A stretch of DNA of 60,637 nt from Actinomycetota bacterium. GTDB taxonomy: Bacteria; Actinomycetota; Acidimicrobiia; Spongiisociales; UBA5794. Positions 1-60,637 of the stretch are shown piece after piece. Position 1 is the stretch's first letter, and every line of letters starts with the position of its first letter. The stretch lies in NCBI GenBank assembly GCA_030123765.1, contig JASJXX010000005.1:1-60637 (forward strand), in the 5' to 3' direction. The notes under the pieces are model-generated. The model saw only the letters and a program-made list of their open reading frames with translations, had not been told where the DNA came from and did not search any database. A program made the translations under genes and the position numbers.

Positions 1-576
1 GTGCGTGTAGCCCAGGGGCACCCGTCGGTGGGAGATGCTGTCGATCGCGTGCGTCGCCGCGTGTGGGGGGTCGTGCTCTACGGACCATTCATGGTCTCGA
101 TCCTCTTCATGGTCTCCCTCCCTCCCCTCATGCTGTTGGCAGTGGTGGATCCGACGGGTGTGCTCGTCGTGCTCCTCATGGTTGGATTGCTGGTCGGGGG
201 AGTGGTATTTCTCGTCGGATCGTGGGCGGTCGTTCCCTCGTTCACGATCTCAGATGTGCGCTTCCGCCACGTGTTTCGCGTCGTGTGGAACGGTGTCCGC
301 AACGGAGGGCCGCGCTTCGTAGGGATCTTGACGGTTTTCGGAGTTATGTCGTGGACCATCACCGGAGTGGCAGAATCCGTCTTCGGAGACGTGTTGCCCT
401 TCGGAGCGTCGACTCTCGTGCAGATACCAATCCTCGGCTTTGTCTCCGCGTGGTACGCGGGGACGGCCGGGTACCTCTGGATCGACGAAGCGTCGAACGT
501 AGCGGTAGAGCTGGAGAACACGGAGGGCGAGGAGGTCACCGAGTTGACGATCGTCTGCAGCGACCTCGCTACGTGA
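1..576 (+). CDS. Membrane protein, probably 5'-truncated by the window edge
   Basis: The frame is open from the first base, so the true start probably lies outside the window; the GTG at base 1 may be internal. The 191 visible residues contain about four hydrophobic segments (roughly residues 25-48, 53-75, 103-120 and 138-160), and the last 25 residues are acidic and soluble. I recognise no family. Its stop overlaps by 8 nt the stop end of the convergent SDR gene. Confidence 0.6.
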   Translation: MRVAQGHPSVGDAVDRVRRRVWGVVLYGPFMVSILFMVSLPPLMLLAVVDPTGVLVVLLMVGLLVGGVVFLVGSWAVVPSFTISDVRFRHVFRVVWNGVRNGGPRFVGILTVFGVMSWTITGVAESVFGDVLPFGASTLVQIPILGFVSAWYAGTAGYLWIDEASNVAVELENTEGEEVTELTIVCSDLAT

Positions 577-1426
577 GAGAGACGAGACTCTCGCTCACGT
601 CCCACAGCCGATCAGCCTGGTCGCTGTCGTGCGCGTGGCGGGTCGACCTGGCCGGCTCGCGATCCGAGAAATAGATGCCCTGAGAGGTGTCGATCGAAGG
701 CTCGGTAGCGAGCCAGATGACCGTGTCTGCCCCCTCTTCAGGAGTGCGCATCCAGCGCTTTCCGAATCTGGTAGCTGCACGAACGATGGTTGATCCTCCA
801 CGACCGCCGAAGGACGTGCCCACGACGCCTGGGTGGAGGGCGAAGGCCTCAACGGTTGGCCCCATGCGAGCGTTGACACCGTGGGCGTGCAGGATGTTGG
901 CGAGCTTGGAGTGCCCGTATACGGTCATCATGCGGTACCGGCGGTTCTCCCAACTGAGATCGTCGAAGAGGATCCCCTCCTTCGCGTGAGTGTGGGCGAC
1001 CGACGAGACGTTGATCACCCGCGATCGTCTGGCACCCTCAAGCAACTCGGCGAGAAGCACGGTGAGGAGGAATGGGCCGAGATGGTTCGTCGCGAAAGTC
1101 AACTCGTGACCATCGACTGATTCGCGGCGTGAGCCGAACACACCTCCCGCGTTGTTGATGAGTACCCCGAGATCTTCTTCACGTCCGCGGAACCGGCGCG
1201 CAAACGCGCGGACCGAAGTGAGATCTGCGAGGTCGACCAGGTCGAGGTGGACGTTGCCGCCGGTCTCCTCGGTGATAGCGGCGCGCGCCTGCTCTCCCCG
1301 TGCGGCATCGCGCGACGTGATGGTGACATCTGCTCCTGAACCTGCGAGCGCCGTAGCTGCGGCCAACCCGATACCCGAGCTGCCACCTGTGACAAGCACA
1401 TTTAGACCCTCAATGTTCCACGCCAT
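569..1426 (-). CDS. SDR-family oxidoreductase (retinol dehydrogenase-like)
   Basis: A 285-residue classical short-chain dehydrogenase/reductase with a Rossmann fold, using NAD(P)H on an unknown alcohol or ketone. Visible motifs are the cofactor loop TGGSSGIG at residues 13-20, NNAGG at 91-95, NVSS at 139-142 with the catalytic Ser, and YGHSK with Tyr170 and Lys174. The spacing and the C-terminal HPGVV/T region resemble the retinol dehydrogenase/WW-domain oxidoreductase subgroup. The ATG at 1426 opens directly before the Rossmann strand; the frame stays open upstream but that part looks non-coding. It stands alone and the substrate cannot be read from context. Confidence 0.88.
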   Translation of the reverse strand: MAWNIEGLNVLVTGGSSGIGLAAATALAGSGADVTITSRDAARGEQARAAITEETGGNVHLDLVDLADLTSVRAFARRFRGREEDLGVLINNAGGVFGSRRESVDGHELTFATNHLGPFLLTVLLAELLEGARRSRVINVSSVAHTHAKEGILFDDLSWENRRYRMMTVYGHSKLANILHAHGVNARMGPTVEAFALHPGVVGTSFGGRGGSTIVRAATRFGKRWMRTPEEGADTVIWLATEPSIDTSQGIYFSDREPARSTRHAHDSDQADRLWDVSESLVSLT

Positions 1427-1570
1427 GGAAGGAACGTAGTATCCGGGGAGAAGTACACCGAGCGTAGACGGTCGCCTCGGTGGCCTGGTTCCTGTCGTCG
1501 GTCGCTCCTGTGCCGACTCCGACTTCCCCCTTCGCCCTGCTTGGAGTAGCGTGGAGACCGGAGGTTGAGT

Positions 1571-1942
1571 ATGCGACTGGAAGCACTCGTCGGAGACGGT
1601 GCAGCGATAGTAGGCCCTGAAGCGACGTTGCTCGAAGTGGCCAGAGCCATGGCTACGCAGAAGACTGGCGCGGTCGCCGTCGTTGACCGCACCGGGATGA
1701 TCGGGATCTGCACGGACCGTGATCTCGCGATGGCCATCGGTGACGGTTACAGCCCTGACGATCCCGTTACGAGTTGCATGACGGAGTCCCCCGACGTGGT
1801 GGAACCCGATGTGGGCGTAAGCGACGCAGCAGCGTGGATGCTCGAGACCGGCTATCGGCATCTCCCCGTGATGTCGGGCGGAGAGTTGCTGGGAATCGTT
1901 GACATGCGGGATGTGCTCTGGGCGCTGTTCCCAAAGGGGTAG
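1571..1942 (+). CDS. CBS-domain protein (tandem CBS pair)
   Basis: A 123-residue stand-alone protein made of two CBS motifs (about residues 8-60 and 65-120) forming one Bateman module. Such modules bind adenine nucleotides or S-adenosylmethionine and usually regulate a partner. Each half carries the typical hydrophobic-Gly-Ile-hydrophobic-(T/D)xRD pattern (GICTDRDL; GIVDMRDVL). The ATG at 1571 has a GGAGG six bases upstream, so it is preferred to the TTG at 1565. No partner is identifiable nearby. Confidence 0.85.
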   Translation: MRLEALVGDGAAIVGPEATLLEVARAMATQKTGAVAVVDRTGMIGICTDRDLAMAIGDGYSPDDPVTSCMTESPDVVEPDVGVSDAAAWMLETGYRHLPVMSGGELLGIVDMRDVLWALFPKG

Positions 1943-2035
1943 ACATCTCCACGGACGAGAGAACATTGCGGTGAGTCGTCTGTCGCGTCGTCCTGCGGTA
2001 CGCTCCACCCGGTCGACGGGGAGGTACCCAGCCGA

Positions 2036-2881
2036 GTGCGAATAGCCGCCGCGATGGCAGTGACGGCGCTGCTCACGGTCTTGTTGTGCTTCGCCACGTT
2101 CGCCTGGTGGTTCGACGACGCTGTGGTGAATTCTGAGAACTTCGTTGGCTCCACCGTTCGGGCGTTCGCAGAAGGGACGTCACGTGACGCGGCAGGTCAC
2201 CTGATCGTCGAGCGGCTGGTTGAACGATATCCGTTGCTCGTCGTCCTCGAGCCGAACCTCGTCGACATGTTCGTTGACCTGCTCGATACGCCAGAAGTTG
2301 GTGTCGTGATCAGCGTCGTCACTGCCGACATCCACGAACAGATCATGTCCGGCAGCCGGGAGGCTGTCGTCGTCAGCCTGGTCGATCATCGCGACTCGAT
2401 TCTTGCGCCGATCGAAGCCGATGCCCCATCGCTCGCCCGTGTGATCCCGAGCAGTTGGTTCGTCTCCATTGAGATCGTGGAGGCTGGAGAGCTCCCCGAC
2501 TTCTCCCCCTACGCCACGTGGGTGGAGATCGTGCGCGTCGTCACGTTCTTGGCGGCTGTCCTGCTGGTCGCGACCCTGCTGTGGCTCGTTCGTCGAAGAG
2601 GGAGAGCCTTGACGTTGATCGGCGCAGCGTTCGTGGCGGCCGCTTTTGTCGCCAGGATCCTCGTTCCCGCAGGTCGCACGATCGTCGCTCAGGGTATTGA
2701 GCGATCACACATCGCGACGATTGCTATCAACCTCTACGACGAGTTCACGAGATCGCTCTTCCTGCGGGCAGCGCTGCTCGCCGGTGTCGGTACCGTTCTC
2801 ATCGTGTTCGGTGTCGCACTGTGGTTAGCGCTCGACGAACGGGACAGGGCTGCTGCCAGGGAGCGTCAGGGCATCGCGTGA
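2036..2881 (+). CDS. Conserved-looking membrane protein, function unknown
   Basis: 281 residues starting at GTG. There is an N-terminal hydrophobic anchor (residues 5-25), a largely soluble external-looking region of about 135 residues, and three C-terminal membrane segments near 165-187, 192-212 and 242-266, followed by a charged tail. This anchor-plus-loop-plus-three-helix layout occurs in several uncharacterised actinobacterial envelope proteins; I recognise no motif. A GGGGAGG lies about 11 bases before the GTG, a longer spacing than usual. Downstream oligopeptidase B follows after 60 nt on the same strand. Confidence 0.7.
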   Translation: MRIAAAMAVTALLTVLLCFATFAWWFDDAVVNSENFVGSTVRAFAEGTSRDAAGHLIVERLVERYPLLVVLEPNLVDMFVDLLDTPEVGVVISVVTADIHEQIMSGSREAVVVSLVDHRDSILAPIEADAPSLARVIPSSWFVSIEIVEAGELPDFSPYATWVEIVRVVTFLAAVLLVATLLWLVRRRGRALTLIGAAFVAAAFVARILVPAGRTIVAQGIERSHIATIAINLYDEFTRSLFLRAALLAGVGTVLIVFGVALWLALDERDRAAARERQGIA

Positions 2882-2941
2882 CGTGCGGCGACGACGCTGC
2901 TCGCCGGCGTACAGCCCCCGAGCCCGGGTACCGTTGCGCGC

Positions 2942-4963
2942 ATGTATCCACCTGTTGCACCCGCACAGCCCCACACTCGTTCCATCCACGGAGATGTCAC
3001 CGAGGACCCGTGGTTCTGGCTGAACGAGAAGGACACTCCCGCAGTCATCGAGCATATCGAAGCGGAGAACGTGTACACGGAGAACGTCCTGAAGCCGACC
3101 GTCGCCCTCCAGGAGACGATCTTCACGGAGATCAAAGATCGCACGCAGGAGACCGACCTCACCGTTCCTGCCCAACGTGGAGGCTTCTGGTACACGACCC
3201 GAACTGAGGAGGGGAAGGCCTACGCGATTCGGGTTCGGATGGCTGGCGGGCCTCACGGCGCCCCCCAGTTGGTGCTCGACGAGAATGTCGAGGCTGAGGG
3301 GGAGGCGTACTTCAGGCTCGGCAATCTCTCGGTGAGCGAGGACCACCGCTTCGTTGCTTACTCGACCGACACCACGGGCGACGAGAGCTACACGACGAGA
3401 ATCAGGGAGATCGACTCACAGCAGGATCTCCCCGACATTCTGGAAGAGTGCCGATACGGGTTGGCCTGGTCCAACGATGGTTCCTACCTCTTCTACACGA
3501 TTGCAGATGAGGCGCTCCGCCCCTTCCAGATCTGGCGTCACGAGATCGGCACAGATCAAGCCCGAGACGTCATCGTCCACCAGGAAGACGACGATCGTTT
3601 CTACCTCGGGCTCGGCAAGACTCGTTCAGGCAGTTACATCGTCATCTCAGCCGGGTCCGCCGTCACCGAGTCGACCTGGGTGATTCCTAGCGACGACCCC
3701 ACCAGCGAACCACGCGAGGTGCTTCCGAGGGTCGGAGGAGTCGAGTACGCGATCGACCATCGAGGCGACGTGTTCTGGATTGTGAGCAATGACGAGGGAA
3801 CCGACGGCCGCCTCGTCACCGTCCCCGTCGAGGGTGGGTCACCGACCGAGGTCGTCGGGCATGAGAGCGGCAGGAAGCTCATCGCCCCAATGTGTTTCGC
3901 CGACCATGTCCTTGTCTGGGGGAGAGCGGATGGGCTCCCTGCGATCTTCGAAGTTCGGGGCTCGGTGCTCGTCCCGATCGAATTTGATGAGCCGATCTAC
4001 GAGGTGACACCGGACGCCAACTACGAGTTCTCGACATCGAGCGTGCGCTACGCGTACGAATCGTTCGTGACGCCAAGAAGCGTGTATGACCATGACCTCA
4101 CGACAGGTGAACGCACGCTGCTCAAGCAGACACCCGTCCTGGGGGACTTCGACGCGGCTCTCTACGTCCAGGAGCGCCTCTGGGCGCCATCACGCGACGG
4201 GGTGCAGATCCCGGTCAGTTATGTGCGCCACGTCGACACACCTGTTGATGGCACTGCACCGCTATTGCTGTACGCGTACGGTGCGTATGAGACGTCGATG
4301 CCGGTCAGGTTCTCGATCGCCCGTCTCAGTCTGCTCGAGCGGGGTGTCGCGTACGCGATTGCGCACGTACGCGGGGGAGGGGAGATGGGGAAGGCCTGGT
4401 ACGAGGATGGCAAGCTCGCGAAGAAGATGAATACGTTCTTCGACTTCGTAGATGTAGCGTCCTTTCTTGGAGAGACAGGCCACTGTGCTCCAGATCGCAT
4501 CGCTGCGCGCGGCGCGTCTGCCGGGGGACTCACGATGGGAGCTGCACTGAATCTCGCACCGCGGTCCTTCGCCGCGATGGTGGCTGAGGTGCCGTTCGTT
4601 GATGTCACCAACACGATGCTTGATGCCGAGCTGCCCCTCACCGTGGTTGAGTGGGAGGAGTGGGGCAATCCTGAGCTCGCCGAGGAGTACGCGTGGATTC
4701 GTGCGTACGCGCCGTATGAGAACGTCGAGGACGTTGCCTATCCGCCGCTGCTCGTGACCGCAGGACTCAACGATCCGCGCGTGTCGTACTGGGAGCCAGC
4801 GAAGTGGGTTCAGCGGCTGCGTGAGCGCTCCACATCGGGCGCAGAGGTACTTCTCAAGACGGAGATGTCGGCGGGCCACTTTGCTCGGTCAGGCCGATAC
4901 GACCTGTGGCGTGACGAAGCGATCGTTCTGGCGTTCGTGTTGACACGGCTCGGTGCTGTCTAG
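2942..4963 (+). CDS. ptrB: Oligopeptidase B (S9 family prolyl-oligopeptidase-type)
   Basis: A 673-residue serine peptidase that cleaves short peptides after basic residues in the cytoplasm. The N-terminal signature of the family is present (HG at 16-17, then DPWFWL), followed by a beta-propeller that restricts access to the active site, and a C-terminal alpha/beta-hydrolase domain. The loop RGGGEMGKAWYEDGK is diagnostic of oligopeptidase B. The catalytic triad reads as Ser526 in GASAGG, Asp611 in LNDPRV and His646 in SAGHFA. Length matches the family (about 680). The ATG is chosen because it begins the usual PPxAxxxPHxRxxHG stretch. Convergent with the next gene, 21 nt apart. Confidence 0.93.
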   Translation: MYPPVAPAQPHTRSIHGDVTEDPWFWLNEKDTPAVIEHIEAENVYTENVLKPTVALQETIFTEIKDRTQETDLTVPAQRGGFWYTTRTEEGKAYAIRVRMAGGPHGAPQLVLDENVEAEGEAYFRLGNLSVSEDHRFVAYSTDTTGDESYTTRIREIDSQQDLPDILEECRYGLAWSNDGSYLFYTIADEALRPFQIWRHEIGTDQARDVIVHQEDDDRFYLGLGKTRSGSYIVISAGSAVTESTWVIPSDDPTSEPREVLPRVGGVEYAIDHRGDVFWIVSNDEGTDGRLVTVPVEGGSPTEVVGHESGRKLIAPMCFADHVLVWGRADGLPAIFEVRGSVLVPIEFDEPIYEVTPDANYEFSTSSVRYAYESFVTPRSVYDHDLTTGERTLLKQTPVLGDFDAALYVQERLWAPSRDGVQIPVSYVRHVDTPVDGTAPLLLYAYGAYETSMPVRFSIARLSLLERGVAYAIAHVRGGGEMGKAWYEDGKLAKKMNTFFDFVDVASFLGETGHCAPDRIAARGASAGGLTMGAALNLAPRSFAAMVAEVPFVDVTNTMLDAELPLTVVEWEEWGNPELAEEYAWIRAYAPYENVEDVAYPPLLVTAGLNDPRVSYWEPAKWVQRLRERSTSGAEVLLKTEMSAGHFARSGRYDLWRDEAIVLAFVLTRLGAV

Positions 4964-4984
4964 GAGCTCTTTGTGAGTCCGCGG

Positions 4985-5353
4985 CTACTCGTCGACGTCC
5001 GGGTCTCTGCACTCAAGGAAGACATCGTTCTCTGTTGCATCGGAGGGGAGGACGCCGGGTTCGACGATGTAACGGAGGTGCGACCGGTCGGTGCACCCTG
5101 TGACGATGTCCTTGCTTGCACTCCACACCTTGAGCAGTAGGCCGTGAGGAATGTTCTCCGCCCCTACGATCTCGGTCAGTCCGAGCTCACGCACCTCGGT
5201 CTTGACCAATTCCAGGATGTCGAAGACTCCGACGTTCTGTCGCTCCTGTTCGAGGTCAGCACTCGCCCGCTTCTTGCTCTTAGAGGATTGGCGCGAGAGG
5301 AGGGCAAATACAACCAGGAGGGCGATGACGGTGAGAATGACCGCGGCGGTCAT
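4985..5353 (-). CDS. Small membrane-anchored hypothetical protein
   Basis: 122 residues with one N-terminal membrane helix (residues 3-20) followed by a basic stretch (QSSKSKKR) and a soluble domain of about 90 residues. No recognised family. Its ATG overlaps the stop of the ManC-like gene by 4 nt (ATGA), so the two are probably translationally coupled, but nothing in the sequence links it to sugar metabolism. Confidence 0.7.
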   Translation of the reverse strand: MTAAVILTVIALLVVFALLSRQSSKSKKRASADLEQERQNVGVFDILELVKTEVRELGLTEIVGAENIPHGLLLKVWSASKDIVTGCTDRSHLRYIVEPGVLPSDATENDVFLECRDPDVDE

Positions 5354-6786
5354 CGTCTGGTCTCCGGCCGGGCGGATGCATTGGTGTCTGTCGTGGCGTC
5401 ATCCTCCTCGATGTGTGAACCGAGACCGACCTCGATCACCTCGATCGTCTCCTCTCCCGGGTTCTCGAGACGATGGGCTTCTCCGGGAGGGATGTGCACA
5501 AACTCGTTCGTCGATAGGAGCCTGGTCATCTCGCCTATGGTGATGCGAGCTGTCCCCTGGACGACGAGCCACTGAGTGGAGCGCTCCGGGTGCACCTGGA
5601 TCGGGATCCCGGATCCAGGGTCGAGCCACAGGCGGAGCACCCGGTAGCCCGGGCCCGAACTGACCGTCTGGAACCCGCCCCATGGGCGCAGTACCGTACC
5701 GTCGGTTCTGAGTTCGACCCTGTTCTGCGCCTGGAGACTGTCGACGATCTCTTTGACCTCCTGGGCTGAGTCGCGAGCAGCAACGAGGAGCGCGTCGGGT
5801 GTGTCGACGATGATGACGCCGTCGATCCCGACGGTCGCGATGAGTCGAGTCGAGCCCCGGACGTAGCTCCCGGTCGTCTTGAACGAGGTGACGTCTCCGA
5901 TCAGAACGTTCCCTGCCTCGTCCTTCTCGGCAATCTCCCACAATGAAGCCCACGAGCCGACGTCGTTCCAACCCGGGTCGGTCGGAAGGACAGCAGCCAT
6001 CGAGGTCCGCTCCATCACCGCGTAGTCGATGGAGTCCGAGCGGCAGGCCCGAAAGGCCTCCTCGTCGAGGTAGATGCGGCTCTTGGCTCGTTCGGCGCCG
6101 TCATACGCCGCACGGGCTGACGTGGCGATGTCCGGCGCGTGTTTCGCAAGTTCTTCGAGGTAGCGCGAAGCCTTCATGAGGAACATGCCTGAGTTCCACA
6201 GATACTCGCCGGACGCGACGTATTCGGCTGCAGTGTCATCGTCGGGTTTCTCCTTGAAAGCAGCAACGCGGCTCACCGTATCGGTGACCGGCTCCCCAAC
6301 CTTGATGTAGCCGTAACCCGTCTCAGGATGCGAAGGGGTAATGCCGAACGTCACGAGGTAGCCGTCTAAGGCCGTCTCGGACGCGAGCCTGATGGCTTGC
6401 TGGAAGACCTGAGCGTCTCGTATTGTGTGATCGGCAGGGAGAATGAGGAGGAGGGGATCGGACGCCCCGATCGCTTCGTGCGCGGCGACTGCGATGGCAG
6501 GAGCGGTGTTCCTTCCGACAGGTTCGAGGATCAGGACAGCATCCGGATATCCCGCAGCGACCATCTCGCGCGTTGTCGCGTCGGCGTGATCCTTGTTGGT
6601 GACGATGATTGGTCGTTCCGTTGTCTCGAGTGCCGCGACCCTGTCCACTGTCGCCCGCAACATCGATCGCTCTTCCACGAGCGGGAGAAGTTGCTTGGGC
6701 TGCATCAAGCGTGAGGCAGGCCAGAGCCTGGTGCCGCTCCCTCCAGAGAGGATGACGGGCACGATCGTGCGGCTGGCGTTAGTCAC
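5350..6786 (-). CDS. manC: Mannose-1-phosphate guanylyltransferase / mannose-6-phosphate isomerase type II (ManC-like)
   Basis: 478 residues. The N-terminal nucleotidyltransferase domain (about 1-340) carries GGSGTRLWP at 15-23 and the PKQ loop at 30-32, plus an EKP motif (FKEKP) in the middle; it should make a GDP-sugar, most likely GDP-mannose, for glycan synthesis. The C-terminal cupin (about 365-460) matches the type II isomerase region, but the usual metal-binding H-x-H-R-x-E-x-W pattern reads HPERSTQW, so isomerase activity is doubtful. It lies between the ClC gene (46 nt upstream) and the small membrane protein with a 4-nt overlap. Confidence 0.85.
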   Translation of the reverse strand: MTNASRTIVPVILSGGSGTRLWPASRLMQPKQLLPLVEERSMLRATVDRVAALETTERPIIVTNKDHADATTREMVAAGYPDAVLILEPVGRNTAPAIAVAAHEAIGASDPLLLILPADHTIRDAQVFQQAIRLASETALDGYLVTFGITPSHPETGYGYIKVGEPVTDTVSRVAAFKEKPDDDTAAEYVASGEYLWNSGMFLMKASRYLEELAKHAPDIATSARAAYDGAERAKSRIYLDEEAFRACRSDSIDYAVMERTSMAAVLPTDPGWNDVGSWASLWEIAEKDEAGNVLIGDVTSFKTTGSYVRGSTRLIATVGIDGVIIVDTPDALLVAARDSAQEVKEIVDSLQAQNRVELRTDGTVLRPWGGFQTVSSGPGYRVLRLWLDPGSGIPIQVHPERSTQWLVVQGTARITIGEMTRLLSTNEFVHIPPGEAHRLENPGEETIEVIEVGLGSHIEEDDATTDTNASARPETRR

Positions 6787-6832
6787 GTCAGGAGAGTGCG
6801 CTGAGTTGGCTGCCGGCTACAAGGCACTGCTG

Positions 6833-8824
6833 TCACTCCGTGGCTTGCGGGATGTGCTGAAGGTCGTCGCAGGCTTCCGGAGTTCCGAAGATCGTGAGGC
6901 GGTCCCCGGTCCTGATGGTCGTGTCACCATGGGGCACGAGGACGGACGTTCCGCGCTGAACCGAGACAAGCACGACGTCAGCAGGCCATTCGATGTCCGC
7001 GACGTCGCGGTTTGCAAGAGGCGATCCCTCCTCGATAGCCATGTCGAAGAAGTCTGCGCCTGGCTGGGACCGGATCCGCGTTCGTTCGCGATACAGCTCC
7101 TTCCCCTTGGACATGGAGAGGGCTTGCTCGTAGGCCCTGACGACCGAGATCCGTCGGAACATCCCGACGACATGATTCGTGTTCTGGGGGTCCACGACCG
7201 GCAATCTGCCGACACCAAGGGATGCCATGCGAGCGAGTGCGGTCGCGACGGGCGCATCGGGCGTGATCGTGATGACGTCCTTCGTCATCGCATCCGCGAC
7301 GGTGGCGGTCATCGACGGTCCCCCTGCCTTCGTGATATCCGACAGGGTGATGATGCCAACGAGGCGGTCCTGGTCATCGAACACGGGAGCTCCATGATGA
7401 GTCGTGACGTCGAAGAATTCGGCGGCCTCCGCGAGCGTGTTCCATCGATGGAGCCCCCCATCGACGGGCAGCATGACGGCATCGACCTGCACTGTGTCAA
7501 GGAGGTCGATGTCCTCCGACTTGGGGAGCGTGATGCCCTGACGCTTGAGTGGCATGGTGTACGCGGACTCGGGATGGATGCGGTCTCCCAGATACGTGGC
7601 GAGCGCTGCGCCGAGCATGAGCGGAAGCACGAGCTCGTAGTTGCCCGTAATCTCAAATACGATGATCACCGAGGTGAGCGGAGCCCTGGCAATCGTCGCG
7701 AAGGTGGCAGCCATGCCGACCACAGCGAAGGCGCCCGTGTTGATACCGTCGATGGCGAACATCTCCTGCATCAGGATCGCGAACGCCGCTCCGATGGACC
7801 CCCCGATGACGAGGCTCGGCATGAAGGTGCCTACAGAACCGCCGCCTGCCCTGGTAAACGCTGAAGTCGCGATCTTCGCGAGGGCGATGAGAGCGAGGCC
7901 CCACCACACGTACTTCCCTGGACCGTCGAGCCGCAAGAGGCCGGAGAGGAAGTTCTGGCCTGAGCCGAGCGAGGCCGGCGAGACAATTCCGATGAGCGCG
8001 ATGGAGAGCCCGAAGAGGATCGGGCGGAACCATTTCGGAATACTTGACGGAAGAGACGATGCTGCGGTCATCTCAAGGACTCGCATGTACAGGATGCCGA
8101 AGACGACTGCGATGACCGCCAGGAGCGCGTACAGAAACAGATGGATAGGATTTCCGAGGGAGTGTGACGGGGAGGAGAGGATGAGTCCTTCACCGACGAG
8201 AAGCTGGGTGGTCACAGCGGCCGCGACTGAGGCGATCACGACGGCGTTGAGGTGGCGGATCGCGAAGGAACCGAGGATCACCTCCATGGCGAACATCATC
8301 CCGGCGATCGGAGCGTTGAAGCTCGCGCCTATGCCTGCACCTGCGCCCGCCGCGACGAGGCTCCTGATGCGATCGTGGTCGAATCTCGTGTACCTCGCGA
8401 GAGTCGATCCCAGCGACGCCCCGATGTAGGCGATCGGTCCCTCTCGGCCTCCCGATCCGCCTGTGCCGAGGGTGAGCGCCGTCGCCGCCATCTTGGGGAT
8501 GATCTTGGACGTTGGCAGGTAGCCGCCGTGCATGCCCATCCCGATCATCGTCTCTGTCACACCGCCACCGGAGACGCCGGGGCCCCACCGCCGATCGATG
8601 AGCCACGAGAGAGTGAGACCTACCGGGATCGTCAGAGCAACTGCCCAGACTCCCCAGCGAGACCAGACTCCGTACGCGTGCGTGTTCTGTTCAACGAGAT
8701 CGATGATGCCGACGAGGATCGCCGCGGCGAGACCGACGAGGAGTCCTAGCACTACAGCAGCGATCAGGAACGAGGCTGAGCCGCGTTTCCTGGTGGCTGC
8801 CTTGAGAGCTGTGACGATGCGCAT
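6833..8824 (-). CDS. ClC-family chloride channel with CBS pair and TrkA-C-like tail
   Basis: A 663-residue integral membrane protein. Residues about 15-430 form the ClC core: GREGP at 126-130 with the gating Glu128, GTFMP at 332-336, and FNAPIAG at 169-175. Glu181 is followed by Val182, where proton-coupled ClC exchangers have a second Glu, so this resembles the channel branch. Two CBS motifs follow (about 450-580) and the end looks like a TrkA-C/RCK-C domain, so gating is probably ligand-controlled. The ATG at 8824 has an AGGA five bases ahead; an in-frame ATG at 8893 would add 23 unlike residues. Confidence 0.88.
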   Translation of the reverse strand: MRIVTALKAATRKRGSASFLIAAVVLGLLVGLAAAILVGIIDLVEQNTHAYGVWSRWGVWAVALTIPVGLTLSWLIDRRWGPGVSGGGVTETMIGMGMHGGYLPTSKIIPKMAATALTLGTGGSGGREGPIAYIGASLGSTLARYTRFDHDRIRSLVAAGAGAGIGASFNAPIAGMMFAMEVILGSFAIRHLNAVVIASVAAAVTTQLLVGEGLILSSPSHSLGNPIHLFLYALLAVIAVVFGILYMRVLEMTAASSLPSSIPKWFRPILFGLSIALIGIVSPASLGSGQNFLSGLLRLDGPGKYVWWGLALIALAKIATSAFTRAGGGSVGTFMPSLVIGGSIGAAFAILMQEMFAIDGINTGAFAVVGMAATFATIARAPLTSVIIVFEITGNYELVLPLMLGAALATYLGDRIHPESAYTMPLKRQGITLPKSEDIDLLDTVQVDAVMLPVDGGLHRWNTLAEAAEFFDVTTHHGAPVFDDQDRLVGIITLSDITKAGGPSMTATVADAMTKDVITITPDAPVATALARMASLGVGRLPVVDPQNTNHVVGMFRRISVVRAYEQALSMSKGKELYRERTRIRSQPGADFFDMAIEEGSPLANRDVADIEWPADVVLVSVQRGTSVLVPHGDTTIRTGDRLTIFGTPEACDDLQHIPQATE

Positions 8825-8907
8825 TGCATTCCTGACGGTAACGCTATACCTGATGCACTTCCACTGATGTTCGGGAACACAGCGAAGATGCATTACGTTG
8901 TCCCGGT

Positions 8908-9564
8908 ATGTTCACGCGAAACACGACTGCAGGACCCGGTGTCGACGCTTCGCCTTCCGCAGGGCTGGACCGTTCCGACGAGCTGAGCGGCGTCCACTTC
9001 GTCAGCGGAGAATCGATCGTCGAGCCCTTCCCTGAGGGTCTGGATGTCGCATATATCGCGATGGGGTGCTTCTGGGGCGCCGAGAGGGTGTTCTGGGAGT
9101 TACCGGGTGTGCACACGACGGCGGTGGGGTACAGCGGTGGATTCACTGAGAACGTGACGTACGAAGACGTGTGCACCGGGAGGACCGGCCACGCTGAAGT
9201 CGTGCTCGTCGTCTACGACCCTGTGGAGGTTCGTCTTGAGGCCCTGCTCGGAAGTTTCTGGGAGGGGCACGATCCGACACAGGGCGACCGGCAGGGCAAT
9301 GATGTCGGCAGCCAGTACCGGTCCGCGATCTATTGGACGTCCGATGCTCAGAGACTGACCGTGGCGGCGTCACGAGATGCCTACCAGAGCCGTCTCTCTG
9401 ACGCTGGACTCGGCAAGATCACCACGGAGCTCGCCGTGGCCGGCGAGTTCCATTACGCCGAGGAGTACCACCAGCAGTACCTCGCAAAGAACCCCGGTGG
9501 CTACTGCGGCCTCGCGGGAACCGGCGTGGCGTGTCTCGTCGGTCTCGATGTAGACCCCGGGTAG
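8908..9564 (+). CDS. msrA: Peptide methionine-S-sulfoxide reductase MsrA
   Basis: 218 residues. Reduces methionine-(S)-sulfoxide in proteins, with thioredoxin as the usual reductant. The catalytic Cys54 lies in GCFWG (53-57), and the family features VGYSGG, GHAE, HDPTQ and SQYRS follow in order. The C-terminal segment [15 protein letters not shown] carries the resolving cysteines. The first 45 residues are a short extension before the domain. It is divergent from the ClC gene, with about 80 nt between starts. Confidence 0.93.
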
Positions 9565-9640
9565 CGGCCTGCTACCGCTCCGTCTCGTCCGGTGATCTCC
9601 GCTGTCTTGGCGTGATGATGCAGTTGCCTGGTACGGCGTG

Positions 9641-10624
9641 TCAGGGCAGTTCGTAGACCGCGATGTGTGGCTCGCTCAAGTTACCGATGTACAACCTGCC
9701 GTCGTGGAATCGGGCAGATGTGGTGATCGCTACCCGGCCTGAGGAGTCCTGGAGATTGTGGACGAGGCGCCCCTCGGTGTCGTACCCGAGGACGATCCCG
9801 TGCTTCAGAGGTTCCGGCTTCAGCCTGTCCGGCATGCGGTAGGTGAGTCTCCGCATCCACGGCCTTGGCAGCATGAGGTCGACAATTCTCTGCCTCGGGG
9901 ACGCCATGGATACCCACAGGATGCCGTCTGTGAAGGTCAGGTTGTCAGGAAAGCCAGCGACGTTATCGAGGAAGAGCTCCGTCTCCCCCGACCGCTCACC
10001 CGTGAGCCAGTGCCGGTGAACCCGGTAGGTGCCCGTCTCGGCGATGAAGAGCGACTCCTGTTTCTCGTCAAGCGCCACCCCGTTGGCGAAGTGCAGCCCA
10101 TCGGTGACGAGTGCAACGGATCCGTCGGGTGTGACAGCAAAGACTCTGCCCGTCGGTTGGCCTTCGAGGAGATCCGCGAGGTACTCGCCGAACGTCCATC
10201 GAGTGGAGCTGTCCGAGAAGTAGATCGTCCCGTCGTCCGCTACCGCGGCGTTATTGGTGAAGATGAAGTCAACGCCGTCGAACTCACGCACAATGGGCGA
10301 GACCTCGCCGCTCAGGGTGACACGCTGAAGCCCGAGATCAGCGTTGCACACGACGAGGACGCCGTCATCGAGCCACTCGATACCGAGGGGCCTGCCGCCG
10401 ACGTTCGCGATCTCATCTATCGCGCCGGAGCTTGCAACGCGCACGATCCTGCCGTCCTCCAGCCCTGCGATCGCGGAGCCATCTGCCTCGACGACGACGT
10501 CCTCCGGGCCGAGGCCGGGTGTCGGCCAGAGCTCGGCGGAAGCCAACACGTCGTTCTTCTCAAGTTCACCGGTGAGGGGGGGCGCAGGGAGCGGCTGCCA
10601 GGATTGAGGTCTGAAGGTGGTCAT
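9641..10624 (-). CDS. SMP-30 / strictosidine-synthase-like beta-propeller protein
   Basis: 327 residues matching the strictosidine synthase-like (Str_synth) and SMP-30/gluconolactonase superfamily: IYFSDSSTRW, GLHFANGVAL, ETGTYRVHRHWLTG and GFPDN are in the expected order. Bacterial members are probably lactonases or esterases; the true substrate is unknown. The ATG at 10624 starts just before the domain; the frame is open further upstream but overlaps the divergent deoD. No signal peptide is visible, so it is predicted cytoplasmic. Confidence 0.82.
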   Translation of the reverse strand: MTTFRPQSWQPLPAPPLTGELEKNDVLASAELWPTPGLGPEDVVVEADGSAIAGLEDGRIVRVASSGAIDEIANVGGRPLGIEWLDDGVLVVCNADLGLQRVTLSGEVSPIVREFDGVDFIFTNNAAVADDGTIYFSDSSTRWTFGEYLADLLEGQPTGRVFAVTPDGSVALVTDGLHFANGVALDEKQESLFIAETGTYRVHRHWLTGERSGETELFLDNVAGFPDNLTFTDGILWVSMASPRQRIVDLMLPRPWMRRLTYRMPDRLKPEPLKHGIVLGYDTEGRLVHNLQDSSGRVAITTSARFHDGRLYIGNLSEPHIAVYELP

Positions 10625-10694
10625 CGGGAGCACCCTAACGGCGAAACGGCCGTGGAGCACGTAGAGTGCGGACGCAACCGAAGAGGAGCGAGCC

Positions 10695-11411
10695 GTGCCG
10701 ACACCACACATCTCCGCCGCTGAAGGTGACATCGCTGAAGCGGTACTGCTTCCCGGTGACCCGATGCGGGCAGAGTTCATAGCAGAGACGTTCCTCGAGG
10801 ATGCTCGCGAGGTAACGGCTGTGCGGAACATGCTCGGTTTCACCGGCACCTACAAGGATCTGGCTGTTACGGTCATGGGCACTGGCATGGGTGTCCCGTC
10901 AGCCTCGATCTATATCACGGAGCTCATCCGCTTCTATGGAGCGAGACGCCTCGTCCGGGTCGGGTCATGTGGAGGCATCTCCAGCAACGTCGCGATGCGT
11001 GACATCATCCTTGCCATCGGAGCGAACACGGACTCGGGGGTAAACCGGGCACGCTATCGAGGATGGGACTTCGCCGCCACTGCGGACTATGGACTGCTCT
11101 CGGCAACTGCCGCCGCCGCGCAGGCTGCCGGGCTCAGTGTCCACGTGGGGAATGTCCACACTTCGGACAGTTTCTACAACCCCGAACCGGAGGCACTTGC
11201 GACCTGGCAGCGGATGCATGTCCTGGCGGTCGAGATGGAGGTTGCCGGCCTCTACGGCATCGCGGCCGAGGAGGGAGTACGCGCTCTTGCGGTACTCACG
11301 GTGTCAGATCACCTCGTTACCCAGGAAGAGACGACCTCCCAGGAGCGGGAACGAACTTTCGGGGAGATGGTCACCCTCGCGCTCGAGGGGCTTCTCACCG
11401 ACGCAAGCTGA
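10695..11411 (+). CDS. deoD: Purine-nucleoside phosphorylase, DeoD type
   Basis: 238 residues. Phosphorolysis of purine (deoxy)ribonucleosides in purine salvage. Features are the LLPGDPMRA phosphate-binding loop, the GTGMG stretch, RVGSCGG, the VEMEVAGLY substrate segment and TVSDHL with the catalytic Asp, all as in hexameric DeoD. It starts at GTG behind a GAGGAGCGAG sequence. It is divergent from the SMP-30-like gene, which has no obvious nucleoside role. Confidence 0.93.
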   Translation: MPTPHISAAEGDIAEAVLLPGDPMRAEFIAETFLEDAREVTAVRNMLGFTGTYKDLAVTVMGTGMGVPSASIYITELIRFYGARRLVRVGSCGGISSNVAMRDIILAIGANTDSGVNRARYRGWDFAATADYGLLSATAAAAQAAGLSVHVGNVHTSDSFYNPEPEALATWQRMHVLAVEMEVAGLYGIAAEEGVRALAVLTVSDHLVTQEETTSQERERTFGEMVTLALEGLLTDAS

Positions 11412-11442
11412 GCGGCGCCCCGGCACCTTGTAGCGCAATGGC

Positions 11443-11466
11443 CCCCCGGGGCGGTCGCCCCGAGGG
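11443..11466. terminator. GC-rich hairpin between convergent deoD and dsrE2
   Basis: A stem of CGGGGC/GCCCCG with a GGTC loop, extended outward by three more pairs after one mismatch, in the 67-nt gap between two convergent stops. There is no strong U-tract on either side, so termination is inferred from position and stem strength. Confidence 0.5.
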
Positions 11467-11478
11467 AACGGTCACGAT

Positions 11479-11988
11479 CTAGACGAACATCGTCTGAGCA
11501 CCGTCGATCAGTTCGATGAATTCGGTGACGTTCAGCACGCCGTCGAGAAGTGGCGTCATGTCGTCTTCAGAGAGCCCGAACATGTCGACGGACATCTTGC
11601 ACGCCCACAGCTTGCAGCCCATGTCAGAGAGATGCTGCAGGAACGTCGGCACGTCAGGCACGTCGAGATCCTTGAGCATCTTCTTCATCTGCCACGTCGC
11701 CATCGCCTGCATACCCGGTAGCGGCGCAAGCGCAGCAGGCATGTGTGTGGCCGGGTTCCCGACGGGGGAGAAGTGCAGATTGCCCATCCTCTTGCTGGTG
11801 ATCATGTCCATGCCCCAGAAGGTGAAGAAGATGTGAGTCTCCACCCCTTGTTCGAGGGCGCCTGACGCCATGATCAGCGCTGGATACGCCATATCGAGCG
11901 ATCCCTTCGAGCAGACGAATGCCATTTTTCTCTCGGCGTCGTCGTCAAAATCGGGAACCAGGCTCGTTGTTTCTTCTACTGCTGTCAT
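11479..11988 (-). CDS. DsrE2-like (DsrE/DsrF/DrsH family) sulfur-carrier protein
   Basis: 169 residues of the DrsE_2-type family: CSKGSLDMAYPAL near the N-terminus, the FFTFWGMDM segment, and WACKMSVDMFGLS with a conserved cysteine near the end. Relatives hold or pass persulfide sulfur in the cytoplasm during sulfur oxidation or tRNA thiolation. The ATG at 11988 is set by a perfect GGAGG seven bases upstream, favoured over the in-frame ATG at 12009. It is the last gene of the SQR operon, 11 nt after the TusE-like stop. Confidence 0.86.
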   Translation of the reverse strand: MTAVEETTSLVPDFDDDAERKMAFVCSKGSLDMAYPALIMASGALEQGVETHIFFTFWGMDMITSKRMGNLHFSPVGNPATHMPAALAPLPGMQAMATWQMKKMLKDLDVPDVPTFLQHLSDMGCKLWACKMSVDMFGLSEDDMTPLLDGVLNVTEFIELIDGAQTMFV

Positions 11989-11999
11989 GCTCTGACCTC

Positions 12000-12317
12000 C
12001 TAGATGCATCCCTTGGGCTTCTGCAACCCCGCGACATATGACATTTTGCGTGCCGGCTTCTTCGGAAAGAGCTGGAAGAGGCTCTTGGTTGCTATCTCGC
12101 CGACCGTTGAGACTCGCCGAAGCGTGGGCGTCTCGCCGTTCTCCTTGAAGTCCGACCGCAGAAAGGTGATCACTTTCCAGTGATCCTCCGTCAGCTCTCC
12201 GATCCCGATGTTGCTTGCGAGCGTCGCGGCGAGCCCCTCATCCCACTCGTCGAACTCCGTGAGGAATCCGTCATCATCTACGTGGATCTCTCGATCCGCG
12301 ATCGTCGTTACTGGCAT
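12000..12317 (-). CDS. TusE/DsrC/DsvC-family sulfur relay protein
   Basis: 105 residues with the family's N-terminal FDEWDEGLA, the TEDHWKVITFLR helix and the C-terminal arm ending KPKGC plus one residue. The penultimate Cys104 is the universal sulfur-accepting cysteine (CysA). The second cysteine of true DsrC, 11 residues earlier, is Ser93 here, so it is TusE-like rather than a sulfite-reductase partner. The ATG at 12317 overlaps the DUF1641 stop as TGATG, with GGAGG six bases upstream. A GTG at 12320 is possible but too close to the ribosome site. Confidence 0.88.
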   Translation of the reverse strand: MPVTTIADREIHVDDDGFLTEFDEWDEGLAATLASNIGIGELTEDHWKVITFLRSDFKENGETPTLRRVSTVGEIATKSLFQLFPKKPARKMSYVAGLQKPKGCI

Positions 12318-13075
12318 CACACGCCTCCCTGGGTGTCATCTGTCTCTGTCTCTGATCTGTCTGTCGTCTTGCTCGGTACGTCTCTCTCCGCGGCCGCAAC
12401 TGCCTTGAACGTGTTGAGTGCTCGAGCGAGGCCCATGCGGATCTCTGGATCGCGCATCTTTCCTGCCAGTGCGAGGAGGCTCGGTGGCTTCTCCGGTTCC
12501 TGCCCGGAAGGTCTTGCTTGTGTCCGAACAGCGGTGAGTAGTCGGTCTGCCATGGCGAGAATCTCTGGCTGCGTGATGTCTTTGACGATCTCGAGCATGT
12601 GCACGACGTTGTCACCGAGCGCCTCGACATCCTCCTTCGAGAAATTCGTCACGATGCGGTCGGCTACCCCGATACCCGCGGCAGCGAACTCGAAGTAGCC
12701 CTGCTCTTCGAATTGGCCCATCCTGGTGATGGCGAGAGCAACGGCCTGGCTCAGGATCGGAGTCACCTCGCCGACGAGTTCGTTCATCGATTCGAGCTGG
12801 ATCATCATCGACTCGAGGAGTCTCGCATTGTTCGCCACCCGCACCGCGAGCAGGAGCAGGTCGGCCGGGTCGATCCGAGTTTCGTCGAGTGCGTTGGCAG
12901 AGTGCTCGATCGCGCGCGTGGCGATCGGAGTCAGGTCGGCCTGTAGCTCCTGCATCGCCTGACGACGTTGGCGTTGGGCAAGCGCTTCCTCGGTGAGGAG
13001 CACGATCTGCTCAGTGAGCCGGTCGATCTTGCGTTCCAGCTCGATGGTGCGGTCGATCGCGACGGGAGTCGTCAC
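12317..13075 (-). CDS. DUF1641-domain protein
   Basis: 252 residues, mostly helical, with a coiled-coil-like N-terminus (residues 8-45). The middle (about 70-200) matches what I know of DUF1641: repeated helical segments ending in a conserved NxVxMLExVKxxTxPE-like stretch. The function of this family is unknown, but it recurs beside sulfide:quinone oxidoreductases and formate dehydrogenase-like genes. The GTG start at 13075 overlaps the SQR stop (GTGA) and has GGAGAGGGG six bases before it. Second gene of the operon. Confidence 0.82.
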   Translation of the reverse strand: MTTPVAIDRTIELERKIDRLTEQIVLLTEEALAQRQRRQAMQELQADLTPIATRAIEHSANALDETRIDPADLLLLAVRVANNARLLESMMIQLESMNELVGEVTPILSQAVALAITRMGQFEEQGYFEFAAAGIGVADRIVTNFSKEDVEALGDNVVHMLEIVKDITQPEILAMADRLLTAVRTQARPSGQEPEKPPSLLALAGKMRDPEIRMGLARALNTFKAVAAAERDVPSKTTDRSETETDDTQGGV

Positions 13076-14307
13076 GACGCACCCCTCTCCTTGCCCGCCA
13101 TCATCATGTGGCTCGGTACCGGGATGTTCTTGCCACGCAGAAGCATGTTCCAATACATCCACTTGAACATCAGTTTGCCCCAGTGGTTGGCCTCGGTCTC
13201 CTTGAGCAGGGAGAACGGGCCGATCCCCGGGATCGGGTATTTCCCCGGCAGCGGCTCGGTCGTGTAGTTGAAGTCGATGAGCATCGCTTTGTTATACCCG
13301 GTCTCGATGTAGCAGTTCGCATGCCCATCGAACCGTTCACGCATGGGGAGGCCCTGCACGTAGTTGATGAAGTTCGGGACGAAGACGTCCATCGCAAAGT
13401 GGGCGACGGATCCGGCCTTCGACGTAGGGAGGTTGGCTGCATCCCCGAGAGCGAAGATGTTGTCGTAATCCGTCGAGAGGAACGTGTAGTGGTCAACGTT
13501 GACGTGATTCATCTCGTCACCCAGACCGGCTTCCTGGACGAAGGTCGCTCCCATGTTCACCGGCACGGTGACAAGCAGGTCGTAGTCAACCTCGCGCTCG
13601 TCGTAGGAGATGAGCTTCCGGTTCTCAGCGTCGACCCGCTCGAGATAGAAGTCAGGCACGAGTTCTATGTTGCGGTCTTCGAACATCGAACCGAGGTGCC
13701 TTGCCGCAACCGGTTTCGTGAAGGCAGCGTCCAGTGGCGTGACGTACACGATCTCGACATTGTCCCGCTTGCCATGTTCGGTGAAGTACGCCTCGGCGAG
13801 AAACGCAAACTCGAGTGGCGCAACGGGGCACTTGATCGGCATCTCGATGAGGTTGATTACGAAGCGCCCGCTCTCGAAGGTCGCCAGGGCGTCGCGGAGA
13901 GCCACGGCTCCCTCGAAGGTGTAGAAGTCGTGCACGGTCTTGCCGTACTCCGGGCTGTCAAGACCAGGAGTCTCGCTCGGCGTCGGGTGGGTGCCTGTCG
14001 CGATGACGAGATAGTCGTAGCCCAGCTCCGTGCCGTTGTCGAGGGTGACCGAGTCTGCTTCAGGATCGAGTTTGGCAATCGTTGCGGACACGTAGTTAAC
14101 ACCGCGCGGGATGAACTCTCTCTTCGTCTTTGTCACGTCGCTCGGTGCGTAGGACCCGAAGGGGATGAACAGGTACCCGGGCTGGTAGTAGTGCGTCTCG
14201 TCCTGATCGACGATGGTGATCTCCCAGTCGTCGTCGAGTTGCTCCCGCAGCTTGTTAGCTGCCATCGTGCCTGCGGTGCCGGCGCCGAGAATGATCAAGC
14301 GTTTCAC
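13072..14307 (-). CDS. sqr: Sulfide:quinone oxidoreductase-like flavoprotein
   Basis: 411 residues with two dinucleotide-binding regions: GAGTAG at 8-13 for FAD, and the IATGTHP and FALGDAANLP segments. Cys160 in PIKCPVAP and Cys332 in GHANCYIETGYNK occupy the places of the redox-active pair of SQR (as in human SQOR). The enzyme should oxidise sulfide to sulfane sulfur and pass electrons to membrane quinone. The C-terminal amphipathic stretch (FKWMYWNMLL) would touch the membrane. GTG at 14307 follows GAGGAG by six bases. First gene of a four-gene overlapping operon. Confidence 0.88.
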   Translation of the reverse strand: MKRLIILGAGTAGTMAANKLREQLDDDWEITIVDQDETHYYQPGYLFIPFGSYAPSDVTKTKREFIPRGVNYVSATIAKLDPEADSVTLDNGTELGYDYLVIATGTHPTPSETPGLDSPEYGKTVHDFYTFEGAVALRDALATFESGRFVINLIEMPIKCPVAPLEFAFLAEAYFTEHGKRDNVEIVYVTPLDAAFTKPVAARHLGSMFEDRNIELVPDFYLERVDAENRKLISYDEREVDYDLLVTVPVNMGATFVQEAGLGDEMNHVNVDHYTFLSTDYDNIFALGDAANLPTSKAGSVAHFAMDVFVPNFINYVQGLPMRERFDGHANCYIETGYNKAMLIDFNYTTEPLPGKYPIPGIGPFSLLKETEANHWGKLMFKWMYWNMLLRGKNIPVPSHMMMAGKERGAS

Positions 14308-14638
14308 GTTCCACTCCTCTGCGATGCAACGAGGCCCCGACCGGCTCGGTCGAGGCCTCTTCGTGCTGGTTTGAGTTCCGGGGAGGTACGGCAGGCAGGG
14401 GTCTGTTGCAGTGAGGTTGCGACTGAGGAGTCGCAGAGGCACCGGTTGCGCTCGACTCTCGAATTGAGCGTTGTTGTATCGTTCATCAGTCTGCCTGAGG
14501 TCAGTGTAGCGGTTTTCAAACCTATTGTATAGACGATGAGTTAGGAAATAAGCATCAGCTGTCAGTTGCCCAATGTGAAGGCGTCGGCCGTCACGCGATG
14601 ACGGGCCATTACTCTCCCGCACCCCAGTCGGAAGAGCC
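14308..14638. promoter_or_regulatory. Divergent intergenic region with structured leader of the sqr operon
   Basis: 331 nt without a gene. Nearest sqr lies a 13-bp inverted repeat (14331-14359, one mismatch, 3-nt loop), and further out a 7-bp hairpin (14418-14435). An A+T-rich patch at about 14505-14560 is the only promoter-like stretch, and could serve sqr on the minus strand, the DsbA-like gene on the plus strand, or both. I could not fix -35/-10 boxes confidently. Confidence 0.45.
14331..14359 (-). repeat. Inverted repeat in the sqr 5' leader
   Basis: Arms of 13 bases (gaggccccgaccg and cggtcgaggcctc) pair with one mismatch across the loop gct. The repeat ends 24 bases before the sqr GTG and therefore lies in the leader of the operon. 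It may be an RNA hairpin controlling translation or an operator for a regulator not in the window. Confidence 0.6.
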
Positions 14639-15226
14639 ATGCAGCGATCATTCTCCATCACCTATGACTATCTGTGCCCGTTCGCCCGCAACGCGAACGA
14701 GACTCTCGTCGAGATGCTTCAGGGTGGTGCGGCCTACTCAGTGAACTTCGTTCCGTTCTCCCTCGCGCAGACCCACACCGACGACGGGGAGATCCCACAG
14801 TGGGATCGACCGCTCGACGAGGTCGGTGGCGGCGTGCTGGCGCTGCTGTGGTCGATCGCCGTTCGGGACGGGTACCCCGAGTTCTTCCTTGCCTTCCACG
14901 CCGCCGTGTTCTCTGCCCGCCATGACGAGGGCAGCGACATAGGAGACGAGGGGGTCCTGGGCCGTGTCGCCCTCTCCGTCGGTCTGGACGCGGAGAGCAT
15001 TCGGTCTCATGTCGCGACCGGTGCGCCGGCTGGAACCCTCGCCGTTGAGCACATGGAGCTCGTCGAAGATCACGAGACGTTTGGTGTGCCGACTTTCATC
15101 GAGGGCGACGAAGCGGTCTTCGTCCGTTTCATGGAGAGGCACACACCCGATGACGTCGAGCGCGCGCTTGACATGCTGGGATGGACGAACCTCAACGAAT
15201 TCAAACGCACCACGATCCCCAGATAA
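14639..15226 (+). CDS. DsbA-family thioredoxin-fold protein
   Basis: 195 residues. The N-terminal YDYLCPFAR has a CxxA active-site remnant with a single cysteine, and FGVPTFI holds the cis-proline loop, both typical of the DsbA/FrnE/2-hydroxychromene-2-carboxylate isomerase group. The lack of a second cysteine argues against a disulfide oxidase, and suggests a glutathione-S-transferase-like or isomerase role. It has no signal peptide, so it should be cytoplasmic. A GGAAG precedes the ATG. It is divergent from the sqr operon. Confidence 0.8.
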   Translation: MQRSFSITYDYLCPFARNANETLVEMLQGGAAYSVNFVPFSLAQTHTDDGEIPQWDRPLDEVGGGVLALLWSIAVRDGYPEFFLAFHAAVFSARHDEGSDIGDEGVLGRVALSVGLDAESIRSHVATGAPAGTLAVEHMELVEDHETFGVPTFIEGDEAVFVRFMERHTPDDVERALDMLGWTNLNEFKRTTIPR

Positions 15227-15330
15227 TCCACCTGTCCCATGGGGGGGAGTAGCGGGGTGCAGCCACGGGTCCAGGTACGTGCGTCGCGTCGATTCTGACG
15301 ATCGCGGCTCCCTGTCTCTCCCCGTCCGGA

Positions 15331-16023
15331 TTGAGCCTCCTGCCTCTCTTCGGCCTGCGCCTTGCGTCTGCTCGCTGGTCGCTTTACTTTTTTGGGATCG
15401 TCCCCGGCATGTTGGGCGTCTGGCTCTTCGCCGTGTACGGGATCGCTGTTCCAGAGTTCATCAAGATGGGTCACGCCCACGCCGCGTGGTGGTCGATCCT
15501 GATCCTTCTCATGGCTCTCCTGATCCCGGGCACTCCGTTCCGCCCCAAGGTGAGGAAGTTCATCTCGTTCACCGCCATAACGGCGGTACCGGCATGGACG
15601 GTCGCGCTGGCGGCGTACTACATCAGCAAGGAAGCTCGAGGCATCGGGACACCCCTGCCGTCGCAGCCCGGCGCAGAATTCAGTCTGGAGTATGCCGTCT
15701 ACGGCACGGGGCTCTTCCTCCTCGAGGTTTGGTTCTTCGCAGTCCTCGCTCTGGTGTTTCTGGCAGACGCAAGACAGGACCGGTTCGATCCGATATCAGG
15801 GAAGAGCAGATCATTAAACTGGTTGGCACCGCAGCTCTTGCTGTTGTTGCAGGCAGACCCGATATCGATGAAGTTCCTTGCTCATAAGGAGAGCCACAGA
15901 GGCCAAGGGGAGAGAGAATGGCAATCGGCATATCACTCGCAGCAGCTACAGGAGTTATTGCAGGGGCGCTGCATACGTTCTCTGGTCCTGATCACTTGTC
16001 GGCGTTGGCTCCGGTTGCTGTAG
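15331..16023 (+). pseudogene. Membrane protein gene, apparently truncated by an insertion
   Basis: From a TTG at 15331 the frame encodes four convincing membrane helices (residues about 18-40, 50-68, 82-100, 128-148) with a GHAHAAWW motif in the second. After about base 15790 (residue 153) the translation stops looking like protein, base composition becomes visibly richer in A+T, and the frame runs on into the next gene until 16023. A better-looking tail exists in another frame (15783-15887, ending DEVPCS). I read this as the 5' part of a gene cut by the mobile insert; the candidate 3' part is at 17491-17595. The start is uncertain, since the frame is open back to 15253 and no ribosome site is clear. 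Confidence 0.5.
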
Positions 16024-16583
16024 AGCATCCTGAGAGAGCTGCAAGGACTGGAGCAGTATGGGGATTGGGTCATGGGATTGGCACGATGCTGTTGGGTCTG
16101 GTTGGGTTGTGGCTGAGGGAGTTTGTGGATATTGATTCGGTGGCTGGTTGGGCAGAGTTCATCGTTGGGTTCTTGCTGGTCGGGATCGGGGTACGGGCTA
16201 TGTGGGTGGCTCGGCGTATGAAAATTCACGAGCACGAGCACAAGCACGAGAATGGTGTAGGAACACACAGTCACGTTCACGATCACCGATCTGGGAGGTT
16301 GGGGCATAGTCATGTAGTACTCGGGTTGGGCGTTTTTCATGGAGTTGCTGGGGGCGGTTATCTGTTCGGAGTGCTTCCAGCGCTGGCGCTTCCAACGTAT
16401 CAGGCGATTATTTATCTGATGGCGTATGTGGCCGGGTCGGTTGTGGCGATGAGTGCGTTCGCTTCAGGTGTCGGGAAGCTGGCTAGAAAGTCTGTGCGCT
16501 GGATCCGGGAGTTGATGTTTCTATCTGGAGCATTGGCGACGGCAATCGGTGGTGTATGGATAGTCACGACATGGAGGTTCTGA
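15918..16583 (+). CDS. Nickel/cobalt permease-like membrane protein (NicO/UreH-like)
   Basis: 221 residues, six or so membrane helices. The first helix carries HTFSGPDH (residues 19-26), the HxxxxxDH-type metal signature of NiCoT/UreH-like permeases. A long histidine-rich loop (about 102-131, with runs such as HEHEHKHE and HSHVHDH) is typical of metal transporters. It should move Ni2+ or Co2+ across the cytoplasmic membrane. AGGGGAGAGAG precedes the ATG. Its codons are visibly richer in A/T than all neighbours, and it is followed 14 nt later by insertion-sequence remnants, suggesting acquisition by transfer. Confidence 0.8.
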   Translation: MAIGISLAAATGVIAGALHTFSGPDHLSALAPVAVEHPERAARTGAVWGLGHGIGTMLLGLVGLWLREFVDIDSVAGWAEFIVGFLLVGIGVRAMWVARRMKIHEHEHKHENGVGTHSHVHDHRSGRLGHSHVVLGLGVFHGVAGGGYLFGVLPALALPTYQAIIYLMAYVAGSVVAMSAFASGVGKLARKSVRWIRELMFLSGALATAIGGVWIVTTWRF

Positions 16584-17381
16584 ATGGCCACCCGCATTGA
16601 ACCGGTGCGGGTTTTGGTTCACGCTGGGTTTGATGGAGACTCGATGTTTTGGTTTCCAAGTGACTGTTTGATGCTCCTTTCGGCATGATAGATGTCCTCG
16701 AACTCGGCGGGCGGGATGTCCCCCGTGTAGCCGTGAACCGGTCCAGAACACTTCGTCCTCAGAGTCACCGACGTCGAGACCGAGGACTTCCCTGTTCCCG
16801 TCGCTAGCGACACCGGTTGCAATCACCACAGCACGAGACACGATGTGATGATCTACACGTGCTTTGACGTAGGTGGCATCGACATACACGTACGGGAAGG
16901 AGAGGTGATCCAACGGTCGGGTGCGGAACACCTCGACCTGCACGTCGATCTCTTCACAGATGCGGCTCACTGTCGATTTCGATACCCCGGTGTCACAGCC
17001 CAACGCCTTGACCAGATCATCAACCTTCCTCGTCGACGTACCAGTGACATACGCGGTCATGATCACCGCCCACAGGGCCTTATCCGCCCTGCGGCGAGGC
17101 TCGAGCAGGGACGGGAAGAACGACCCGGCCCGCAGCTTCGGGATCCGCAGCTCAAGATCACCCGACGGGCAAGACAACGTCTTGTCGCGATGCCCGTTGC
17201 GATAGTTCGACCGCTCATCGGTCCGTTCATGACGCGAGGCGCCGATCTTGGCAGTCACCTCGGCGTCGATCAGATCCTGGAGTGCCTGTTCCAACAACCT
17301 GCGGAACAGCTCTTTCGTGCCGTCATCACCGAAATGTGCAAGCACATCGCTAAACGTTGAGGCGTCATCATGGTGGGCCAT
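16521..17381 (-). pseudogene. IS256-family (mutator-type) transposase, C-terminally truncated
   Basis: The genuine part, from the ATG at 17381 down to about 16741, encodes the N-terminal half of an IS256 transposase: IGASRHERT, NYRNGHR, LELRIPKLR, SFFPSLLEPRRR, DDLVKALG, FPYVYVDATYVKAR (first catalytic Asp) and VGDSEDEVFW. Family members are about 400 residues; the second Asp and the catalytic Glu are missing. The remaining frame to 16521 is antisense or out-of-frame sequence of the IS3 remnant and the permease gene. An in-frame ATG at 17456 is an alternative start. Confidence 0.8.
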
Positions 17382-17490
17382 CGTGTGGTCTCTCCTGACG
17401 AGCTCGTGGATGAACTCGCTGAGAGTCACACGGTGACCCCTCAGACCGAAGGACATAACCCAATTTCCACCACTTCACGGGACACATACG
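16598..17490 (-). mobile_element. Mosaic of insertion-sequence remnants (IS3 end joined to IS256)
   Basis: On the minus strand an IS256-type transposase begins normally and is cut after about 215 residues, where the C-terminal end of an IS3-type transposase starts in another frame. The IS3 part ends near TGAACC...GGTTCA (16598-16621), which looks like an element terminus. The other border near 17450-17490 contains a sequence resembling an IS256 end (GTGTCCCGTGAAGTGG on the minus strand). No intact transposase remains, so the element should be immobile. Confidence 0.7.
16619..16735 (-). pseudogene. IS3-family transposase (OrfB), C-terminal fragment only
   Basis: About 39 codons encode HGYTGDIPPAEFED...IESPSNPA followed by TGA. 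The (D/M)xPPxEFE motif and the E-S-P-(S/T)-N-P tail are characteristic of the end of IS3-family integrase-type transposases. The catalytic DDE core is absent. It is fused out of frame to the IS256 fragment. Confidence 0.75.
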
Positions 17491-17595
17491 AAGTTCTTCA
17501 ACGTGTTCCTGCTGGCCTGGATCGGGATAGCGATGATCAGGCGGCTGAGACGTGAGGATCCGCCTGCTCCTGTCGAGGCGGACGCGACTATCTAG
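17491..17595 (+). pseudogene. 3' fragment of a membrane protein gene next to the IS256 border
   Basis: An open stretch without a start codon encodes a 34-residue tail: one membrane helix (VFLLAWIGIAMI) followed by RRLRRED and a Pro/Ala-rich end, stopping at TAG. It begins right at the presumed IS256 end and is followed by a strong hairpin. It is plausibly the missing C-terminus of the membrane protein that begins at 15331, being in the same reading frame register, but this pairing is inference. Confidence 0.45.
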
Positions 17596-17614
17596 GCACG
17601 TTTGTCCGGGCCGT

Positions 17615-17640
17615 GGGACCGGGCTTCGCGGCCCGGTCCC
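17615..17640 (+). terminator. Terminator-like hairpin after the split membrane protein
   Basis: A perfect 10-bp stem (gggaccgggc / gcccggtccc) with a ttcgcg loop, 20 nt after the TAG of the gene fragment. A short, weak pyrimidine stretch follows. It would also terminate minus-strand transcription from the M20 peptidase gene. Confidence 0.6.
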
Positions 17641-17770
17641 TCCGCGTTCCGATCCCCGGGCCTCGGTGGTGAGGCGATGCATCGACGTAGTGTGTGGCGG
17701 CCGCGAGCAACGCGATGGCACTGAAGCTGCAGGGACGCGTCCGCGTTCGAGGGTGGCCGTCGGCTCCGGA

Positions 17771-19105
17771 TCAGGACCCGAGTTCGCGAAACGCTACAGC
17801 CTGGGCTACCGCAGCCGACTCGATGTCAGCGAGTTCGACGCTCTCGTTCGGGCCGTGGTAACGGCTCGTGGGATCAGCGACACCGACGAGGAGCACCGTT
17901 GCTTGTGGGTAGCGTTCACGGAACGCGGCGACGAACGGAATCGATCCACCCATCCCCGCTTCAACGGGTTCAGCGCCATACCCCAGGCGCATGCCCTCCC
18001 TGTACGCGTCATAGACGGGGCCTGTCGTTTCGAGATCGATCGCGGAGCCGAGCGCCCCGGGGTCGACGGTGACGCTGGCGCCCCAGGGTGCCGCTGCCTT
18101 GAGGTGCTCGGTGAGGGCTGTGAGAGCTTCCTTCGGATTCTGCCCGGGCGCGATGCGCAGGGAGACTTTGGCGCTTGCGACAGGAACGATCTGGTTGATC
18201 GCTTCACTGATCGGAACCGAGTCGATCGCAAGTACCGAGATCGAAGGCCGGGTCCACAGACGCGATGTGAGCGTGCCGTGACCCATCAGTTCGAGTCCAT
18301 CGACCGGAAGGGTCTGTTGCGCAAGTTCTTCGAGGGAGAGGTCGAGCGGGTCGGCGTCACTCTCAACGAGACCCTCGATAGCGATGGAGCCGTCGTCATG
18401 GTGGAGAGAAGCGATGACACGTGCAAGCGCGATGTTCGCGTCGGGGTAAATACCGCCGAACGAGCCAGAGTGGACCGCGTACTTCAGCGTGCGCACGGTG
18501 ACCTTGCAATCTACGAGACCTCGTAGCGATGTGGTGAGCGTCGGGGTGCCGATACGCCAGTTACCCGCGTCCGCGATGATGATCACGTCGGGCTGCAGCA
18601 GCTCTTGGTACGTCGAGAGGAAGTCGACGAGGTGTCCTGAGCCGATCTCCTCCTCACCCTCAATGAAGACCTTGATGGTCACAGGGAGGTCGTTGCCAAG
18701 AGCCCTGATGGAGGCAAGGTGCAGTGCAATGCCAGCTTTGTCGTCCGCTGATCCACGGCCGTACATGCGCCCCTCGCGCACGAACGGTATGAAAGGGGAC
18801 GTCTCCCACTGGTCGGCGGGACCCGGAGGTTGCACGTCGTGATGGGCGTAGAGGAGCACCGTTGGCGCGCCCGCTGGGCCGGACTTTTCTCCGTAGACGG
18901 CAGGGTGAGCTCCGTCGATCTCAAGAAGGTGGACGTCGTCGAGGCCCGCCTCCGACATGAGTTCAGCTACGAATTCGGCGGAACGTCGTACCTCAGCTGG
19001 GGGGTATCCGGGAGCACTGACCGACGGGATGCGGACCATCCTGTCGAGTTCGTCGCGAATACGTGGCGAGTCGGCTGATACTGCGCTGCGGAGATCGTCG
19101 TGCAT
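17771..19105 (-). CDS. M20-family metallopeptidase (dipeptidase type)
   Basis: 444 residues. A cytoplasmic di-zinc peptidase of the M20 family. Metal and catalytic motifs are in order: AHHDVQP, GRGSADDKAG with the bridging Asp, and EGEEEIGS with the general-base Glu, then a dimerisation domain and a C-terminal HGPNES. The long form with GYPP near residue 33 resembles carnosinase/CPG2-like dipeptidases. The substrate is not evident from context. Confidence 0.9.
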   Translation of the reverse strand: MHDDLRSAVSADSPRIRDELDRMVRIPSVSAPGYPPAEVRRSAEFVAELMSEAGLDDVHLLEIDGAHPAVYGEKSGPAGAPTVLLYAHHDVQPPGPADQWETSPFIPFVREGRMYGRGSADDKAGIALHLASIRALGNDLPVTIKVFIEGEEEIGSGHLVDFLSTYQELLQPDVIIIADAGNWRIGTPTLTTSLRGLVDCKVTVRTLKYAVHSGSFGGIYPDANIALARVIASLHHDDGSIAIEGLVESDADPLDLSLEELAQQTLPVDGLELMGHGTLTSRLWTRPSISVLAIDSVPISEAINQIVPVASAKVSLRIAPGQNPKEALTALTEHLKAAAPWGASVTVDPGALGSAIDLETTGPVYDAYREGMRLGYGAEPVEAGMGGSIPFVAAFRERYPQATVLLVGVADPTSRYHGPNESVELADIESAAVAQAVAFRELGS

Positions 19106-19154
19106 CCAACCATCGTATCGGTCTGTGGCGCTACCGTTTCGTTACGCTGATTCC

Positions 19155-19595
19155 ATGAACGACATCATCCTCGTACCCGTCGACGTGCCGCTCGTCGGCG
19201 ATGAACGTCGGAAGAACTGGGCGAAGATCGTCACCAATGTCGACGAGTCCCTCGCGTCAGGGTGGGCGTTCGAAGGTGAATTCATCGCAACCGGTGGCAT
19301 CCAGGACGTGCCGGTCGGTTCCGTATTACTCATTTACGGCGAGCGCGGCTCTCGGACCAACCCCCAGATCGAAGTACAAGTGTTGCGGGTCAACAGCGAC
19401 GCGACTACGAGCCACATCGCCAACGCGAGAGGTCGAGCGTGGGCGAGGACTCTGAGAGATGAGATCGTGACCCTCCTCGACGAGGGTTCAGAAGATCCTG
19501 TCACCGCCAAACCATGGGGCCCGGAGCTCATCCAGTACTCGAACGAGGCCCTGGACGAGGAACTACGAAGAAGGTCACGCGATCGCGAGGACTGA
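19155..19595 (+). CDS. Hypothetical protein
   Basis: 146 residues beginning at ATG 19155, soluble, alpha/beta-like, with an acidic and arginine-rich end. I recognise no domain; the first 20 residues (ILVPVDVPLVGDERRKNW) are the most distinctive. It is divergent from the M20 peptidase with 49 nt between starts and convergent with egtD. Confidence 0.6.
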   Translation: MNDIILVPVDVPLVGDERRKNWAKIVTNVDESLASGWAFEGEFIATGGIQDVPVGSVLLIYGERGSRTNPQIEVQVLRVNSDATTSHIANARGRAWARTLRDEIVTLLDEGSEDPVTAKPWGPELIQYSNEALDEELRRRSRDRED

Positions 19596-19648
19596 GATCC
19601 CTCGCCGTGGGGGTGTAAGGAGGTGACAGGAGCTCCTGGCCCTAATCG

Positions 19649-20635
19649 TCACCGGGAGCGCCTTGCAAGGGTGAGGGCGAACCGATCCTCGCTGTCGTTC
19701 CACCAGTTCGTCGTCACAAGCCCCGCTGCAGCGAGTTCTTCATCGACCTGGTCCCGCGTGAACTTGCATGACCACTCGGTGTGAATGGATTCGCCGACGA
19801 CGAGAGAGAAGTCGAGATCGATCGCGTCGAGGCGTGCCCTCACATCGCGGTTTGCGCGGAGGCTCTGCTCCATACAGCCGGTCTCGGCGTTGAGCTTAGT
19901 TTCATGGTCGAAGGCGTCGAGGTCGATGTCGCCGTCGAGTTCACGGTTGATGACGGTGAGAATGTTCTTGTTGAAGGCGGCGGAGACTCCCTCGGAGTCG
20001 TCATAGGCAGCGAGGAGGGTCTCCTCATCCTTGATGAGGTCGATGCCGAGAAGGAAGCCGTCTTCATCGCCGAGCATGGATGCCACGGCCCGAAAGAATC
20101 CCGGGCGTTGCTCCCGCGGCAGGTTCCCGACGGTCGAGCCGAGAAATGCCACGAGTCGCCGGCCATGTCTAGGTACCGCTCCAAGGTCAGATCCGAAGTC
20201 ACCGAGGTAGCCCTCGACTCGTAGCCACGGGTAGCTCTCCGTGAGAAGCGCACCAGCGTGTCGGAGAGACGCTTCGGAGACGTCTATGGCGACATAGAGG
20301 CTGCCCGCCTCTTGTTCATGGATGGCGGTGAGCAGCAGGCGAGTCTTGCGGGCGTAGCCAGCACCGATCTCCACGAGTTCGTCCGGATGGATCGCGGCGA
20401 TGATGTCGTACGCGTAGGTCTCGAGAATCTCGGTCTCGGCCCGCGCGAGATAGTACTCGGGGAGCCGCGTGATCTCCTCGAAGAGCGCCGAGCCGTAGTC
20501 GTCATAGAAGTAGATCGAAGGCAGACTCTTGTGCCGGGCGGTGAGCCCGGTGCGCACATCCTTGATCATCTGTTCCCGAACGCTGTGGGGATTCCCGATC
20601 CGGGTCAGTGTGAACCGCGGCGCGTTCCCGGTCAT
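19649..20635 (-). CDS. egtD: L-histidine N-alpha-methyltransferase EgtD
   Basis: 328 residues. Trimethylates histidine to hercynine with S-adenosylmethionine, the first step of ergothioneine synthesis. Family features are IYFYDDYGSALFEEITRLPEYY, ELGAG-type ELVEIGAGYARKT, and FLGSTVGN, with the C-terminal TEWSCKFT. The ATG at 20635 overlaps the egtB stop by 4 nt (ATGA), so the two are coupled. An alternative GTG-like upstream start (20647) lies inside egtB. Confidence 0.93.
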   Translation of the reverse strand: MTGNAPRFTLTRIGNPHSVREQMIKDVRTGLTARHKSLPSIYFYDDYGSALFEEITRLPEYYLARAETEILETYAYDIIAAIHPDELVEIGAGYARKTRLLLTAIHEQEAGSLYVAIDVSEASLRHAGALLTESYPWLRVEGYLGDFGSDLGAVPRHGRRLVAFLGSTVGNLPREQRPGFFRAVASMLGDEDGFLLGIDLIKDEETLLAAYDDSEGVSAAFNKNILTVINRELDGDIDLDAFDHETKLNAETGCMEQSLRANRDVRARLDAIDLDFSLVVGESIHTEWSCKFTRDQVDEELAAAGLVTTNWWNDSEDRFALTLARRSR

Positions 20636-21957
20636 GCAGCGTCCCACGCCAGGCGGACGCCCGCGAAGATCTGTCTGCGCTTGCGGTAGTCCCAGTTACG
20701 GAACGTAGCACGGGCAACGGCGGGCGCCGTTGCCCAGGACGCCCCACGCAGCACGCGGAACTCCTCGTCCCCGAAGAACACTTCGGAGTACTCGGGGTAA
20801 GGGAACGTCGAATATCCCGGGTAGGGAAGGAACCGCGATGTGGTCCACTCGTAGGTGTCGCCCAGGAGCTGCTCAACCCCACAGGCTGACGCGCCCAGGG
20901 GGTATGACCCGACTGGAGCAGGACCCCAACCGTGCTGTCCGAGGTTTGCATGCGCGCTCGTCGGAGGCGCGCTCCCCCACGGAAACTTCCGCGGACCGCG
21001 CCCTGCGGGGTCGAATCTCGCGGCTCTCTCCCATTCGGCTTCGGTAGGGAGCCGCCCTCCCTCGAAGCGAGCGAAGGCTTCTGCTTCCCAGAAACTGATG
21101 TGGATCACAGGTTCGGCCGGGTCGAGTGTGCGCAGTGCGCCGAACATCAGTTGAGTCCATCCCCCGAGCGCGTCACGATGCCATCCCTGGGGAGCGTCGT
21201 AGTCGACGCCCGTCCTCCAGAGCCATCCTGCGGTACTCCAGAACTCCCGGCGCGCGTAGCCGCCTGCCTCGACAAACCTGACGTATCTGCGGTTGGTCAC
21301 GGGAAATCTGTCGATCCTGAACGTGTCGACGTGCACTTGATGGGCCGGGCGCTCATTGTCATACGTCGCCGCTCGGTCGTCCGTCCCCATCGTGAACTCC
21401 CCACCCTCGACGTGCGACCGTTCGGTGTCGTCCACAGGCCGAGCGAGAGGGCGGTGTCGGGCCACTGCTAATGCGTAGGGAGCGAGATCGGAACGCAGGT
21501 TGAGGGCCTGCAAGATCGTCTCCTGATGCTGCGCCTCGTGTTGGATCGTCATCTCGAAGACGAAGCCGCCCCTTGCGAGTTCGGGGCCATCGACGATGTC
21601 GGTTCTCCTGAGCAGCGCGTCGACGTCGTGTCGCACCTCGTTCAGGTACTCGGTCGCCTCTTCACGGTCCAGAAGCGGTAGATCTCCCCTTACCCAGCGT
21701 GGGTTGTCGAATGGGTTGTACATGGCGTCACGGGCAGCGTCATGCGCCCGACGCCCGCCAAGCTCGCGCAGTAGCCAGAACTCTTCGAAGTTAGCGATGT
21801 GCCCCATGTCCCACACGAGCGGTCCCATGATCGAATCGAACTGGCCGTGAACGTCGTCATCTGAGAGCGTCGAGGTGAGCGAGAGAGTGCGATCACGCAT
21901 CGTGTGCATGCCGGAGCGGAGCGTGTGTTTCGGGTCTCCCCGAAGGCGAAGTGACAT
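20632..21957 (-). CDS. egtB: Ergothioneine sulfoxide synthase EgtB
   Basis: 441 residues. A non-haem iron enzyme that joins hercynine to a thiol (gamma-glutamylcysteine or cysteine) with oxygen. The N-terminal DinB-like domain provides His53 in MGHIANFEE and His140 and His144 in HEAQHQ as iron ligands. The C-terminal formylglycine-generating-enzyme-like domain has GGEFTMG, PVTNRRY, RLPTEAEWE and FRVLRGGSW-like FRVLRGASW. No egtA, egtC or egtE is within the window. Confidence 0.93.
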   Translation of the reverse strand: MSLRLRGDPKHTLRSGMHTMRDRTLSLTSTLSDDDVHGQFDSIMGPLVWDMGHIANFEEFWLLRELGGRRAHDAARDAMYNPFDNPRWVRGDLPLLDREEATEYLNEVRHDVDALLRRTDIVDGPELARGGFVFEMTIQHEAQHQETILQALNLRSDLAPYALAVARHRPLARPVDDTERSHVEGGEFTMGTDDRAATYDNERPAHQVHVDTFRIDRFPVTNRRYVRFVEAGGYARREFWSTAGWLWRTGVDYDAPQGWHRDALGGWTQLMFGALRTLDPAEPVIHISFWEAEAFARFEGGRLPTEAEWERAARFDPAGRGPRKFPWGSAPPTSAHANLGQHGWGPAPVGSYPLGASACGVEQLLGDTYEWTTSRFLPYPGYSTFPYPEYSEVFFGDEEFRVLRGASWATAPAVARATFRNWDYRKRRQIFAGVRLAWDAA

Positions 21958-22149
21958 AGGAAACGCCTAAGTGTTGGTTCGAAGTCAACGGCTGATAAAC
22001 AGGATACATTCCAGCTTCGGGCACGGCACAGCTCCTCTCGACCCTCCTCTGAGGGGCTGTCGGAGCTCAGGCCGGTCCCCCGCGGAGTAGTAATGAGCAA
22101 GCCGTTGGGAATCCTCAACGCTGGCGCTGTGAACCTCTAGCCTGGTCTG

Positions 22150-23283
22150 ATGCGAACAGGATCACGTCTCTTCGTTCTGGCTGTGGCGGTGGCAACAGCT
22201 CTGCCGATGCTGGCGACTCCAGCGGCTGGCTCGACCGAAGTCGGTTTGAGCGCGCCAGCAACGGCACCATGCGTTCTGTCCAGCATCGCGGCGAGCGGCC
22301 TGCGAGCCGTCCTCACTCCAGGGGAGCGTCTTGTCGAGGATGTCGCTTTCAACGTCGCAGACAGGGATGCACCGAAGAACCCGCTCGTGCTCATCCGATT
22401 CCCTGATGAGTCGGGCCTGTGGCAGGACGCCGGAGTGGTGTCTTCCGAGATGCTCGCGGCAGGTGCCGATCTCCTGATCGTGTCGGCGCGAGTTCTCCCA
22501 TTCGGTGGTGCGGAGCGGTGGGATACGGAGATCTCTGACTCGGTTGTTCGGCTTTACTGCGGGCTATTCGACAGGAGGCCAGACCCCTATGAGCTCGAGT
22601 ACTGGGTCGGCCGGTACCGCAACGGCCTCCCCCTCGTCACGATGGCGGAGGCGTTCACCCACGGAGCGGAGTTTGCCAGCCGATACGGGAGCTCGTCGGC
22701 CGAGGGATTGGTGAGCCTGCTGTATCGGAACGTGCTCGGGCGTCAAGCAGACGCTGCAACGGTGACGCTGCGGGCAGAGCCTCTCAGAAGCGGTGTAGAG
22801 CACGCAGGGCAGGTCATCGTCAGGTTCACCGAGTCCGCTGAATACACAGTGATGACACGAACAGCGTCTCCCGTGAAGCCGGTTCTCCCGTACCCCGACG
22901 TTGGTTCAGGACGAAGGATCATCTACACGAACGCGGGTCAGAGAGTGTGGCTGGTCAACGAGACCGGTGAGCTCTTCAAGACACACCAGGTGACGGGGCG
23001 TCGCGGGATTCCGGCGGTTGGGCGCTATCGGGTCTACAGCATGTCTCGGTACGCATGGGCGCCGTACGATGGCATCACCATGGAGTACATGGTCCGCTTC
23101 GCCCGGGGCGAGTGGCCGTACGGGTTCCACTCGATCCCCGTCTACCCGGACAAGCAGCCTCTCCAGGTGCCGGCGAAGCTCGGGACTCACGGGTCCGGCG
23201 GCTGTGTGCGTCAGCTCTGGGGCGACGCGGAGACTGTATTCGATTGGGCGACCATCGGCACGAGGGTCATCGTCACTCCCTGA
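22150..23283 (+). CDS. Exported DUF4214 + L,D-transpeptidase (YkuD) protein
   Basis: 377 residues. A signal peptide (residues 1-27, ending near PAAGS) is followed by a linker domain, a DUF4214-like region (about 130-225, LYCGLFDRRPDPYELEYW and LYRNVLGRQAD) and a C-terminal YkuD-like catalytic domain (about 255-377). In the latter FHSIPV supplies the conserved His and GSGGCVRQ the catalytic Cys; the usual S-H-G-C is S-G-G-C here. Predicted to act on peptidoglycan cross-links outside the membrane. An ordered DUF4214-YkuD fusion is seen mainly in Actinobacteria. Confidence 0.82.
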   Translation: MRTGSRLFVLAVAVATALPMLATPAAGSTEVGLSAPATAPCVLSSIAASGLRAVLTPGERLVEDVAFNVADRDAPKNPLVLIRFPDESGLWQDAGVVSSEMLAAGADLLIVSARVLPFGGAERWDTEISDSVVRLYCGLFDRRPDPYELEYWVGRYRNGLPLVTMAEAFTHGAEFASRYGSSSAEGLVSLLYRNVLGRQADAATVTLRAEPLRSGVEHAGQVIVRFTESAEYTVMTRTASPVKPVLPYPDVGSGRRIIYTNAGQRVWLVNETGELFKTHQVTGRRGIPAVGRYRVYSMSRYAWAPYDGITMEYMVRFARGEWPYGFHSIPVYPDKQPLQVPAKLGTHGSGGCVRQLWGDAETVFDWATIGTRVIVTP

Positions 23284-23294
23284 CAGTCGCCAGG

Positions 23295-23444
23295 TCAGTG
23301 GTGTTCAGCCCTGGGGGTGACGATGACGGTTGCGATAGCGGCAATGAGCAGCGCCACGCCGAACATGATGTAAGCGACAGTTGCCAGCTCATCTCCTGGA
23401 TACGCCGGCACCGCTTGTTCGGCAGCAAGAATGAGTGAGTTCAT
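23295..23444 (-). CDS. Small single-helix membrane protein
   Basis: 49 residues from ATG 23444: a short soluble N-terminus (MNSLILAAEQAVPAYPGDE), one membrane helix (about 22-43, VAYIMFGVALLIAAIATVIV) and a TPRAEHH tail. Codon use is that of the neighbourhood and the hydrophobic segment is clean, but the ribosome-binding site is weak. No family recognised. It lies convergent with the transpeptidase gene, 11 nt away. Confidence 0.5.
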   Translation of the reverse strand: MNSLILAAEQAVPAYPGDELATVAYIMFGVALLIAAIATVIVTPRAEHH

Positions 23445-23886
23445 GAACCCAGTTTACCGACATTGGCTGCTAGCCATCGTCCGGTGTCCGGGAGCACTCT
23501 CGCACTGAGCCTCCCGTCGTGTCTGACTCACCCACTTCAGGTGGTCCCCCATCGCTCAGGGCTGTGCTCGGCGGAGGGCTGAAGCTCACCTGGAGCCTCG
23601 TGAAATGTCGACCGTGGTGTCCGCTGTCGCGGCGGAGTGGAACGCTGATTCCTTGATCATCCTTCTCCCTGAGGACGTAGCAGGACGCACGTGGCAGGAG
23701 GACCCCCGATCGGGGGTCCTCCTGCGTAAAGGTGGGTGGGTGGCCGGTTCGGTATGTTTTGGATCGCCTCGTTCTGGAACAAGTATCCTCGCCGGCCTCC
23801 CACCTACTCCCTAATGTCGTCAGATTTTCGCGTTTCTTGAGTGTTACGTGCGTAAGTTGCCTGGCTGTTGGCCGTTGATCTTGCTC
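23445..23886. other. Gene-free interval with two strong inverted repeats
   Basis: 442 nt in which I find no convincing gene. It holds a perfect 32-nt palindrome (23694-23725) followed ten bases later by a long hairpin (23735-23747 pairing with 23792-23804, one mismatch, 44-nt loop). These could be terminators for flanking genes or part of an unannotated structured RNA. Confidence 0.45.
23694..23725. repeat. Perfect 32-nt palindrome
   Basis: Sixteen bases (gcaggaggacccccga) followed directly by their exact reverse complement. As RNA it would form a very stable stem with a tight loop; as DNA it could be a protein binding site. It sits about 160 nt from the end of the MpaB-like gene and about 250 nt upstream of the small membrane protein start. 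Confidence 0.65.
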
Positions 23887-24831
23887 TCATGACGGCGTGA
23901 ATATCTCCTCGATCCCTTCGACAGGGGGCGGACGGCGGAAGTGGATACGTGGCGGTGCGTCCGCTCCGATCCTCTGGAGCGCGAGCCACCATGAAGGGGA
24001 CGAGCCGAGAGACCACCGCAGCCCGGCAACCAACAGGCGACCGGCGGCGAGGGCTCCTGGCGGGGAGCGCACGTCGAGCATCGAAGCTACTCGGGGTGGC
24101 AACGTCGTGACAGCGGCGTTGTAGAGGATCCGGTACGGTGCTGCTGCCGGCCTCGGCAGCGGAGGGTTTCTGAGGAACGACACAGCAGCTTCCATCCCGG
24201 GTGAAGCCTCGATGTCGGGGTGCGAGTCGATCCACATGGCCAGATCGTCTCGGGTCGTCGGGAGTTCGGGTGCACCGAGTATCTTGCCGAGAGCCGCCTG
24301 TTCTCTCGCGAACAGGTCGCCTCGCTCCCGAGTGAGCGTGCCCGGGCCGAACACGGCAAAGGCGGTGAGGAACGAGTCTACGAGCACGTTGTGAACCCAG
24401 GCGGCCCCTGACCCGTCACTTGCCGAGTAGGCGCGGCCACGATGCGAGGTTCCTTTCACACGCCTATGCGCCCGTCGGACTCGCTTGAGGGCTGCATCAA
24501 CCTCCGGCATCGCTCCGTATGCTGTGGCTGCTACGTAGGCAGATGTGCGAGAGAGGCGGCCGAGCGTGTCGTCCTCGTAACTCGAGTGGTCTGCGACCCC
24601 GGCTACGACCTCGGGGTGGGCGGCCTGGATCAGGAGCGCCCGGATACCTCCGACGAACGCGGCGGCGTCGCCGATGATCGCCCACGTTGCCGAGTCCGGG
24701 CCGAAGAGGCCAGGGTCGCCCGGATAATCAAGCGAATTCGCAAGGGGGTAGGCGACGTGGGCGAAGAGTGAGGAGGCGCTGTCCGCGATGCGGTTTCGCA
24801 CATCCAACGGCCTGCGTCGCGCTCTCTCCAT
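23887..24831 (-). CDS. Oxygenase MpaB family protein (DUF2236)
   Basis: 314 residues. The conserved heme-pocket region is visible: GGIRALLIQAAHPEVVAGVADHS, with the family His, then TSAYVAATAYG and the histidine pair RVRRAHRRVKG. Members include the rubber oxygenase Lcp and MpaB; most bacterial ones have no known substrate. The ATG at 24831 has AAGGA eight bases upstream; the frame is open for 87 more codons upstream but that stretch overlaps the divergent infA and is unlike coding sequence. Confidence 0.83.
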   Translation of the reverse strand: MERARRRPLDVRNRIADSASSLFAHVAYPLANSLDYPGDPGLFGPDSATWAIIGDAAAFVGGIRALLIQAAHPEVVAGVADHSSYEDDTLGRLSRTSAYVAATAYGAMPEVDAALKRVRRAHRRVKGTSHRGRAYSASDGSGAAWVHNVLVDSFLTAFAVFGPGTLTRERGDLFAREQAALGKILGAPELPTTRDDLAMWIDSHPDIEASPGMEAAVSFLRNPPLPRPAAAPYRILYNAAVTTLPPRVASMLDVRSPPGALAAGRLLVAGLRWSLGSSPSWWLALQRIGADAPPRIHFRRPPPVEGIEEIFTPS

Positions 24832-24999
24832 CGGGTCATCCTTGCACACGGAGAGGCGCGGGGTTGCATGGTTGTGGGCTGTGGAAGAGATACCGGATGG
24901 CAGTGACTGCGCTCCATGTGGCTCCGCAGGTACGATAAAGGACTCGTGGCGGCCCATTGCTGGTAGCGACCGGACGGGCCGAACGGATTGGAGAATCTC

Positions 25000-25224
25000 A
25001 TCGCAGGTAAGGACGACTATTTCAGGGCGAAGGGTGTCGTGGTTGAGACGCTGCCGAACGCGACGTTCCGCGTGAAGCTGGAGACAGGCCACGAGGTCAC
25101 TGCTCGCGCATCGGGGAAGATGCGCAGGGGCAGGATGATTCGCATCATCCCCGGCGACTCGGTCGAGGTCGACGTCTCCGCCTACGATCCGACGATGGGG
25201 CGCATCGTCTGGCGCTACCGCTAG
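25000..25224 (+). CDS. infA: Translation initiation factor IF-1
   Basis: An S1/OB-fold protein that binds the 30S A site. ETLPNATFRVKLETGHEVTA, ASGKM and IRIIPGDSVEV...DPTMGRIVWRYR match IF-1 in order. Choosing the start is unusual: translation from ATC at 25000 gives 74 residues beginning (M)AGKDD, the canonical length and N-terminus, with GGAG six bases before it. The nearest standard start is TTG at 24988, giving 78 residues with a non-canonical MENLI extension and no ribosome site. The body is more divergent than typical actinobacterial IF-1, so a second copy elsewhere is possible. Confidence 0.85.
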   Translation: MAGKDDYFRAKGVVVETLPNATFRVKLETGHEVTARASGKMRRGRMIRIIPGDSVEVDVSAYDPTMGRIVWRYR

Positions 25225-25258
25225 ATCGACACGTTTGACCTAGTCTGCGTCGACACGA

Positions 25259-25714
25259 TCAGTCGTCACAGGCCTCACACACTCCCTCTACCTCGAGGAT
25301 GTGGTCGAGTACCCGGTAGCCTGCGAGGGAGGCGAGCGTCGACACGATCGCGTGCAGCTCGCTCTCTGCCTTGTCGGACACCTCGATGTCTTCGATCGCT
25401 CCACAGGCTATGCACACAACGTGGTGGTGGTGCCCTGTGAGCCACTCGGCGAGCTCATAGCGAGCGAGCCCGTGCGGCCCATGGTCCCTCTTTAGGATGC
25501 CGGCATTCTCGAATATCGCGAGCGTCCGATACAGCGACGAGATGGGGAGATCGTCAGTTGTCTCTTGCGAGAGCTCCGCGGTGCTGCGTGGTCCTGAAGC
25601 CATCTGAATCGCGGTCACGACCGACCGTCGTCCTGAGGTGTACCGGATCCCGTTCTCGGCGAGTCTTCGCTTGACAAGCTCGTGAACTTCCGTGGTCGGG
25701 CCGGTGGGCTGCAC
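25259..25714 (-). CDS. Fur-family metalloregulator (Zur-like)
   Basis: 151 residues. Winged helix DNA-binding half (about 10-85, with TSGRRSVV and ISSLYRTLAIFENAGIL) and a metal/dimer half with GHHHHVVCIACG and a terminal VCEACDD, giving the two CxxC pairs of a structural zinc. Placed directly downstream of an ABC ATPase of the zinc/manganese importer class, it is probably a zinc- or manganese-responsive repressor; Fur or PerR function cannot be excluded. It starts at GTG with no good ribosome site. A TTCTCA-N15-TGAGAA repeat lies just upstream. Confidence 0.87.
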   Translation of the reverse strand: MQPTGPTTEVHELVKRRLAENGIRYTSGRRSVVTAIQMASGPRSTAELSQETTDDLPISSLYRTLAIFENAGILKRDHGPHGLARYELAEWLTGHHHHVVCIACGAIEDIEVSDKAESELHAIVSTLASLAGYRVLDHILEVEGVCEACDD

Positions 25715-25735
25715 GCGAGCGATGATATCGAGGCA

Positions 25736-25762
25736 TTCTCACTATGAAGTTGTCTCTGAGAA
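25736..25762 (-). promoter_or_regulatory. Inverted repeat upstream of the Fur-family gene, candidate operator
   Basis: TTCTCA and TGAGAA are exact reverse complements 15 bases apart, in the 66-nt gap between the ABC ATPase stop and the regulator start. Size and place fit an autoregulatory Fur/Zur site, but the half-sites are short. Confidence 0.35.
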
Positions 25763-25780
25763 CGGCTGGCACAGTCGCGG

Positions 25781-26602
25781 CTAGTGCTTCGCTCCGTCTT
25801 CGTGGATTGCTTCGACGTGAATGGAGCGACCCTGGTGCAGGTGAAGCCCGTCGGTGGTCTGATGAGCCGGATCGTCGAGGAAGATCTGCTCTCCCTCCAT
25901 GTGCAGGAGTGCAGGCCCGTACGCCTCTCGCAAGTTAGGGGCTGTCAGCACGCTCTTGGGAGTGCCCGAAGCAATGACACGACCCGCTACGAGGATCACA
26001 TGGTCCGCGATCCGCGCCTCCGCGAGGTCGTGTGTGCTCATTACGATCGTTCGGCCGCGCCGCTGCTCGTCGTGGATGACGTCGTCGATGGCTTGAGCTG
26101 AGGGGAGGTCGAGGCCCGTCAGCGGCTCGTCGAGGAGGAGTATGTCATGGTCCTGGGCGAGCCCTTGCGCTACGAAGACGCGTTGGCGCTGTCCGCCGGA
26201 GAGCTCGCTGAGGTGTCGCATCGCGAGGTTCATGATCGACATGCGCTCCATTGCCTGATCGACCATCTCAGTGTCAGCCTCGGTGAGGCGCGTAAAGTCT
26301 CCTGCGCTTGCGTAGCGAGCCATGGAGACGACTTCGCGCACGGTGATAGGGAGCGCGTCGTTCACCTTCGTCGTCTGAAGCACAAGCGCCACGCGGCGGC
26401 GGGTCGCTGCCTGGTACACGGTGAGGGAGCCCGATGAAGGTTCGATCAGGCCGGCGATCCCATTGAGGATGGTGGACTTGCCTGATCCGTTCGGGCCGAT
26501 GAGTGCAGTGATCGCAGCTTCGGGCACAGTGAAGGAGGATGCTGCAATCGCGAGATGGGATCCGTATCGGAACTCAACATCAAGCGCTTCGATCGCAGAC
26601 AT
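25781..26602 (-). CDS. Metal-type ABC transporter ATP-binding protein (ZnuC/MntB-like)
   Basis: 273 residues. Walker A GPNGSGKST, Q-loop LVLQTTKV, signature LSGGQRQR, Walker B ILLLDEPLTGLD and the H-loop STHDL are all intact. The C-terminus is histidine-rich (HLHQGRSIHVEAIH), common in zinc and manganese importers. The permease and the binding protein are not next to it: upstream is a divergent gene and downstream is the Fur-family regulator, so partners must be elsewhere. The ATG at 26602 is just before the first conserved strand. Confidence 0.87.
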   Translation of the reverse strand: MSAIEALDVEFRYGSHLAIAASSFTVPEAAITALIGPNGSGKSTILNGIAGLIEPSSGSLTVYQAATRRRVALVLQTTKVNDALPITVREVVSMARYASAGDFTRLTEADTEMVDQAMERMSIMNLAMRHLSELSGGQRQRVFVAQGLAQDHDILLLDEPLTGLDLPSAQAIDDVIHDEQRRGRTIVMSTHDLAEARIADHVILVAGRVIASGTPKSVLTAPNLREAYGPALLHMEGEQIFLDDPAHQTTDGLHLHQGRSIHVEAIHEDGAKH

Positions 26603-26685
26603 GGAATGGAACGTAGTACGGCGGGGGCAGTACGGGTGATCCCCTTCCCAATGCTCAGCGCGGTCGAACCATGTATCTTGTGTCC

Positions 26686-27555
26686 ATGGAGCTCTACGCA
26701 CGTGTGAACATTCTCGATGGACGGGCCGTCCGGCTTCCGCACGGTGACGTCCGTGACGCGATCGCGTTGGATGACAGTCCGGTGAACCGCGCAAGGGACT
26801 GGGTGGCGAAGGGCGCGGATCTTCTGCACATCGTTGACCTGGATGCTGCCGCGTACGGTGATTACAAGAACCGTGATCTGATCGCCGACATCATCAAAGC
26901 TGTCGATGTCCCGGTCCAGGTCGGTGGCGGCATCAGGTCTCAGGGCGAGGTCGAGCGCGTCCTCGGTATGGGCGCGTGGCGTATCGTGATCGGAACCCTC
27001 GCGATCATCGATCAGGTACTCTTCTGGGAGCTCAACCGGCGACATCCGAATCAGATCGTCGTCTCTCTCGATGTGCGGCCCGACCTCGAGATCTCGATCA
27101 AAGGCTGGACCGAGCGGACCGGTGATTATCTGGAGGAGACGCTCATCAACCTGTCATCGGGTGGAGCAGCGGGCTTCATGATCTCCGAGGTCGGCAGGGA
27201 CGCTCTTGTTGAGCCACCGAACTTCGACGCGTTGAAGCTGGCGGTATCTCTCGTCGACGAGCCTGTCATAGCTGCGGGTGGTGTTCGTGGTCTTGACGAC
27301 GTAGCGACGCTGATGAACGTCGAGTCGGAGGGGAAGAAGCTCGCCGGCCTCGTAGTGGGCCGCGAGGTGACCGCTGGTCGGTTCACGGTAGAAGAAGTGG
27401 TGAGCGCTCTCGCTTCTGATGGGCGGATCCGCGGTCCATGGACCCGGGCTGACCTGGATGCCGCAGTCGCGAGCTATCGCGACGTAGTCTCTGACCCGAT
27501 CGACGCCGACACGGTAACGGTGTTCGTCGAGTGGCTCGCCTCGGGCGGAGCCTGA
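26686..27555 (+). CDS. HisA-like (betaalpha)8-barrel protein with altered catalytic residue
   Basis: 289 residues. Clearly of the HisA/HisF phosphate-binding barrel family: LDGRAVRL, HIVDLDAA, VPVQVGGGIRS, SLDVRP, VIAAGGVRGLDD and GLVVGREV. HisA isomerises ProFAR in histidine synthesis using Asp8 and Asp127 as general acid/base pair (T. maritima numbering). Here position 8 is Asn, Asp129 is kept, Thr164 becomes Ser167, and the second phosphate loop reads RDALV rather than KDGT. About 45 extra residues follow the barrel. It is not near other his genes. A paralogue with another role is likely; plain hisA is possible. Confidence 0.75.
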   Translation: MELYARVNILDGRAVRLPHGDVRDAIALDDSPVNRARDWVAKGADLLHIVDLDAAAYGDYKNRDLIADIIKAVDVPVQVGGGIRSQGEVERVLGMGAWRIVIGTLAIIDQVLFWELNRRHPNQIVVSLDVRPDLEISIKGWTERTGDYLEETLINLSSGGAAGFMISEVGRDALVEPPNFDALKLAVSLVDEPVIAAGGVRGLDDVATLMNVESEGKKLAGLVVGREVTAGRFTVEEVVSALASDGRIRGPWTRADLDAAVASYRDVVSDPIDADTVTVFVEWLASGGA

Positions 27556-27644
27556 GACCCCCCTGTTCTCGGGTCGGGGCTGGCTACATCCCGCGGATTC
27601 GCGTGCTGCAAGCTCGACTAGATTTCTTGTGAGAGGTGATGACC

Positions 27645-27980
27645 ATGAAATCGTTGTTCAAATTTGTGTTCCTGCTCTTCCTCGCGGGCCTCGCCGCCAT
27701 GGCAGTTGCCTCGATCGTTGCGAACAAGAGACTCGAGACAATGTCAGAGGAGGAGATCCGCGCATACCTCGACGCGAAGCTCGGTGACAAGATCGGAGAT
27801 GGGCAGCTCGCGAAGATTCAGGACGCGGTCATCGGTCGTGTTCATGGGAAGAGGCCTTCGGCAGATCACTACATTCAGGATGTCGAAGAGGCTGTAGACG
27901 AGCTCAGGGATGTTGCTGAGGCCGCTACCGATTCCCCCGACGCTGTCGATGAGAATTCAGACAAGGGGCCTACGGAGTAG
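27645..27980 (+). CDS. Membrane-anchored hypothetical protein
   Basis: 111 residues: an N-terminal membrane helix (5-25) and a charged, probably helical soluble tail with acidic end. The ATG at 27645 has GAGAGG eight bases upstream; upstream ATG/GTG codons (27636, 27639) are less well placed. The C-terminal 11 bases overlap the convergent rarD. No family recognised. Confidence 0.65.
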   Translation: MKSLFKFVFLLFLAGLAAMAVASIVANKRLETMSEEEIRAYLDAKLGDKIGDGQLAKIQDAVIGRVHGKRPSADHYIQDVEEAVDELRDVAEAATDSPDAVDENSDKGPTE

Positions 27981-28893
27981 CGGCGTCTGCTCTCAGGTTC
28001 TGATGCTTGTTGCGTGATGCCCGACGCTGGTCATAGCCGAAGATCGCCAGTGCGACCCACACGGTGACGAATGCGAACGATTCGATGCTTGTCATCGACT
28101 CCCCGAACACTGCCACGCCGATCATCAGCTGAAGCGTTGGCGCGATGTACTGCAAGAAGCCGACCACCGAGAGCGGGATACGTTTCGCAGCTGCTCCGAA
28201 GAGGAGTAGCGGGATCACCGTGACGAGCCCCGCAGTGAGCAAGAACAGGGTTATCGCTGGCGTAGACCCGAACGTCGCGCCTGTCATCCGTGTCAGGAAC
28301 AGCAGCGCTGCCACGGCGGGCACGAACATCACGAGTGTCTCGCCGAACAAGGACACGAGAGGCGCGGGCGTTACGTCCTGTTTCTTGAGGAGGCCGTAGA
28401 AGCCGAACGAGAAGGCGAGCGTGAGCGAGATCCATGGGGGGACTCCTGCGAGGACACCCATCGCGATGACTCCGAAGGCTGCGACTCCCACTGCGGTCCA
28501 CTGCAGTGGGCGGAGCTTCTCGTTGAGGACGAACACTCCGAGAGCCACCGACACGAGCGGGTTGATGAAGTAGCCGAGGGAGACCTCGATGATGTGCCCG
28601 TTCGTCACAGCCCACACGAATACGCTCCAGTTGAGCGCAAGCAGAGACGCCGCCGTAAGGGTGGCGAGTCTCGGCCTCCACGCGGAGTAGCCGCTCGCGA
28701 ACACCGGCCACTCGCGACGCAGCGTGATGACGATGGCCAGGATCGGCACCGACCAGATGATCCTGTGCAGCAGCATCACAGCGGCGTCGATCGCCACGAG
28801 ATTCCAGAACAATGGCGTGAGACCCCAGAACAGGTACGCAGCGACTCCGAACCAGACCCCTTGTCGATGCTGCAATCTGTCTCCCACTGTCAC
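27970..28893 (-). CDS. rarD: EamA-family transporter, RarD type
   Basis: 307 residues with about ten membrane helices in two EamA halves. The RarD-type features GVWFGVAAYLFWGLTPLFW, HRIIWS, NWSVFVWAVTNGHIIEVSLGYFINPL and SLSYFGFYGLLKK-like region are present. Drug/metabolite exporter superfamily; substrate unknown. It starts at GTG 28893. Confidence 0.9.
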   Translation of the reverse strand: MTVGDRLQHRQGVWFGVAAYLFWGLTPLFWNLVAIDAAVMLLHRIIWSVPILAIVITLRREWPVFASGYSAWRPRLATLTAASLLALNWSVFVWAVTNGHIIEVSLGYFINPLVSVALGVFVLNEKLRPLQWTAVGVAAFGVIAMGVLAGVPPWISLTLAFSFGFYGLLKKQDVTPAPLVSLFGETLVMFVPAVAALLFLTRMTGATFGSTPAITLFLLTAGLVTVIPLLLFGAAAKRIPLSVVGFLQYIAPTLQLMIGVAVFGESMTSIESFAFVTVWVALAIFGYDQRRASRNKHQNLRADAATP

Positions 28894-29002
28894 GGCAGAC
28901 CAGTCTGGCAGCTTTCGGGTGCACGGATGTACGAGCGTCAGGATCTGTCATTCGGCGCCCGACACCAGCATTTATGTCACCGGGTCCCGATACGGTGCAT
29001 AC

Positions 29003-29482
29003 ATGTTCACCGCACTCGCTCCTCGCCCGATCGCTGAAGGCCCGAGGCGTCGCCACGATGCAAGGGTAAACCGGTTCTCCCTCGAGGCCGTGCTTCTCAC
29101 GGAGCTCGACGGCCTCGCTGTCGATGACCATCAGGCCCGGTACGTCGTTGAGGCGGTGTGTGGAGGCTTCTCAGTGGAGGTTCCAAGGATGCGGTTCCAC
29201 GCGAGGCGCTCCCCGTACACGGGTGCCACGGAGCAGCCCAGGTGGCTGCTCGTGGAGCTACACGGCATCGAAGATGTCAGACGCATCGAGGAGCGTCGCG
29301 GTAGCTCTCTTCCACTCAAGGGCGCGATTCGTCTGGGCAGGGTGACGACGCTCATGACGGTGGCCCACGAGCTCGGGCATCATCTCGTGTTCTGCCTTGA
29401 TCGGCCGCGGACACCCGGCCACGGGAAGCGGTGGGTGCAGCGATTCGATGAGGCGGCGAGAGCTATCCGGCGGATTCTGTAG
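29003..29482 (+). CDS. SprT-like zinc metallopeptidase
   Basis: 159 residues. HELGHH in VAHELGHHLV gives the HExxH zinc site, and PGHGKRW about 16 residues later supplies the third ligand in the place used by SprT-like proteins (HGxxW). Such proteins are linked to DNA-protein crosslink repair or are uncharacterised. The zinc ribbon often found at the C-terminus of SprT is absent. The ATG at 29003 is the first good start; no ribosome site is obvious. Confidence 0.65.
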   Translation: MFTALAPRPIAEGPRRRHDARVNRFSLEAVLLTELDGLAVDDHQARYVVEAVCGGFSVEVPRMRFHARRSPYTGATEQPRWLLVELHGIEDVRRIEERRGSSLPLKGAIRLGRVTTLMTVAHELGHHLVFCLDRPRTPGHGKRWVQRFDEAARAIRRIL

Positions 29483-29523
29483 CGGGCGGGTCGAGCCGCT
29501 TGAATCGAGGGGTGCGACGCTCC

Positions 29524-29570
29524 TACTCTGGGTGTGCGAGAAGAGAATACTCTGGGTTGCGAAAAGAGAG
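29524..29570 (+). repeat. Imperfect tandem repeat before a membrane protein gene
   Basis: Two adjacent copies of 24 and 23 bases, both starting TACTCTGGGT and ending in a purine run (AAGAGA). They end ten bases before the ATG of the next gene, so the second copy provides its ribosome site. Confidence 0.6.
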
Positions 29571-29579
29571 GAAGACTGT

Positions 29580-30095
29580 ATGCATCATGGGCGACTGGTA
29601 ACTGTCGTGGGATCTGTACTAGCGATTATCGGGCTTGGACTGAAGTCGGCGAGCTCCACAGGGGAGGCTCTGCTACCGAACTTGAGCGCAGCGATCCCCA
29701 CGTTCCCGGCCGGTTTTGATCCGGCCTTTACCGCACTTTGGAATGAGAACGCCCCGGCAGCAGGCATCTTCGTGATCGCCCTCGCCGCGGTGGTTGGCGT
29801 CTCACTGATGCCGAGCATCAAGGAAGCGCTCTCACGCATGAACGCACTGGTAGTGACCGTGCTCGGTGTCGTCATGATGGTGATCGGCGGCATCGCGCTC
29901 ACGAGAGCTATCGACGATGCCGCGGCGTTGACCCGCGGGTTTGCTGAGGCAGCGGCGGCAGGGTTGATCCCCGCCGCCCACACGGTGTCTGCGGGCTGGG
30001 GTTGGTACCTGCTGGCGATCGGCGGCGTATTCGCGGCGATCGGCGGCGTGCTGCAGCTGATGTCCCGACCTGGCGAGAACGCTCTCTCGGACTGA
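29580..30095 (+). CDS. Multi-helix membrane protein, function unknown
   Basis: 171 residues with four hydrophobic segments (about 5-20, 60-77, 90-110, 140-163). The ATG at 29580 has GAGAGGAAG upstream. No motif recognised. It is followed by a long stem-loop. Confidence 0.65.
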   Translation: MHHGRLVTVVGSVLAIIGLGLKSASSTGEALLPNLSAAIPTFPAGFDPAFTALWNENAPAAGIFVIALAAVVGVSLMPSIKEALSRMNALVVTVLGVVMMVIGGIALTRAIDDAAALTRGFAEAAAAGLIPAAHTVSAGWGWYLLAIGGVFAAIGGVLQLMSRPGENALSD

Positions 30096-30105
30096 TCCAC
30101 ACGAT

Positions 30106-30153
30106 AGTTCGGCGTTGATTCTCACCGTATCTGGTGAGAACCAACGCCGAACT
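30106..30153. terminator. Strong bidirectional terminator-like stem-loop
   Basis: A 21-bp stem (agttcggcgttg-a-ttctcacc and its complement) with one mismatch and a six-base gtatct loop, filling the gap between two convergent genes. Confidence 0.7.
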
Positions 30154-30157
30154 CGCG

Positions 30158-30592
30158 TTACAGGGGATGTTCGACGCGGAACACCGGGTGTGACCCGGCG
30201 ACCGAGGTGAAGTCTGTCACCGTCGGTTCCGGGGCGAGATCGAAGTACGCCGCTACGTACTTGCGGTTCTCGTGGTAGTACCTCGCCAGTACCCTGCCTG
30301 CCTCTTCACCGTGGATCTCAACCGCCCTGACGCGGCTCGTGGTGCTTCCGCGTGCCAGGGTGGCTCGGTCGGTGGCACGTAGGTTCAACACCCAGCTCAC
30401 GTCACCGTACGGTGCAACGAGGTAGTCGACGTTCTCAATAGTCACGGGGGTGATCATCACGTCGCGCCGCTCCCCCGTCCTTCTGCCCATCGTTGTGAGT
30501 CTCCAAGCGGGCCCTCTGCCGTACCTGGCTAGAAGACGCACGACCCGGTTCTCAAAAGTTTTGCGCAGGGTGAGCCTGTACCGTTTTGTCAT
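30158..30592 (-). CDS. Nitroreductase/deazaflavin-dependent oxidoreductase family protein (Ddn-like)
   Basis: 144 residues matching the F420-dependent split-barrel family related to mycobacterial Ddn: GPAWRLTTMGRRTGERRDVMITPV, YLVAPYGDVSWVLNLRA and the C-terminal HPVFRVE. Members use reduced coenzyme F420 to reduce quinones or other acceptors. Supports an F420-making actinobacterial host. Confidence 0.87.
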   Translation of the reverse strand: MTKRYRLTLRKTFENRVVRLLARYGRGPAWRLTTMGRRTGERRDVMITPVTIENVDYLVAPYGDVSWVLNLRATDRATLARGSTTSRVRAVEIHGEEAGRVLARYYHENRKYVAAYFDLAPEPTVTDFTSVAGSHPVFRVEHPL

Positions 30593-30624
30593 GTGCCTGA
30601 CCCTACACGCGAGGTCAAGGTCCG

Positions 30625-32592
30625 CTACCAGATGTCGGCCCGGACATTGCGCGAGCGCATGGCAGGGGAGTCTTCATCGATCTCGAATGCGTTGGCGAAT
30701 ATATCGAGATTGCTCAACGGGCCGATGCACCTGAAGTGACTCGGCGAGTGAGGGTCTGAGTTCACGAGGAGGCGGATGTACTCATCTGTGTAGTTCTGGC
30801 GCCAAGCTCTGGCGTACGAAAGGAAGAACCGTTGCTCGGGAGTCAACCCGCCGACATCCGCGCGGGCGCCCGCATCGAGAGCGGTCTGTAGGGCTGCATA
30901 CGCCACCTTGATCCCGCCGAGATCTGCGATGTTCTCCCCGAGAGTCAGCTCGCCGTTGACGTTGAGACCACTCTCGATCTCATACGAGTTGAACTGTTCT
31001 ACGACGACCTCAGCTCTCGCCTCGAACTCGGAGCGGTCCTCTTCACTCCACCAATCGCGCATCTGGCCAGAGGCATCGAACTTGGAACCCTGATCGTCGA
31101 AGCCGTGGGTTATCTCGTGTCCGATCACGGAACCTATGGCGCCGAAGTTGACGGCGTCATCGGCGTCGATGGTGAAGAACGGCGCCTGGAGGATTCCCGC
31201 AGGGAAGACGATCTCATTGCGGAGAGGATGGTAATAAGCGTTGACCACGTGGGGCGCCATCGACCACTCGTGCGGGTCCACCGGCTCGCCGAGCTTGCTG
31301 ATCTGACGCTCAAACTCGAAACGTGCCGCGGCCATCCGGTTCGAGAGCCAGTGGTCAGGATCGATGCTCAACGCGGTGTAGTCGCGCCATTCGTCCGGGT
31401 ATCCGATCTTGTATCCGAACCCGTCGAGCTTGGCGAGAGCTTCCTGTTTGGTTGCTTCACTCATCCACGTGATCGCCTCGATTCGCTTCTGCATGGCTTC
31501 GAGGAGGTAATCAACGAGTTCTTCCATTCGCTGCTTCGCCTCAGGCGGGAAGTTCTCCGCGACGTACAGCTGGGAGATGAGCTGGCCGATGTCTTCTGTA
31601 CCTGCACCGAGGACGCGCCTCCAGCGGTCCTTCTGAATCTGTTGTCCGGCGAGTGTGCGGCCGTAGAACTCGAAGGCTTCAGTTGCGAAGACCTCTGGAA
31701 GACTCGAAGCGGCAGAGCGGAGCAGATGCCATGCAAAATAGGCCTTCCAGTCCTCGATCGGTGTCTCGGTGAGCAGGACATCGAGAGTCGGGTAGAAGCG
31801 CACGTTGTCGATGTTGATGCTCTCCTCGTCGGACGCTCCGATTGCTTCGAGATAGGCGGTCAGGTTGAGTTGCGGCATCAACGCCGCTACGGCCTCTCGC
31901 TCCGTTTTGTTGGTGATGAGGTCCACATCGCGCATCTGGACGTTGGTGTAGGAGGCTTCGGCGATGGCTGTCTCGATCGTGACGACGATGCTCGCCGCCG
32001 AAGCTTCGTTCTTGAATCCGGCGAGTCGAAACATCGCCTCGATGTGATCGCCGTAGGCCTTGAGCAGGGCCGCGGATGTTGCGTCTTCTCTCAGGTAGTA
32101 GTCGCGGTCGGGGAGTCCGAGTCCTCCCTGGCCCAGGTAGAGCAGGTTCGCTGTCGGATCTTCAAAGTCCGGCATCACGCTTGCAGCAAACAGCACGCCG
32201 ACGCCCACACGGTGTAGGTCTGCCGTGAGCGGTTGCAGGTCGTCAAGCGAATCGAGCGAATCGATGCGGTCGAGCCAGGGTTGGATGGGGGAGAGCCCGA
32301 GCGATTCGATACGTTCGGTGTTCATACCTGATTGGTAGTGGTCACCTACCTTCTGGTCATTCGATCCGGTCTGCGCATTGGCGGCCGCAGCCCTCTTGAG
32401 AAGGTCTCGCAGGATCACTTCGTTGCGTACGTGGACCTCGTGTGCGGAGCCCCACGCGCCGTACTCGGGCGGAACCGGATTTGCATCAAGCCAACCGCCG
32501 TTCGCGAATCGGTAGAAGTCTTCGTCGGGAGAGACGGAAGGGTCGCTGTCCTCTACCTTGAAGACAGGGTCGTCTGGGGAGATTCGAATCAC
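30625..32592 (-). CDS. M13-family metallopeptidase (neprilysin/PepO-like)
   Basis: 655 residues. SPDEDFYRFANGGWL opens the family domain; VIGHEITHGFDDQG holds the zinc HExxH and ENIADLGG the third ligand Glu and supporting Asp. A normal M13 ends with the CxxW motif; here the end reads RADIW without the cysteine. No signal peptide is seen, so a cytoplasmic PepO-like oligopeptidase is likely. The GTG at 32592 has AGGAG eight bases upstream; a GTG at 32625 has none. Confidence 0.9.
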   Translation of the reverse strand: MIRISPDDPVFKVEDSDPSVSPDEDFYRFANGGWLDANPVPPEYGAWGSAHEVHVRNEVILRDLLKRAAAANAQTGSNDQKVGDHYQSGMNTERIESLGLSPIQPWLDRIDSLDSLDDLQPLTADLHRVGVGVLFAASVMPDFEDPTANLLYLGQGGLGLPDRDYYLREDATSAALLKAYGDHIEAMFRLAGFKNEASAASIVVTIETAIAEASYTNVQMRDVDLITNKTEREAVAALMPQLNLTAYLEAIGASDEESINIDNVRFYPTLDVLLTETPIEDWKAYFAWHLLRSAASSLPEVFATEAFEFYGRTLAGQQIQKDRWRRVLGAGTEDIGQLISQLYVAENFPPEAKQRMEELVDYLLEAMQKRIEAITWMSEATKQEALAKLDGFGYKIGYPDEWRDYTALSIDPDHWLSNRMAAARFEFERQISKLGEPVDPHEWSMAPHVVNAYYHPLRNEIVFPAGILQAPFFTIDADDAVNFGAIGSVIGHEITHGFDDQGSKFDASGQMRDWWSEEDRSEFEARAEVVVEQFNSYEIESGLNVNGELTLGENIADLGGIKVAYAALQTALDAGARADVGGLTPEQRFFLSYARAWRQNYTDEYIRLLVNSDPHSPSHFRCIGPLSNLDIFANAFEIDEDSPAMRSRNVRADIW

Positions 32593-32753
32593 GGGTGGTG
32601 CTCCTGAAGGGTTGGTTGTGCGCACGTTAGCCAGGGATCACCGGCATCAGGCCCTGTTTCTGCTCCATCCCTGAGTCGGCATCGAGGACGCCGCTACCCG
32701 GCTCATGGACAGTGGACCGTCATCTTGAAGTCGCGCACTTATGCACTCAGGAT

Positions 32754-32781
32754 TTGCCGTGGAGCGGGGTGGCGATAAGCT
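32754..32781 (+). promoter_or_regulatory. Candidate promoter of the malic enzyme gene
   Basis: TTGCCG at 32754-32759 and TAAGCT at 32776-32781 with a 16-base spacer, 48 nt before the ATG, in the divergent gap between the M13 peptidase and the malic enzyme. A weak match to a housekeeping promoter. Confidence 0.3.
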
Positions 32782-32829
32782 GCGGGGTGAACGCACCGGC
32801 GGTCCGTGTGTCAGAAAGGCGGGGTTCGG

Positions 32830-34536
32830 ATGAGCTTCACGTCGCTTGTGGATCTTGAGTCCGGGGAGCGATATCTCCCCGTCGCGAAGCACGGTGAGTC
32901 GCTCCTCAACGACGGATTCTTGAACAAGGGAGACGCGTTCTCGCGAGATGAGCGAACCATGTTCGGTCTGTGCGGGATGCTCCCCGATCACGTCGCGTCG
33001 ATCGATGAGCAGCTTCTGCGGGTCCGCGTGCAGTACGACTCGAAAGCAGACGACATTGACAAGAACGTGTACCTCAACGCGCTGATGGACCGTAACGAGA
33101 CGCTTTTCTACCGATTTGTCGAGGAGAACCTCGAAGAGGTCGTGCCTGTGATCTACACCCCGGTGGTGGCCAAAGTCTGTTCTCACTGGAGTCGCATCTA
33201 TCGAACTGCTCGTGGCCTCTACATCACGCCGAGGGATCGTGGCCGTATTGCGGAGCTCCTGCTCGCACGCCCTGTCAAGGAGCCACCTGTGATCGTCGTG
33301 ACGGACAACGAGCGCATCCTCGGCATCGGGGACCAGGGGGCGGGGGGTATGGGGATACCGATCGGAAAGCTCGCGCTCTACACCGCGGCGGCCGGAATCC
33401 ATCCCGCGAGGTGCATCCCCATCTCCATCGATGTCGGGACGAACAACAGTGAGCTTCTCGAAGACCCGCTGTACGTCGGCTACCGCGAGCCCCGGCTTCG
33501 CGGCCAGGAGTATGACGATCTCATCGACGAGTTTGTCGACGCTGTCCGCACGGTGTTCCCCGACGCCCTGTTGCAGTGGGAGGACTTTGCGAACGTGACG
33601 AGCTTCAAGAACCTTGAACGGCATCGAAGCCGGATTGCGTCGTTCAACGACGACATTCAGGGAACGGCGGCCATGGTAGTGGGGGGCCTCATCGCGGCGA
33701 CCGGGTCGAGCGAGGCCGAAGCCACCGATCACAGGGTCGTGATTGCAGGCGCAGGCTCAGCCGGGTACGGGATCCGCGAGCAGATCATCCGCGCGATGGT
33801 CGACGTTGGTCTCAGCGTCGACGACGCCCGGTGCCAGATCTACGTGCTCGACAGCCGCGGGCTCCTCGTGTCAAACCGCAGCACACTCTCGGAGGTCAAG
33901 CGGGAGATGGCGACAGCGGTCGGCGTAGTCGCTCGTTGGAGCAACACGGAGAGTCCGCCGAGCCTCCTTGACGTCATCATGCACGTTGCCCCGACCGTCC
34001 TGATCGGTGTGAGTGGCACGGCCGGGCTGTTCACGGAAGAAGTCATCACTGCAATGGGGAAGAACTGCGAGCGGCCAATCGTGATGCCGTTGTCGAACCC
34101 GACGAACTACACCGAGGTCACACCGTCGAACGTGATGAAGTGGACCGAGGGCAGAGCGATCGTCGCGACGGGAAGCCCGTTCGCCCCTGTTACCCACGGT
34201 GGCAGGATCCACCGCATCGGGCAAGCAAACAATGTGTTCATCTTTCCCGGGATGGGCCTTGGCGTGATCACCGTGAGGGCGCGGGAAGTGACGGACGAGA
34301 TGTTCCTCTCCGCGGCACGGGCGCTTGCCGAGTGCACCGGCCCCGATCTGGTTGCCCAAGGTCAGCTCTTCCCGAACATCTCGGATGTTCGCGAGGTCTC
34401 GCGGATGGTCGCCATTGCCGTGGCACGCAAGGCAATCGAGCAGGGTGTTGCCGATCCCGTCAGCGATCTTGAGGCGATGATCGGCGACGAGATGTGGGCT
34501 CCGGAGTATCTGCCGTACCGGTTAGCGGGTGTCTGA
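32830..34536 (+). CDS. NAD-dependent malic enzyme (malate dehydrogenase, oxaloacetate-decarboxylating)
   Basis: 568 residues, the length of large bacterial/eukaryotic-type malic enzymes. It converts malate to pyruvate with CO2 release. YTPVVAKVC, RGLYITPRDRG, GIGDQGAGGMGIPIGK, FNDDIQGTAA, AGAGSAGYGI and the PLSNPTNYTE segment are in order. The catalytic Tyr and Lys of the family fall in the first and second of these. The ATG at 32830 follows AAGGCGGGG. Genes on both sides are convergent or divergent, so it is monocistronic. Confidence 0.93.
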   Translation: MSFTSLVDLESGERYLPVAKHGESLLNDGFLNKGDAFSRDERTMFGLCGMLPDHVASIDEQLLRVRVQYDSKADDIDKNVYLNALMDRNETLFYRFVEENLEEVVPVIYTPVVAKVCSHWSRIYRTARGLYITPRDRGRIAELLLARPVKEPPVIVVTDNERILGIGDQGAGGMGIPIGKLALYTAAAGIHPARCIPISIDVGTNNSELLEDPLYVGYREPRLRGQEYDDLIDEFVDAVRTVFPDALLQWEDFANVTSFKNLERHRSRIASFNDDIQGTAAMVVGGLIAATGSSEAEATDHRVVIAGAGSAGYGIREQIIRAMVDVGLSVDDARCQIYVLDSRGLLVSNRSTLSEVKREMATAVGVVARWSNTESPPSLLDVIMHVAPTVLIGVSGTAGLFTEEVITAMGKNCERPIVMPLSNPTNYTEVTPSNVMKWTEGRAIVATGSPFAPVTHGGRIHRIGQANNVFIFPGMGLGVITVRAREVTDEMFLSAARALAECTGPDLVAQGQLFPNISDVREVSRMVAIAVARKAIEQGVADPVSDLEAMIGDEMWAPEYLPYRLAGV

Positions 34537-34557
34537 GGTCGGAGCGACTGCTCGGTG

Positions 34558-35703
34558 TCACACGCCGAGGCCGCGTCCGATGATCTCTTTCATGATTTCA
34601 GTCGTGCCGCCGTAGATCGTCTGCACCCTTGCGTCAAGGTACGCCCTCGCGATCGGGTATTCGAGCATGTACCCGTACCCGCCGTGCATCTGGACGCCCA
34701 TGTTGACAACTCTGCCCAGCATCTCGGTCGTCCACCACTTTGCTTCGGCCGCCTGCTCGATGGTGAGGTTGCCACGGAGGTGATCTTCAAGGAGCCGGTC
34801 GACGAAGACACGGCCGATATCGATCTCAGTCCTGGCTTCGGCGAGCTGGAATCGATTGTGCTGAAAGCTTCCGATGGGTCGGCCGAACGCCTGGCGCTCC
34901 TTCGCGTAGTCGAGCGTTATCTGGAAGGCAGCCTCGGCGCCAGCGACAGCGCCGATAGCGATCGATAAGCGCTCCTGGGGAAGGTTCGCCATGAGCTGGA
35001 AGAAACCCATCCCCTCATCACCGAGGCGGTTCGCAACCGGCACAGGAACATCGTTGAAGAACAACTCAGCTGTGTCCTGCGCGTGGAGCCCCATCTTGGC
35101 GAGGTTCCTGCCGCGTTCGAAACCCTCCATGCCGTCTTCGACGATGAGTAGCGTCAGTCCGCCGTGCGCATCATCTGAAGTGCGGACGACGACGATGATG
35201 AGGTCGGCATTTATGCCGTTAGTGATGAAGGTTTTGGACCCGTTGACGACGTAGACGTCTCCATCGCGCCTGGCAGTGGTCTTGATTCCGGCAAGGTCAG
35301 AGCCGGTCGCCGGTTCGGTCATCGCTATTGCGGTCATGAGGTCGCCGCTGGCGAGGCCCGGCAGCCACCGTTTCTTCTGCTCATCGTTCGCGTAGGTGAG
35401 GAAGTAGGGGGTACAGATGTCGTTGTGCAGCGTGATACACATTCCAGAACCACCTGCCTCCCCTCTCGTGAGCACTTCGGCGATGACGGCGTTGTAGCGG
35501 AAGTCCTCGACGCCCCCACCCCCGTACTCCGAGGGGATCGCCATTCCTAGCAGCCCGGCCCGGCCGGCCTTGCGGAACATGCTCTTATCTATCTTGCCTG
35601 CGTCCTGCCACTCCTGAGCATGGGGGAGGATCTCCTTCTCAAGAAAGTGGTGTGCCGATTCGCGGAACAGATCGTGGTCGGTGTCAAAGATGGTGCGTTG
35701 CAT
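34558..35703 (-). CDS. Acyl-CoA dehydrogenase, long-chain-like
   Basis: 381 residues. An FAD enzyme of fatty-acid beta-oxidation. FAD/substrate motifs are MTEPATGSDLAGI, the ITNG segment, ERQAFGRPIG, QMHGGYGYMLEYP and IYGGTTEIMKEIIGR. The pattern YGGT instead of YEGT places it with the LCAD-type enzymes, where the catalytic Glu sits in helix G (GAEAAFQ here) rather than near the C-terminus. Length and start are typical. Confidence 0.9.
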   Translation of the reverse strand: MQRTIFDTDHDLFRESAHHFLEKEILPHAQEWQDAGKIDKSMFRKAGRAGLLGMAIPSEYGGGGVEDFRYNAVIAEVLTRGEAGGSGMCITLHNDICTPYFLTYANDEQKKRWLPGLASGDLMTAIAMTEPATGSDLAGIKTTARRDGDVYVVNGSKTFITNGINADLIIVVVRTSDDAHGGLTLLIVEDGMEGFERGRNLAKMGLHAQDTAELFFNDVPVPVANRLGDEGMGFFQLMANLPQERLSIAIGAVAGAEAAFQITLDYAKERQAFGRPIGSFQHNRFQLAEARTEIDIGRVFVDRLLEDHLRGNLTIEQAAEAKWWTTEMLGRVVNMGVQMHGGYGYMLEYPIARAYLDARVQTIYGGTTEIMKEIIGRGLGV

Positions 35704-36028
35704 GCAAGGACGGTATCAGGTCGCGGGCGTCGGCCCTCAACCTGGGGGTATCCGACTATTAGAACCTGGTCACTTTTTTGGATATCGACAACGTTTCCCC
35801 GCTGCGCGAAGGTTGCAGAAGAGAGAGTTTGGGACCGACCGCCGTGTCGATGGAGGATCAGCACGACAGCAGTCGCCTTCGGGAGCTGAACACACGTCGG
35901 TCAACGGCAGCGATCAGAACGTCGTTGCGGTGGATCGGTTCATATGGGAGGGGTCTCCGTAGAGGCTCCTCCCGTTCTTACGCCTAGCGGGTTGGCGCGG
36001 CGACCCGCTCCGCGTCCCATCCGATGGG
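35704..36028. other. Gene-free interval between acyl-CoA dehydrogenase and tryptophanase
   Basis: 325 nt without a credible gene on either strand. Close to the tryptophanase stop are two short hairpins (gggagg/cctccc at 35946-35973 and gcgggt/acccgc at 35987-36008) which could terminate it. An A+T-rich spot with a T6 run near 35773 may belong to the acyl-CoA dehydrogenase promoter. Confidence 0.4.
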
Positions 36029-37408
36029 TCAGAGCGGTTCGAGCCTTGCAGTGAAGTGGCGAAGCCACGATGCTTGCTCGATGATGCGGTAACCACGGAG
36101 ATCTTCGGATCGAGTTGCTACGTCGATGACCACTTCAGCCACATAATCGATGTGGCTCTGGGTGTACGTCCTGCGGGGGATCGCCAGACGGACGAGTTCC
36201 ATCGTTGCGGGGTCGTCCGGCCCTCCGTGCGGGTCGACCCGGCCGAACATGACCGTGCCGATCTCGACGCCACGGACTCCTCCTGCGCGGTACAGCTCGA
36301 TAGCGAGCGATTGGGCCGGATACTCGTAGGACGGGATGTGCGGGAGGAGAGCGGCTGCATCGAGATAGACAGCGTGCCCCCCCGCAGGGAGCATGATCGG
36401 CATGCCGCCGGCGTTGATCGTCGTTGCGAGATACTCGGTTGAGCGAATACGGTAGCGGAGGTAGTTCTCGTCGAGGACTTCGTTGAGCCCGATGGCGATC
36501 GCCTCGAGGTCATATCCAGCCAGGCCGCCGTAGGTAGGGAACCCCTCGGTGAGGATGAGCAGGTTCCTTGCTTCCTGCGCCCATCGGGCGTTGTTCATCG
36601 CGAGGAATCCACCGATGTTGGAGAGTCCGTCCTTCTTGGCCGACATCGTGGTGCCATCGACGAGAGAGAACATCTCTCGCGCAATCTCGCGCGGTGTTGT
36701 GTCGGCGTAGCCATCCTCCCGCGTCTTGATGAACCAGGCATTCTCCGCGAACCGGCACGCGTCGAGAAAGAGAGGTATCCCGTACTCGTCGCACACCGAG
36801 CGCACGTCGCGGATATTCGCCATCGAGACGGGCTGGCCCCCACCGGAGTTGTTAGTGACCGTGATCATCACGAGCGGCACACGGTCGACACCTACCTCCT
36901 GGATGGTCGCCCTGAGCTTCTCGACATCCATGTTCCCTTTGAAGGGCAGGATCGTCGCTGGATCTGTTCCGCCGGGGATGACCATATCTCGCGCTTCAGC
37001 ACCCTGGTACTCAACGTTGGCCCTCGTCGTGTCGAAGTGCGTGTTGTTCGGTACGACATCGCCACTCTCAACTGCCACGCTAAACAGGATCTTCTCTGCG
37101 GCTCGGCCCTGGTGGGTAGGGATGACATGATCGAACCCCGTGATGCTGGTGACAGTCTCTTCGAAGCGGAAGAAGGAGCGGCTACCGGCGTAGGTCTCGT
37201 CGCCCCGCATCATGCCTGCCCACTGCTCCGCCGACATCGCCCCGGTACCTGAGTCGGTGAGAAGGTCGATGATGACTTCATCCGCGCGGAGGCCGAACAG
37301 GTTGTATCCAGATCGCTTAAGGGCGGCTTCGCGCTGCTTGAGATCAGGCAGGTCGATCGCCTCGACGGTGTGTATCCGGAACGGCTCGATGATGGTCTTG
37401 TACTCCAT
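36029..37408 (-). CDS. tnaA: Tryptophanase (beta-eliminating, PLP-dependent)
   Basis: 459 residues. Beta-elimination of tryptophan to indole, pyruvate and ammonia. LLTDSGTGAM, MMRGDETYAGSRS, PTHQGRAAE, TNNSGGGQPVS and SAKKD (256-260; PLP Lys259) are all present. Tyrosine phenol-lyase is the close alternative; its substrate-binding Arg381 (in MERG) is replaced by Ile in the VEIG motif here, as in tryptophanase. The ATG at 37408 has GAGAGG five bases upstream. An HTH gene 61 nt upstream on the same strand may regulate it. Confidence 0.85.
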   Translation of the reverse strand: MEYKTIIEPFRIHTVEAIDLPDLKQREAALKRSGYNLFGLRADEVIIDLLTDSGTGAMSAEQWAGMMRGDETYAGSRSFFRFEETVTSITGFDHVIPTHQGRAAEKILFSVAVESGDVVPNNTHFDTTRANVEYQGAEARDMVIPGGTDPATILPFKGNMDVEKLRATIQEVGVDRVPLVMITVTNNSGGGQPVSMANIRDVRSVCDEYGIPLFLDACRFAENAWFIKTREDGYADTTPREIAREMFSLVDGTTMSAKKDGLSNIGGFLAMNNARWAQEARNLLILTEGFPTYGGLAGYDLEAIAIGLNEVLDENYLRYRIRSTEYLATTINAGGMPIMLPAGGHAVYLDAAALLPHIPSYEYPAQSLAIELYRAGGVRGVEIGTVMFGRVDPHGGPDDPATMELVRLAIPRRTYTQSHIDYVAEVVIDVATRSEDLRGYRIIEQASWLRHFTARLEPL

Positions 37409-37469
37409 GGGATCCTCTCGGTGCGGTACCGTGAGTCTCGCAGTTGCAGGCACGTACCTACGCACCTAC

Positions 37470-37703
37470 CTACTTATCGGATACTTCGCTGCTGACCCTC
37501 CCGTCGGGACTCAACGCTCTCTCCTCATTGATCCAGTCCTCGAAATCGCGCAGGGAGACCCGCCACTCCCGTCCGAACTTCACCGCGGGGAGCGCACCGG
37601 TCCGCAGAACAGATGTGACGACGAAGGGTGACACGTCCATGTACTCGCAGATGTCCGCGACGGTGAGCCAGGGTTTGTCGAGATCCACAGTTATGCGATC
37701 CAT
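37470..37703 (-). CDS. Excisionase-type helix-turn-helix DNA-binding protein
   Basis: 77 residues from ATG 37703. KPWLTVADICEYMDVSPFVVTSVLRTG and LPAVKFGREWRVSLRDFEDWI are a MerR/excisionase-like HTH_17 domain (HTH then wing with the GxxWR motif). The frame is open upstream to 37817 with further ATG at 37763; no ribosome site decides. It is probably a small transcriptional regulator, possibly of tnaA downstream, rather than a phage excisionase, since there is no integrase nearby. Confidence 0.7.
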   Translation of the reverse strand: MDRITVDLDKPWLTVADICEYMDVSPFVVTSVLRTGALPAVKFGREWRVSLRDFEDWINEERALSPDGRVSSEVSDK

Positions 37704-37870
37704 ACGCACAGCGTAGAGCACCTCCGGGAGGGATTCCAGGGGCACGAAAAATGTCTTGCGCATTGGCAGGGACCACCGTATCGTCGTGGAGCCTGGAGAG
37801 AGACCGCCCGGTCGCACGCACAGGGTCGAGAGGGGCCAAGCGGGCGTCGGTCCGGGAAGGTTGAGAACAC

Positions 37871-38689
37871 ATGATCAGCGTTTTGATCGCTGCAACCCAC
37901 CGATTCGGTCGGGTCAGAAGAAATGGATACGACCCCGACGAGGTCGACGCTGTCGTCGCACGTCTGATAAGCGAGCTCCGTCGCCACGACGAACGCGTTG
38001 TGACCCTCACCGAGCGGCTCGACGCGGCGGATGCCTCCGCAGACGCTATCCGCAGAACCTTTGTGGCCGCCGAAGCGACGCGCGATGAGATCATGGCGAA
38101 GGCCAACGCCGATGCGAGCATGATCGTCAAGGACGCGAAGATTCAGGCAGAGGAACTCGTCGGCCTCGCAGAGGCGCTCGAGGCGCAGATTGCTGTTCGC
38201 CGAGACCGAGCCCTTGTCGAGGTCTACGCGGAGACGGATCACACGCTCAGGATGATCGAAGCCGAGACCGCGAGGCGCTCAGCTGAAACCGAGTGGGTGG
38301 TACGCGAGGCAGTGGATGCGGCGAACCGCGAAGCCGCCGAAGTCGGGGGCCTCGCAGAAGTCAAGATGCGTGAAGAGTTCCGGAGGGCGGGGGACCTCAG
38401 CCTGCGCGTCGCGTCGATACGCGAGGCGGTCCTCAGCCTCGAACAGGCAGCAGCGAAGCTCGCCGAGTCTGCGTTGCAGGACGCGAGAGTGCTCGATCTG
38501 ACAGCGATTGAGCAGATCGATCGGCTTACGCTCGATCTTACCGAGCCCCAGGCGGAGAAACCGCTTCTGGTACTTGCGGAACCTGCCGATGTTGTGGAAT
38601 CACCCGACGAGTCGCCAAGAACCCGATACCAGCGACTGACGGGCATTCCGCTACGAGAACGGATCAAGATCGCCCGGATGTCTGAGTAA
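37871..38689 (+). CDS. DivIVA/Wag31-domain coiled-coil protein
   Basis: 272 residues. The N-terminal RVRRNGYDPDEVDAVVARL is the DivIVA signature (GYDxxEVD), followed by a long alanine/glutamate-rich coiled coil (about 30-210) and a shorter basic C-terminus. DivIVA proteins mark curved membranes and organise polar growth and division in actinobacteria. Its length is close to that of Wag31. Other DivIVA-domain proteins with secondary roles are alternatives. Confidence 0.75.
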   Translation: MISVLIAATHRFGRVRRNGYDPDEVDAVVARLISELRRHDERVVTLTERLDAADASADAIRRTFVAAEATRDEIMAKANADASMIVKDAKIQAEELVGLAEALEAQIAVRRDRALVEVYAETDHTLRMIEAETARRSAETEWVVREAVDAANREAAEVGGLAEVKMREEFRRAGDLSLRVASIREAVLSLEQAAAKLAESALQDARVLDLTAIEQIDRLTLDLTEPQAEKPLLVLAEPADVVESPDESPRTRYQRLTGIPLRERIKIARMSE

Positions 38690-38714
38690 CAGGCACCCGG
38701 AGCGGGCGGAGGGG

Positions 38715-38744
38715 TAAACACCGGTGGGCGACCACCGGTGTTTA
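38715..38744 (+). terminator. Terminator hairpin after the DivIVA-like gene
   Basis: A perfect 13-bp stem (taaacaccggtgg / ccaccggtgttta) with a gcga loop, 26 nt after the stop codon. Confidence 0.75.
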
Positions 38745-38805
38745 TCGTTGACCAGGTATCAGAGGGCAGACCTGGATGCGGAGTTTGCACACCCGTCTCC
38801 ACCGA

Positions 38806-38833
38806 ATTGATACGACTCGACTCAGGTTATACT
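38806..38833 (+). promoter_or_regulatory. dnaK promoter with overlapping HAIR-like HspR operator
   Basis: TTGATA (38807-38812) and TATACT (38828-38833) form a promoter-like pair. Over the same bases lies ATTGATA-N7-ACTCAGG (38806-38826), which matches the HspR recognition pattern CTTGAGT-N7-ACTCAAG in spacing and in most of the right half-site (6 of 7), less in the left (4 of 7). hspR itself is the last gene of the operon, so autorepression is expected. Confidence 0.5.
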
Positions 38834-38866
38834 CTGTGCTTCGACTTAACCATTCTTCCACGCTAG

Positions 38867-41373
<2,507 letters not shown>

Positions 41374-41381
<8 letters not shown>

Positions 41382-42285
41382 AGAGTGGATGGAGAAGGAC
41401 TATTACGCCACACTCGGCGTTGCCAAGGACGCCTCTCAGAAAGAGATAAAGAAGGCGTTCCGGGGACTCGCGCGCGAGTTCCATCCTGACAACAACCCTG
41501 GCGACGAGCCCGCTGAGTCACGTTTCAAGGAGATCAATGAGGCCTATGACACCATCGGGGACGAGGAGAAACGCCGTGAATACGATCACGCACGCGAGAT
41601 GGGGTACTTCGTCGGAGGCCCGTCCGGTGGCCAGCAGTACGTGCGGGTCGAAGATCTCTTAAGCGGCGGATTCAGCACAGCATCGCCACAGGACCTCTTC
41701 GGAGGGCTCCAGGATCTCTTCACCGGAGGTCGGCACCGCGTGCGAGCCGAGAGGGGCCACGACATCTCCGGATCGATCACGCTGAGTTTTCACGAAGCGC
41801 TTGCGGGCCCGACCAGAGAGTTCACTACCGGTGCCAAGACTGTCAAGGTGAGGATCCCGAAGGGAGTTGCGGACGGCACGAAGGTTCGCGTGAGGGGCAG
41901 GGGTCATCCTGGGACGAACGGTGGGGCGGCAGGCGATCTGTATGTCGAGGTTCGAGTTGCGGAGCATCCCGTATTTGGTCGGTCGGGGAAGAGGGACCTG
42001 ACCCTCACCGTGCCGGTGACGTACTCCGAGGCGGCGCTAGGCACCGTCATCAGCATTCCGACGCTCGATGGAACGACGAAGATCAAGGTGCCTCCAGGCA
42101 CCCAGCCGGGAACGACGATGAAGCTCTCGGGCAGGGGCGTCGAGACGGCGGCCGTGACGGGCGATCTGCTCGTGACGATCGACGTCGCCGTCCCCCTCAA
42201 GGTCACCGACGCAGAGAGAAGAGCCCTCGAAGCGCTTCGCGACGCAGAGTCAGAGTGGAATCCACGCGACCATCTTGGGGTGTGA
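41374..42285 (+). CDS. dnaJ: DnaJ-family co-chaperone lacking the zinc finger (type II/CbpA-like)
   Basis: 303 residues. J domain at about 8-72 with the HPD at 37-39, a short Gly/Phe-rich region (75-110), then two C-terminal beta-sandwich domains. There is no cysteine, so the CxxCxGxG zinc-binding region of canonical DnaJ is absent. Its ATG overlaps the grpE stop by 8 nt. It stimulates DnaK ATPase activity; the missing zinc finger makes it the CbpA/DnaJ2 type used in HspR-type operons. Confidence 0.92.
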
Positions 42286-42286
42286 C

Positions 42287-42679
42287 ATGAACGAGAGACA
42301 GGAAGCCGTTTACATCATCTCGGTAGCAGCCGAACTCGTCGGCATGCATCCCCAGACGTTGCGTGTCTATGAGCGAAGAGGTCTCGTCGATCCGTACCGG
42401 ACCCCCGGAGGCACTCGCAGGTACAGCAGGGCAGACCTCGATCGCCTCCTCTTCATTCAGGATCTCTCGAGCGCTGGCGTCAATCTCGAAGGCATCAAGC
42501 GGATCCTTGTGCTGCGAAACGAGAACACCAGGTTGAAGAGCCAGGTGAGCCGCTTACGAAGGCTTCTCACCCAGGCGGAGAACCGCTGGTCGACCACCGT
42601 CGGTCCAACAGTCTTCCGGATAGGCGTCCGTCAGAAGCGACACCTGCCGGACATCCGCAGGGAGAACCCCTTCGTCTGA
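42287..42679 (+). CDS. hspR: Heat-shock repressor HspR (MerR family)
   Basis: 130 residues. An N-terminal MerR-type winged HTH (LVGMHPQTLRVYERRGLVDPYRTPGGTRRYS) and a basic C-terminus. HspR represses dnaK operons via HAIR sites in actinobacteria. The ATG at 42287 overlaps nothing and begins just after the dnaJ stop; a TTG at 42275 is an alternative. Final gene of the chaperone operon. Confidence 0.93.
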   Translation: MNERQEAVYIISVAAELVGMHPQTLRVYERRGLVDPYRTPGGTRRYSRADLDRLLFIQDLSSAGVNLEGIKRILVLRNENTRLKSQVSRLRRLLTQAENRWSTTVGPTVFRIGVRQKRHLPDIRRENPFV

Positions 42680-42706
42680 GGGCTGTGGCGCCGACGAAGG
42701 CGCGCC

Positions 42707-44815
42707 CTATCCGCTCGCGAGCCCGCGCAGTTCAGAAGCCACCATCACATCTGTGATGAGCGCGTGTCGCTCGATGGCGAACTGCGGCCACGGCGCATCG
42801 GTCGCCGCGAGCCGTCTCGGTGGTGCAACAAGGTCGTAGCCACACCGTTCGGCGATCTCGGCGACTACCTCGGCCCCGATGCCGCCAGAGCGCTGCGGCT
42901 CCTGGACGAAGAGCATTCTCCCTGTCCTGGCCACGGATTCAGACACCATCTCCACGTCCCATGGGTAGACGGTGCGGAGGTCGATGACTTCGACATCGAT
43001 ACCGTCAGCGGTGGCCATCTCGGCTGCCCGCAGCGACACGGGGACCATCCCGCCGTACGTCACCAGCGTGATGTCGCCGCCCTCCCTACGCTTCCTTGCC
43101 CTGCCGAGCGGAAGCTGATAAGCGGCGTCGGGGACGGTCTCCTTTCCTGCGCGATAGAGCACCTTCGGCTCGAGGAATATCACCGGATCATCGGAACGGA
43201 TCGCGGCTGCGAGCAGGCCCTTTGCGTCCGAGGGGGAGGACGGGACGACAACGATGATTCCCGGCACATGGGCGAAGTAAGCCTCGGGGCTGTCGCAGTG
43301 GTGCTCGTGGGCGCCAATGCCTGCGCCGTTGGGCATGCGCACCACTATCGGCAGCGATGTGTTGCCCCGCGTACGAAACCGGATGCGCCCGAGATGGCTT
43401 GCAATCTGGTCGAACGCCGGGTAGGAGAACCCTTCGAACTGAATCTCCGCGATCGGTCGCACTCCTGCCATCGCCATGCCAATAGCGGTTCCGATGATGC
43501 CGGATTCGTTGATCGGGGTGTCGATCACCCGCTCTGTGCCAAACCTGTCAAGCAGCCCTGCCGAGATACGGAAGACGCCGCCGGCAACCGCAACATCCTG
43601 CCCGAGTAGGACGGTTGTCGGGTCGGCAGCCATCTCCTGGTGCAACGCGGCGTTGATGGCGTCAGCCATCGACATCTCTGTAGCGGGCCCTGAAGGCAGG
43701 TCGTCGTGTCCGACGATCCAGCGCTCGGACGCCGGGATCGGGGACCGTTCCTCCCCCGCCCCATCCTCGAGCCGATGCAGCTGTTCGACCATCGAGTCGG
43801 GGACCTTCTCGAACGCATGAGTGATGATGTCTGCACGTGGCGGAAGTTCGACCTCGGTTACGGCGTCGAGTGCCCGATCGAACTTGTCGGTAGCGCCGGT
43901 GATGAGCTGATCTTCGGCCTTGTTGTCCCACCAGCCCCTGTTCATCACAAAGGCGCGCATGCGATCGAGCGGGTCAAGGTGACGCCAGAGTTCCTCTTCC
44001 TCTCGTGTGCGGTACAGCGCGGGGTCGTCCGCTGTTGCGTGGGGGCCGAACCGGTAGCAGATCGCTTCGATGAGTGTCGGGCCACCGCCATCGGCACCTC
44101 TCTGGACGGCGCGTCTGGTCGCGTCGTACATGGCAACGACGTCGAAGCCGTTGACCTTCTCCGCGGCCATGCCGTAGCCAGGGGCCTTGTCGGCAAGCCA
44201 TGTTGCCGCGGTCTGTTGCTCGTAGGGCACCGAGATGGCGTAGAAGTTGTTCGAGATGATGAACACCGTTGGCGTCCTCCACACACCGGCGAAGTTCATA
44301 CCCGAATGGAAGTCGTTCTCTGATGTGCCGCCGTCGCCGATGTAGGCTGCCGTGACAACGTCGTTTCCGAGGAATCGCTGGGCGTACGCGTGGCCAACAG
44401 CGTGAGGCAGGTGGCTACCGATCGGGACGGTGATGACCATCTGGTTCAGATCCGGTGGATCCCACGCCACGTTCGGAAGGCCTCGCCAGTAGGCGAGGAT
44501 TGTCTCGTACGGCACCCCTCTTGCGATCTGGACACCGTGCTCTCGATAGCCCGGGTAGACGAAGTCCTGTTCGCGAAGCGCGTGGGCGCTGCCGACCTGA
44601 ACCGCCTCGTGACCTTCCGCAATGGCGTACGTTCCGATCCGCCCCTGCCGCTGCGCTCCCGTGGCACGACGGTCGAAGACCCGGGCGCGCACCATATCGC
44701 GATACAGGTCCAGGGCGAGGTCCTTTGTCAGCCACGGAGCGTCTGCGACGAGCTTGCCGTCACGGTCAACGATCTCGTGCAGCGCTTCCCAGTCTGTGTC
44801 CTCAGGTCGTCGCAT
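42707..44815 (-). CDS. Fused E1 alpha-beta of a 2-oxoacid dehydrogenase complex
   Basis: 702 residues. Residues about 30-360 are the thiamine-diphosphate E1 alpha subunit (SHLPHAVGHAYA, GDG at 160-162, NFAGV...NN at 174-190); residues about 385-700 are the E1 beta subunit (GQDVAVAGGVFR, TPINESGIIGTAIGMAMAGVRPIAEIQF). The E1 alpha and beta are usually separate genes, so this is a natural fusion of the branched-chain/pyruvate type. No E2 or E3 gene is adjacent. The ATG overlaps the upstream aminotransferase stop as TGATG. Substrate is open: branched-chain 2-oxoacids, or an aromatic 2-oxoacid given the neighbour. Confidence 0.88.
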   Translation of the reverse strand: MRRPEDTDWEALHEIVDRDGKLVADAPWLTKDLALDLYRDMVRARVFDRRATGAQRQGRIGTYAIAEGHEAVQVGSAHALREQDFVYPGYREHGVQIARGVPYETILAYWRGLPNVAWDPPDLNQMVITVPIGSHLPHAVGHAYAQRFLGNDVVTAAYIGDGGTSENDFHSGMNFAGVWRTPTVFIISNNFYAISVPYEQQTAATWLADKAPGYGMAAEKVNGFDVVAMYDATRRAVQRGADGGGPTLIEAICYRFGPHATADDPALYRTREEEELWRHLDPLDRMRAFVMNRGWWDNKAEDQLITGATDKFDRALDAVTEVELPPRADIITHAFEKVPDSMVEQLHRLEDGAGEERSPIPASERWIVGHDDLPSGPATEMSMADAINAALHQEMAADPTTVLLGQDVAVAGGVFRISAGLLDRFGTERVIDTPINESGIIGTAIGMAMAGVRPIAEIQFEGFSYPAFDQIASHLGRIRFRTRGNTSLPIVVRMPNGAGIGAHEHHCDSPEAYFAHVPGIIVVVPSSPSDAKGLLAAAIRSDDPVIFLEPKVLYRAGKETVPDAAYQLPLGRARKRREGGDITLVTYGGMVPVSLRAAEMATADGIDVEVIDLRTVYPWDVEMVSESVARTGRMLFVQEPQRSGGIGAEVVAEIAERCGYDLVAPPRRLAATDAPWPQFAIERHALITDVMVASELRGLASG

Positions 44816-45891
44816 CAAGAGCGTTCGACGGTGTCGAGGGCGTCGAGGAAGCGTTGGTTCTCCGGCTCTGTACCGACTGTCACGCGCACACCAGCACCGA
44901 GCACCCGGATGATCACACCCTTGTGCAGGAGTGCATCGAAGAGCCCGGACGCGTCGCTCTCCGGCTCGAAGTACACGAAGTTTGCTTGCGTGGGGGCGAC
45001 CTGGAAGCCGCGACGTGTCAGCTCGCCCACGAGGAACTCGCGTCCGGCCGCGTTCGAAGCCACTCTGTCGGACACTCGCTCTTGCTGTTTGAGAGCTTCA
45101 AGGCCAGCCGCCTGGGCCGGAGACGTCACTGCGAATGGTGGTTGGGTGACGCGCACCGTGTTGATGAGCTCGGGATGCCCGATGCCGTATCCGACGCGTA
45201 AGCCGGCGAGGCCGTAAATTTTTGAGAAGGTGCGCGCAACCAACACGTTCGGTCGGGTGGTTGCCATCGCGATCATGGATCCGTAGGACGAGTCGGTCAC
45301 GTACTCGGCGTAGGCCTCGTCGACGACGACGATCACTCGCTCGTGAACCGCGTCGATGAAGGCGTGCACATCCTTCGCGGAACGGATGCCCCCGGTGGGA
45401 TTGTTCGGGTTGCAGAGGTAGACGATCGTGGTGTCATCGCGGATGGCTGCGAGCATCGCGTCGAGGTCATGGTTGAAGTTTTCGTCAAGCGGGACACCGA
45501 TCGGTTCGCTCTGCGCGACAAGGGTCGCGATGCGGTACATGACGAAGCTCGGATGCGCGAACACTGCGCTCGTGCCTGGCCCTCCAACCGAGAGCGCGGT
45601 GCAGCGAAGTATCTCGGAGGAACCCGCAGCGACCCACACGGCCTCTGCGTCGAGGCCGTGGTGAGCGGCGATGGAGTTGGTCAGTTCACTCTGTGCACTG
45701 TCCGGGTACCGGTTGACGCCGGCGCCGGCTCTCGCTATCGCGTCGATTACTTCGGGGAAGGGCTCAGTCGGGCACTCGTTCGATGCCAGCTTGTCGATGG
45801 ATACGATCCCGAGCTCTCTCGCGACATCCTCGATGGGTCGCCCCGCCACATATCGCGGTATCGATCCGAGATCTGGTCTGTAGGTCGGCAC
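44815..45891 (-). CDS. Histidinol-phosphate/aromatic aminotransferase (HisC/Pat-like)
   Basis: 358 residues. A fold-type I PLP aminotransferase: LASNECPTEPFP near the N-terminus, VAAGSSEIL, CNPNNPTG, VDEAYAEY, the Schiff-base Lys in RTFSKIYGLAGLRVGYG, and the C-terminal LGAGVRVTVGT with the carboxylate-binding Arg. HisC and aromatic-acid Pat cannot be told apart by eye. Coupled to the fused E1 by a stop-start overlap, it more likely feeds a 2-oxoacid to that enzyme than histidine synthesis; no other his gene is near. Confidence 0.85.
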   Translation of the reverse strand: MPTYRPDLGSIPRYVAGRPIEDVARELGIVSIDKLASNECPTEPFPEVIDAIARAGAGVNRYPDSAQSELTNSIAAHHGLDAEAVWVAAGSSEILRCTALSVGGPGTSAVFAHPSFVMYRIATLVAQSEPIGVPLDENFNHDLDAMLAAIRDDTTIVYLCNPNNPTGGIRSAKDVHAFIDAVHERVIVVVDEAYAEYVTDSSYGSMIAMATTRPNVLVARTFSKIYGLAGLRVGYGIGHPELINTVRVTQPPFAVTSPAQAAGLEALKQQERVSDRVASNAAGREFLVGELTRRGFQVAPTQANFVYFEPESDASGLFDALLHKGVIIRVLGAGVRVTVGTEPENQRFLDALDTVERS

Positions 45892-45956
45892 GGTGCAGGA
45901 CCCTCCGTTGGATCGTCTGACCCTCAGGCTACATGCTCTTCAGACGCGAATTTTGG

Positions 45957-46592
45957 TCAGGCGACAATCGTTTCAGCGTCCGGCTGCTGGATCACGAACG
46001 CGATGACGATCGAAGGCCGGGATGGCCATCCGCGGAGCGTGTCGTGGCACGTCACGTTGGCATACGTCCGGAACTCTGACCACGACATCATCGTCTGAGG
46101 TGTGACGACGAGGTCGAGTTTCGGTCTCGGGATGAGCGTTGCATCTCTGAGGTCGAACCCTTCCATCTCCACGACTGCGAGGTCGAGTTCCTCACACTTG
46201 GTGATGAACGCCTCCGCGTCCGCGCGCTTGAAGAAGCCCTCTCCGTCCTCGGTTCGGTGCACCGCCCGTTCATCGAACTCTGAAAGCAGTTCCGCCGTCG
46301 CGGGATGCACATCGCTGAAGTCCTCTCCAGCTGCGGCTACGGCATCACGTAACTCGGTCAGATCCTCGTCGAACGCGTGCGGGTCGATGATCTGCACCGC
46401 GGTGTCGAGCAGACGCTGCAGTTCTCGCACGTCAAGGTCCTGGACGTCGCCATCCGCGTCCGGGTAGATCTGGACGATGGGCGCCTCCCCATCCCAGAAG
46501 ACCATCCCGATGAAGTCGTCGTCTCTCCACAATTCAGCGATGGGGCCGTCGAAGTCGTCTCGTTCTGTCTCGATGAGTCTGATTGGCAGCAT
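45957..46592 (-). CDS. Hypothetical protein, acidic two-part
   Basis: 211 residues, acidic, with no membrane segment. The first 65 residues (FDGPIAELWRDDDFIGMVFWDGE...YPDADGDVQDLD) look like a small alpha/beta domain; the rest has no recognisable feature. It is divergent from the LuxR-type regulator by about 150 nt, so it could be a target of that regulator, but this is speculation. Confidence 0.6.
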   Translation of the reverse strand: MLPIRLIETERDDFDGPIAELWRDDDFIGMVFWDGEAPIVQIYPDADGDVQDLDVRELQRLLDTAVQIIDPHAFDEDLTELRDAVAAAGEDFSDVHPATAELLSEFDERAVHRTEDGEGFFKRADAEAFITKCEELDLAVVEMEGFDLRDATLIPRPKLDLVVTPQTMMSWSEFRTYANVTCHDTLRGWPSRPSIVIAFVIQQPDAETIVA

Positions 46593-46741
46593 GACACAAC
46601 AGTAGACAGGATTCTGGTCACAATCGTCAGCTCAGAGATGGAGCAGCGGACCACTTCCGGGGAATCAACCAACACATTGAGTGTTTCTCGCGTAGGCTGC
46701 ACGGTGGAGGAGGGAAGGCTGGGAGCAAAGACTCCTCCGGG

Positions 46742-49330
46742 ATGCTCCCGTCGGATAGTTGCATGATTCTCGAGCGCGGCGACGAGTTGGCAGAGTTGGG
46801 CCAGCTCCTCAACGATCTGCACTCGTCCGGTGGGCGAGTTGTGCTGGTACGCGGCGAGGCTGGTATCGGAAAGAGCGCTCTCGTCGCGCAGTTCATGGCG
46901 GATGTCGACCATCGGGCTCATGTGCACATGGGCACATGCGACGACCTGCTCACTCCCCAGCCCCTCGGCCCGATCTGGGATCTCGCGCGGCAGGAATCGT
47001 CCCTCGTACAACCGTTGTCCGACGGCCATCGGAGGGCGGTGATGGAGAGCGTCCTCGATCTCCTGTCACGCTCGCTCCGTCCGACAGTTCTTGTGTTGGA
47101 GGACACGCAGTGGGCGGATGAAGCGACGCTTGACCTCATCAAGTACCTTGGGCGTCGGGTTGCACGCACGAACGGAATCCTCATCCTGACGTACCGCGAT
47201 GGCGAAGTGGACGCCGATCACCCGCTCCGTCAAGTCATTGGCGGGCTTCCGCCACAGAACCTCGTTCGCATGTCGCTCAAGGAGCTGTCACCAGACGCGG
47301 TCGCGTCGATGATCGACGAAGGACCGTTCAACCTCGATGAGGTCCTCGCGCTGACGGATGGAAACCCGCTCTTCGTCACCGAGGTGCTGGCGTCGGGAGT
47401 TGGGGACGTGCCATCGTCAGTCCAGGACTCCGTGCTCGCGAGGGCCGCCAAAGTCTCGCCCGAGGCCAGACGCATCCTGGATCTCGTGTCGGTAGTGCCT
47501 GGCGGGGCGGAGCGATCCGTTGTCGACGAGATTCTCGATCCGACCGAGGAGCAGCTCGCCGAGTGCGTTCGGCAGGGCCTCCTCCAAATTGACGACACCA
47601 CGGTTGCTTTCCCTCACGACTTGCAACGCCGAGCGGTCGAGTCTTCACTCGCCTCCACACACCGGCGGCAGCTCAACCAGCGGATGTTGAACGCTCTCGG
47701 CGACGATGCGGAGCTGTCACTGCTGGTTCACCACGCAAGGGAGGCCAACAACGTTGAGGCGATCGTCGAGTTCGCTCCACGTGCGGCGAGAGCGGCGATG
47801 GCGATTCAGAGTGCGCGGGAGGCTGTCGCGCATTTCCGAATTCTTGAGCCGTGCCTCGGCCGACTTGAGATCAGCGATCGAGCAGCCGTTCTTGAGGATT
47901 GGGGGAGGGAGGAGTCTTACCTCGACAGCGGTGCATCGCTCGCACTCCTTCATCAGGCTGTCGAACTTCGCCGAACTCTCGACGACGACCGAGCTCTGGC
48001 GCGTTCACTGGTCTCCCTAGCACGCATCAAACGGTCGCACCTTCAGACCTTTGAAGCGCTGGATTGCGTCGTCGAGGCTGTCGGGATTCTGGAATCCTAT
48101 GGACCGAGCGCGGATCTCACCGGTGCCCTGAGCCTCCAAGCGTTGATCAATTGGCTCAAATACGAAGATGTTCCGGTAGCTCTGCTCATCGCTGACAAGG
48201 CAATGGCGGTTGCCAAGGTGACCGGCGATGAGGCAGGCGTTATTCGGGCGCTGTACACGAAGGGCTCCATTCTGCACGGCGGGGGTGATAAAGGCGGTAT
48301 GTCGCTGGTCGAGGAGAGTCTCAGGCTGGCAGAGCGTGGCGGGCACGCAGAGGACGAGGTGCGGGCGCTCATGAATCTGGCTGGCATGTCGGGCGACGAC
48401 CGCGATGTGGAGCGGGCCACCGACTTCGCACGGAGGGCTCGAGACACCGCAGCTCGAAGCGAGATGCTTGCGCTCGAGACTCTTTCACAAGGCATGTATA
48501 GCGAATTCCTCCTGTGGAAGGGAGCGTGGGCCGAAGCCGAGAACACATCATCTGAGTCTGTCGGCTCGACTCCCGCCACGGCGACGCTGGCGTGGCGGGT
48601 GATGGCAACGTTGCAGGCGCGACGGGGTCGGTCTGAGGCGCGTTCGGCGCTCGATCGTATGTGGTCGCCAGCACAGGCTGCCGAAGTGCTCACGGCCATC
48701 GATCCCGCTGCCTCCGCTCTCGCTGAGTACATGTGGTTGTCGGGCGACGAGGACCCGGCGTGGCGACAGCAACTTCGGGACGTCCTCGAGATGGGTTTAC
48801 ACGCAGGGCGCCCCTGGCCGAGTGGGGCGTTCGCCTTCTGGATGTGGAAGCTCGGGCTACTCAAAACCGTCCCTGAGGGCACCGCCGACTTCTACGGGTG
48901 GATCATCAAGGGGGAGTACAAGAGATCAGCCGCGTTCTGGCGCGAGAGGGGGATTCCCTACGAGGAGGGCCTCGCGCTCATGCATGGCGACGGCAGAGAG
49001 CAGATCGAAGCCATCCGCATATTCGAAGACCTGGGGGCAACCGCGACCGCAAACAAGGTCAGACGAACCCTCATGGACCAGGGGGTGAAAGTGCCTCGCG
49101 GCAAGTCACAGGCGACGCGGGACCACGCGGCTGGTCTGACCGCGAGACAAGCCGAGATCCTCGACCTGCTCGCCGAGGGCCTCACCAACACCCAGATCGC
49201 CGACAGGCTCTTCGTCTCCCATCGCACCGTCGAGAACCACGTCTCGGCCGTTCTCATGAAGCTCGACGTGCCTGACCGGGATCTCGCGGTCTCGGCGGCA
49301 CGCGATCAGGGAATTCTCTCCGCTCCCTGA
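46742..49330 (+). CDS. LAL-type LuxR-family regulator with ATPase domain
   Basis: 862 residues. AAA/STAND-type ATPase at about 10-280, with Walker A GEAGIGKSA at 38-46 and Walker B VLVLEDTQWAD near 115-125; a middle region of helical TPR-like repeats (about 300-780); and a C-terminal LuxR HTH (LTARQAEILDLLAEGLTNTQIADRLFVS, then TVENHVSAVLMKL). Large ATP-binding regulators of this class (MalT, LAL) respond to small molecules. The ATG at 46763 is an equally good start, seven codons in; neither has a strong ribosome site. Confidence 0.9.
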   Translation: MLPSDSCMILERGDELAELGQLLNDLHSSGGRVVLVRGEAGIGKSALVAQFMADVDHRAHVHMGTCDDLLTPQPLGPIWDLARQESSLVQPLSDGHRRAVMESVLDLLSRSLRPTVLVLEDTQWADEATLDLIKYLGRRVARTNGILILTYRDGEVDADHPLRQVIGGLPPQNLVRMSLKELSPDAVASMIDEGPFNLDEVLALTDGNPLFVTEVLASGVGDVPSSVQDSVLARAAKVSPEARRILDLVSVVPGGAERSVVDEILDPTEEQLAECVRQGLLQIDDTTVAFPHDLQRRAVESSLASTHRRQLNQRMLNALGDDAELSLLVHHAREANNVEAIVEFAPRAARAAMAIQSAREAVAHFRILEPCLGRLEISDRAAVLEDWGREESYLDSGASLALLHQAVELRRTLDDDRALARSLVSLARIKRSHLQTFEALDCVVEAVGILESYGPSADLTGALSLQALINWLKYEDVPVALLIADKAMAVAKVTGDEAGVIRALYTKGSILHGGGDKGGMSLVEESLRLAERGGHAEDEVRALMNLAGMSGDDRDVERATDFARRARDTAARSEMLALETLSQGMYSEFLLWKGAWAEAENTSSESVGSTPATATLAWRVMATLQARRGRSEARSALDRMWSPAQAAEVLTAIDPAASALAEYMWLSGDEDPAWRQQLRDVLEMGLHAGRPWPSGAFAFWMWKLGLLKTVPEGTADFYGWIIKGEYKRSAAFWRERGIPYEEGLALMHGDGREQIEAIRIFEDLGATATANKVRRTLMDQGVKVPRGKSQATRDHAAGLTARQAEILDLLAEGLTNTQIADRLFVSHRTVENHVSAVLMKLDVPDRDLAVSAARDQGILSAP

Positions 49331-49446
49331 TCCGTTTCAAAATTGAGTGCCTCTTCATCAGATATAGGTGGTGGACCCTCACGACCTCGCGTGCTTCCTG
49401 GCATACGTTCGTCCCAGTGACCCGAAGACGAATCGAGGAGGGTTTG

Positions 49447-49698
49447 ATGCCACTGTTTATGGATGTTCACAACATTGAAGGCGGCGTCTCGGCGTCCGAC
49501 GTTGCGGAAGCGCACAAGGCGGATCTCAAGACGCAAGCCAAATACGGCGTGAGCTATCTGCGCTACTGGGTCAACGAGGAAGAAGGCAAGATCTTCTGTC
49601 TCGTTGAAGCAGACGACGCCGAGGCCGCGAACACGGTCCACCGCGAAGCCCACGGCCTGGTCGCCGACGCGATCTACCCCGTATCAGAGCACAGCTGA
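49447..49698 (+). CDS. DUF4242 / SCO4226-like small nickel-binding protein
   Basis: 83 residues. MPLFMDVHNIEGG, YGVSYLRYWV and FCLVEADDAEAANTVHREAHGL match the DUF4242 family; the Streptomyces member SCO4226 binds nickel. Its cellular role is unknown. The ATG has GAGGAGG five bases upstream. There is a permease for nickel elsewhere in the window, but the two are 34 kb apart. Confidence 0.87.
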   Translation: MPLFMDVHNIEGGVSASDVAEAHKADLKTQAKYGVSYLRYWVNEEEGKIFCLVEADDAEAANTVHREAHGLVADAIYPVSEHS

Positions 49699-50511
49699 GC
49701 GCGGAACGGACACGAAGAAGAGACCAGCGAGAGCTGCGTCGAACAAGGAAGGAGAACGAAGAGAATATTGACGATCTTGAGCCTCGTTGCAGCATGATGC
49801 TCGTGGCAGCCCCCATGGCTCTCGCCGGAGGCGGCAGCGGATGTGGCTCTTCGTCCGAGCAACTGGAGAACGCCGGGTAGATCTGCTTCGTCGCGGGACC
49901 GAACCATTGGATCCACTGTGTAACGCCAGCGAACGGTTCGGAAACTGCACAGGCCACACACGTGACGTGATGGTATTCAGCGTCGACGGATCATCGTTCC
50001 TCGGGACTGAGATTCTGCTCTCGGCAGAGGCGTACAACGGCCAGCCATGCATGACGGATGGCGGTGGTCTGTATCACGATGTGAGCGAGACAGGCGACGG
50101 CCCATACGCCTGCCACCACTTCGATACCACTCCCTGAGGCACACACGTCTTGGGTGAGCCGTGCGTCCTGTCGCACAGCAGTGTCACAGATCGCATGGCT
50201 CACCTGTCCAATGTGAACAGAGTGCCAGCGGTGATTCAGCGCACCTGTTGGGTGTGGACGGGAAACGCGACGTCACGTGTGCAGGGTCGAGTTCATGGCC
50301 CATAGCAAGCTCTTCGAGGAACGCCGCCATCACAGGCAGATGCACGGCGGAGAGAGGTCTCAGCACCGAGTCATACACGGGTGGATCTAGGACGCGGATA
50401 GCGCGACTCAGCCTGGTGTCCAGACGCCGACCGATTCACCTTGACAATGGAGGGAGAGTGGGGTCCAGCCCTCTCGGGAGGGATCCCACTCTCCCTCGCG
50501 GATCCTCCCCC
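49699..50511. other. Long interval with a possible frame-damaged secreted protein gene
   Basis: 813 nt without a fully convincing gene. In frame 3 (49794-49878) there is a signal-peptide-like stretch MMLVAAPMALAGGGSGCGSS that stops after 28 residues. In another frame, open from 49787 to 50137, the second half reads as a Cys-containing extracellular-type protein ending DGPYACHHFD. The two halves look like one exported protein separated by a frame change near 49840. The rest (50140-50450) shows nothing I can support. Confidence 0.4.
50450..50497 (-). terminator. Terminator stem-loop after the spondin-domain gene
   Basis: A 13-bp stem (gagggagagtggg / cccactctccctc) with an inner ccctc/gaggg hairpin, 15 nt from the stop of the minus-strand gene. 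Confidence 0.7.
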
Positions 50512-51825
50512 CTAGCCGACGCGCCTGATGGTGATCTTCAGCACCGGCCCGGACCAGTCATGTGCCTCGGTCAGGTCGCTTCCACCCTGGATGCCCAGGT
50601 GGCTGTGAATCTTCCCGTTCTCCGCGAGGGCGGGATTCGATTCGCCTGTGCCCGTGCCAGGATTCCCGTCACACGGGGGTACGAGATCGGCGAACGACTC
50701 TGTGTTCAGCTCGGTGCCCGCGTCAAAGGCCCCCGCGTAGTAGTCATGCTGATCTCCGATGCGCCCGGGAAGCCGATCTCCGTCGATGCCCCCGAACCCG
50801 TCGTTCGTGCACACGAGCATCGCTGCGAGTGAGAACCTGTTCGCTGCTCCAACGACCTCGAGCAGACCGACGGCAGAAGTGCCAGGGGCGAGTGGCGCGC
50901 CGCCGATCACGGTCGAAGCGAGGATGTCATCATCCGCCGCGACCTCGGCTGCGAGCACCGAGACGCCGCCGTTCTCTGCGAGCTGCTGGATCCCGTTCGA
51001 TGCCGCGGCACCATCGCGGAACAGGTGATGTCGTCCCAGATGCACAGCGAAGACGGCCGGGGTGATCGGCTGGCCCGTTGTGAGGTTCGTGATCGTGATC
51101 TCGTAGGTTGCGACTCGTTCGATCGTGACCTTGATGACAGGATTCTGCCATCCGTGGGTCGCGGGTGAGAGGTCCCCTGTCTCGGTGATGCCTTGGTGGT
51201 TGTGGACGGTGCTGTTCTCAGCGAGGTCGGGATTCGACATACCCGTGCCCACGCCCGTCCCGGAACACGGCGGGACGAGATCGATGAAGCTCTGCGTGTT
51301 GATCTCGGTACCTGCGTCGTATGCCCGTCCGTATCTCGTGATCTCCGCGCTGGTGCGGGACAGCTGTACTCCGATAACGCTCGCGAATCCGTCGTTCGTA
51401 CAGATCAGCATTGCTGCGACCGAGATGCGAGTCGCATCTCCGGTCGTCGTAATGAGCGTGCTCGCACTCTGCCCGGGCGCAATGGGGCCTCCGTCCGTAA
51501 CGGCGACATCGGCAACGCGGCTGTCCGCGGTGAGTTCGTCCACCAGTACGGGAACGGCACCGTTCTCTGCGAGCTGCTGGAGCCCGTTCGAGGGTGGCTC
51601 AGCGATCCTGAACAGTCGGAACGATCGGTCATGGGTTGCGACGACCGCCGGGGTGAGCGTCTGATTCTCTGTCAGGTTTGTCACCGTCACGCGATACGTC
51701 TCGATCGTCTCGCTCGACGCGGATGCTGGGCCGGCGATCGCCGCCGCGGATGCAAGCAGCGCCGTGGCGACCACAAGGATCCATGTGCGATGCCATCGAG
51801 ACATCGGGTTGGTCTGTTCGTACAA
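50512..51825 (-). CDS. Exported protein with tandem spondin-like domains
   Basis: 437 residues. After a signal peptide (hydrophobic core about residues 14-31, ending PASASS) come two homologous halves of about 190 residues, each starting (E/T)I-T-(I/V)-TNLT and containing SNG(I/L)QQLAENG, (M)LVCTNDGF, YAGAFDAGTE(I/L)NT(Q/E)S and (V)HNHxGI / HSHLGI. This is the Spondin_N pattern. Extracellular adhesion or surface role is likely but unproved. TTG at 51825 is the start, with GGAGG six bases upstream; ATG at 51804 is an alternative. It is divergent from the two-component system. Confidence 0.8.
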   Translation of the reverse strand: MYEQTNPMSRWHRTWILVVATALLASAAAIAGPASASSETIETYRVTVTNLTENQTLTPAVVATHDRSFRLFRIAEPPSNGLQQLAENGAVPVLVDELTADSRVADVAVTDGGPIAPGQSASTLITTTGDATRISVAAMLICTNDGFASVIGVQLSRTSAEITRYGRAYDAGTEINTQSFIDLVPPCSGTGVGTGMSNPDLAENSTVHNHQGITETGDLSPATHGWQNPVIKVTIERVATYEITITNLTTGQPITPAVFAVHLGRHHLFRDGAAASNGIQQLAENGGVSVLAAEVAADDDILASTVIGGAPLAPGTSAVGLLEVVGAANRFSLAAMLVCTNDGFGGIDGDRLPGRIGDQHDYYAGAFDAGTELNTESFADLVPPCDGNPGTGTGESNPALAENGKIHSHLGIQGGSDLTEAHDWSGPVLKITIRRVG

Positions 51826-51942
51826 GTCACACCTCCTGTGTGTTGCCACAAGCATCCCGGGCGTGTCTTTCCACGATCTGAATGAGAGATGAACAAAGGC
51901 TGAACACGCTGTCCTGGGACACGGGTGTCGTACGATTGTGAG

Positions 51943-52644
51943 ATGGCGCACACGGATCCACTTCGCAGAACCGTCCTTGTCGTGGATGACGAGGCGATGG
52001 TGAGGGAGGTTGTCTGCACGTATCTCGAGAGGGAGGGCTTCACCACGATCGAGGCGGTTGACGGAGCGACTGCGGTGCAGCTCGCTGCGGAGAGGGAACC
52101 TGACCTCATCATTCTCGACGTGATGCTGCCGAAACTCGACGGCTACTCAGTCTTGTCCGAACTGCGCAAGAGGACCGATGTGCCCGTGATACTCCTGACA
52201 GCGCGCGCTGATGAGGTCGATCGTGTGCTCGGACTCGAGCTCGGCGCAGATGACTACGTGGTGAAGCCCTTCTCCCCGCGTGAACTTGCTGCTCGGGTTC
52301 GATCCGTGCTGCGCCGCACGGCTACGCCCGACTACAAAGCGACTCGCATGGACTTCGGCGGAATCGTGATCGACTGCCGAACGAGAGAGGTCGAGATCGA
52401 CGGGAGTCCGATCGAGATGCCCCCCATGGAGTTCGACCTTCTTGCCTTCCTGGCGTCGTCTCCCAGACAGGTCTTCTCCCGAGGCTAGATTCTGTCAAGC
52501 GTCTGGGGTTCCAGCTCGGATTGGCAGGATCCTTCGACAGTGACCGTGCATGTTCGCCGGTTGCGTCAGAAGATCGAGAAGAGCGCCGAGGATCCGCAAC
52601 GCATCCTCACCGTGTGGGGCCGGGGATACCGGTTCGATCCGTGA
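51943..52644 (+). pseudogene. OmpR-family response regulator interrupted by an in-frame amber codon
   Basis: The receiver domain (about 10-125, VVDDEA, phospho-Asp in LILDVMLPK, TARADEVD and KPFSPRELAARV) is intact. The winged-helix output domain begins at about 150, but at codon 182 there is TAG (52486-52488), inside FSRG-stop-ILSSVW, where the family has a Gln or similar. The same frame then continues for 51 codons through VTVHVRRLRQKIE to WGRGYRFDP and a TGA that overlaps the kinase start by GTGA. One C-to-T change (CAG to TAG) explains it. The product would be a 181-residue receiver with half a DNA-binding domain. Confidence 0.9.
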
Positions 52645-53840
52645 GAGCTGTTCTCGCCTCTGTCGCAGCGGTCCTTGGCGGCCTAGCTCTCTTTGAGATA
52701 ACGATGCAGCCGTCCAGTTCGGAGCGCGTCGAACTTGGTGTCATCTTCGTTGTCATGGGTGTGACGAGCGCTCTGGCAGCAGTATTCCTTCCGATCATGG
52801 CGAGGCGATCGCGGCGTCTCATCACCACGCTGTTCGCGTTGTCACTTGTGTCGTTGGTCATCGCAGCCTTCGGACTCGTTGTCACGGCCAACCGGATGTT
52901 CTTCTCCGAACATGATCTGATTCTCCTTCTTGTGGTGCTCGGGTTCGGGTTGTTCGCTTCACTCGGATTCGCGCTCTCAGCCAGCACAACGCTCAGTGAG
53001 GATCTCCTGCGCATGAAGGACACAACGAGAGAAGTCGCCCGGGGCGATCTTGGCGCCCGAACTCAGGTCGAACGTGCCGACGAGATCGGTCAGCTGGCCC
53101 AGGGAATCAACGAAATGGCAGAACGACTCGAGGAAGCGTCATCTGCGCGACTGCGTGAGGAGGCACGGCGGAGACAGTTCTTCGCGTCTGTTGGCCACGA
53201 TCTCCGGACACCTCTCACGTCCGCGCAGGTCGCGGTCGAGGCTCTTCGGGATGGCGTCGCTCCCGACCCTGAGCGCTACTACGCGTCTCTGCAGCAGGAC
53301 CTGCACGCGTTGAACTCTCTTGTCGACGATCTCTTCCTCCTCGCTCGCATTCAGTCCGGAGATATCGTGTTCGAAACTATGTCGACGGACATCACCGACG
53401 TCGCCGACGAGGCGATCGAAGTTCTCTTACCTGTAGCAACGAAACGCGATGTCGCACTCGTGTTGGATGCGCCGAGCAGGGTTGTCATCGACACCAGTCC
53501 TGAGGCAGTCTCCCGTGTCCTTCGCAATCTGCTCGACAACGCTGTTCGCCACGCCCCCTCCGGTAGCGCGGTACGTGTTGAGGTGACCGACGGTGACGGG
53601 GCGGTCATCTCTGTGCGTGACGACGGCCCCGGTTTCTCGCGAGAGTTCATCGGTGAGGCGTTCGAGTCGTTCTCGCGATCCGACCCGGCTCGGGACAGGG
53701 AGACGGGCGGGGCCGGACTCGGCCTGGCGATTGCTGAAGCGTTCGTGGAGGCGCTCGACGGAGAGATCTGGGCAGACCTTGGGCCGGGCGGCACGGTGAC
53801 GTTCCACCTGCCCAACCGGTCGTTCGTCAGGCAGGAGTGA
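52641..53840 (+). CDS. Two-component sensor histidine kinase
   Basis: 399 residues. Four hydrophobic segments (about 4-20, 28-48, 59-82, 95-112) form the membrane-embedded sensor, then a HAMP domain (about 120-175), the DHp box VGHDLRTPLTS with the phospho-His, and an HATPase domain with NLLDNAVRHAP, DDGPGF and GGAGLGLAIAEA. GTG at 52641 overlaps the response-regulator stop. It is the cognate kinase of the interrupted regulator; signal unknown. Confidence 0.92.
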   Translation: MRAVLASVAAVLGGLALFEITMQPSSSERVELGVIFVVMGVTSALAAVFLPIMARRSRRLITTLFALSLVSLVIAAFGLVVTANRMFFSEHDLILLLVVLGFGLFASLGFALSASTTLSEDLLRMKDTTREVARGDLGARTQVERADEIGQLAQGINEMAERLEEASSARLREEARRRQFFASVGHDLRTPLTSAQVAVEALRDGVAPDPERYYASLQQDLHALNSLVDDLFLLARIQSGDIVFETMSTDITDVADEAIEVLLPVATKRDVALVLDAPSRVVIDTSPEAVSRVLRNLLDNAVRHAPSGSAVRVEVTDGDGAVISVRDDGPGFSREFIGEAFESFSRSDPARDRETGGAGLGLAIAEAFVEALDGEIWADLGPGGTVTFHLPNRSFVRQE

Positions 53841-53970
53841 TTACGGGAGGATTGGCACTCGCTCCCTGCGGGGTGCAGATGCCACGACTGGACCGTCTGC
53901 CACAGCGAGAAATAGCCCAACGTAACGGATCCTGGTTAAGGGGACGCTTCCACACACCGATGGCTTCACT

Positions 53971-56900
53971 ATGGCAGCAGTGACGATCAGAGACATGTTC
54001 GGTCTCGTTCGCCGCGCGGGGAGGGAACACTCGAGAGCGAGGGTTCTTGCGGAGTTGAGTCGGCTCATCGGTGAGCGACTGTTGGCCTTTCGCGTGACGG
54101 TGTTTGTCGAGGACGGTGAACGCCTGATCCCGATGGTTGCTGAGTATCCGTCCGGAGTCATCGATGCCACGTTGTTTGCGAGATGGCGTGAGGAAGGGGC
54201 TGTCGAGAACTCGGAACTGGGAGCCAGAATTCGCGCGGACGAACACCTGCTGCTGATCGAGAACCCGGAGGACGTTCTCCCCGCACGTATGGTGACGGCA
54301 TTCAGGGTCCAGTCTTTGCTGGCGGTGGCGCTGCGCACCGAGGACTCACTTCTCGGTGTTCTCGTCGTTGAGGGCGACTTCGACGAACTCACCGCCCAAC
54401 AGAATGAGATCAGCAAGCTCGCCGAGATCGTGACCCTGACGCTCGAGACGGCGCAGACGTTCGAGAGGGAGCGGGATCGGACACGGGAGATCGAGGCGCT
54501 GCTTGAAGTCGGGACAGCGCTCACCGAGTCCACCGACCTCACCCGGGTCCTGGCAGCGGTTGCTCGCAACTCCGCACGGGTGTGTGGCTTCGAACGGTGC
54601 TCGATAATGATTCTCGATGACTCCGGACGTCTTGAGCCCGTGATGAGCCAATTTGCTGACGGCCACATCGACGTGGAGTTGTGGGAGACGTTCCGACGGA
54701 TAGAAGCAGACCTTCCCGCCGCTGGCTACGTAATCGAGTCGGGGGTCCCCGTGGCGTATGGAGAGCCGGAGACGGTTCCGGAGCTGAATCCGTCGGTGTG
54801 GGTGAGTCCTTTCGGCATCAAGTCGATACTGATGGTTCCTCTCACCGCGTGGGGGGAGAACTTCGGGGTGCTGATGCTCGATCACAGGGAGCGTCGTTCG
54901 ATCGGCCCTGATCTGGTCAAGGTCACACAGGCCGTGGCGGCCCACGGTGCTGCCGCGATCGGACTCAGCCGGCTCCTCGAGCGTGAAGCAGAGAGCCGTC
55001 GCCAGGCCGAGGCGGCGTTGCGGGATCTCCGTGACCGGCAAGCTCAGCAGGGCGCGGTCGCTACGGTGAGCCAGTTGGCGCTGAGAGCGCCGGATCTCGG
55101 CACGTTGATGGAGGAGGCGGTCCGGATTCTCGCAGAGACCCTGGACGTCGAGTACGTGCAGATCCTTGAGATCCAACCCGGTGGCGAGGACCTACGTCTG
55201 AGGGCGGGCGTTGGCTGGGAGGACGGCTTGGTGGGGACCGCAACCGTAGACATCGGTCCCGGCTCACAGGCTGGTTTCACCCTCGCGGCTTCCTCGCCGG
55301 TGGTCGTCGGGGATCTTGCTAGCGAGCACCGGTTCAGTGGACCCGATCTCCTCACAGATCACGAAGTGGTGAGTGGCGTGAGCGTGATCATCGGAGGTCG
55401 AGCGGAGCCCTACGGAGTGCTCGGAGTTTACACGATCCGGCACCGTGCCTTTACCCCCGAAGACATCGACTTTCTTCGGTCGGTCGCCAACGTGTTGGGT
55501 GGCGCGATCGAGCAAGAACGTGGCGAGAGGGCGGTTCTCGAGAGCGAGCAAGTTCTCCAGGCCATCCTCGACACTGCCAGCGATGCCATTGTCTCGGTGG
55601 ACGAGAACCAGAGGATCTTCCTCTTCAACCAGCATGCAAGTGAGACCTTCGGCTACAGCCAGGAAGAGGTGCTCGGGGAGCCTCTGAGCATGCTGCTGTC
55701 CAACAAGATCCGTTCAGCGCACGATGGCTACGTCGAGACTCTCGTCCGCGAGGTGGCGCCGCGGCGGCTCTTGAACAGCCATCGCGAGATATCAGGACTA
55801 CGGAAGAACGGAGAGGAATTCCCGGCAGAGGTCACGACGTCGAGAACCATGGTCGGTGACCGAACAATATTCACTGCCATTGTTCGTGACGTCACCAAGC
55901 AGAACGAATTATGGAGACTGGTCCGAGAGAGCGAGGACCGTTACCGCAGCATCTTCGAACGCTCACCGATCGCCATATGGGAACAGGACTTCACCGCGGT
56001 CGGCGCCTGGCTCGATAGGCTCCGCGACGATGGCGTCACCGACCTGCGTGCGTATCTGACGGCACGGCCCCGAGAGGTAGATCACGGCATCAGGCTTATC
56101 GGCGTGCTCAGCGTCAACCCGGCGGGCGTCGATCTCATCGGAGCGATGAGCCTTGATCAACTCCTCGAGGTCCGGCCCGAAGAATCTCGCGCATCGGGCA
56201 TCCGCGAGGCTTTCGTCACCCAATTCCTGGCTATCTGGGAAGACACGGACAACGTCCAGTTAGAGCTTGTTGGAAGGACCGCCGCAGGTGACCGCATCGA
56301 ATGTGTGCTCCATTTCGCGGTTCGCCGAACCGATGACGGACTCAACCTGTCAGACGTCATTGTTGCGCTCACCGACATAACCGACCGCAAAGCCGCGGAG
56401 GCGCGTCTGGAGGAGTTGGTCAAGTCCAAGGAAGAACTCATTGCTTCGGTCTCCCACGAGATCAGGACGCCGCTCACGGCGATCGTCGGATTCGCTCAGC
56501 TTCTCCAGAGCAACCGTGCTGGCTACAGCGAGTCGGAACACGCTGAGATGCTCGAGATGCTCGTCAACGAGAGCACCGACGTAGAGATCATCGTCGAGGA
56601 TCTCATCGTCGCCGCCAAAGCTGACATCGGGAAGCTGGAGCTGATGCGTGTCCCAGTGGATCTCCGTGTCCAGTCTGCTCAGGTGCTTGAGATGTGGGAC
56701 CAGGGGGCCGCTGGGCACATCGAGTTGAGTGGAGAGTCTGTGCGCTGTGTCGGCGACGCAGCCAGGGTTCGTCAGATCATCCGCAACCTTGTCAGCAACG
56801 CCCTGCGTTACGGCGGAGACAACGTCCGTGCCGAGGTCGGTAGTGTCGATTCCGTCGGATATCTCCGAATAGTCGATGACGGGCTCGGCGTAGACGCGGA

Positions 56901-57138
56901 AGATGCGGAACACATTTTCGAGAGCTACCAGCGCGGTGCGAAGGCTCCAGGACTCACAGCAGCGCTCGGTCTCGGACTTGGGATCTCACGACGACTTGCG
57001 CGCGGCATGAACGGCGACATCAACTATCGGCGCGATCGAGGAGAAACGATCTTCGAGCTCACCCTGCCCCTCGTAGGCTCGAGCGACGCCACCGCGACCA
57101 CTGGCGGAAGCGTCCCCTCGGGAAGGTCTCAAGACTGA
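53971..57138 (+). CDS. Large soluble GAF/PAS sensor histidine kinase
   Basis: 1055 residues without membrane segments. Three GAF-like domains (about 20-165, 175-335, 350-520), a PAS domain (525-645, TASDAIVSVDENQRIFLFNQ), a second PAS-like domain (about 650-800), then the kinase core: VSHEIRTPLTAIVGFAQLL, RNLVSNALRYGG, DDGLGV and GLGLGISRRLARG. Cytoplasmic signal integration is likely, though the signals and partner regulator are not evident. It follows the smaller kinase by 130 nt on the same strand, but has no own response regulator adjacent. Confidence 0.88.
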   Translation: MAAVTIRDMFGLVRRAGREHSRARVLAELSRLIGERLLAFRVTVFVEDGERLIPMVAEYPSGVIDATLFARWREEGAVENSELGARIRADEHLLLIENPEDVLPARMVTAFRVQSLLAVALRTEDSLLGVLVVEGDFDELTAQQNEISKLAEIVTLTLETAQTFERERDRTREIEALLEVGTALTESTDLTRVLAAVARNSARVCGFERCSIMILDDSGRLEPVMSQFADGHIDVELWETFRRIEADLPAAGYVIESGVPVAYGEPETVPELNPSVWVSPFGIKSILMVPLTAWGENFGVLMLDHRERRSIGPDLVKVTQAVAAHGAAAIGLSRLLEREAESRRQAEAALRDLRDRQAQQGAVATVSQLALRAPDLGTLMEEAVRILAETLDVEYVQILEIQPGGEDLRLRAGVGWEDGLVGTATVDIGPGSQAGFTLAASSPVVVGDLASEHRFSGPDLLTDHEVVSGVSVIIGGRAEPYGVLGVYTIRHRAFTPEDIDFLRSVANVLGGAIEQERGERAVLESEQVLQAILDTASDAIVSVDENQRIFLFNQHASETFGYSQEEVLGEPLSMLLSNKIRSAHDGYVETLVREVAPRRLLNSHREISGLRKNGEEFPAEVTTSRTMVGDRTIFTAIVRDVTKQNELWRLVRESEDRYRSIFERSPIAIWEQDFTAVGAWLDRLRDDGVTDLRAYLTARPREVDHGIRLIGVLSVNPAGVDLIGAMSLDQLLEVRPEESRASGIREAFVTQFLAIWEDTDNVQLELVGRTAAGDRIECVLHFAVRRTDDGLNLSDVIVALTDITDRKAAEARLEELVKSKEELIASVSHEIRTPLTAIVGFAQLLQSNRAGYSESEHAEMLEMLVNESTDVEIIVEDLIVAAKADIGKLELMRVPVDLRVQSAQVLEMWDQGAAGHIELSGESVRCVGDAARVRQIIRNLVSNALRYGGDNVRAEVGSVDSVGYLRIVDDGLGVDAEDAEHIFESYQRGAKAPGLTAALGLGLGISRRLARGMNGDINYRRDRGETIFELTLPLVGSSDATATTGGSVPSGRSQD

Positions 57139-57237
57139 GGCGTTCGGAGCAGGTCGAGGTTTCTTCTTCAGACGACACTGCGGACCTCTCCGGCACGGGC
57201 GACGCTCGTGGTGGTCGGCACCGGATCTCGGTGTGCA

Positions 57238-58878
57238 CTACGCCATCTCGGTCTGCGCTGCTCTCTCGATATCGAGATCCTCGATAGCCATCTCACGTAG
57301 CCTGAACTTCTGGATCTTGCCGGTGACGGTCATCGGGAACTCGTCGATGAACGCCACGTAGGCCGGGACTTTGAAGTGGGCGATGCGGCCGCGACAGAAC
57401 TCCTTCACCTCCTCCTCGGTCAGGGTCGCCCCCGGCTTCGTCTTGACCCAAGCCATGACCTGCTCCCCGAACTTCTCGTCCGGGACACCGACGACCTGAG
57501 CAGCGACGATCTCAGGATGGGTGTACAGGTACTCCTCGATCTCGCTCGGATACACGTTCTCGCCGCCACGGATGATCATGTCCTTTATCCGTCCGACGAT
57601 CTTGACGTAACCCTCCTCATCCATGGTGGCGAGGTCGCCGGTATGCATCCAGGCATCGGCGTCGATAGCCTCGGCCGTGCGATCTGGATCGTTCCAGTAG
57701 CCGACCATCACCGAGTAGCCGCGGGTGCAGAACTCACCCTGATCTCCCCGTTCGACGGTACGTCCCGTCTCAGGATCCACGATCTTGATCTCTACGTGGG
57801 GATGCACTCGGCCCACGGTTGACACTCTGCGCTCGGTGTCATCGTCGGCCCCGGTCTGTGTCGAGACGGGAGAGGTCTCGGTCATGCCGTACGCGATGGT
57901 CACCTGCTCCATGTGCATATCTGAGATCACCCGTGTCATGATCTCGGTAGGGCAGGGGGACCCTGCCATGATCCCGGTGCGGAGCGTCGTGAGGTCGTAG
58001 TCGTCGAAGTTCTCGTGGTTCAACTCTTCGATGAACATGGTCGGCACGCCGTACAGCGACGTACAGCCTTCAGCCTCGATCGTTTCCAGCACCGCCCGGG
58101 GATCGAAGGACGTTCCCGGGATGACGATGGCAGATCCATGGGTTGTGCAAGCCAGGTTGCCGAGCACCATGCCGAAACAGTGGTAGAACGGAACGGGGAT
58201 ACAGACCCGGTCAGTCTCGTCGTAGCCGCAGGCTTCACCGACGAAGTATCCGTTGTTGAGGATGTTGGCGTGGCTGAGCGTGGCGCCCTTCGGGAATCCA
58301 GTGGTACCGCTGGTGTACTGGATGTTGACGGGCTGATCCGCAGACAAGCTTGCCGAAGTGTCTCGGAGCGTCTGCGCGGTGACGGTCTCCGCTGCTGATA
58401 TCAGGTTCTGCCAGTCTTCCGAGTCGAGATAGATCACCTGCTCTAATGCCGGAGCGCGTGGTCGGACCTCGTCAATCATGGCCACGTAATCCGAGCTCAG
58501 GTGGCTGCGGGCCGAGATCAGAGTGCGGCATCCGGACTGGTTGAGGGTGTACTCGAGCTCCGTCGTGCGATACGCCGGGTTGATGTTCACCAGGATCGCG
58601 CCGATCTTCGCCGTGGCGTACTGCACGAGCACCCACTCCGCATTGTTGGGACTCCAGATGCCGATCCGGTCGCCTACCTTCACACTCGTGGCGAGGAGGC
58701 CACGGGCGACGATGTCTACAGCATCGTTGAACTCTGCGTACGTGTAGCGGATCCCCTGATGAGGGGCGACAAGGGCGTCCCTGTCAGGAAACCTAGCTAC
58801 CGTTGCCTCAAGATTCTGCCCTATCGTCTCGTCGATCAGCGGAACGTTCGTCGGTCCCGCGGCCTCGGCCAGCGCCAT
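57238..58878 (-). CDS. AMP-forming acyl-CoA synthetase (FadD-like)
   Basis: 546 residues. ANL-superfamily enzyme activating a carboxylic acid to its CoA thioester. The P-loop [11 protein letters not shown], the [10 protein letters not shown] loop, the [12 protein letters not shown]...WMHTGDLA and the C-terminal [15 protein letters not shown] with the catalytic Lys are present. It resembles medium/long-chain fatty acyl-CoA ligases (KMIKRGGEN-type loop [11 protein letters not shown]). The ATG at 58878 has GGGAG six bases upstream; the frame upstream to 59019 is unlikely to be translated. Convergent to the GAF/PAS kinase. Confidence 0.92.
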
Positions 58879-59045
58879 CTCCTGCTCCCTTGTCACCCCG
58901 GCAGTACTGCATGAAGGCTGACCGGATCGATCGCCGTTGTCAACCCGGCGAGGGCTTGAGCCCAGGTAGATGTCCGAGGAGGAGCGGGGTGCCGCTGAGT
59001 CTCGATTGCTGATTGTCACAGTGATCCCACCGGTATCCTTGTGGG

Positions 59046-59987
59046 ATGAATCAGATCCATCCTTCCGAAGTCTGGGAGCACGCCCGAGACTGGGCAGTGA
59101 TGCGCTCGTTCGTCTACTACCAGCGGGAGAACTTCATCTGCGAAGGCCTCGTCGAGGGACGCGACATCATCGACTACTCGGCGGGACTCGGTGATCTCTC
59201 GGCCTACGTCAGATCCCTGCATCCATCGAGTCTGCTCGCCACAGCCCCAGAGCCGGAAGCCCCGCGCCCGTCGCTGTTGCCGGACTCGGTCGAATGGATG
59301 ACCGGGGTAGGTGCCGACCGGATCGCCGCCGTGTTACCCGAAGCGTCCGCTGACGTGATCCTGGCTCGTATGGTGATCCAGTTCCCGACGGTGGAGGGCG
59401 ACGCCATCGATGTCGACGGCATCCTTCGACAGATGTATGGCGTTCTGCGCGAGAGCGGCACCATCGTCGTCTCGACCCACTCCTTCTTCTCCCTTCCGCG
59501 CTTCGAGGGAGACCACTCCCGGGCCGATGATCACCTCGCCGCGGTCGAGGCCGACGTTCTCCCTCTCCTTGACGCGCAGGACACTTTCACGCGTGGTGTT
59601 GCACAGGAGACCGCTGGTCTCATTGAACTTGTTCGCTACCTGGGTCTGCCTCCGCGAGAGGGACCCTTCGGCCGAACCGGCTTCGGCTTGAAGATTCCGA
59701 TGCTCGTCAACTCGTTCGTGAGCGAAGGCTTCATCGTCGACAGCGTCGAGGAGATCGAACCATTCACGTTCCCGATTGGCCTCTACGAGAGCATCGTTGA
59801 TGGTGCTGAGTCGGTGGTCGAACTCGGAGAACACATCATGTCTATCAAGCACCGGCATCTCACTTCGGTCGATGCAGCCGATCCGTACCTGCGGCCAGCC
59901 ATCCTGGCAGACATGATCGCCGAGATTCGCGAGCTTCTGCCAGTGACGGCCGTCCCGATCGTACGGATCTGCGCGACGAAGCAGTAG
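59046..59987 (+). CDS. Class I SAM-dependent methyltransferase-like protein
   Basis: 313 residues. A Rossmann-type methyltransferase pattern is visible: [12 protein letters not shown] as a variant of motif [13 protein letters not shown], then [14 protein letters not shown]. The glycine-rich motif I is degenerate (GLGD instead of GxGxG), so activity is uncertain. The C-terminal half (about 200-310) has no clear match. Substrate unknown. The ATG at 59046 has a weak ribosome site. Confidence 0.6.
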
Positions 59988-60380
59988 CCCCTGACTCGCT
60001 GGACGATATTGGACACATCTGCTGTCCGTGACGCCGAGCCGGACTATCTAGCGTTGCCTTGTTGGTGGAGTGGGGGATCGGTTCGCTCGAAGTGGTTCCG
60101 GTTGCCTCGAGTCGCTCTCTCCGTCTTGTCAGTGGTCGTTGCATCATGTGTGGCGACGTGCAGCGATCGCGGAAGTGTCTGGTGGCCTGTGTGTCCACAA
60201 CTGTCCGCTGTCAACGGCCACCGCCTGGTAGCAGGTAAGACTCCGACGGCCCTAGCCGCAGTGACCGCTCTGCTGAGAACGGCGCGGCTGGAGCAGCAAT
60301 CGGTGCCACTCCATCCTGCGCCACTATCTCGTCCAGGAAGCGGCTCCTGTCGGATCGTTCCACGCGACTAGAGGGGCCCC
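59988..60380. other. Gene-poor interval upstream of trpB2
   Basis: 393 nt. A 120-codon frame (60009-60371) is open but its composition is unlike protein, and it lacks a ribosome site. It contains two adjacent-Trp (TGGTGG) pairs. Otherwise nothing recognised; a promoter for trpB2 must lie here. Confidence 0.35.
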
Positions 60381-60637
60381 ATGGATAACACCGTCAACTA
60401 TCTGCTTGACGAGTCGGAGATGCCCACTCAGTGGTACAACATCATTCTTGACCTGCCCGAGCCCCCTCCTCCGCCACTCAACCCGGTGACACACTTCCCT
60501 ATCGGATCTGCGGATGTGGCGCCCCTGTTCCCGATGCCGCTCATCATGCAGGAGGTCAGCACGGAGAGCGAGATCGACATCCCCGGCGGGGATCTACTAC
60601 AAGTACGAGGGGTGAAGAATCTCACCACCGAGACCGG
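60381..60637 (+). pseudogene. TrpB2-type tryptophan synthase beta gene, internally deleted and cut by the window edge
   Basis: The start is convincing: MDNTVNYLLDESEMPTQWYNI, LPEPPPPPLNP and PLFPMPLIMQEVS are diagnostic of the TrpB2 N-terminus. After IDIP at about residue 67 the sequence jumps: DNA for YYKYEG follows immediately but in another frame, then VKNLTTETG in the original frame. In intact TrpB2 about 30 residues separate the first two landmarks, and about 25 the next two, including the GSHK(I/P)N motif with the PLP lysine. As given, the gene cannot make an active enzyme. Either a decayed gene or an assembly fault near a contig end. Confidence 0.75.

Follow-up and report, generated by a model that had tools for sequence, protein, structure and literature searches.

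UreH proteins consist of six helices, with a histidine-rich loop between helices 3 and 4 (PMC4284471), and members of the family are predicted to serve urease, hydrogenase, nickel superoxide dismutase (Ni-SOD) or B12 synthesis (PMC2667541). Adjacency to a nickel-enzyme gene has been used to predict the substrate, rather than to define the family (PMC4284471, PMC2667541). A described member that invites comparison is SodT of marine picocyanobacteria (PMC4284471, PMC2667541): it shares six helices and a histidine-rich cytoplasmic TM3–TM4 loop with a permease encoded at 15918–16583 (plus strand) of the 60,637-nt stretch of actinomycetotal DNA analysed here (hereafter, the window). Unlike SodT, which serves Ni-SOD, the window permease has neither sodN nor sodX nearby. 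The NicO/RcnA nickel–cobalt transporters also have a histidine-rich loop in common with it, and there is weak profile similarity to them; however, the match to the corresponding NCBIfam model (PRK10019), at 23.4 bits (E = 3e-5), falls short of the cut-off of 195.

On the evidence of its GC3, its homologues and its AlphaFold model, the window permease is an intact, 221-residue protein of the UreH/SodT type (NicO superfamily). Hydropathy gives six hydrophobic segments, corresponding to six TM helices, and the AlphaFold model is helical (pLDDT 85.7). The histidine-rich loop between TM3 and TM4 comprises residues 93–133 (HEHEHKHENGVGTHSHVHDH), and its histidines are conserved in 14–15 homologues. 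Identities to homologues are 53–61% in Acidimicrobiia-type genomes and 37–44% in Synechococcus, where the proteins are SodT-like. The copy in Synechococcus UW140 (43%, E = 4e-39) adjoins a signal-peptidase-like (sodX-like) gene and the gene for a SodN with the HCDGPCGVY hook; judged by sequence, this arrangement is sodT–sodX–sodN. The Pfam model DsbD_2 scores 21.1 bits on the window permease, under its cut-off of 24.9, and the permease model has no significant neighbour in the PDB, the nearest plausible one being CcdA (TM 0.47, E = 1.4). From its family, the protein is expected to move nickel, and possibly cobalt, across the inner membrane, with the cytoplasmic histidine loop predicted to bind the metal. 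Directly 3' of the gene is an intrinsic-terminator-like hairpin (16590–16612, plus strand); such sites are no commoner than chance in this region.

The permease lies within a foreign block (15790–17489) that is delimited by two real composition borders, near 15790 and 17490. Under a codon model derived from 37 ORFs of the window, the permease has a score of −0.03, and its GC3 is 0.54, whereas the window's host genes average 0.74. Across 15750–16800, GC drops from ~0.62 to 0.54–0.56, and the GC skew is strong (up to 0.42). At the left border, host-like codon use in the frame that opens at 15331 ends sharply at 15789 (change point): the cumulative codon score is highest at the codon that begins at 15787 and decreases beyond it. 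There is no stop at 15790, the frame remaining open until 16023; it is the codon signal alone that ends. The changes in codon use and GC mark out 15790–15917 (plus strand) as a putative foreign leader of the permease. Within it, the frame 15792–15887 encodes DIREEQIIKLVGTAALAVVAGRPDIDEVPCS followed by a stop; the peptide (15792–15884) resembles the end of a real protein, and searches with it matched nothing. The frame could derive from the 3' terminus of a donor gene. No IS end is present at the left border (15790). Elsewhere in the window, a 366-residue ORF at 28034–29131 (minus strand) has a GC3 of 0.49 and no Pfam match, and is either foreign or not a gene.

Behind the permease, the minus-strand ORF 16521–17456 is a fusion between the N-terminal part of an IS256 transposase and the end of an IS3 element. 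The IS3-family remnant (16618–16741, minus strand) retains the last ~40 transposase codons and the right end; by tblastn, it is 51% identical (1e-4) to IS3 transposases of Arthrobacter and Rhodococcus plasmids, and its codons lie in a different frame from those of the adjoining IS256 part. It has both the C-terminal transposase peptide and the end of the IS3 elements of Actinomycetota plasmids, the latter (GAGTCTCCATCAAACCCAG) being common to one plasmid element and nearly so to a second, but only the last ~120 bases are left. The IS256 (IS1245-like) remnant (16740–17489, minus strand) was delimited through a profile, blastn and a relic: Transposase_mut matches at 1.6e-67 over positions 20–212 of 379, similarity to IS1245-like DNA in blastn ceases at 16740, and the end at 17489 is confirmed by a second, 59-base relic in this genome (G000:C125:319-376), the match to which stops there. 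Compared with IS1245-like elements of the IS256 family, the remnant keeps the 5' end and the N-terminal part of the transposase, whereas the C-terminal part and the other end are lost; with a partial transposase and one end, it is not an intact IS256 transposon but a dead one. Because both IS elements are truncated and fused, and no IS end occurs at 15790, the block does not constitute an intact mobile unit. The relic (L008) is itself a solitary end of the IS256 type, located next to where a PEP carboxylase-like gene begins, with no transposase nearby. The original prediction had described a membrane protein encoded from 15331 that loses coding sense near 15790, and an A+T-richer insert bearing a NicO/UreH-like permease with a histidine-rich loop, followed by IS3 and IS256 remnants. 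In outline, this is borne out, the membrane protein by four hydrophobic segments and gene-like codon scores, and the remnants both being on the minus strand.

The window, contig C126 of a 2.2 Mb genome, was compared with a set of named relatives that are mostly Actinomycetota/Acidimicrobiia metagenome bins. The foreign block sits in a 2.5 kb gap between two conserved neighbours: to the left, a DsbA-like thioredoxin-fold protein (14639–15226, plus strand; Pfam DSBA, 1.7e-11), with orthologues at 52–63% identity in 13 relatives; to the right, an M20 family peptidase (17771–19105, minus strand; NCBIfam PRK07907, 1e-167), with orthologues at 78–79% identity within the genus. From left to right, the gap holds a membrane ORF, the permease, the IS3 remnant, the IS256 remnant and a short open frame that ends at 17595. 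There is no phage match for this interval, and no Rfam RNA in the window. Beyond the DsbA-like gene, 13072–14661 (minus strand) encodes a type III sulfide:quinone reductase (SQR), which among NCBIfam models scores best against that of the selenoprotein subtype (2.4e-189); the ORF has no in-frame stop and, therefore, reads as the form without selenocysteine. Beyond the M20 gene, 19649–21957 (minus strand) contains two adjacent genes resembling those of ergothioneine synthesis, namely, an EgtB-like FGE-sulfatase/DinB_2 protein and a probable EgtD-like methyltransferase.

The relatives fill the interval differently (synteny of L044–L050), the majority having a TrmH/SpoU methyltransferase, a conserved secreted protein or both. 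A TrmH/SpoU methyltransferase and a conserved secreted protein are encoded around the DsbA and M20 genes in G002 (of the same genus), G007, G016 and G024, and a single contig of G002 carries the M20 3' end followed by the secreted-protein, TrmH, DsbA and SQR genes. The interval of G011 holds the secreted protein alone, whereas in G006 and G008, according to distances taken from ortholog positions, DsbA adjoins M20 with nothing between; the secreted protein also adjoins M20 in G001, G003 and G004. In the window's own genome, which is 98.6% complete, there is no match to the secreted protein and no TrmH/SpoU orthologue, the partial SpoU-family matches (28–42%) being distant paralogues. Since the TrmH and secreted-protein genes of the relatives are missing here, the whole interval would have been replaced, with the membrane ORF itself a newcomer; on this comparison of gene order, 15227–17770 is in its entirety a lineage-specific replacement, and within it the permease block stands out as the most foreign layer. 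The secreted protein (~325 residues, with an MRRST-like start; L049, L050 and L053) is a constant neighbour of M20 in the genus that is missing only here; that of G002 has no Pfam match.

Turning to the origin of the permease, one copy is found in each of G001 and G003, and a partial one in G002, and the closest match of the window permease (61%) is indeed that of a congener. These observations would suit a permease that is the genus's own vertical copy, relocated by IS activity and evolving fast, rather than a foreign one. However, the M20 proteins of the window, G001 and G003 are equally distant from one another (78–79%), whereas the permeases of G001 and G003 are 77% identical to each other and that of the window is only 59–61% identical to either, such that its divergence goes far beyond that of M20. 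Moreover, the GC3 of the window copy contrasts with values of 0.66–0.73 in the congeners, and the congener copies have other neighbours, their site adjoining an acyl-CoA synthetase gene. Vertical descent appears improbable to us; the low identity to the congener copies despite the parity of M20, the lower GC3 and the different neighbours make horizontal gain of the permease the best reading. In the permease tree, the window copy is placed without support, on a long branch that might equally reflect rapid evolution by vertical descent.

The two host-like frames that flank the block are less readily interpreted. The membrane ORF (15331–15789, plus strand; 153 codons with a TTG start) has four predicted TM helices by hydropathy, and its codon score (0.219 per codon) and GC3 (0.78) are like those of the window's other genes, albeit the score alone is within chance, being matched by 7% of long off-frame stretches. 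It has no ATG start and no clear ribosome site, and no homologue was detectable in ~1,100 searched genomes. The searches covered its own genome, 60 relatives, and 396 genomes of the phylum, 395 of the class and 138 of the order, along with GTDB contigs, viral contigs, plasmids, PDB, Pfam, NCBIfam and PHROGs. Weak matches (E = 2e-4 to 0.01, 17–22 bits) were at chance level, being short and in some cases having internal stops. A single-sequence AlphaFold model was poor (pLDDT 62), rendering a fold search meaningless, and a likeness to four-helix isomerases (styrene-oxide isomerase, hydroxylaminobenzene mutase) was considered and dropped. On the far side of the block, 17491–17595 (plus strand) is a 34-codon open frame that, by codon score and hydropathy, is host-like and encodes one hydrophobic helix with a basic tail. 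The score of 17491–17592 is 0.249; among off-frame stretches of this length, 1.6% of the stop-ended ones and 5% of all stop-free ones reach it. The score lends weak support to this frame being coding, which is likely; the frame is possibly the 3' end of a gene. No homologue of it was found in the searched collections. Between the convergent tail frame and M20 gene is a strong GC hairpin (17604–17650), identified as an inverted repeat and by RNA folding (−33.9 kcal/mol for 17593–17660), which is a possible transcription end for either strand. The helix, the basic tail, the stop (TAG at 17593–17595) and the GC hairpin after it agree with what had been proposed for this border; the supposed lack of a start does not, as GTG 17503 could serve, although it is the only candidate and has no clear ribosome site.

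The original prediction took the locus to be a mobile insertion into one gene. A foreign block that carries a metal permease does lie between host-like flanks, with an IS256 end exactly at its right border, and it is the interruption of one gene that is in question. Were 15331–15789 and 17491–17595 the halves of a single membrane gene, this would account for the host-like codon scores on both flanks, for a tail that lacks a good start and whose terminal stop precedes a hairpin, and for the IS256 end falling exactly at that tail. IS256 elements give rise to target-site duplications of 8–9 bp, and a 9-bp near-duplication in one frame (8/9 bases; GAAGTTCTT at 17490 and GAAGTTCCT at 15870) has the right length. 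Its chance probability, however, is between 1.3% (strict) and 11% (lenient), and the 15870 copy sits in a poorly coding stretch, such that the gene would need to include 15790–15878, a stretch with a negative codon score (−0.14). No target-site duplication could be called secure. In addition to neither half having a homologue in the searched collections, the comparison of related genomes yielded no uninterrupted gene: every relative holding both neighbours has TrmH and/or another gene there, or nothing, and never the membrane gene. The topology is also unfavourable: according to hydropathy and charge (positive-inside rule), the four helices of the membrane ORF place both of its ends inside, and the C-terminal side of the tail helix prefers the inside too, so that a simple joining would give the wrong topology. 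Furthermore, the replacement of the interval makes a single insertion into one gene a less convincing account, and we regard a split gene as doubtful.

Alternatively, the membrane ORF could be an orphan gene of its own, complete or decayed, and the tail a leftover of a different gene or not genic at all, the block having landed between genes. Four helices with both the N- and C-termini inside would befit a complete small membrane protein, the signal in the tail is short and within the reach of chance, and the interval is prone to gene turnover. On the other hand, neither an ATG start nor a clear ribosome site is present for the membrane ORF, whose host-like part lacks a stop of its own near 15790. 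We give this view somewhat less than even odds.

Overall, we conclude, with a probability of about 0.68, that the interval between the DsbA-like and M20 genes is a turnover site: the TrmH/SpoU and secreted-protein genes of the relatives are, by comparison, missing from this lineage, and the site would now hold a host-like orphan membrane ORF, the foreign permease/IS block and a short host-like frame. The UreH/SodT-type permease would have been acquired horizontally together with its own leader and terminator; IS3 and IS256 elements would then have landed behind it and, as their anatomy suggests, been truncated and fused by deletion. This succession, from permease through IS3 and IS256 to deletion, is a reading of one genome.

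There is no nickel-enzyme gene at the permease locus. Ni-SOD (PF09055) is absent from the window's own genome and from its four congeners (G000–G004), three of these five genomes being <85% complete, and is present in 34 of the 36 other relatives. Of the five genomes in the set of relatives that carry the permease, four come from this Ni-SOD-free genus, a pattern that is confounded by shared descent. It is conceivable, if rather unlikely, that a SodT-type permease functions in a genus from which Ni-SOD has been lost, serving another nickel or cobalt need, or export, and that in this species a foreign copy, arriving with IS elements at the turnover site, took the place of an old one.

The permease and the IS pieces belong to known kinds, and the locus is an ordinary trace of gene exchange that changes no general view. 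It does provide a clean, small example of a metal permease, accompanied by IS debris, entering a genome at a site of shifting gene content. Additionally, a genus in which a SodT-like permease occurs apart from Ni-SOD could be of use in testing roles of UreH proteins beyond Ni-SOD.
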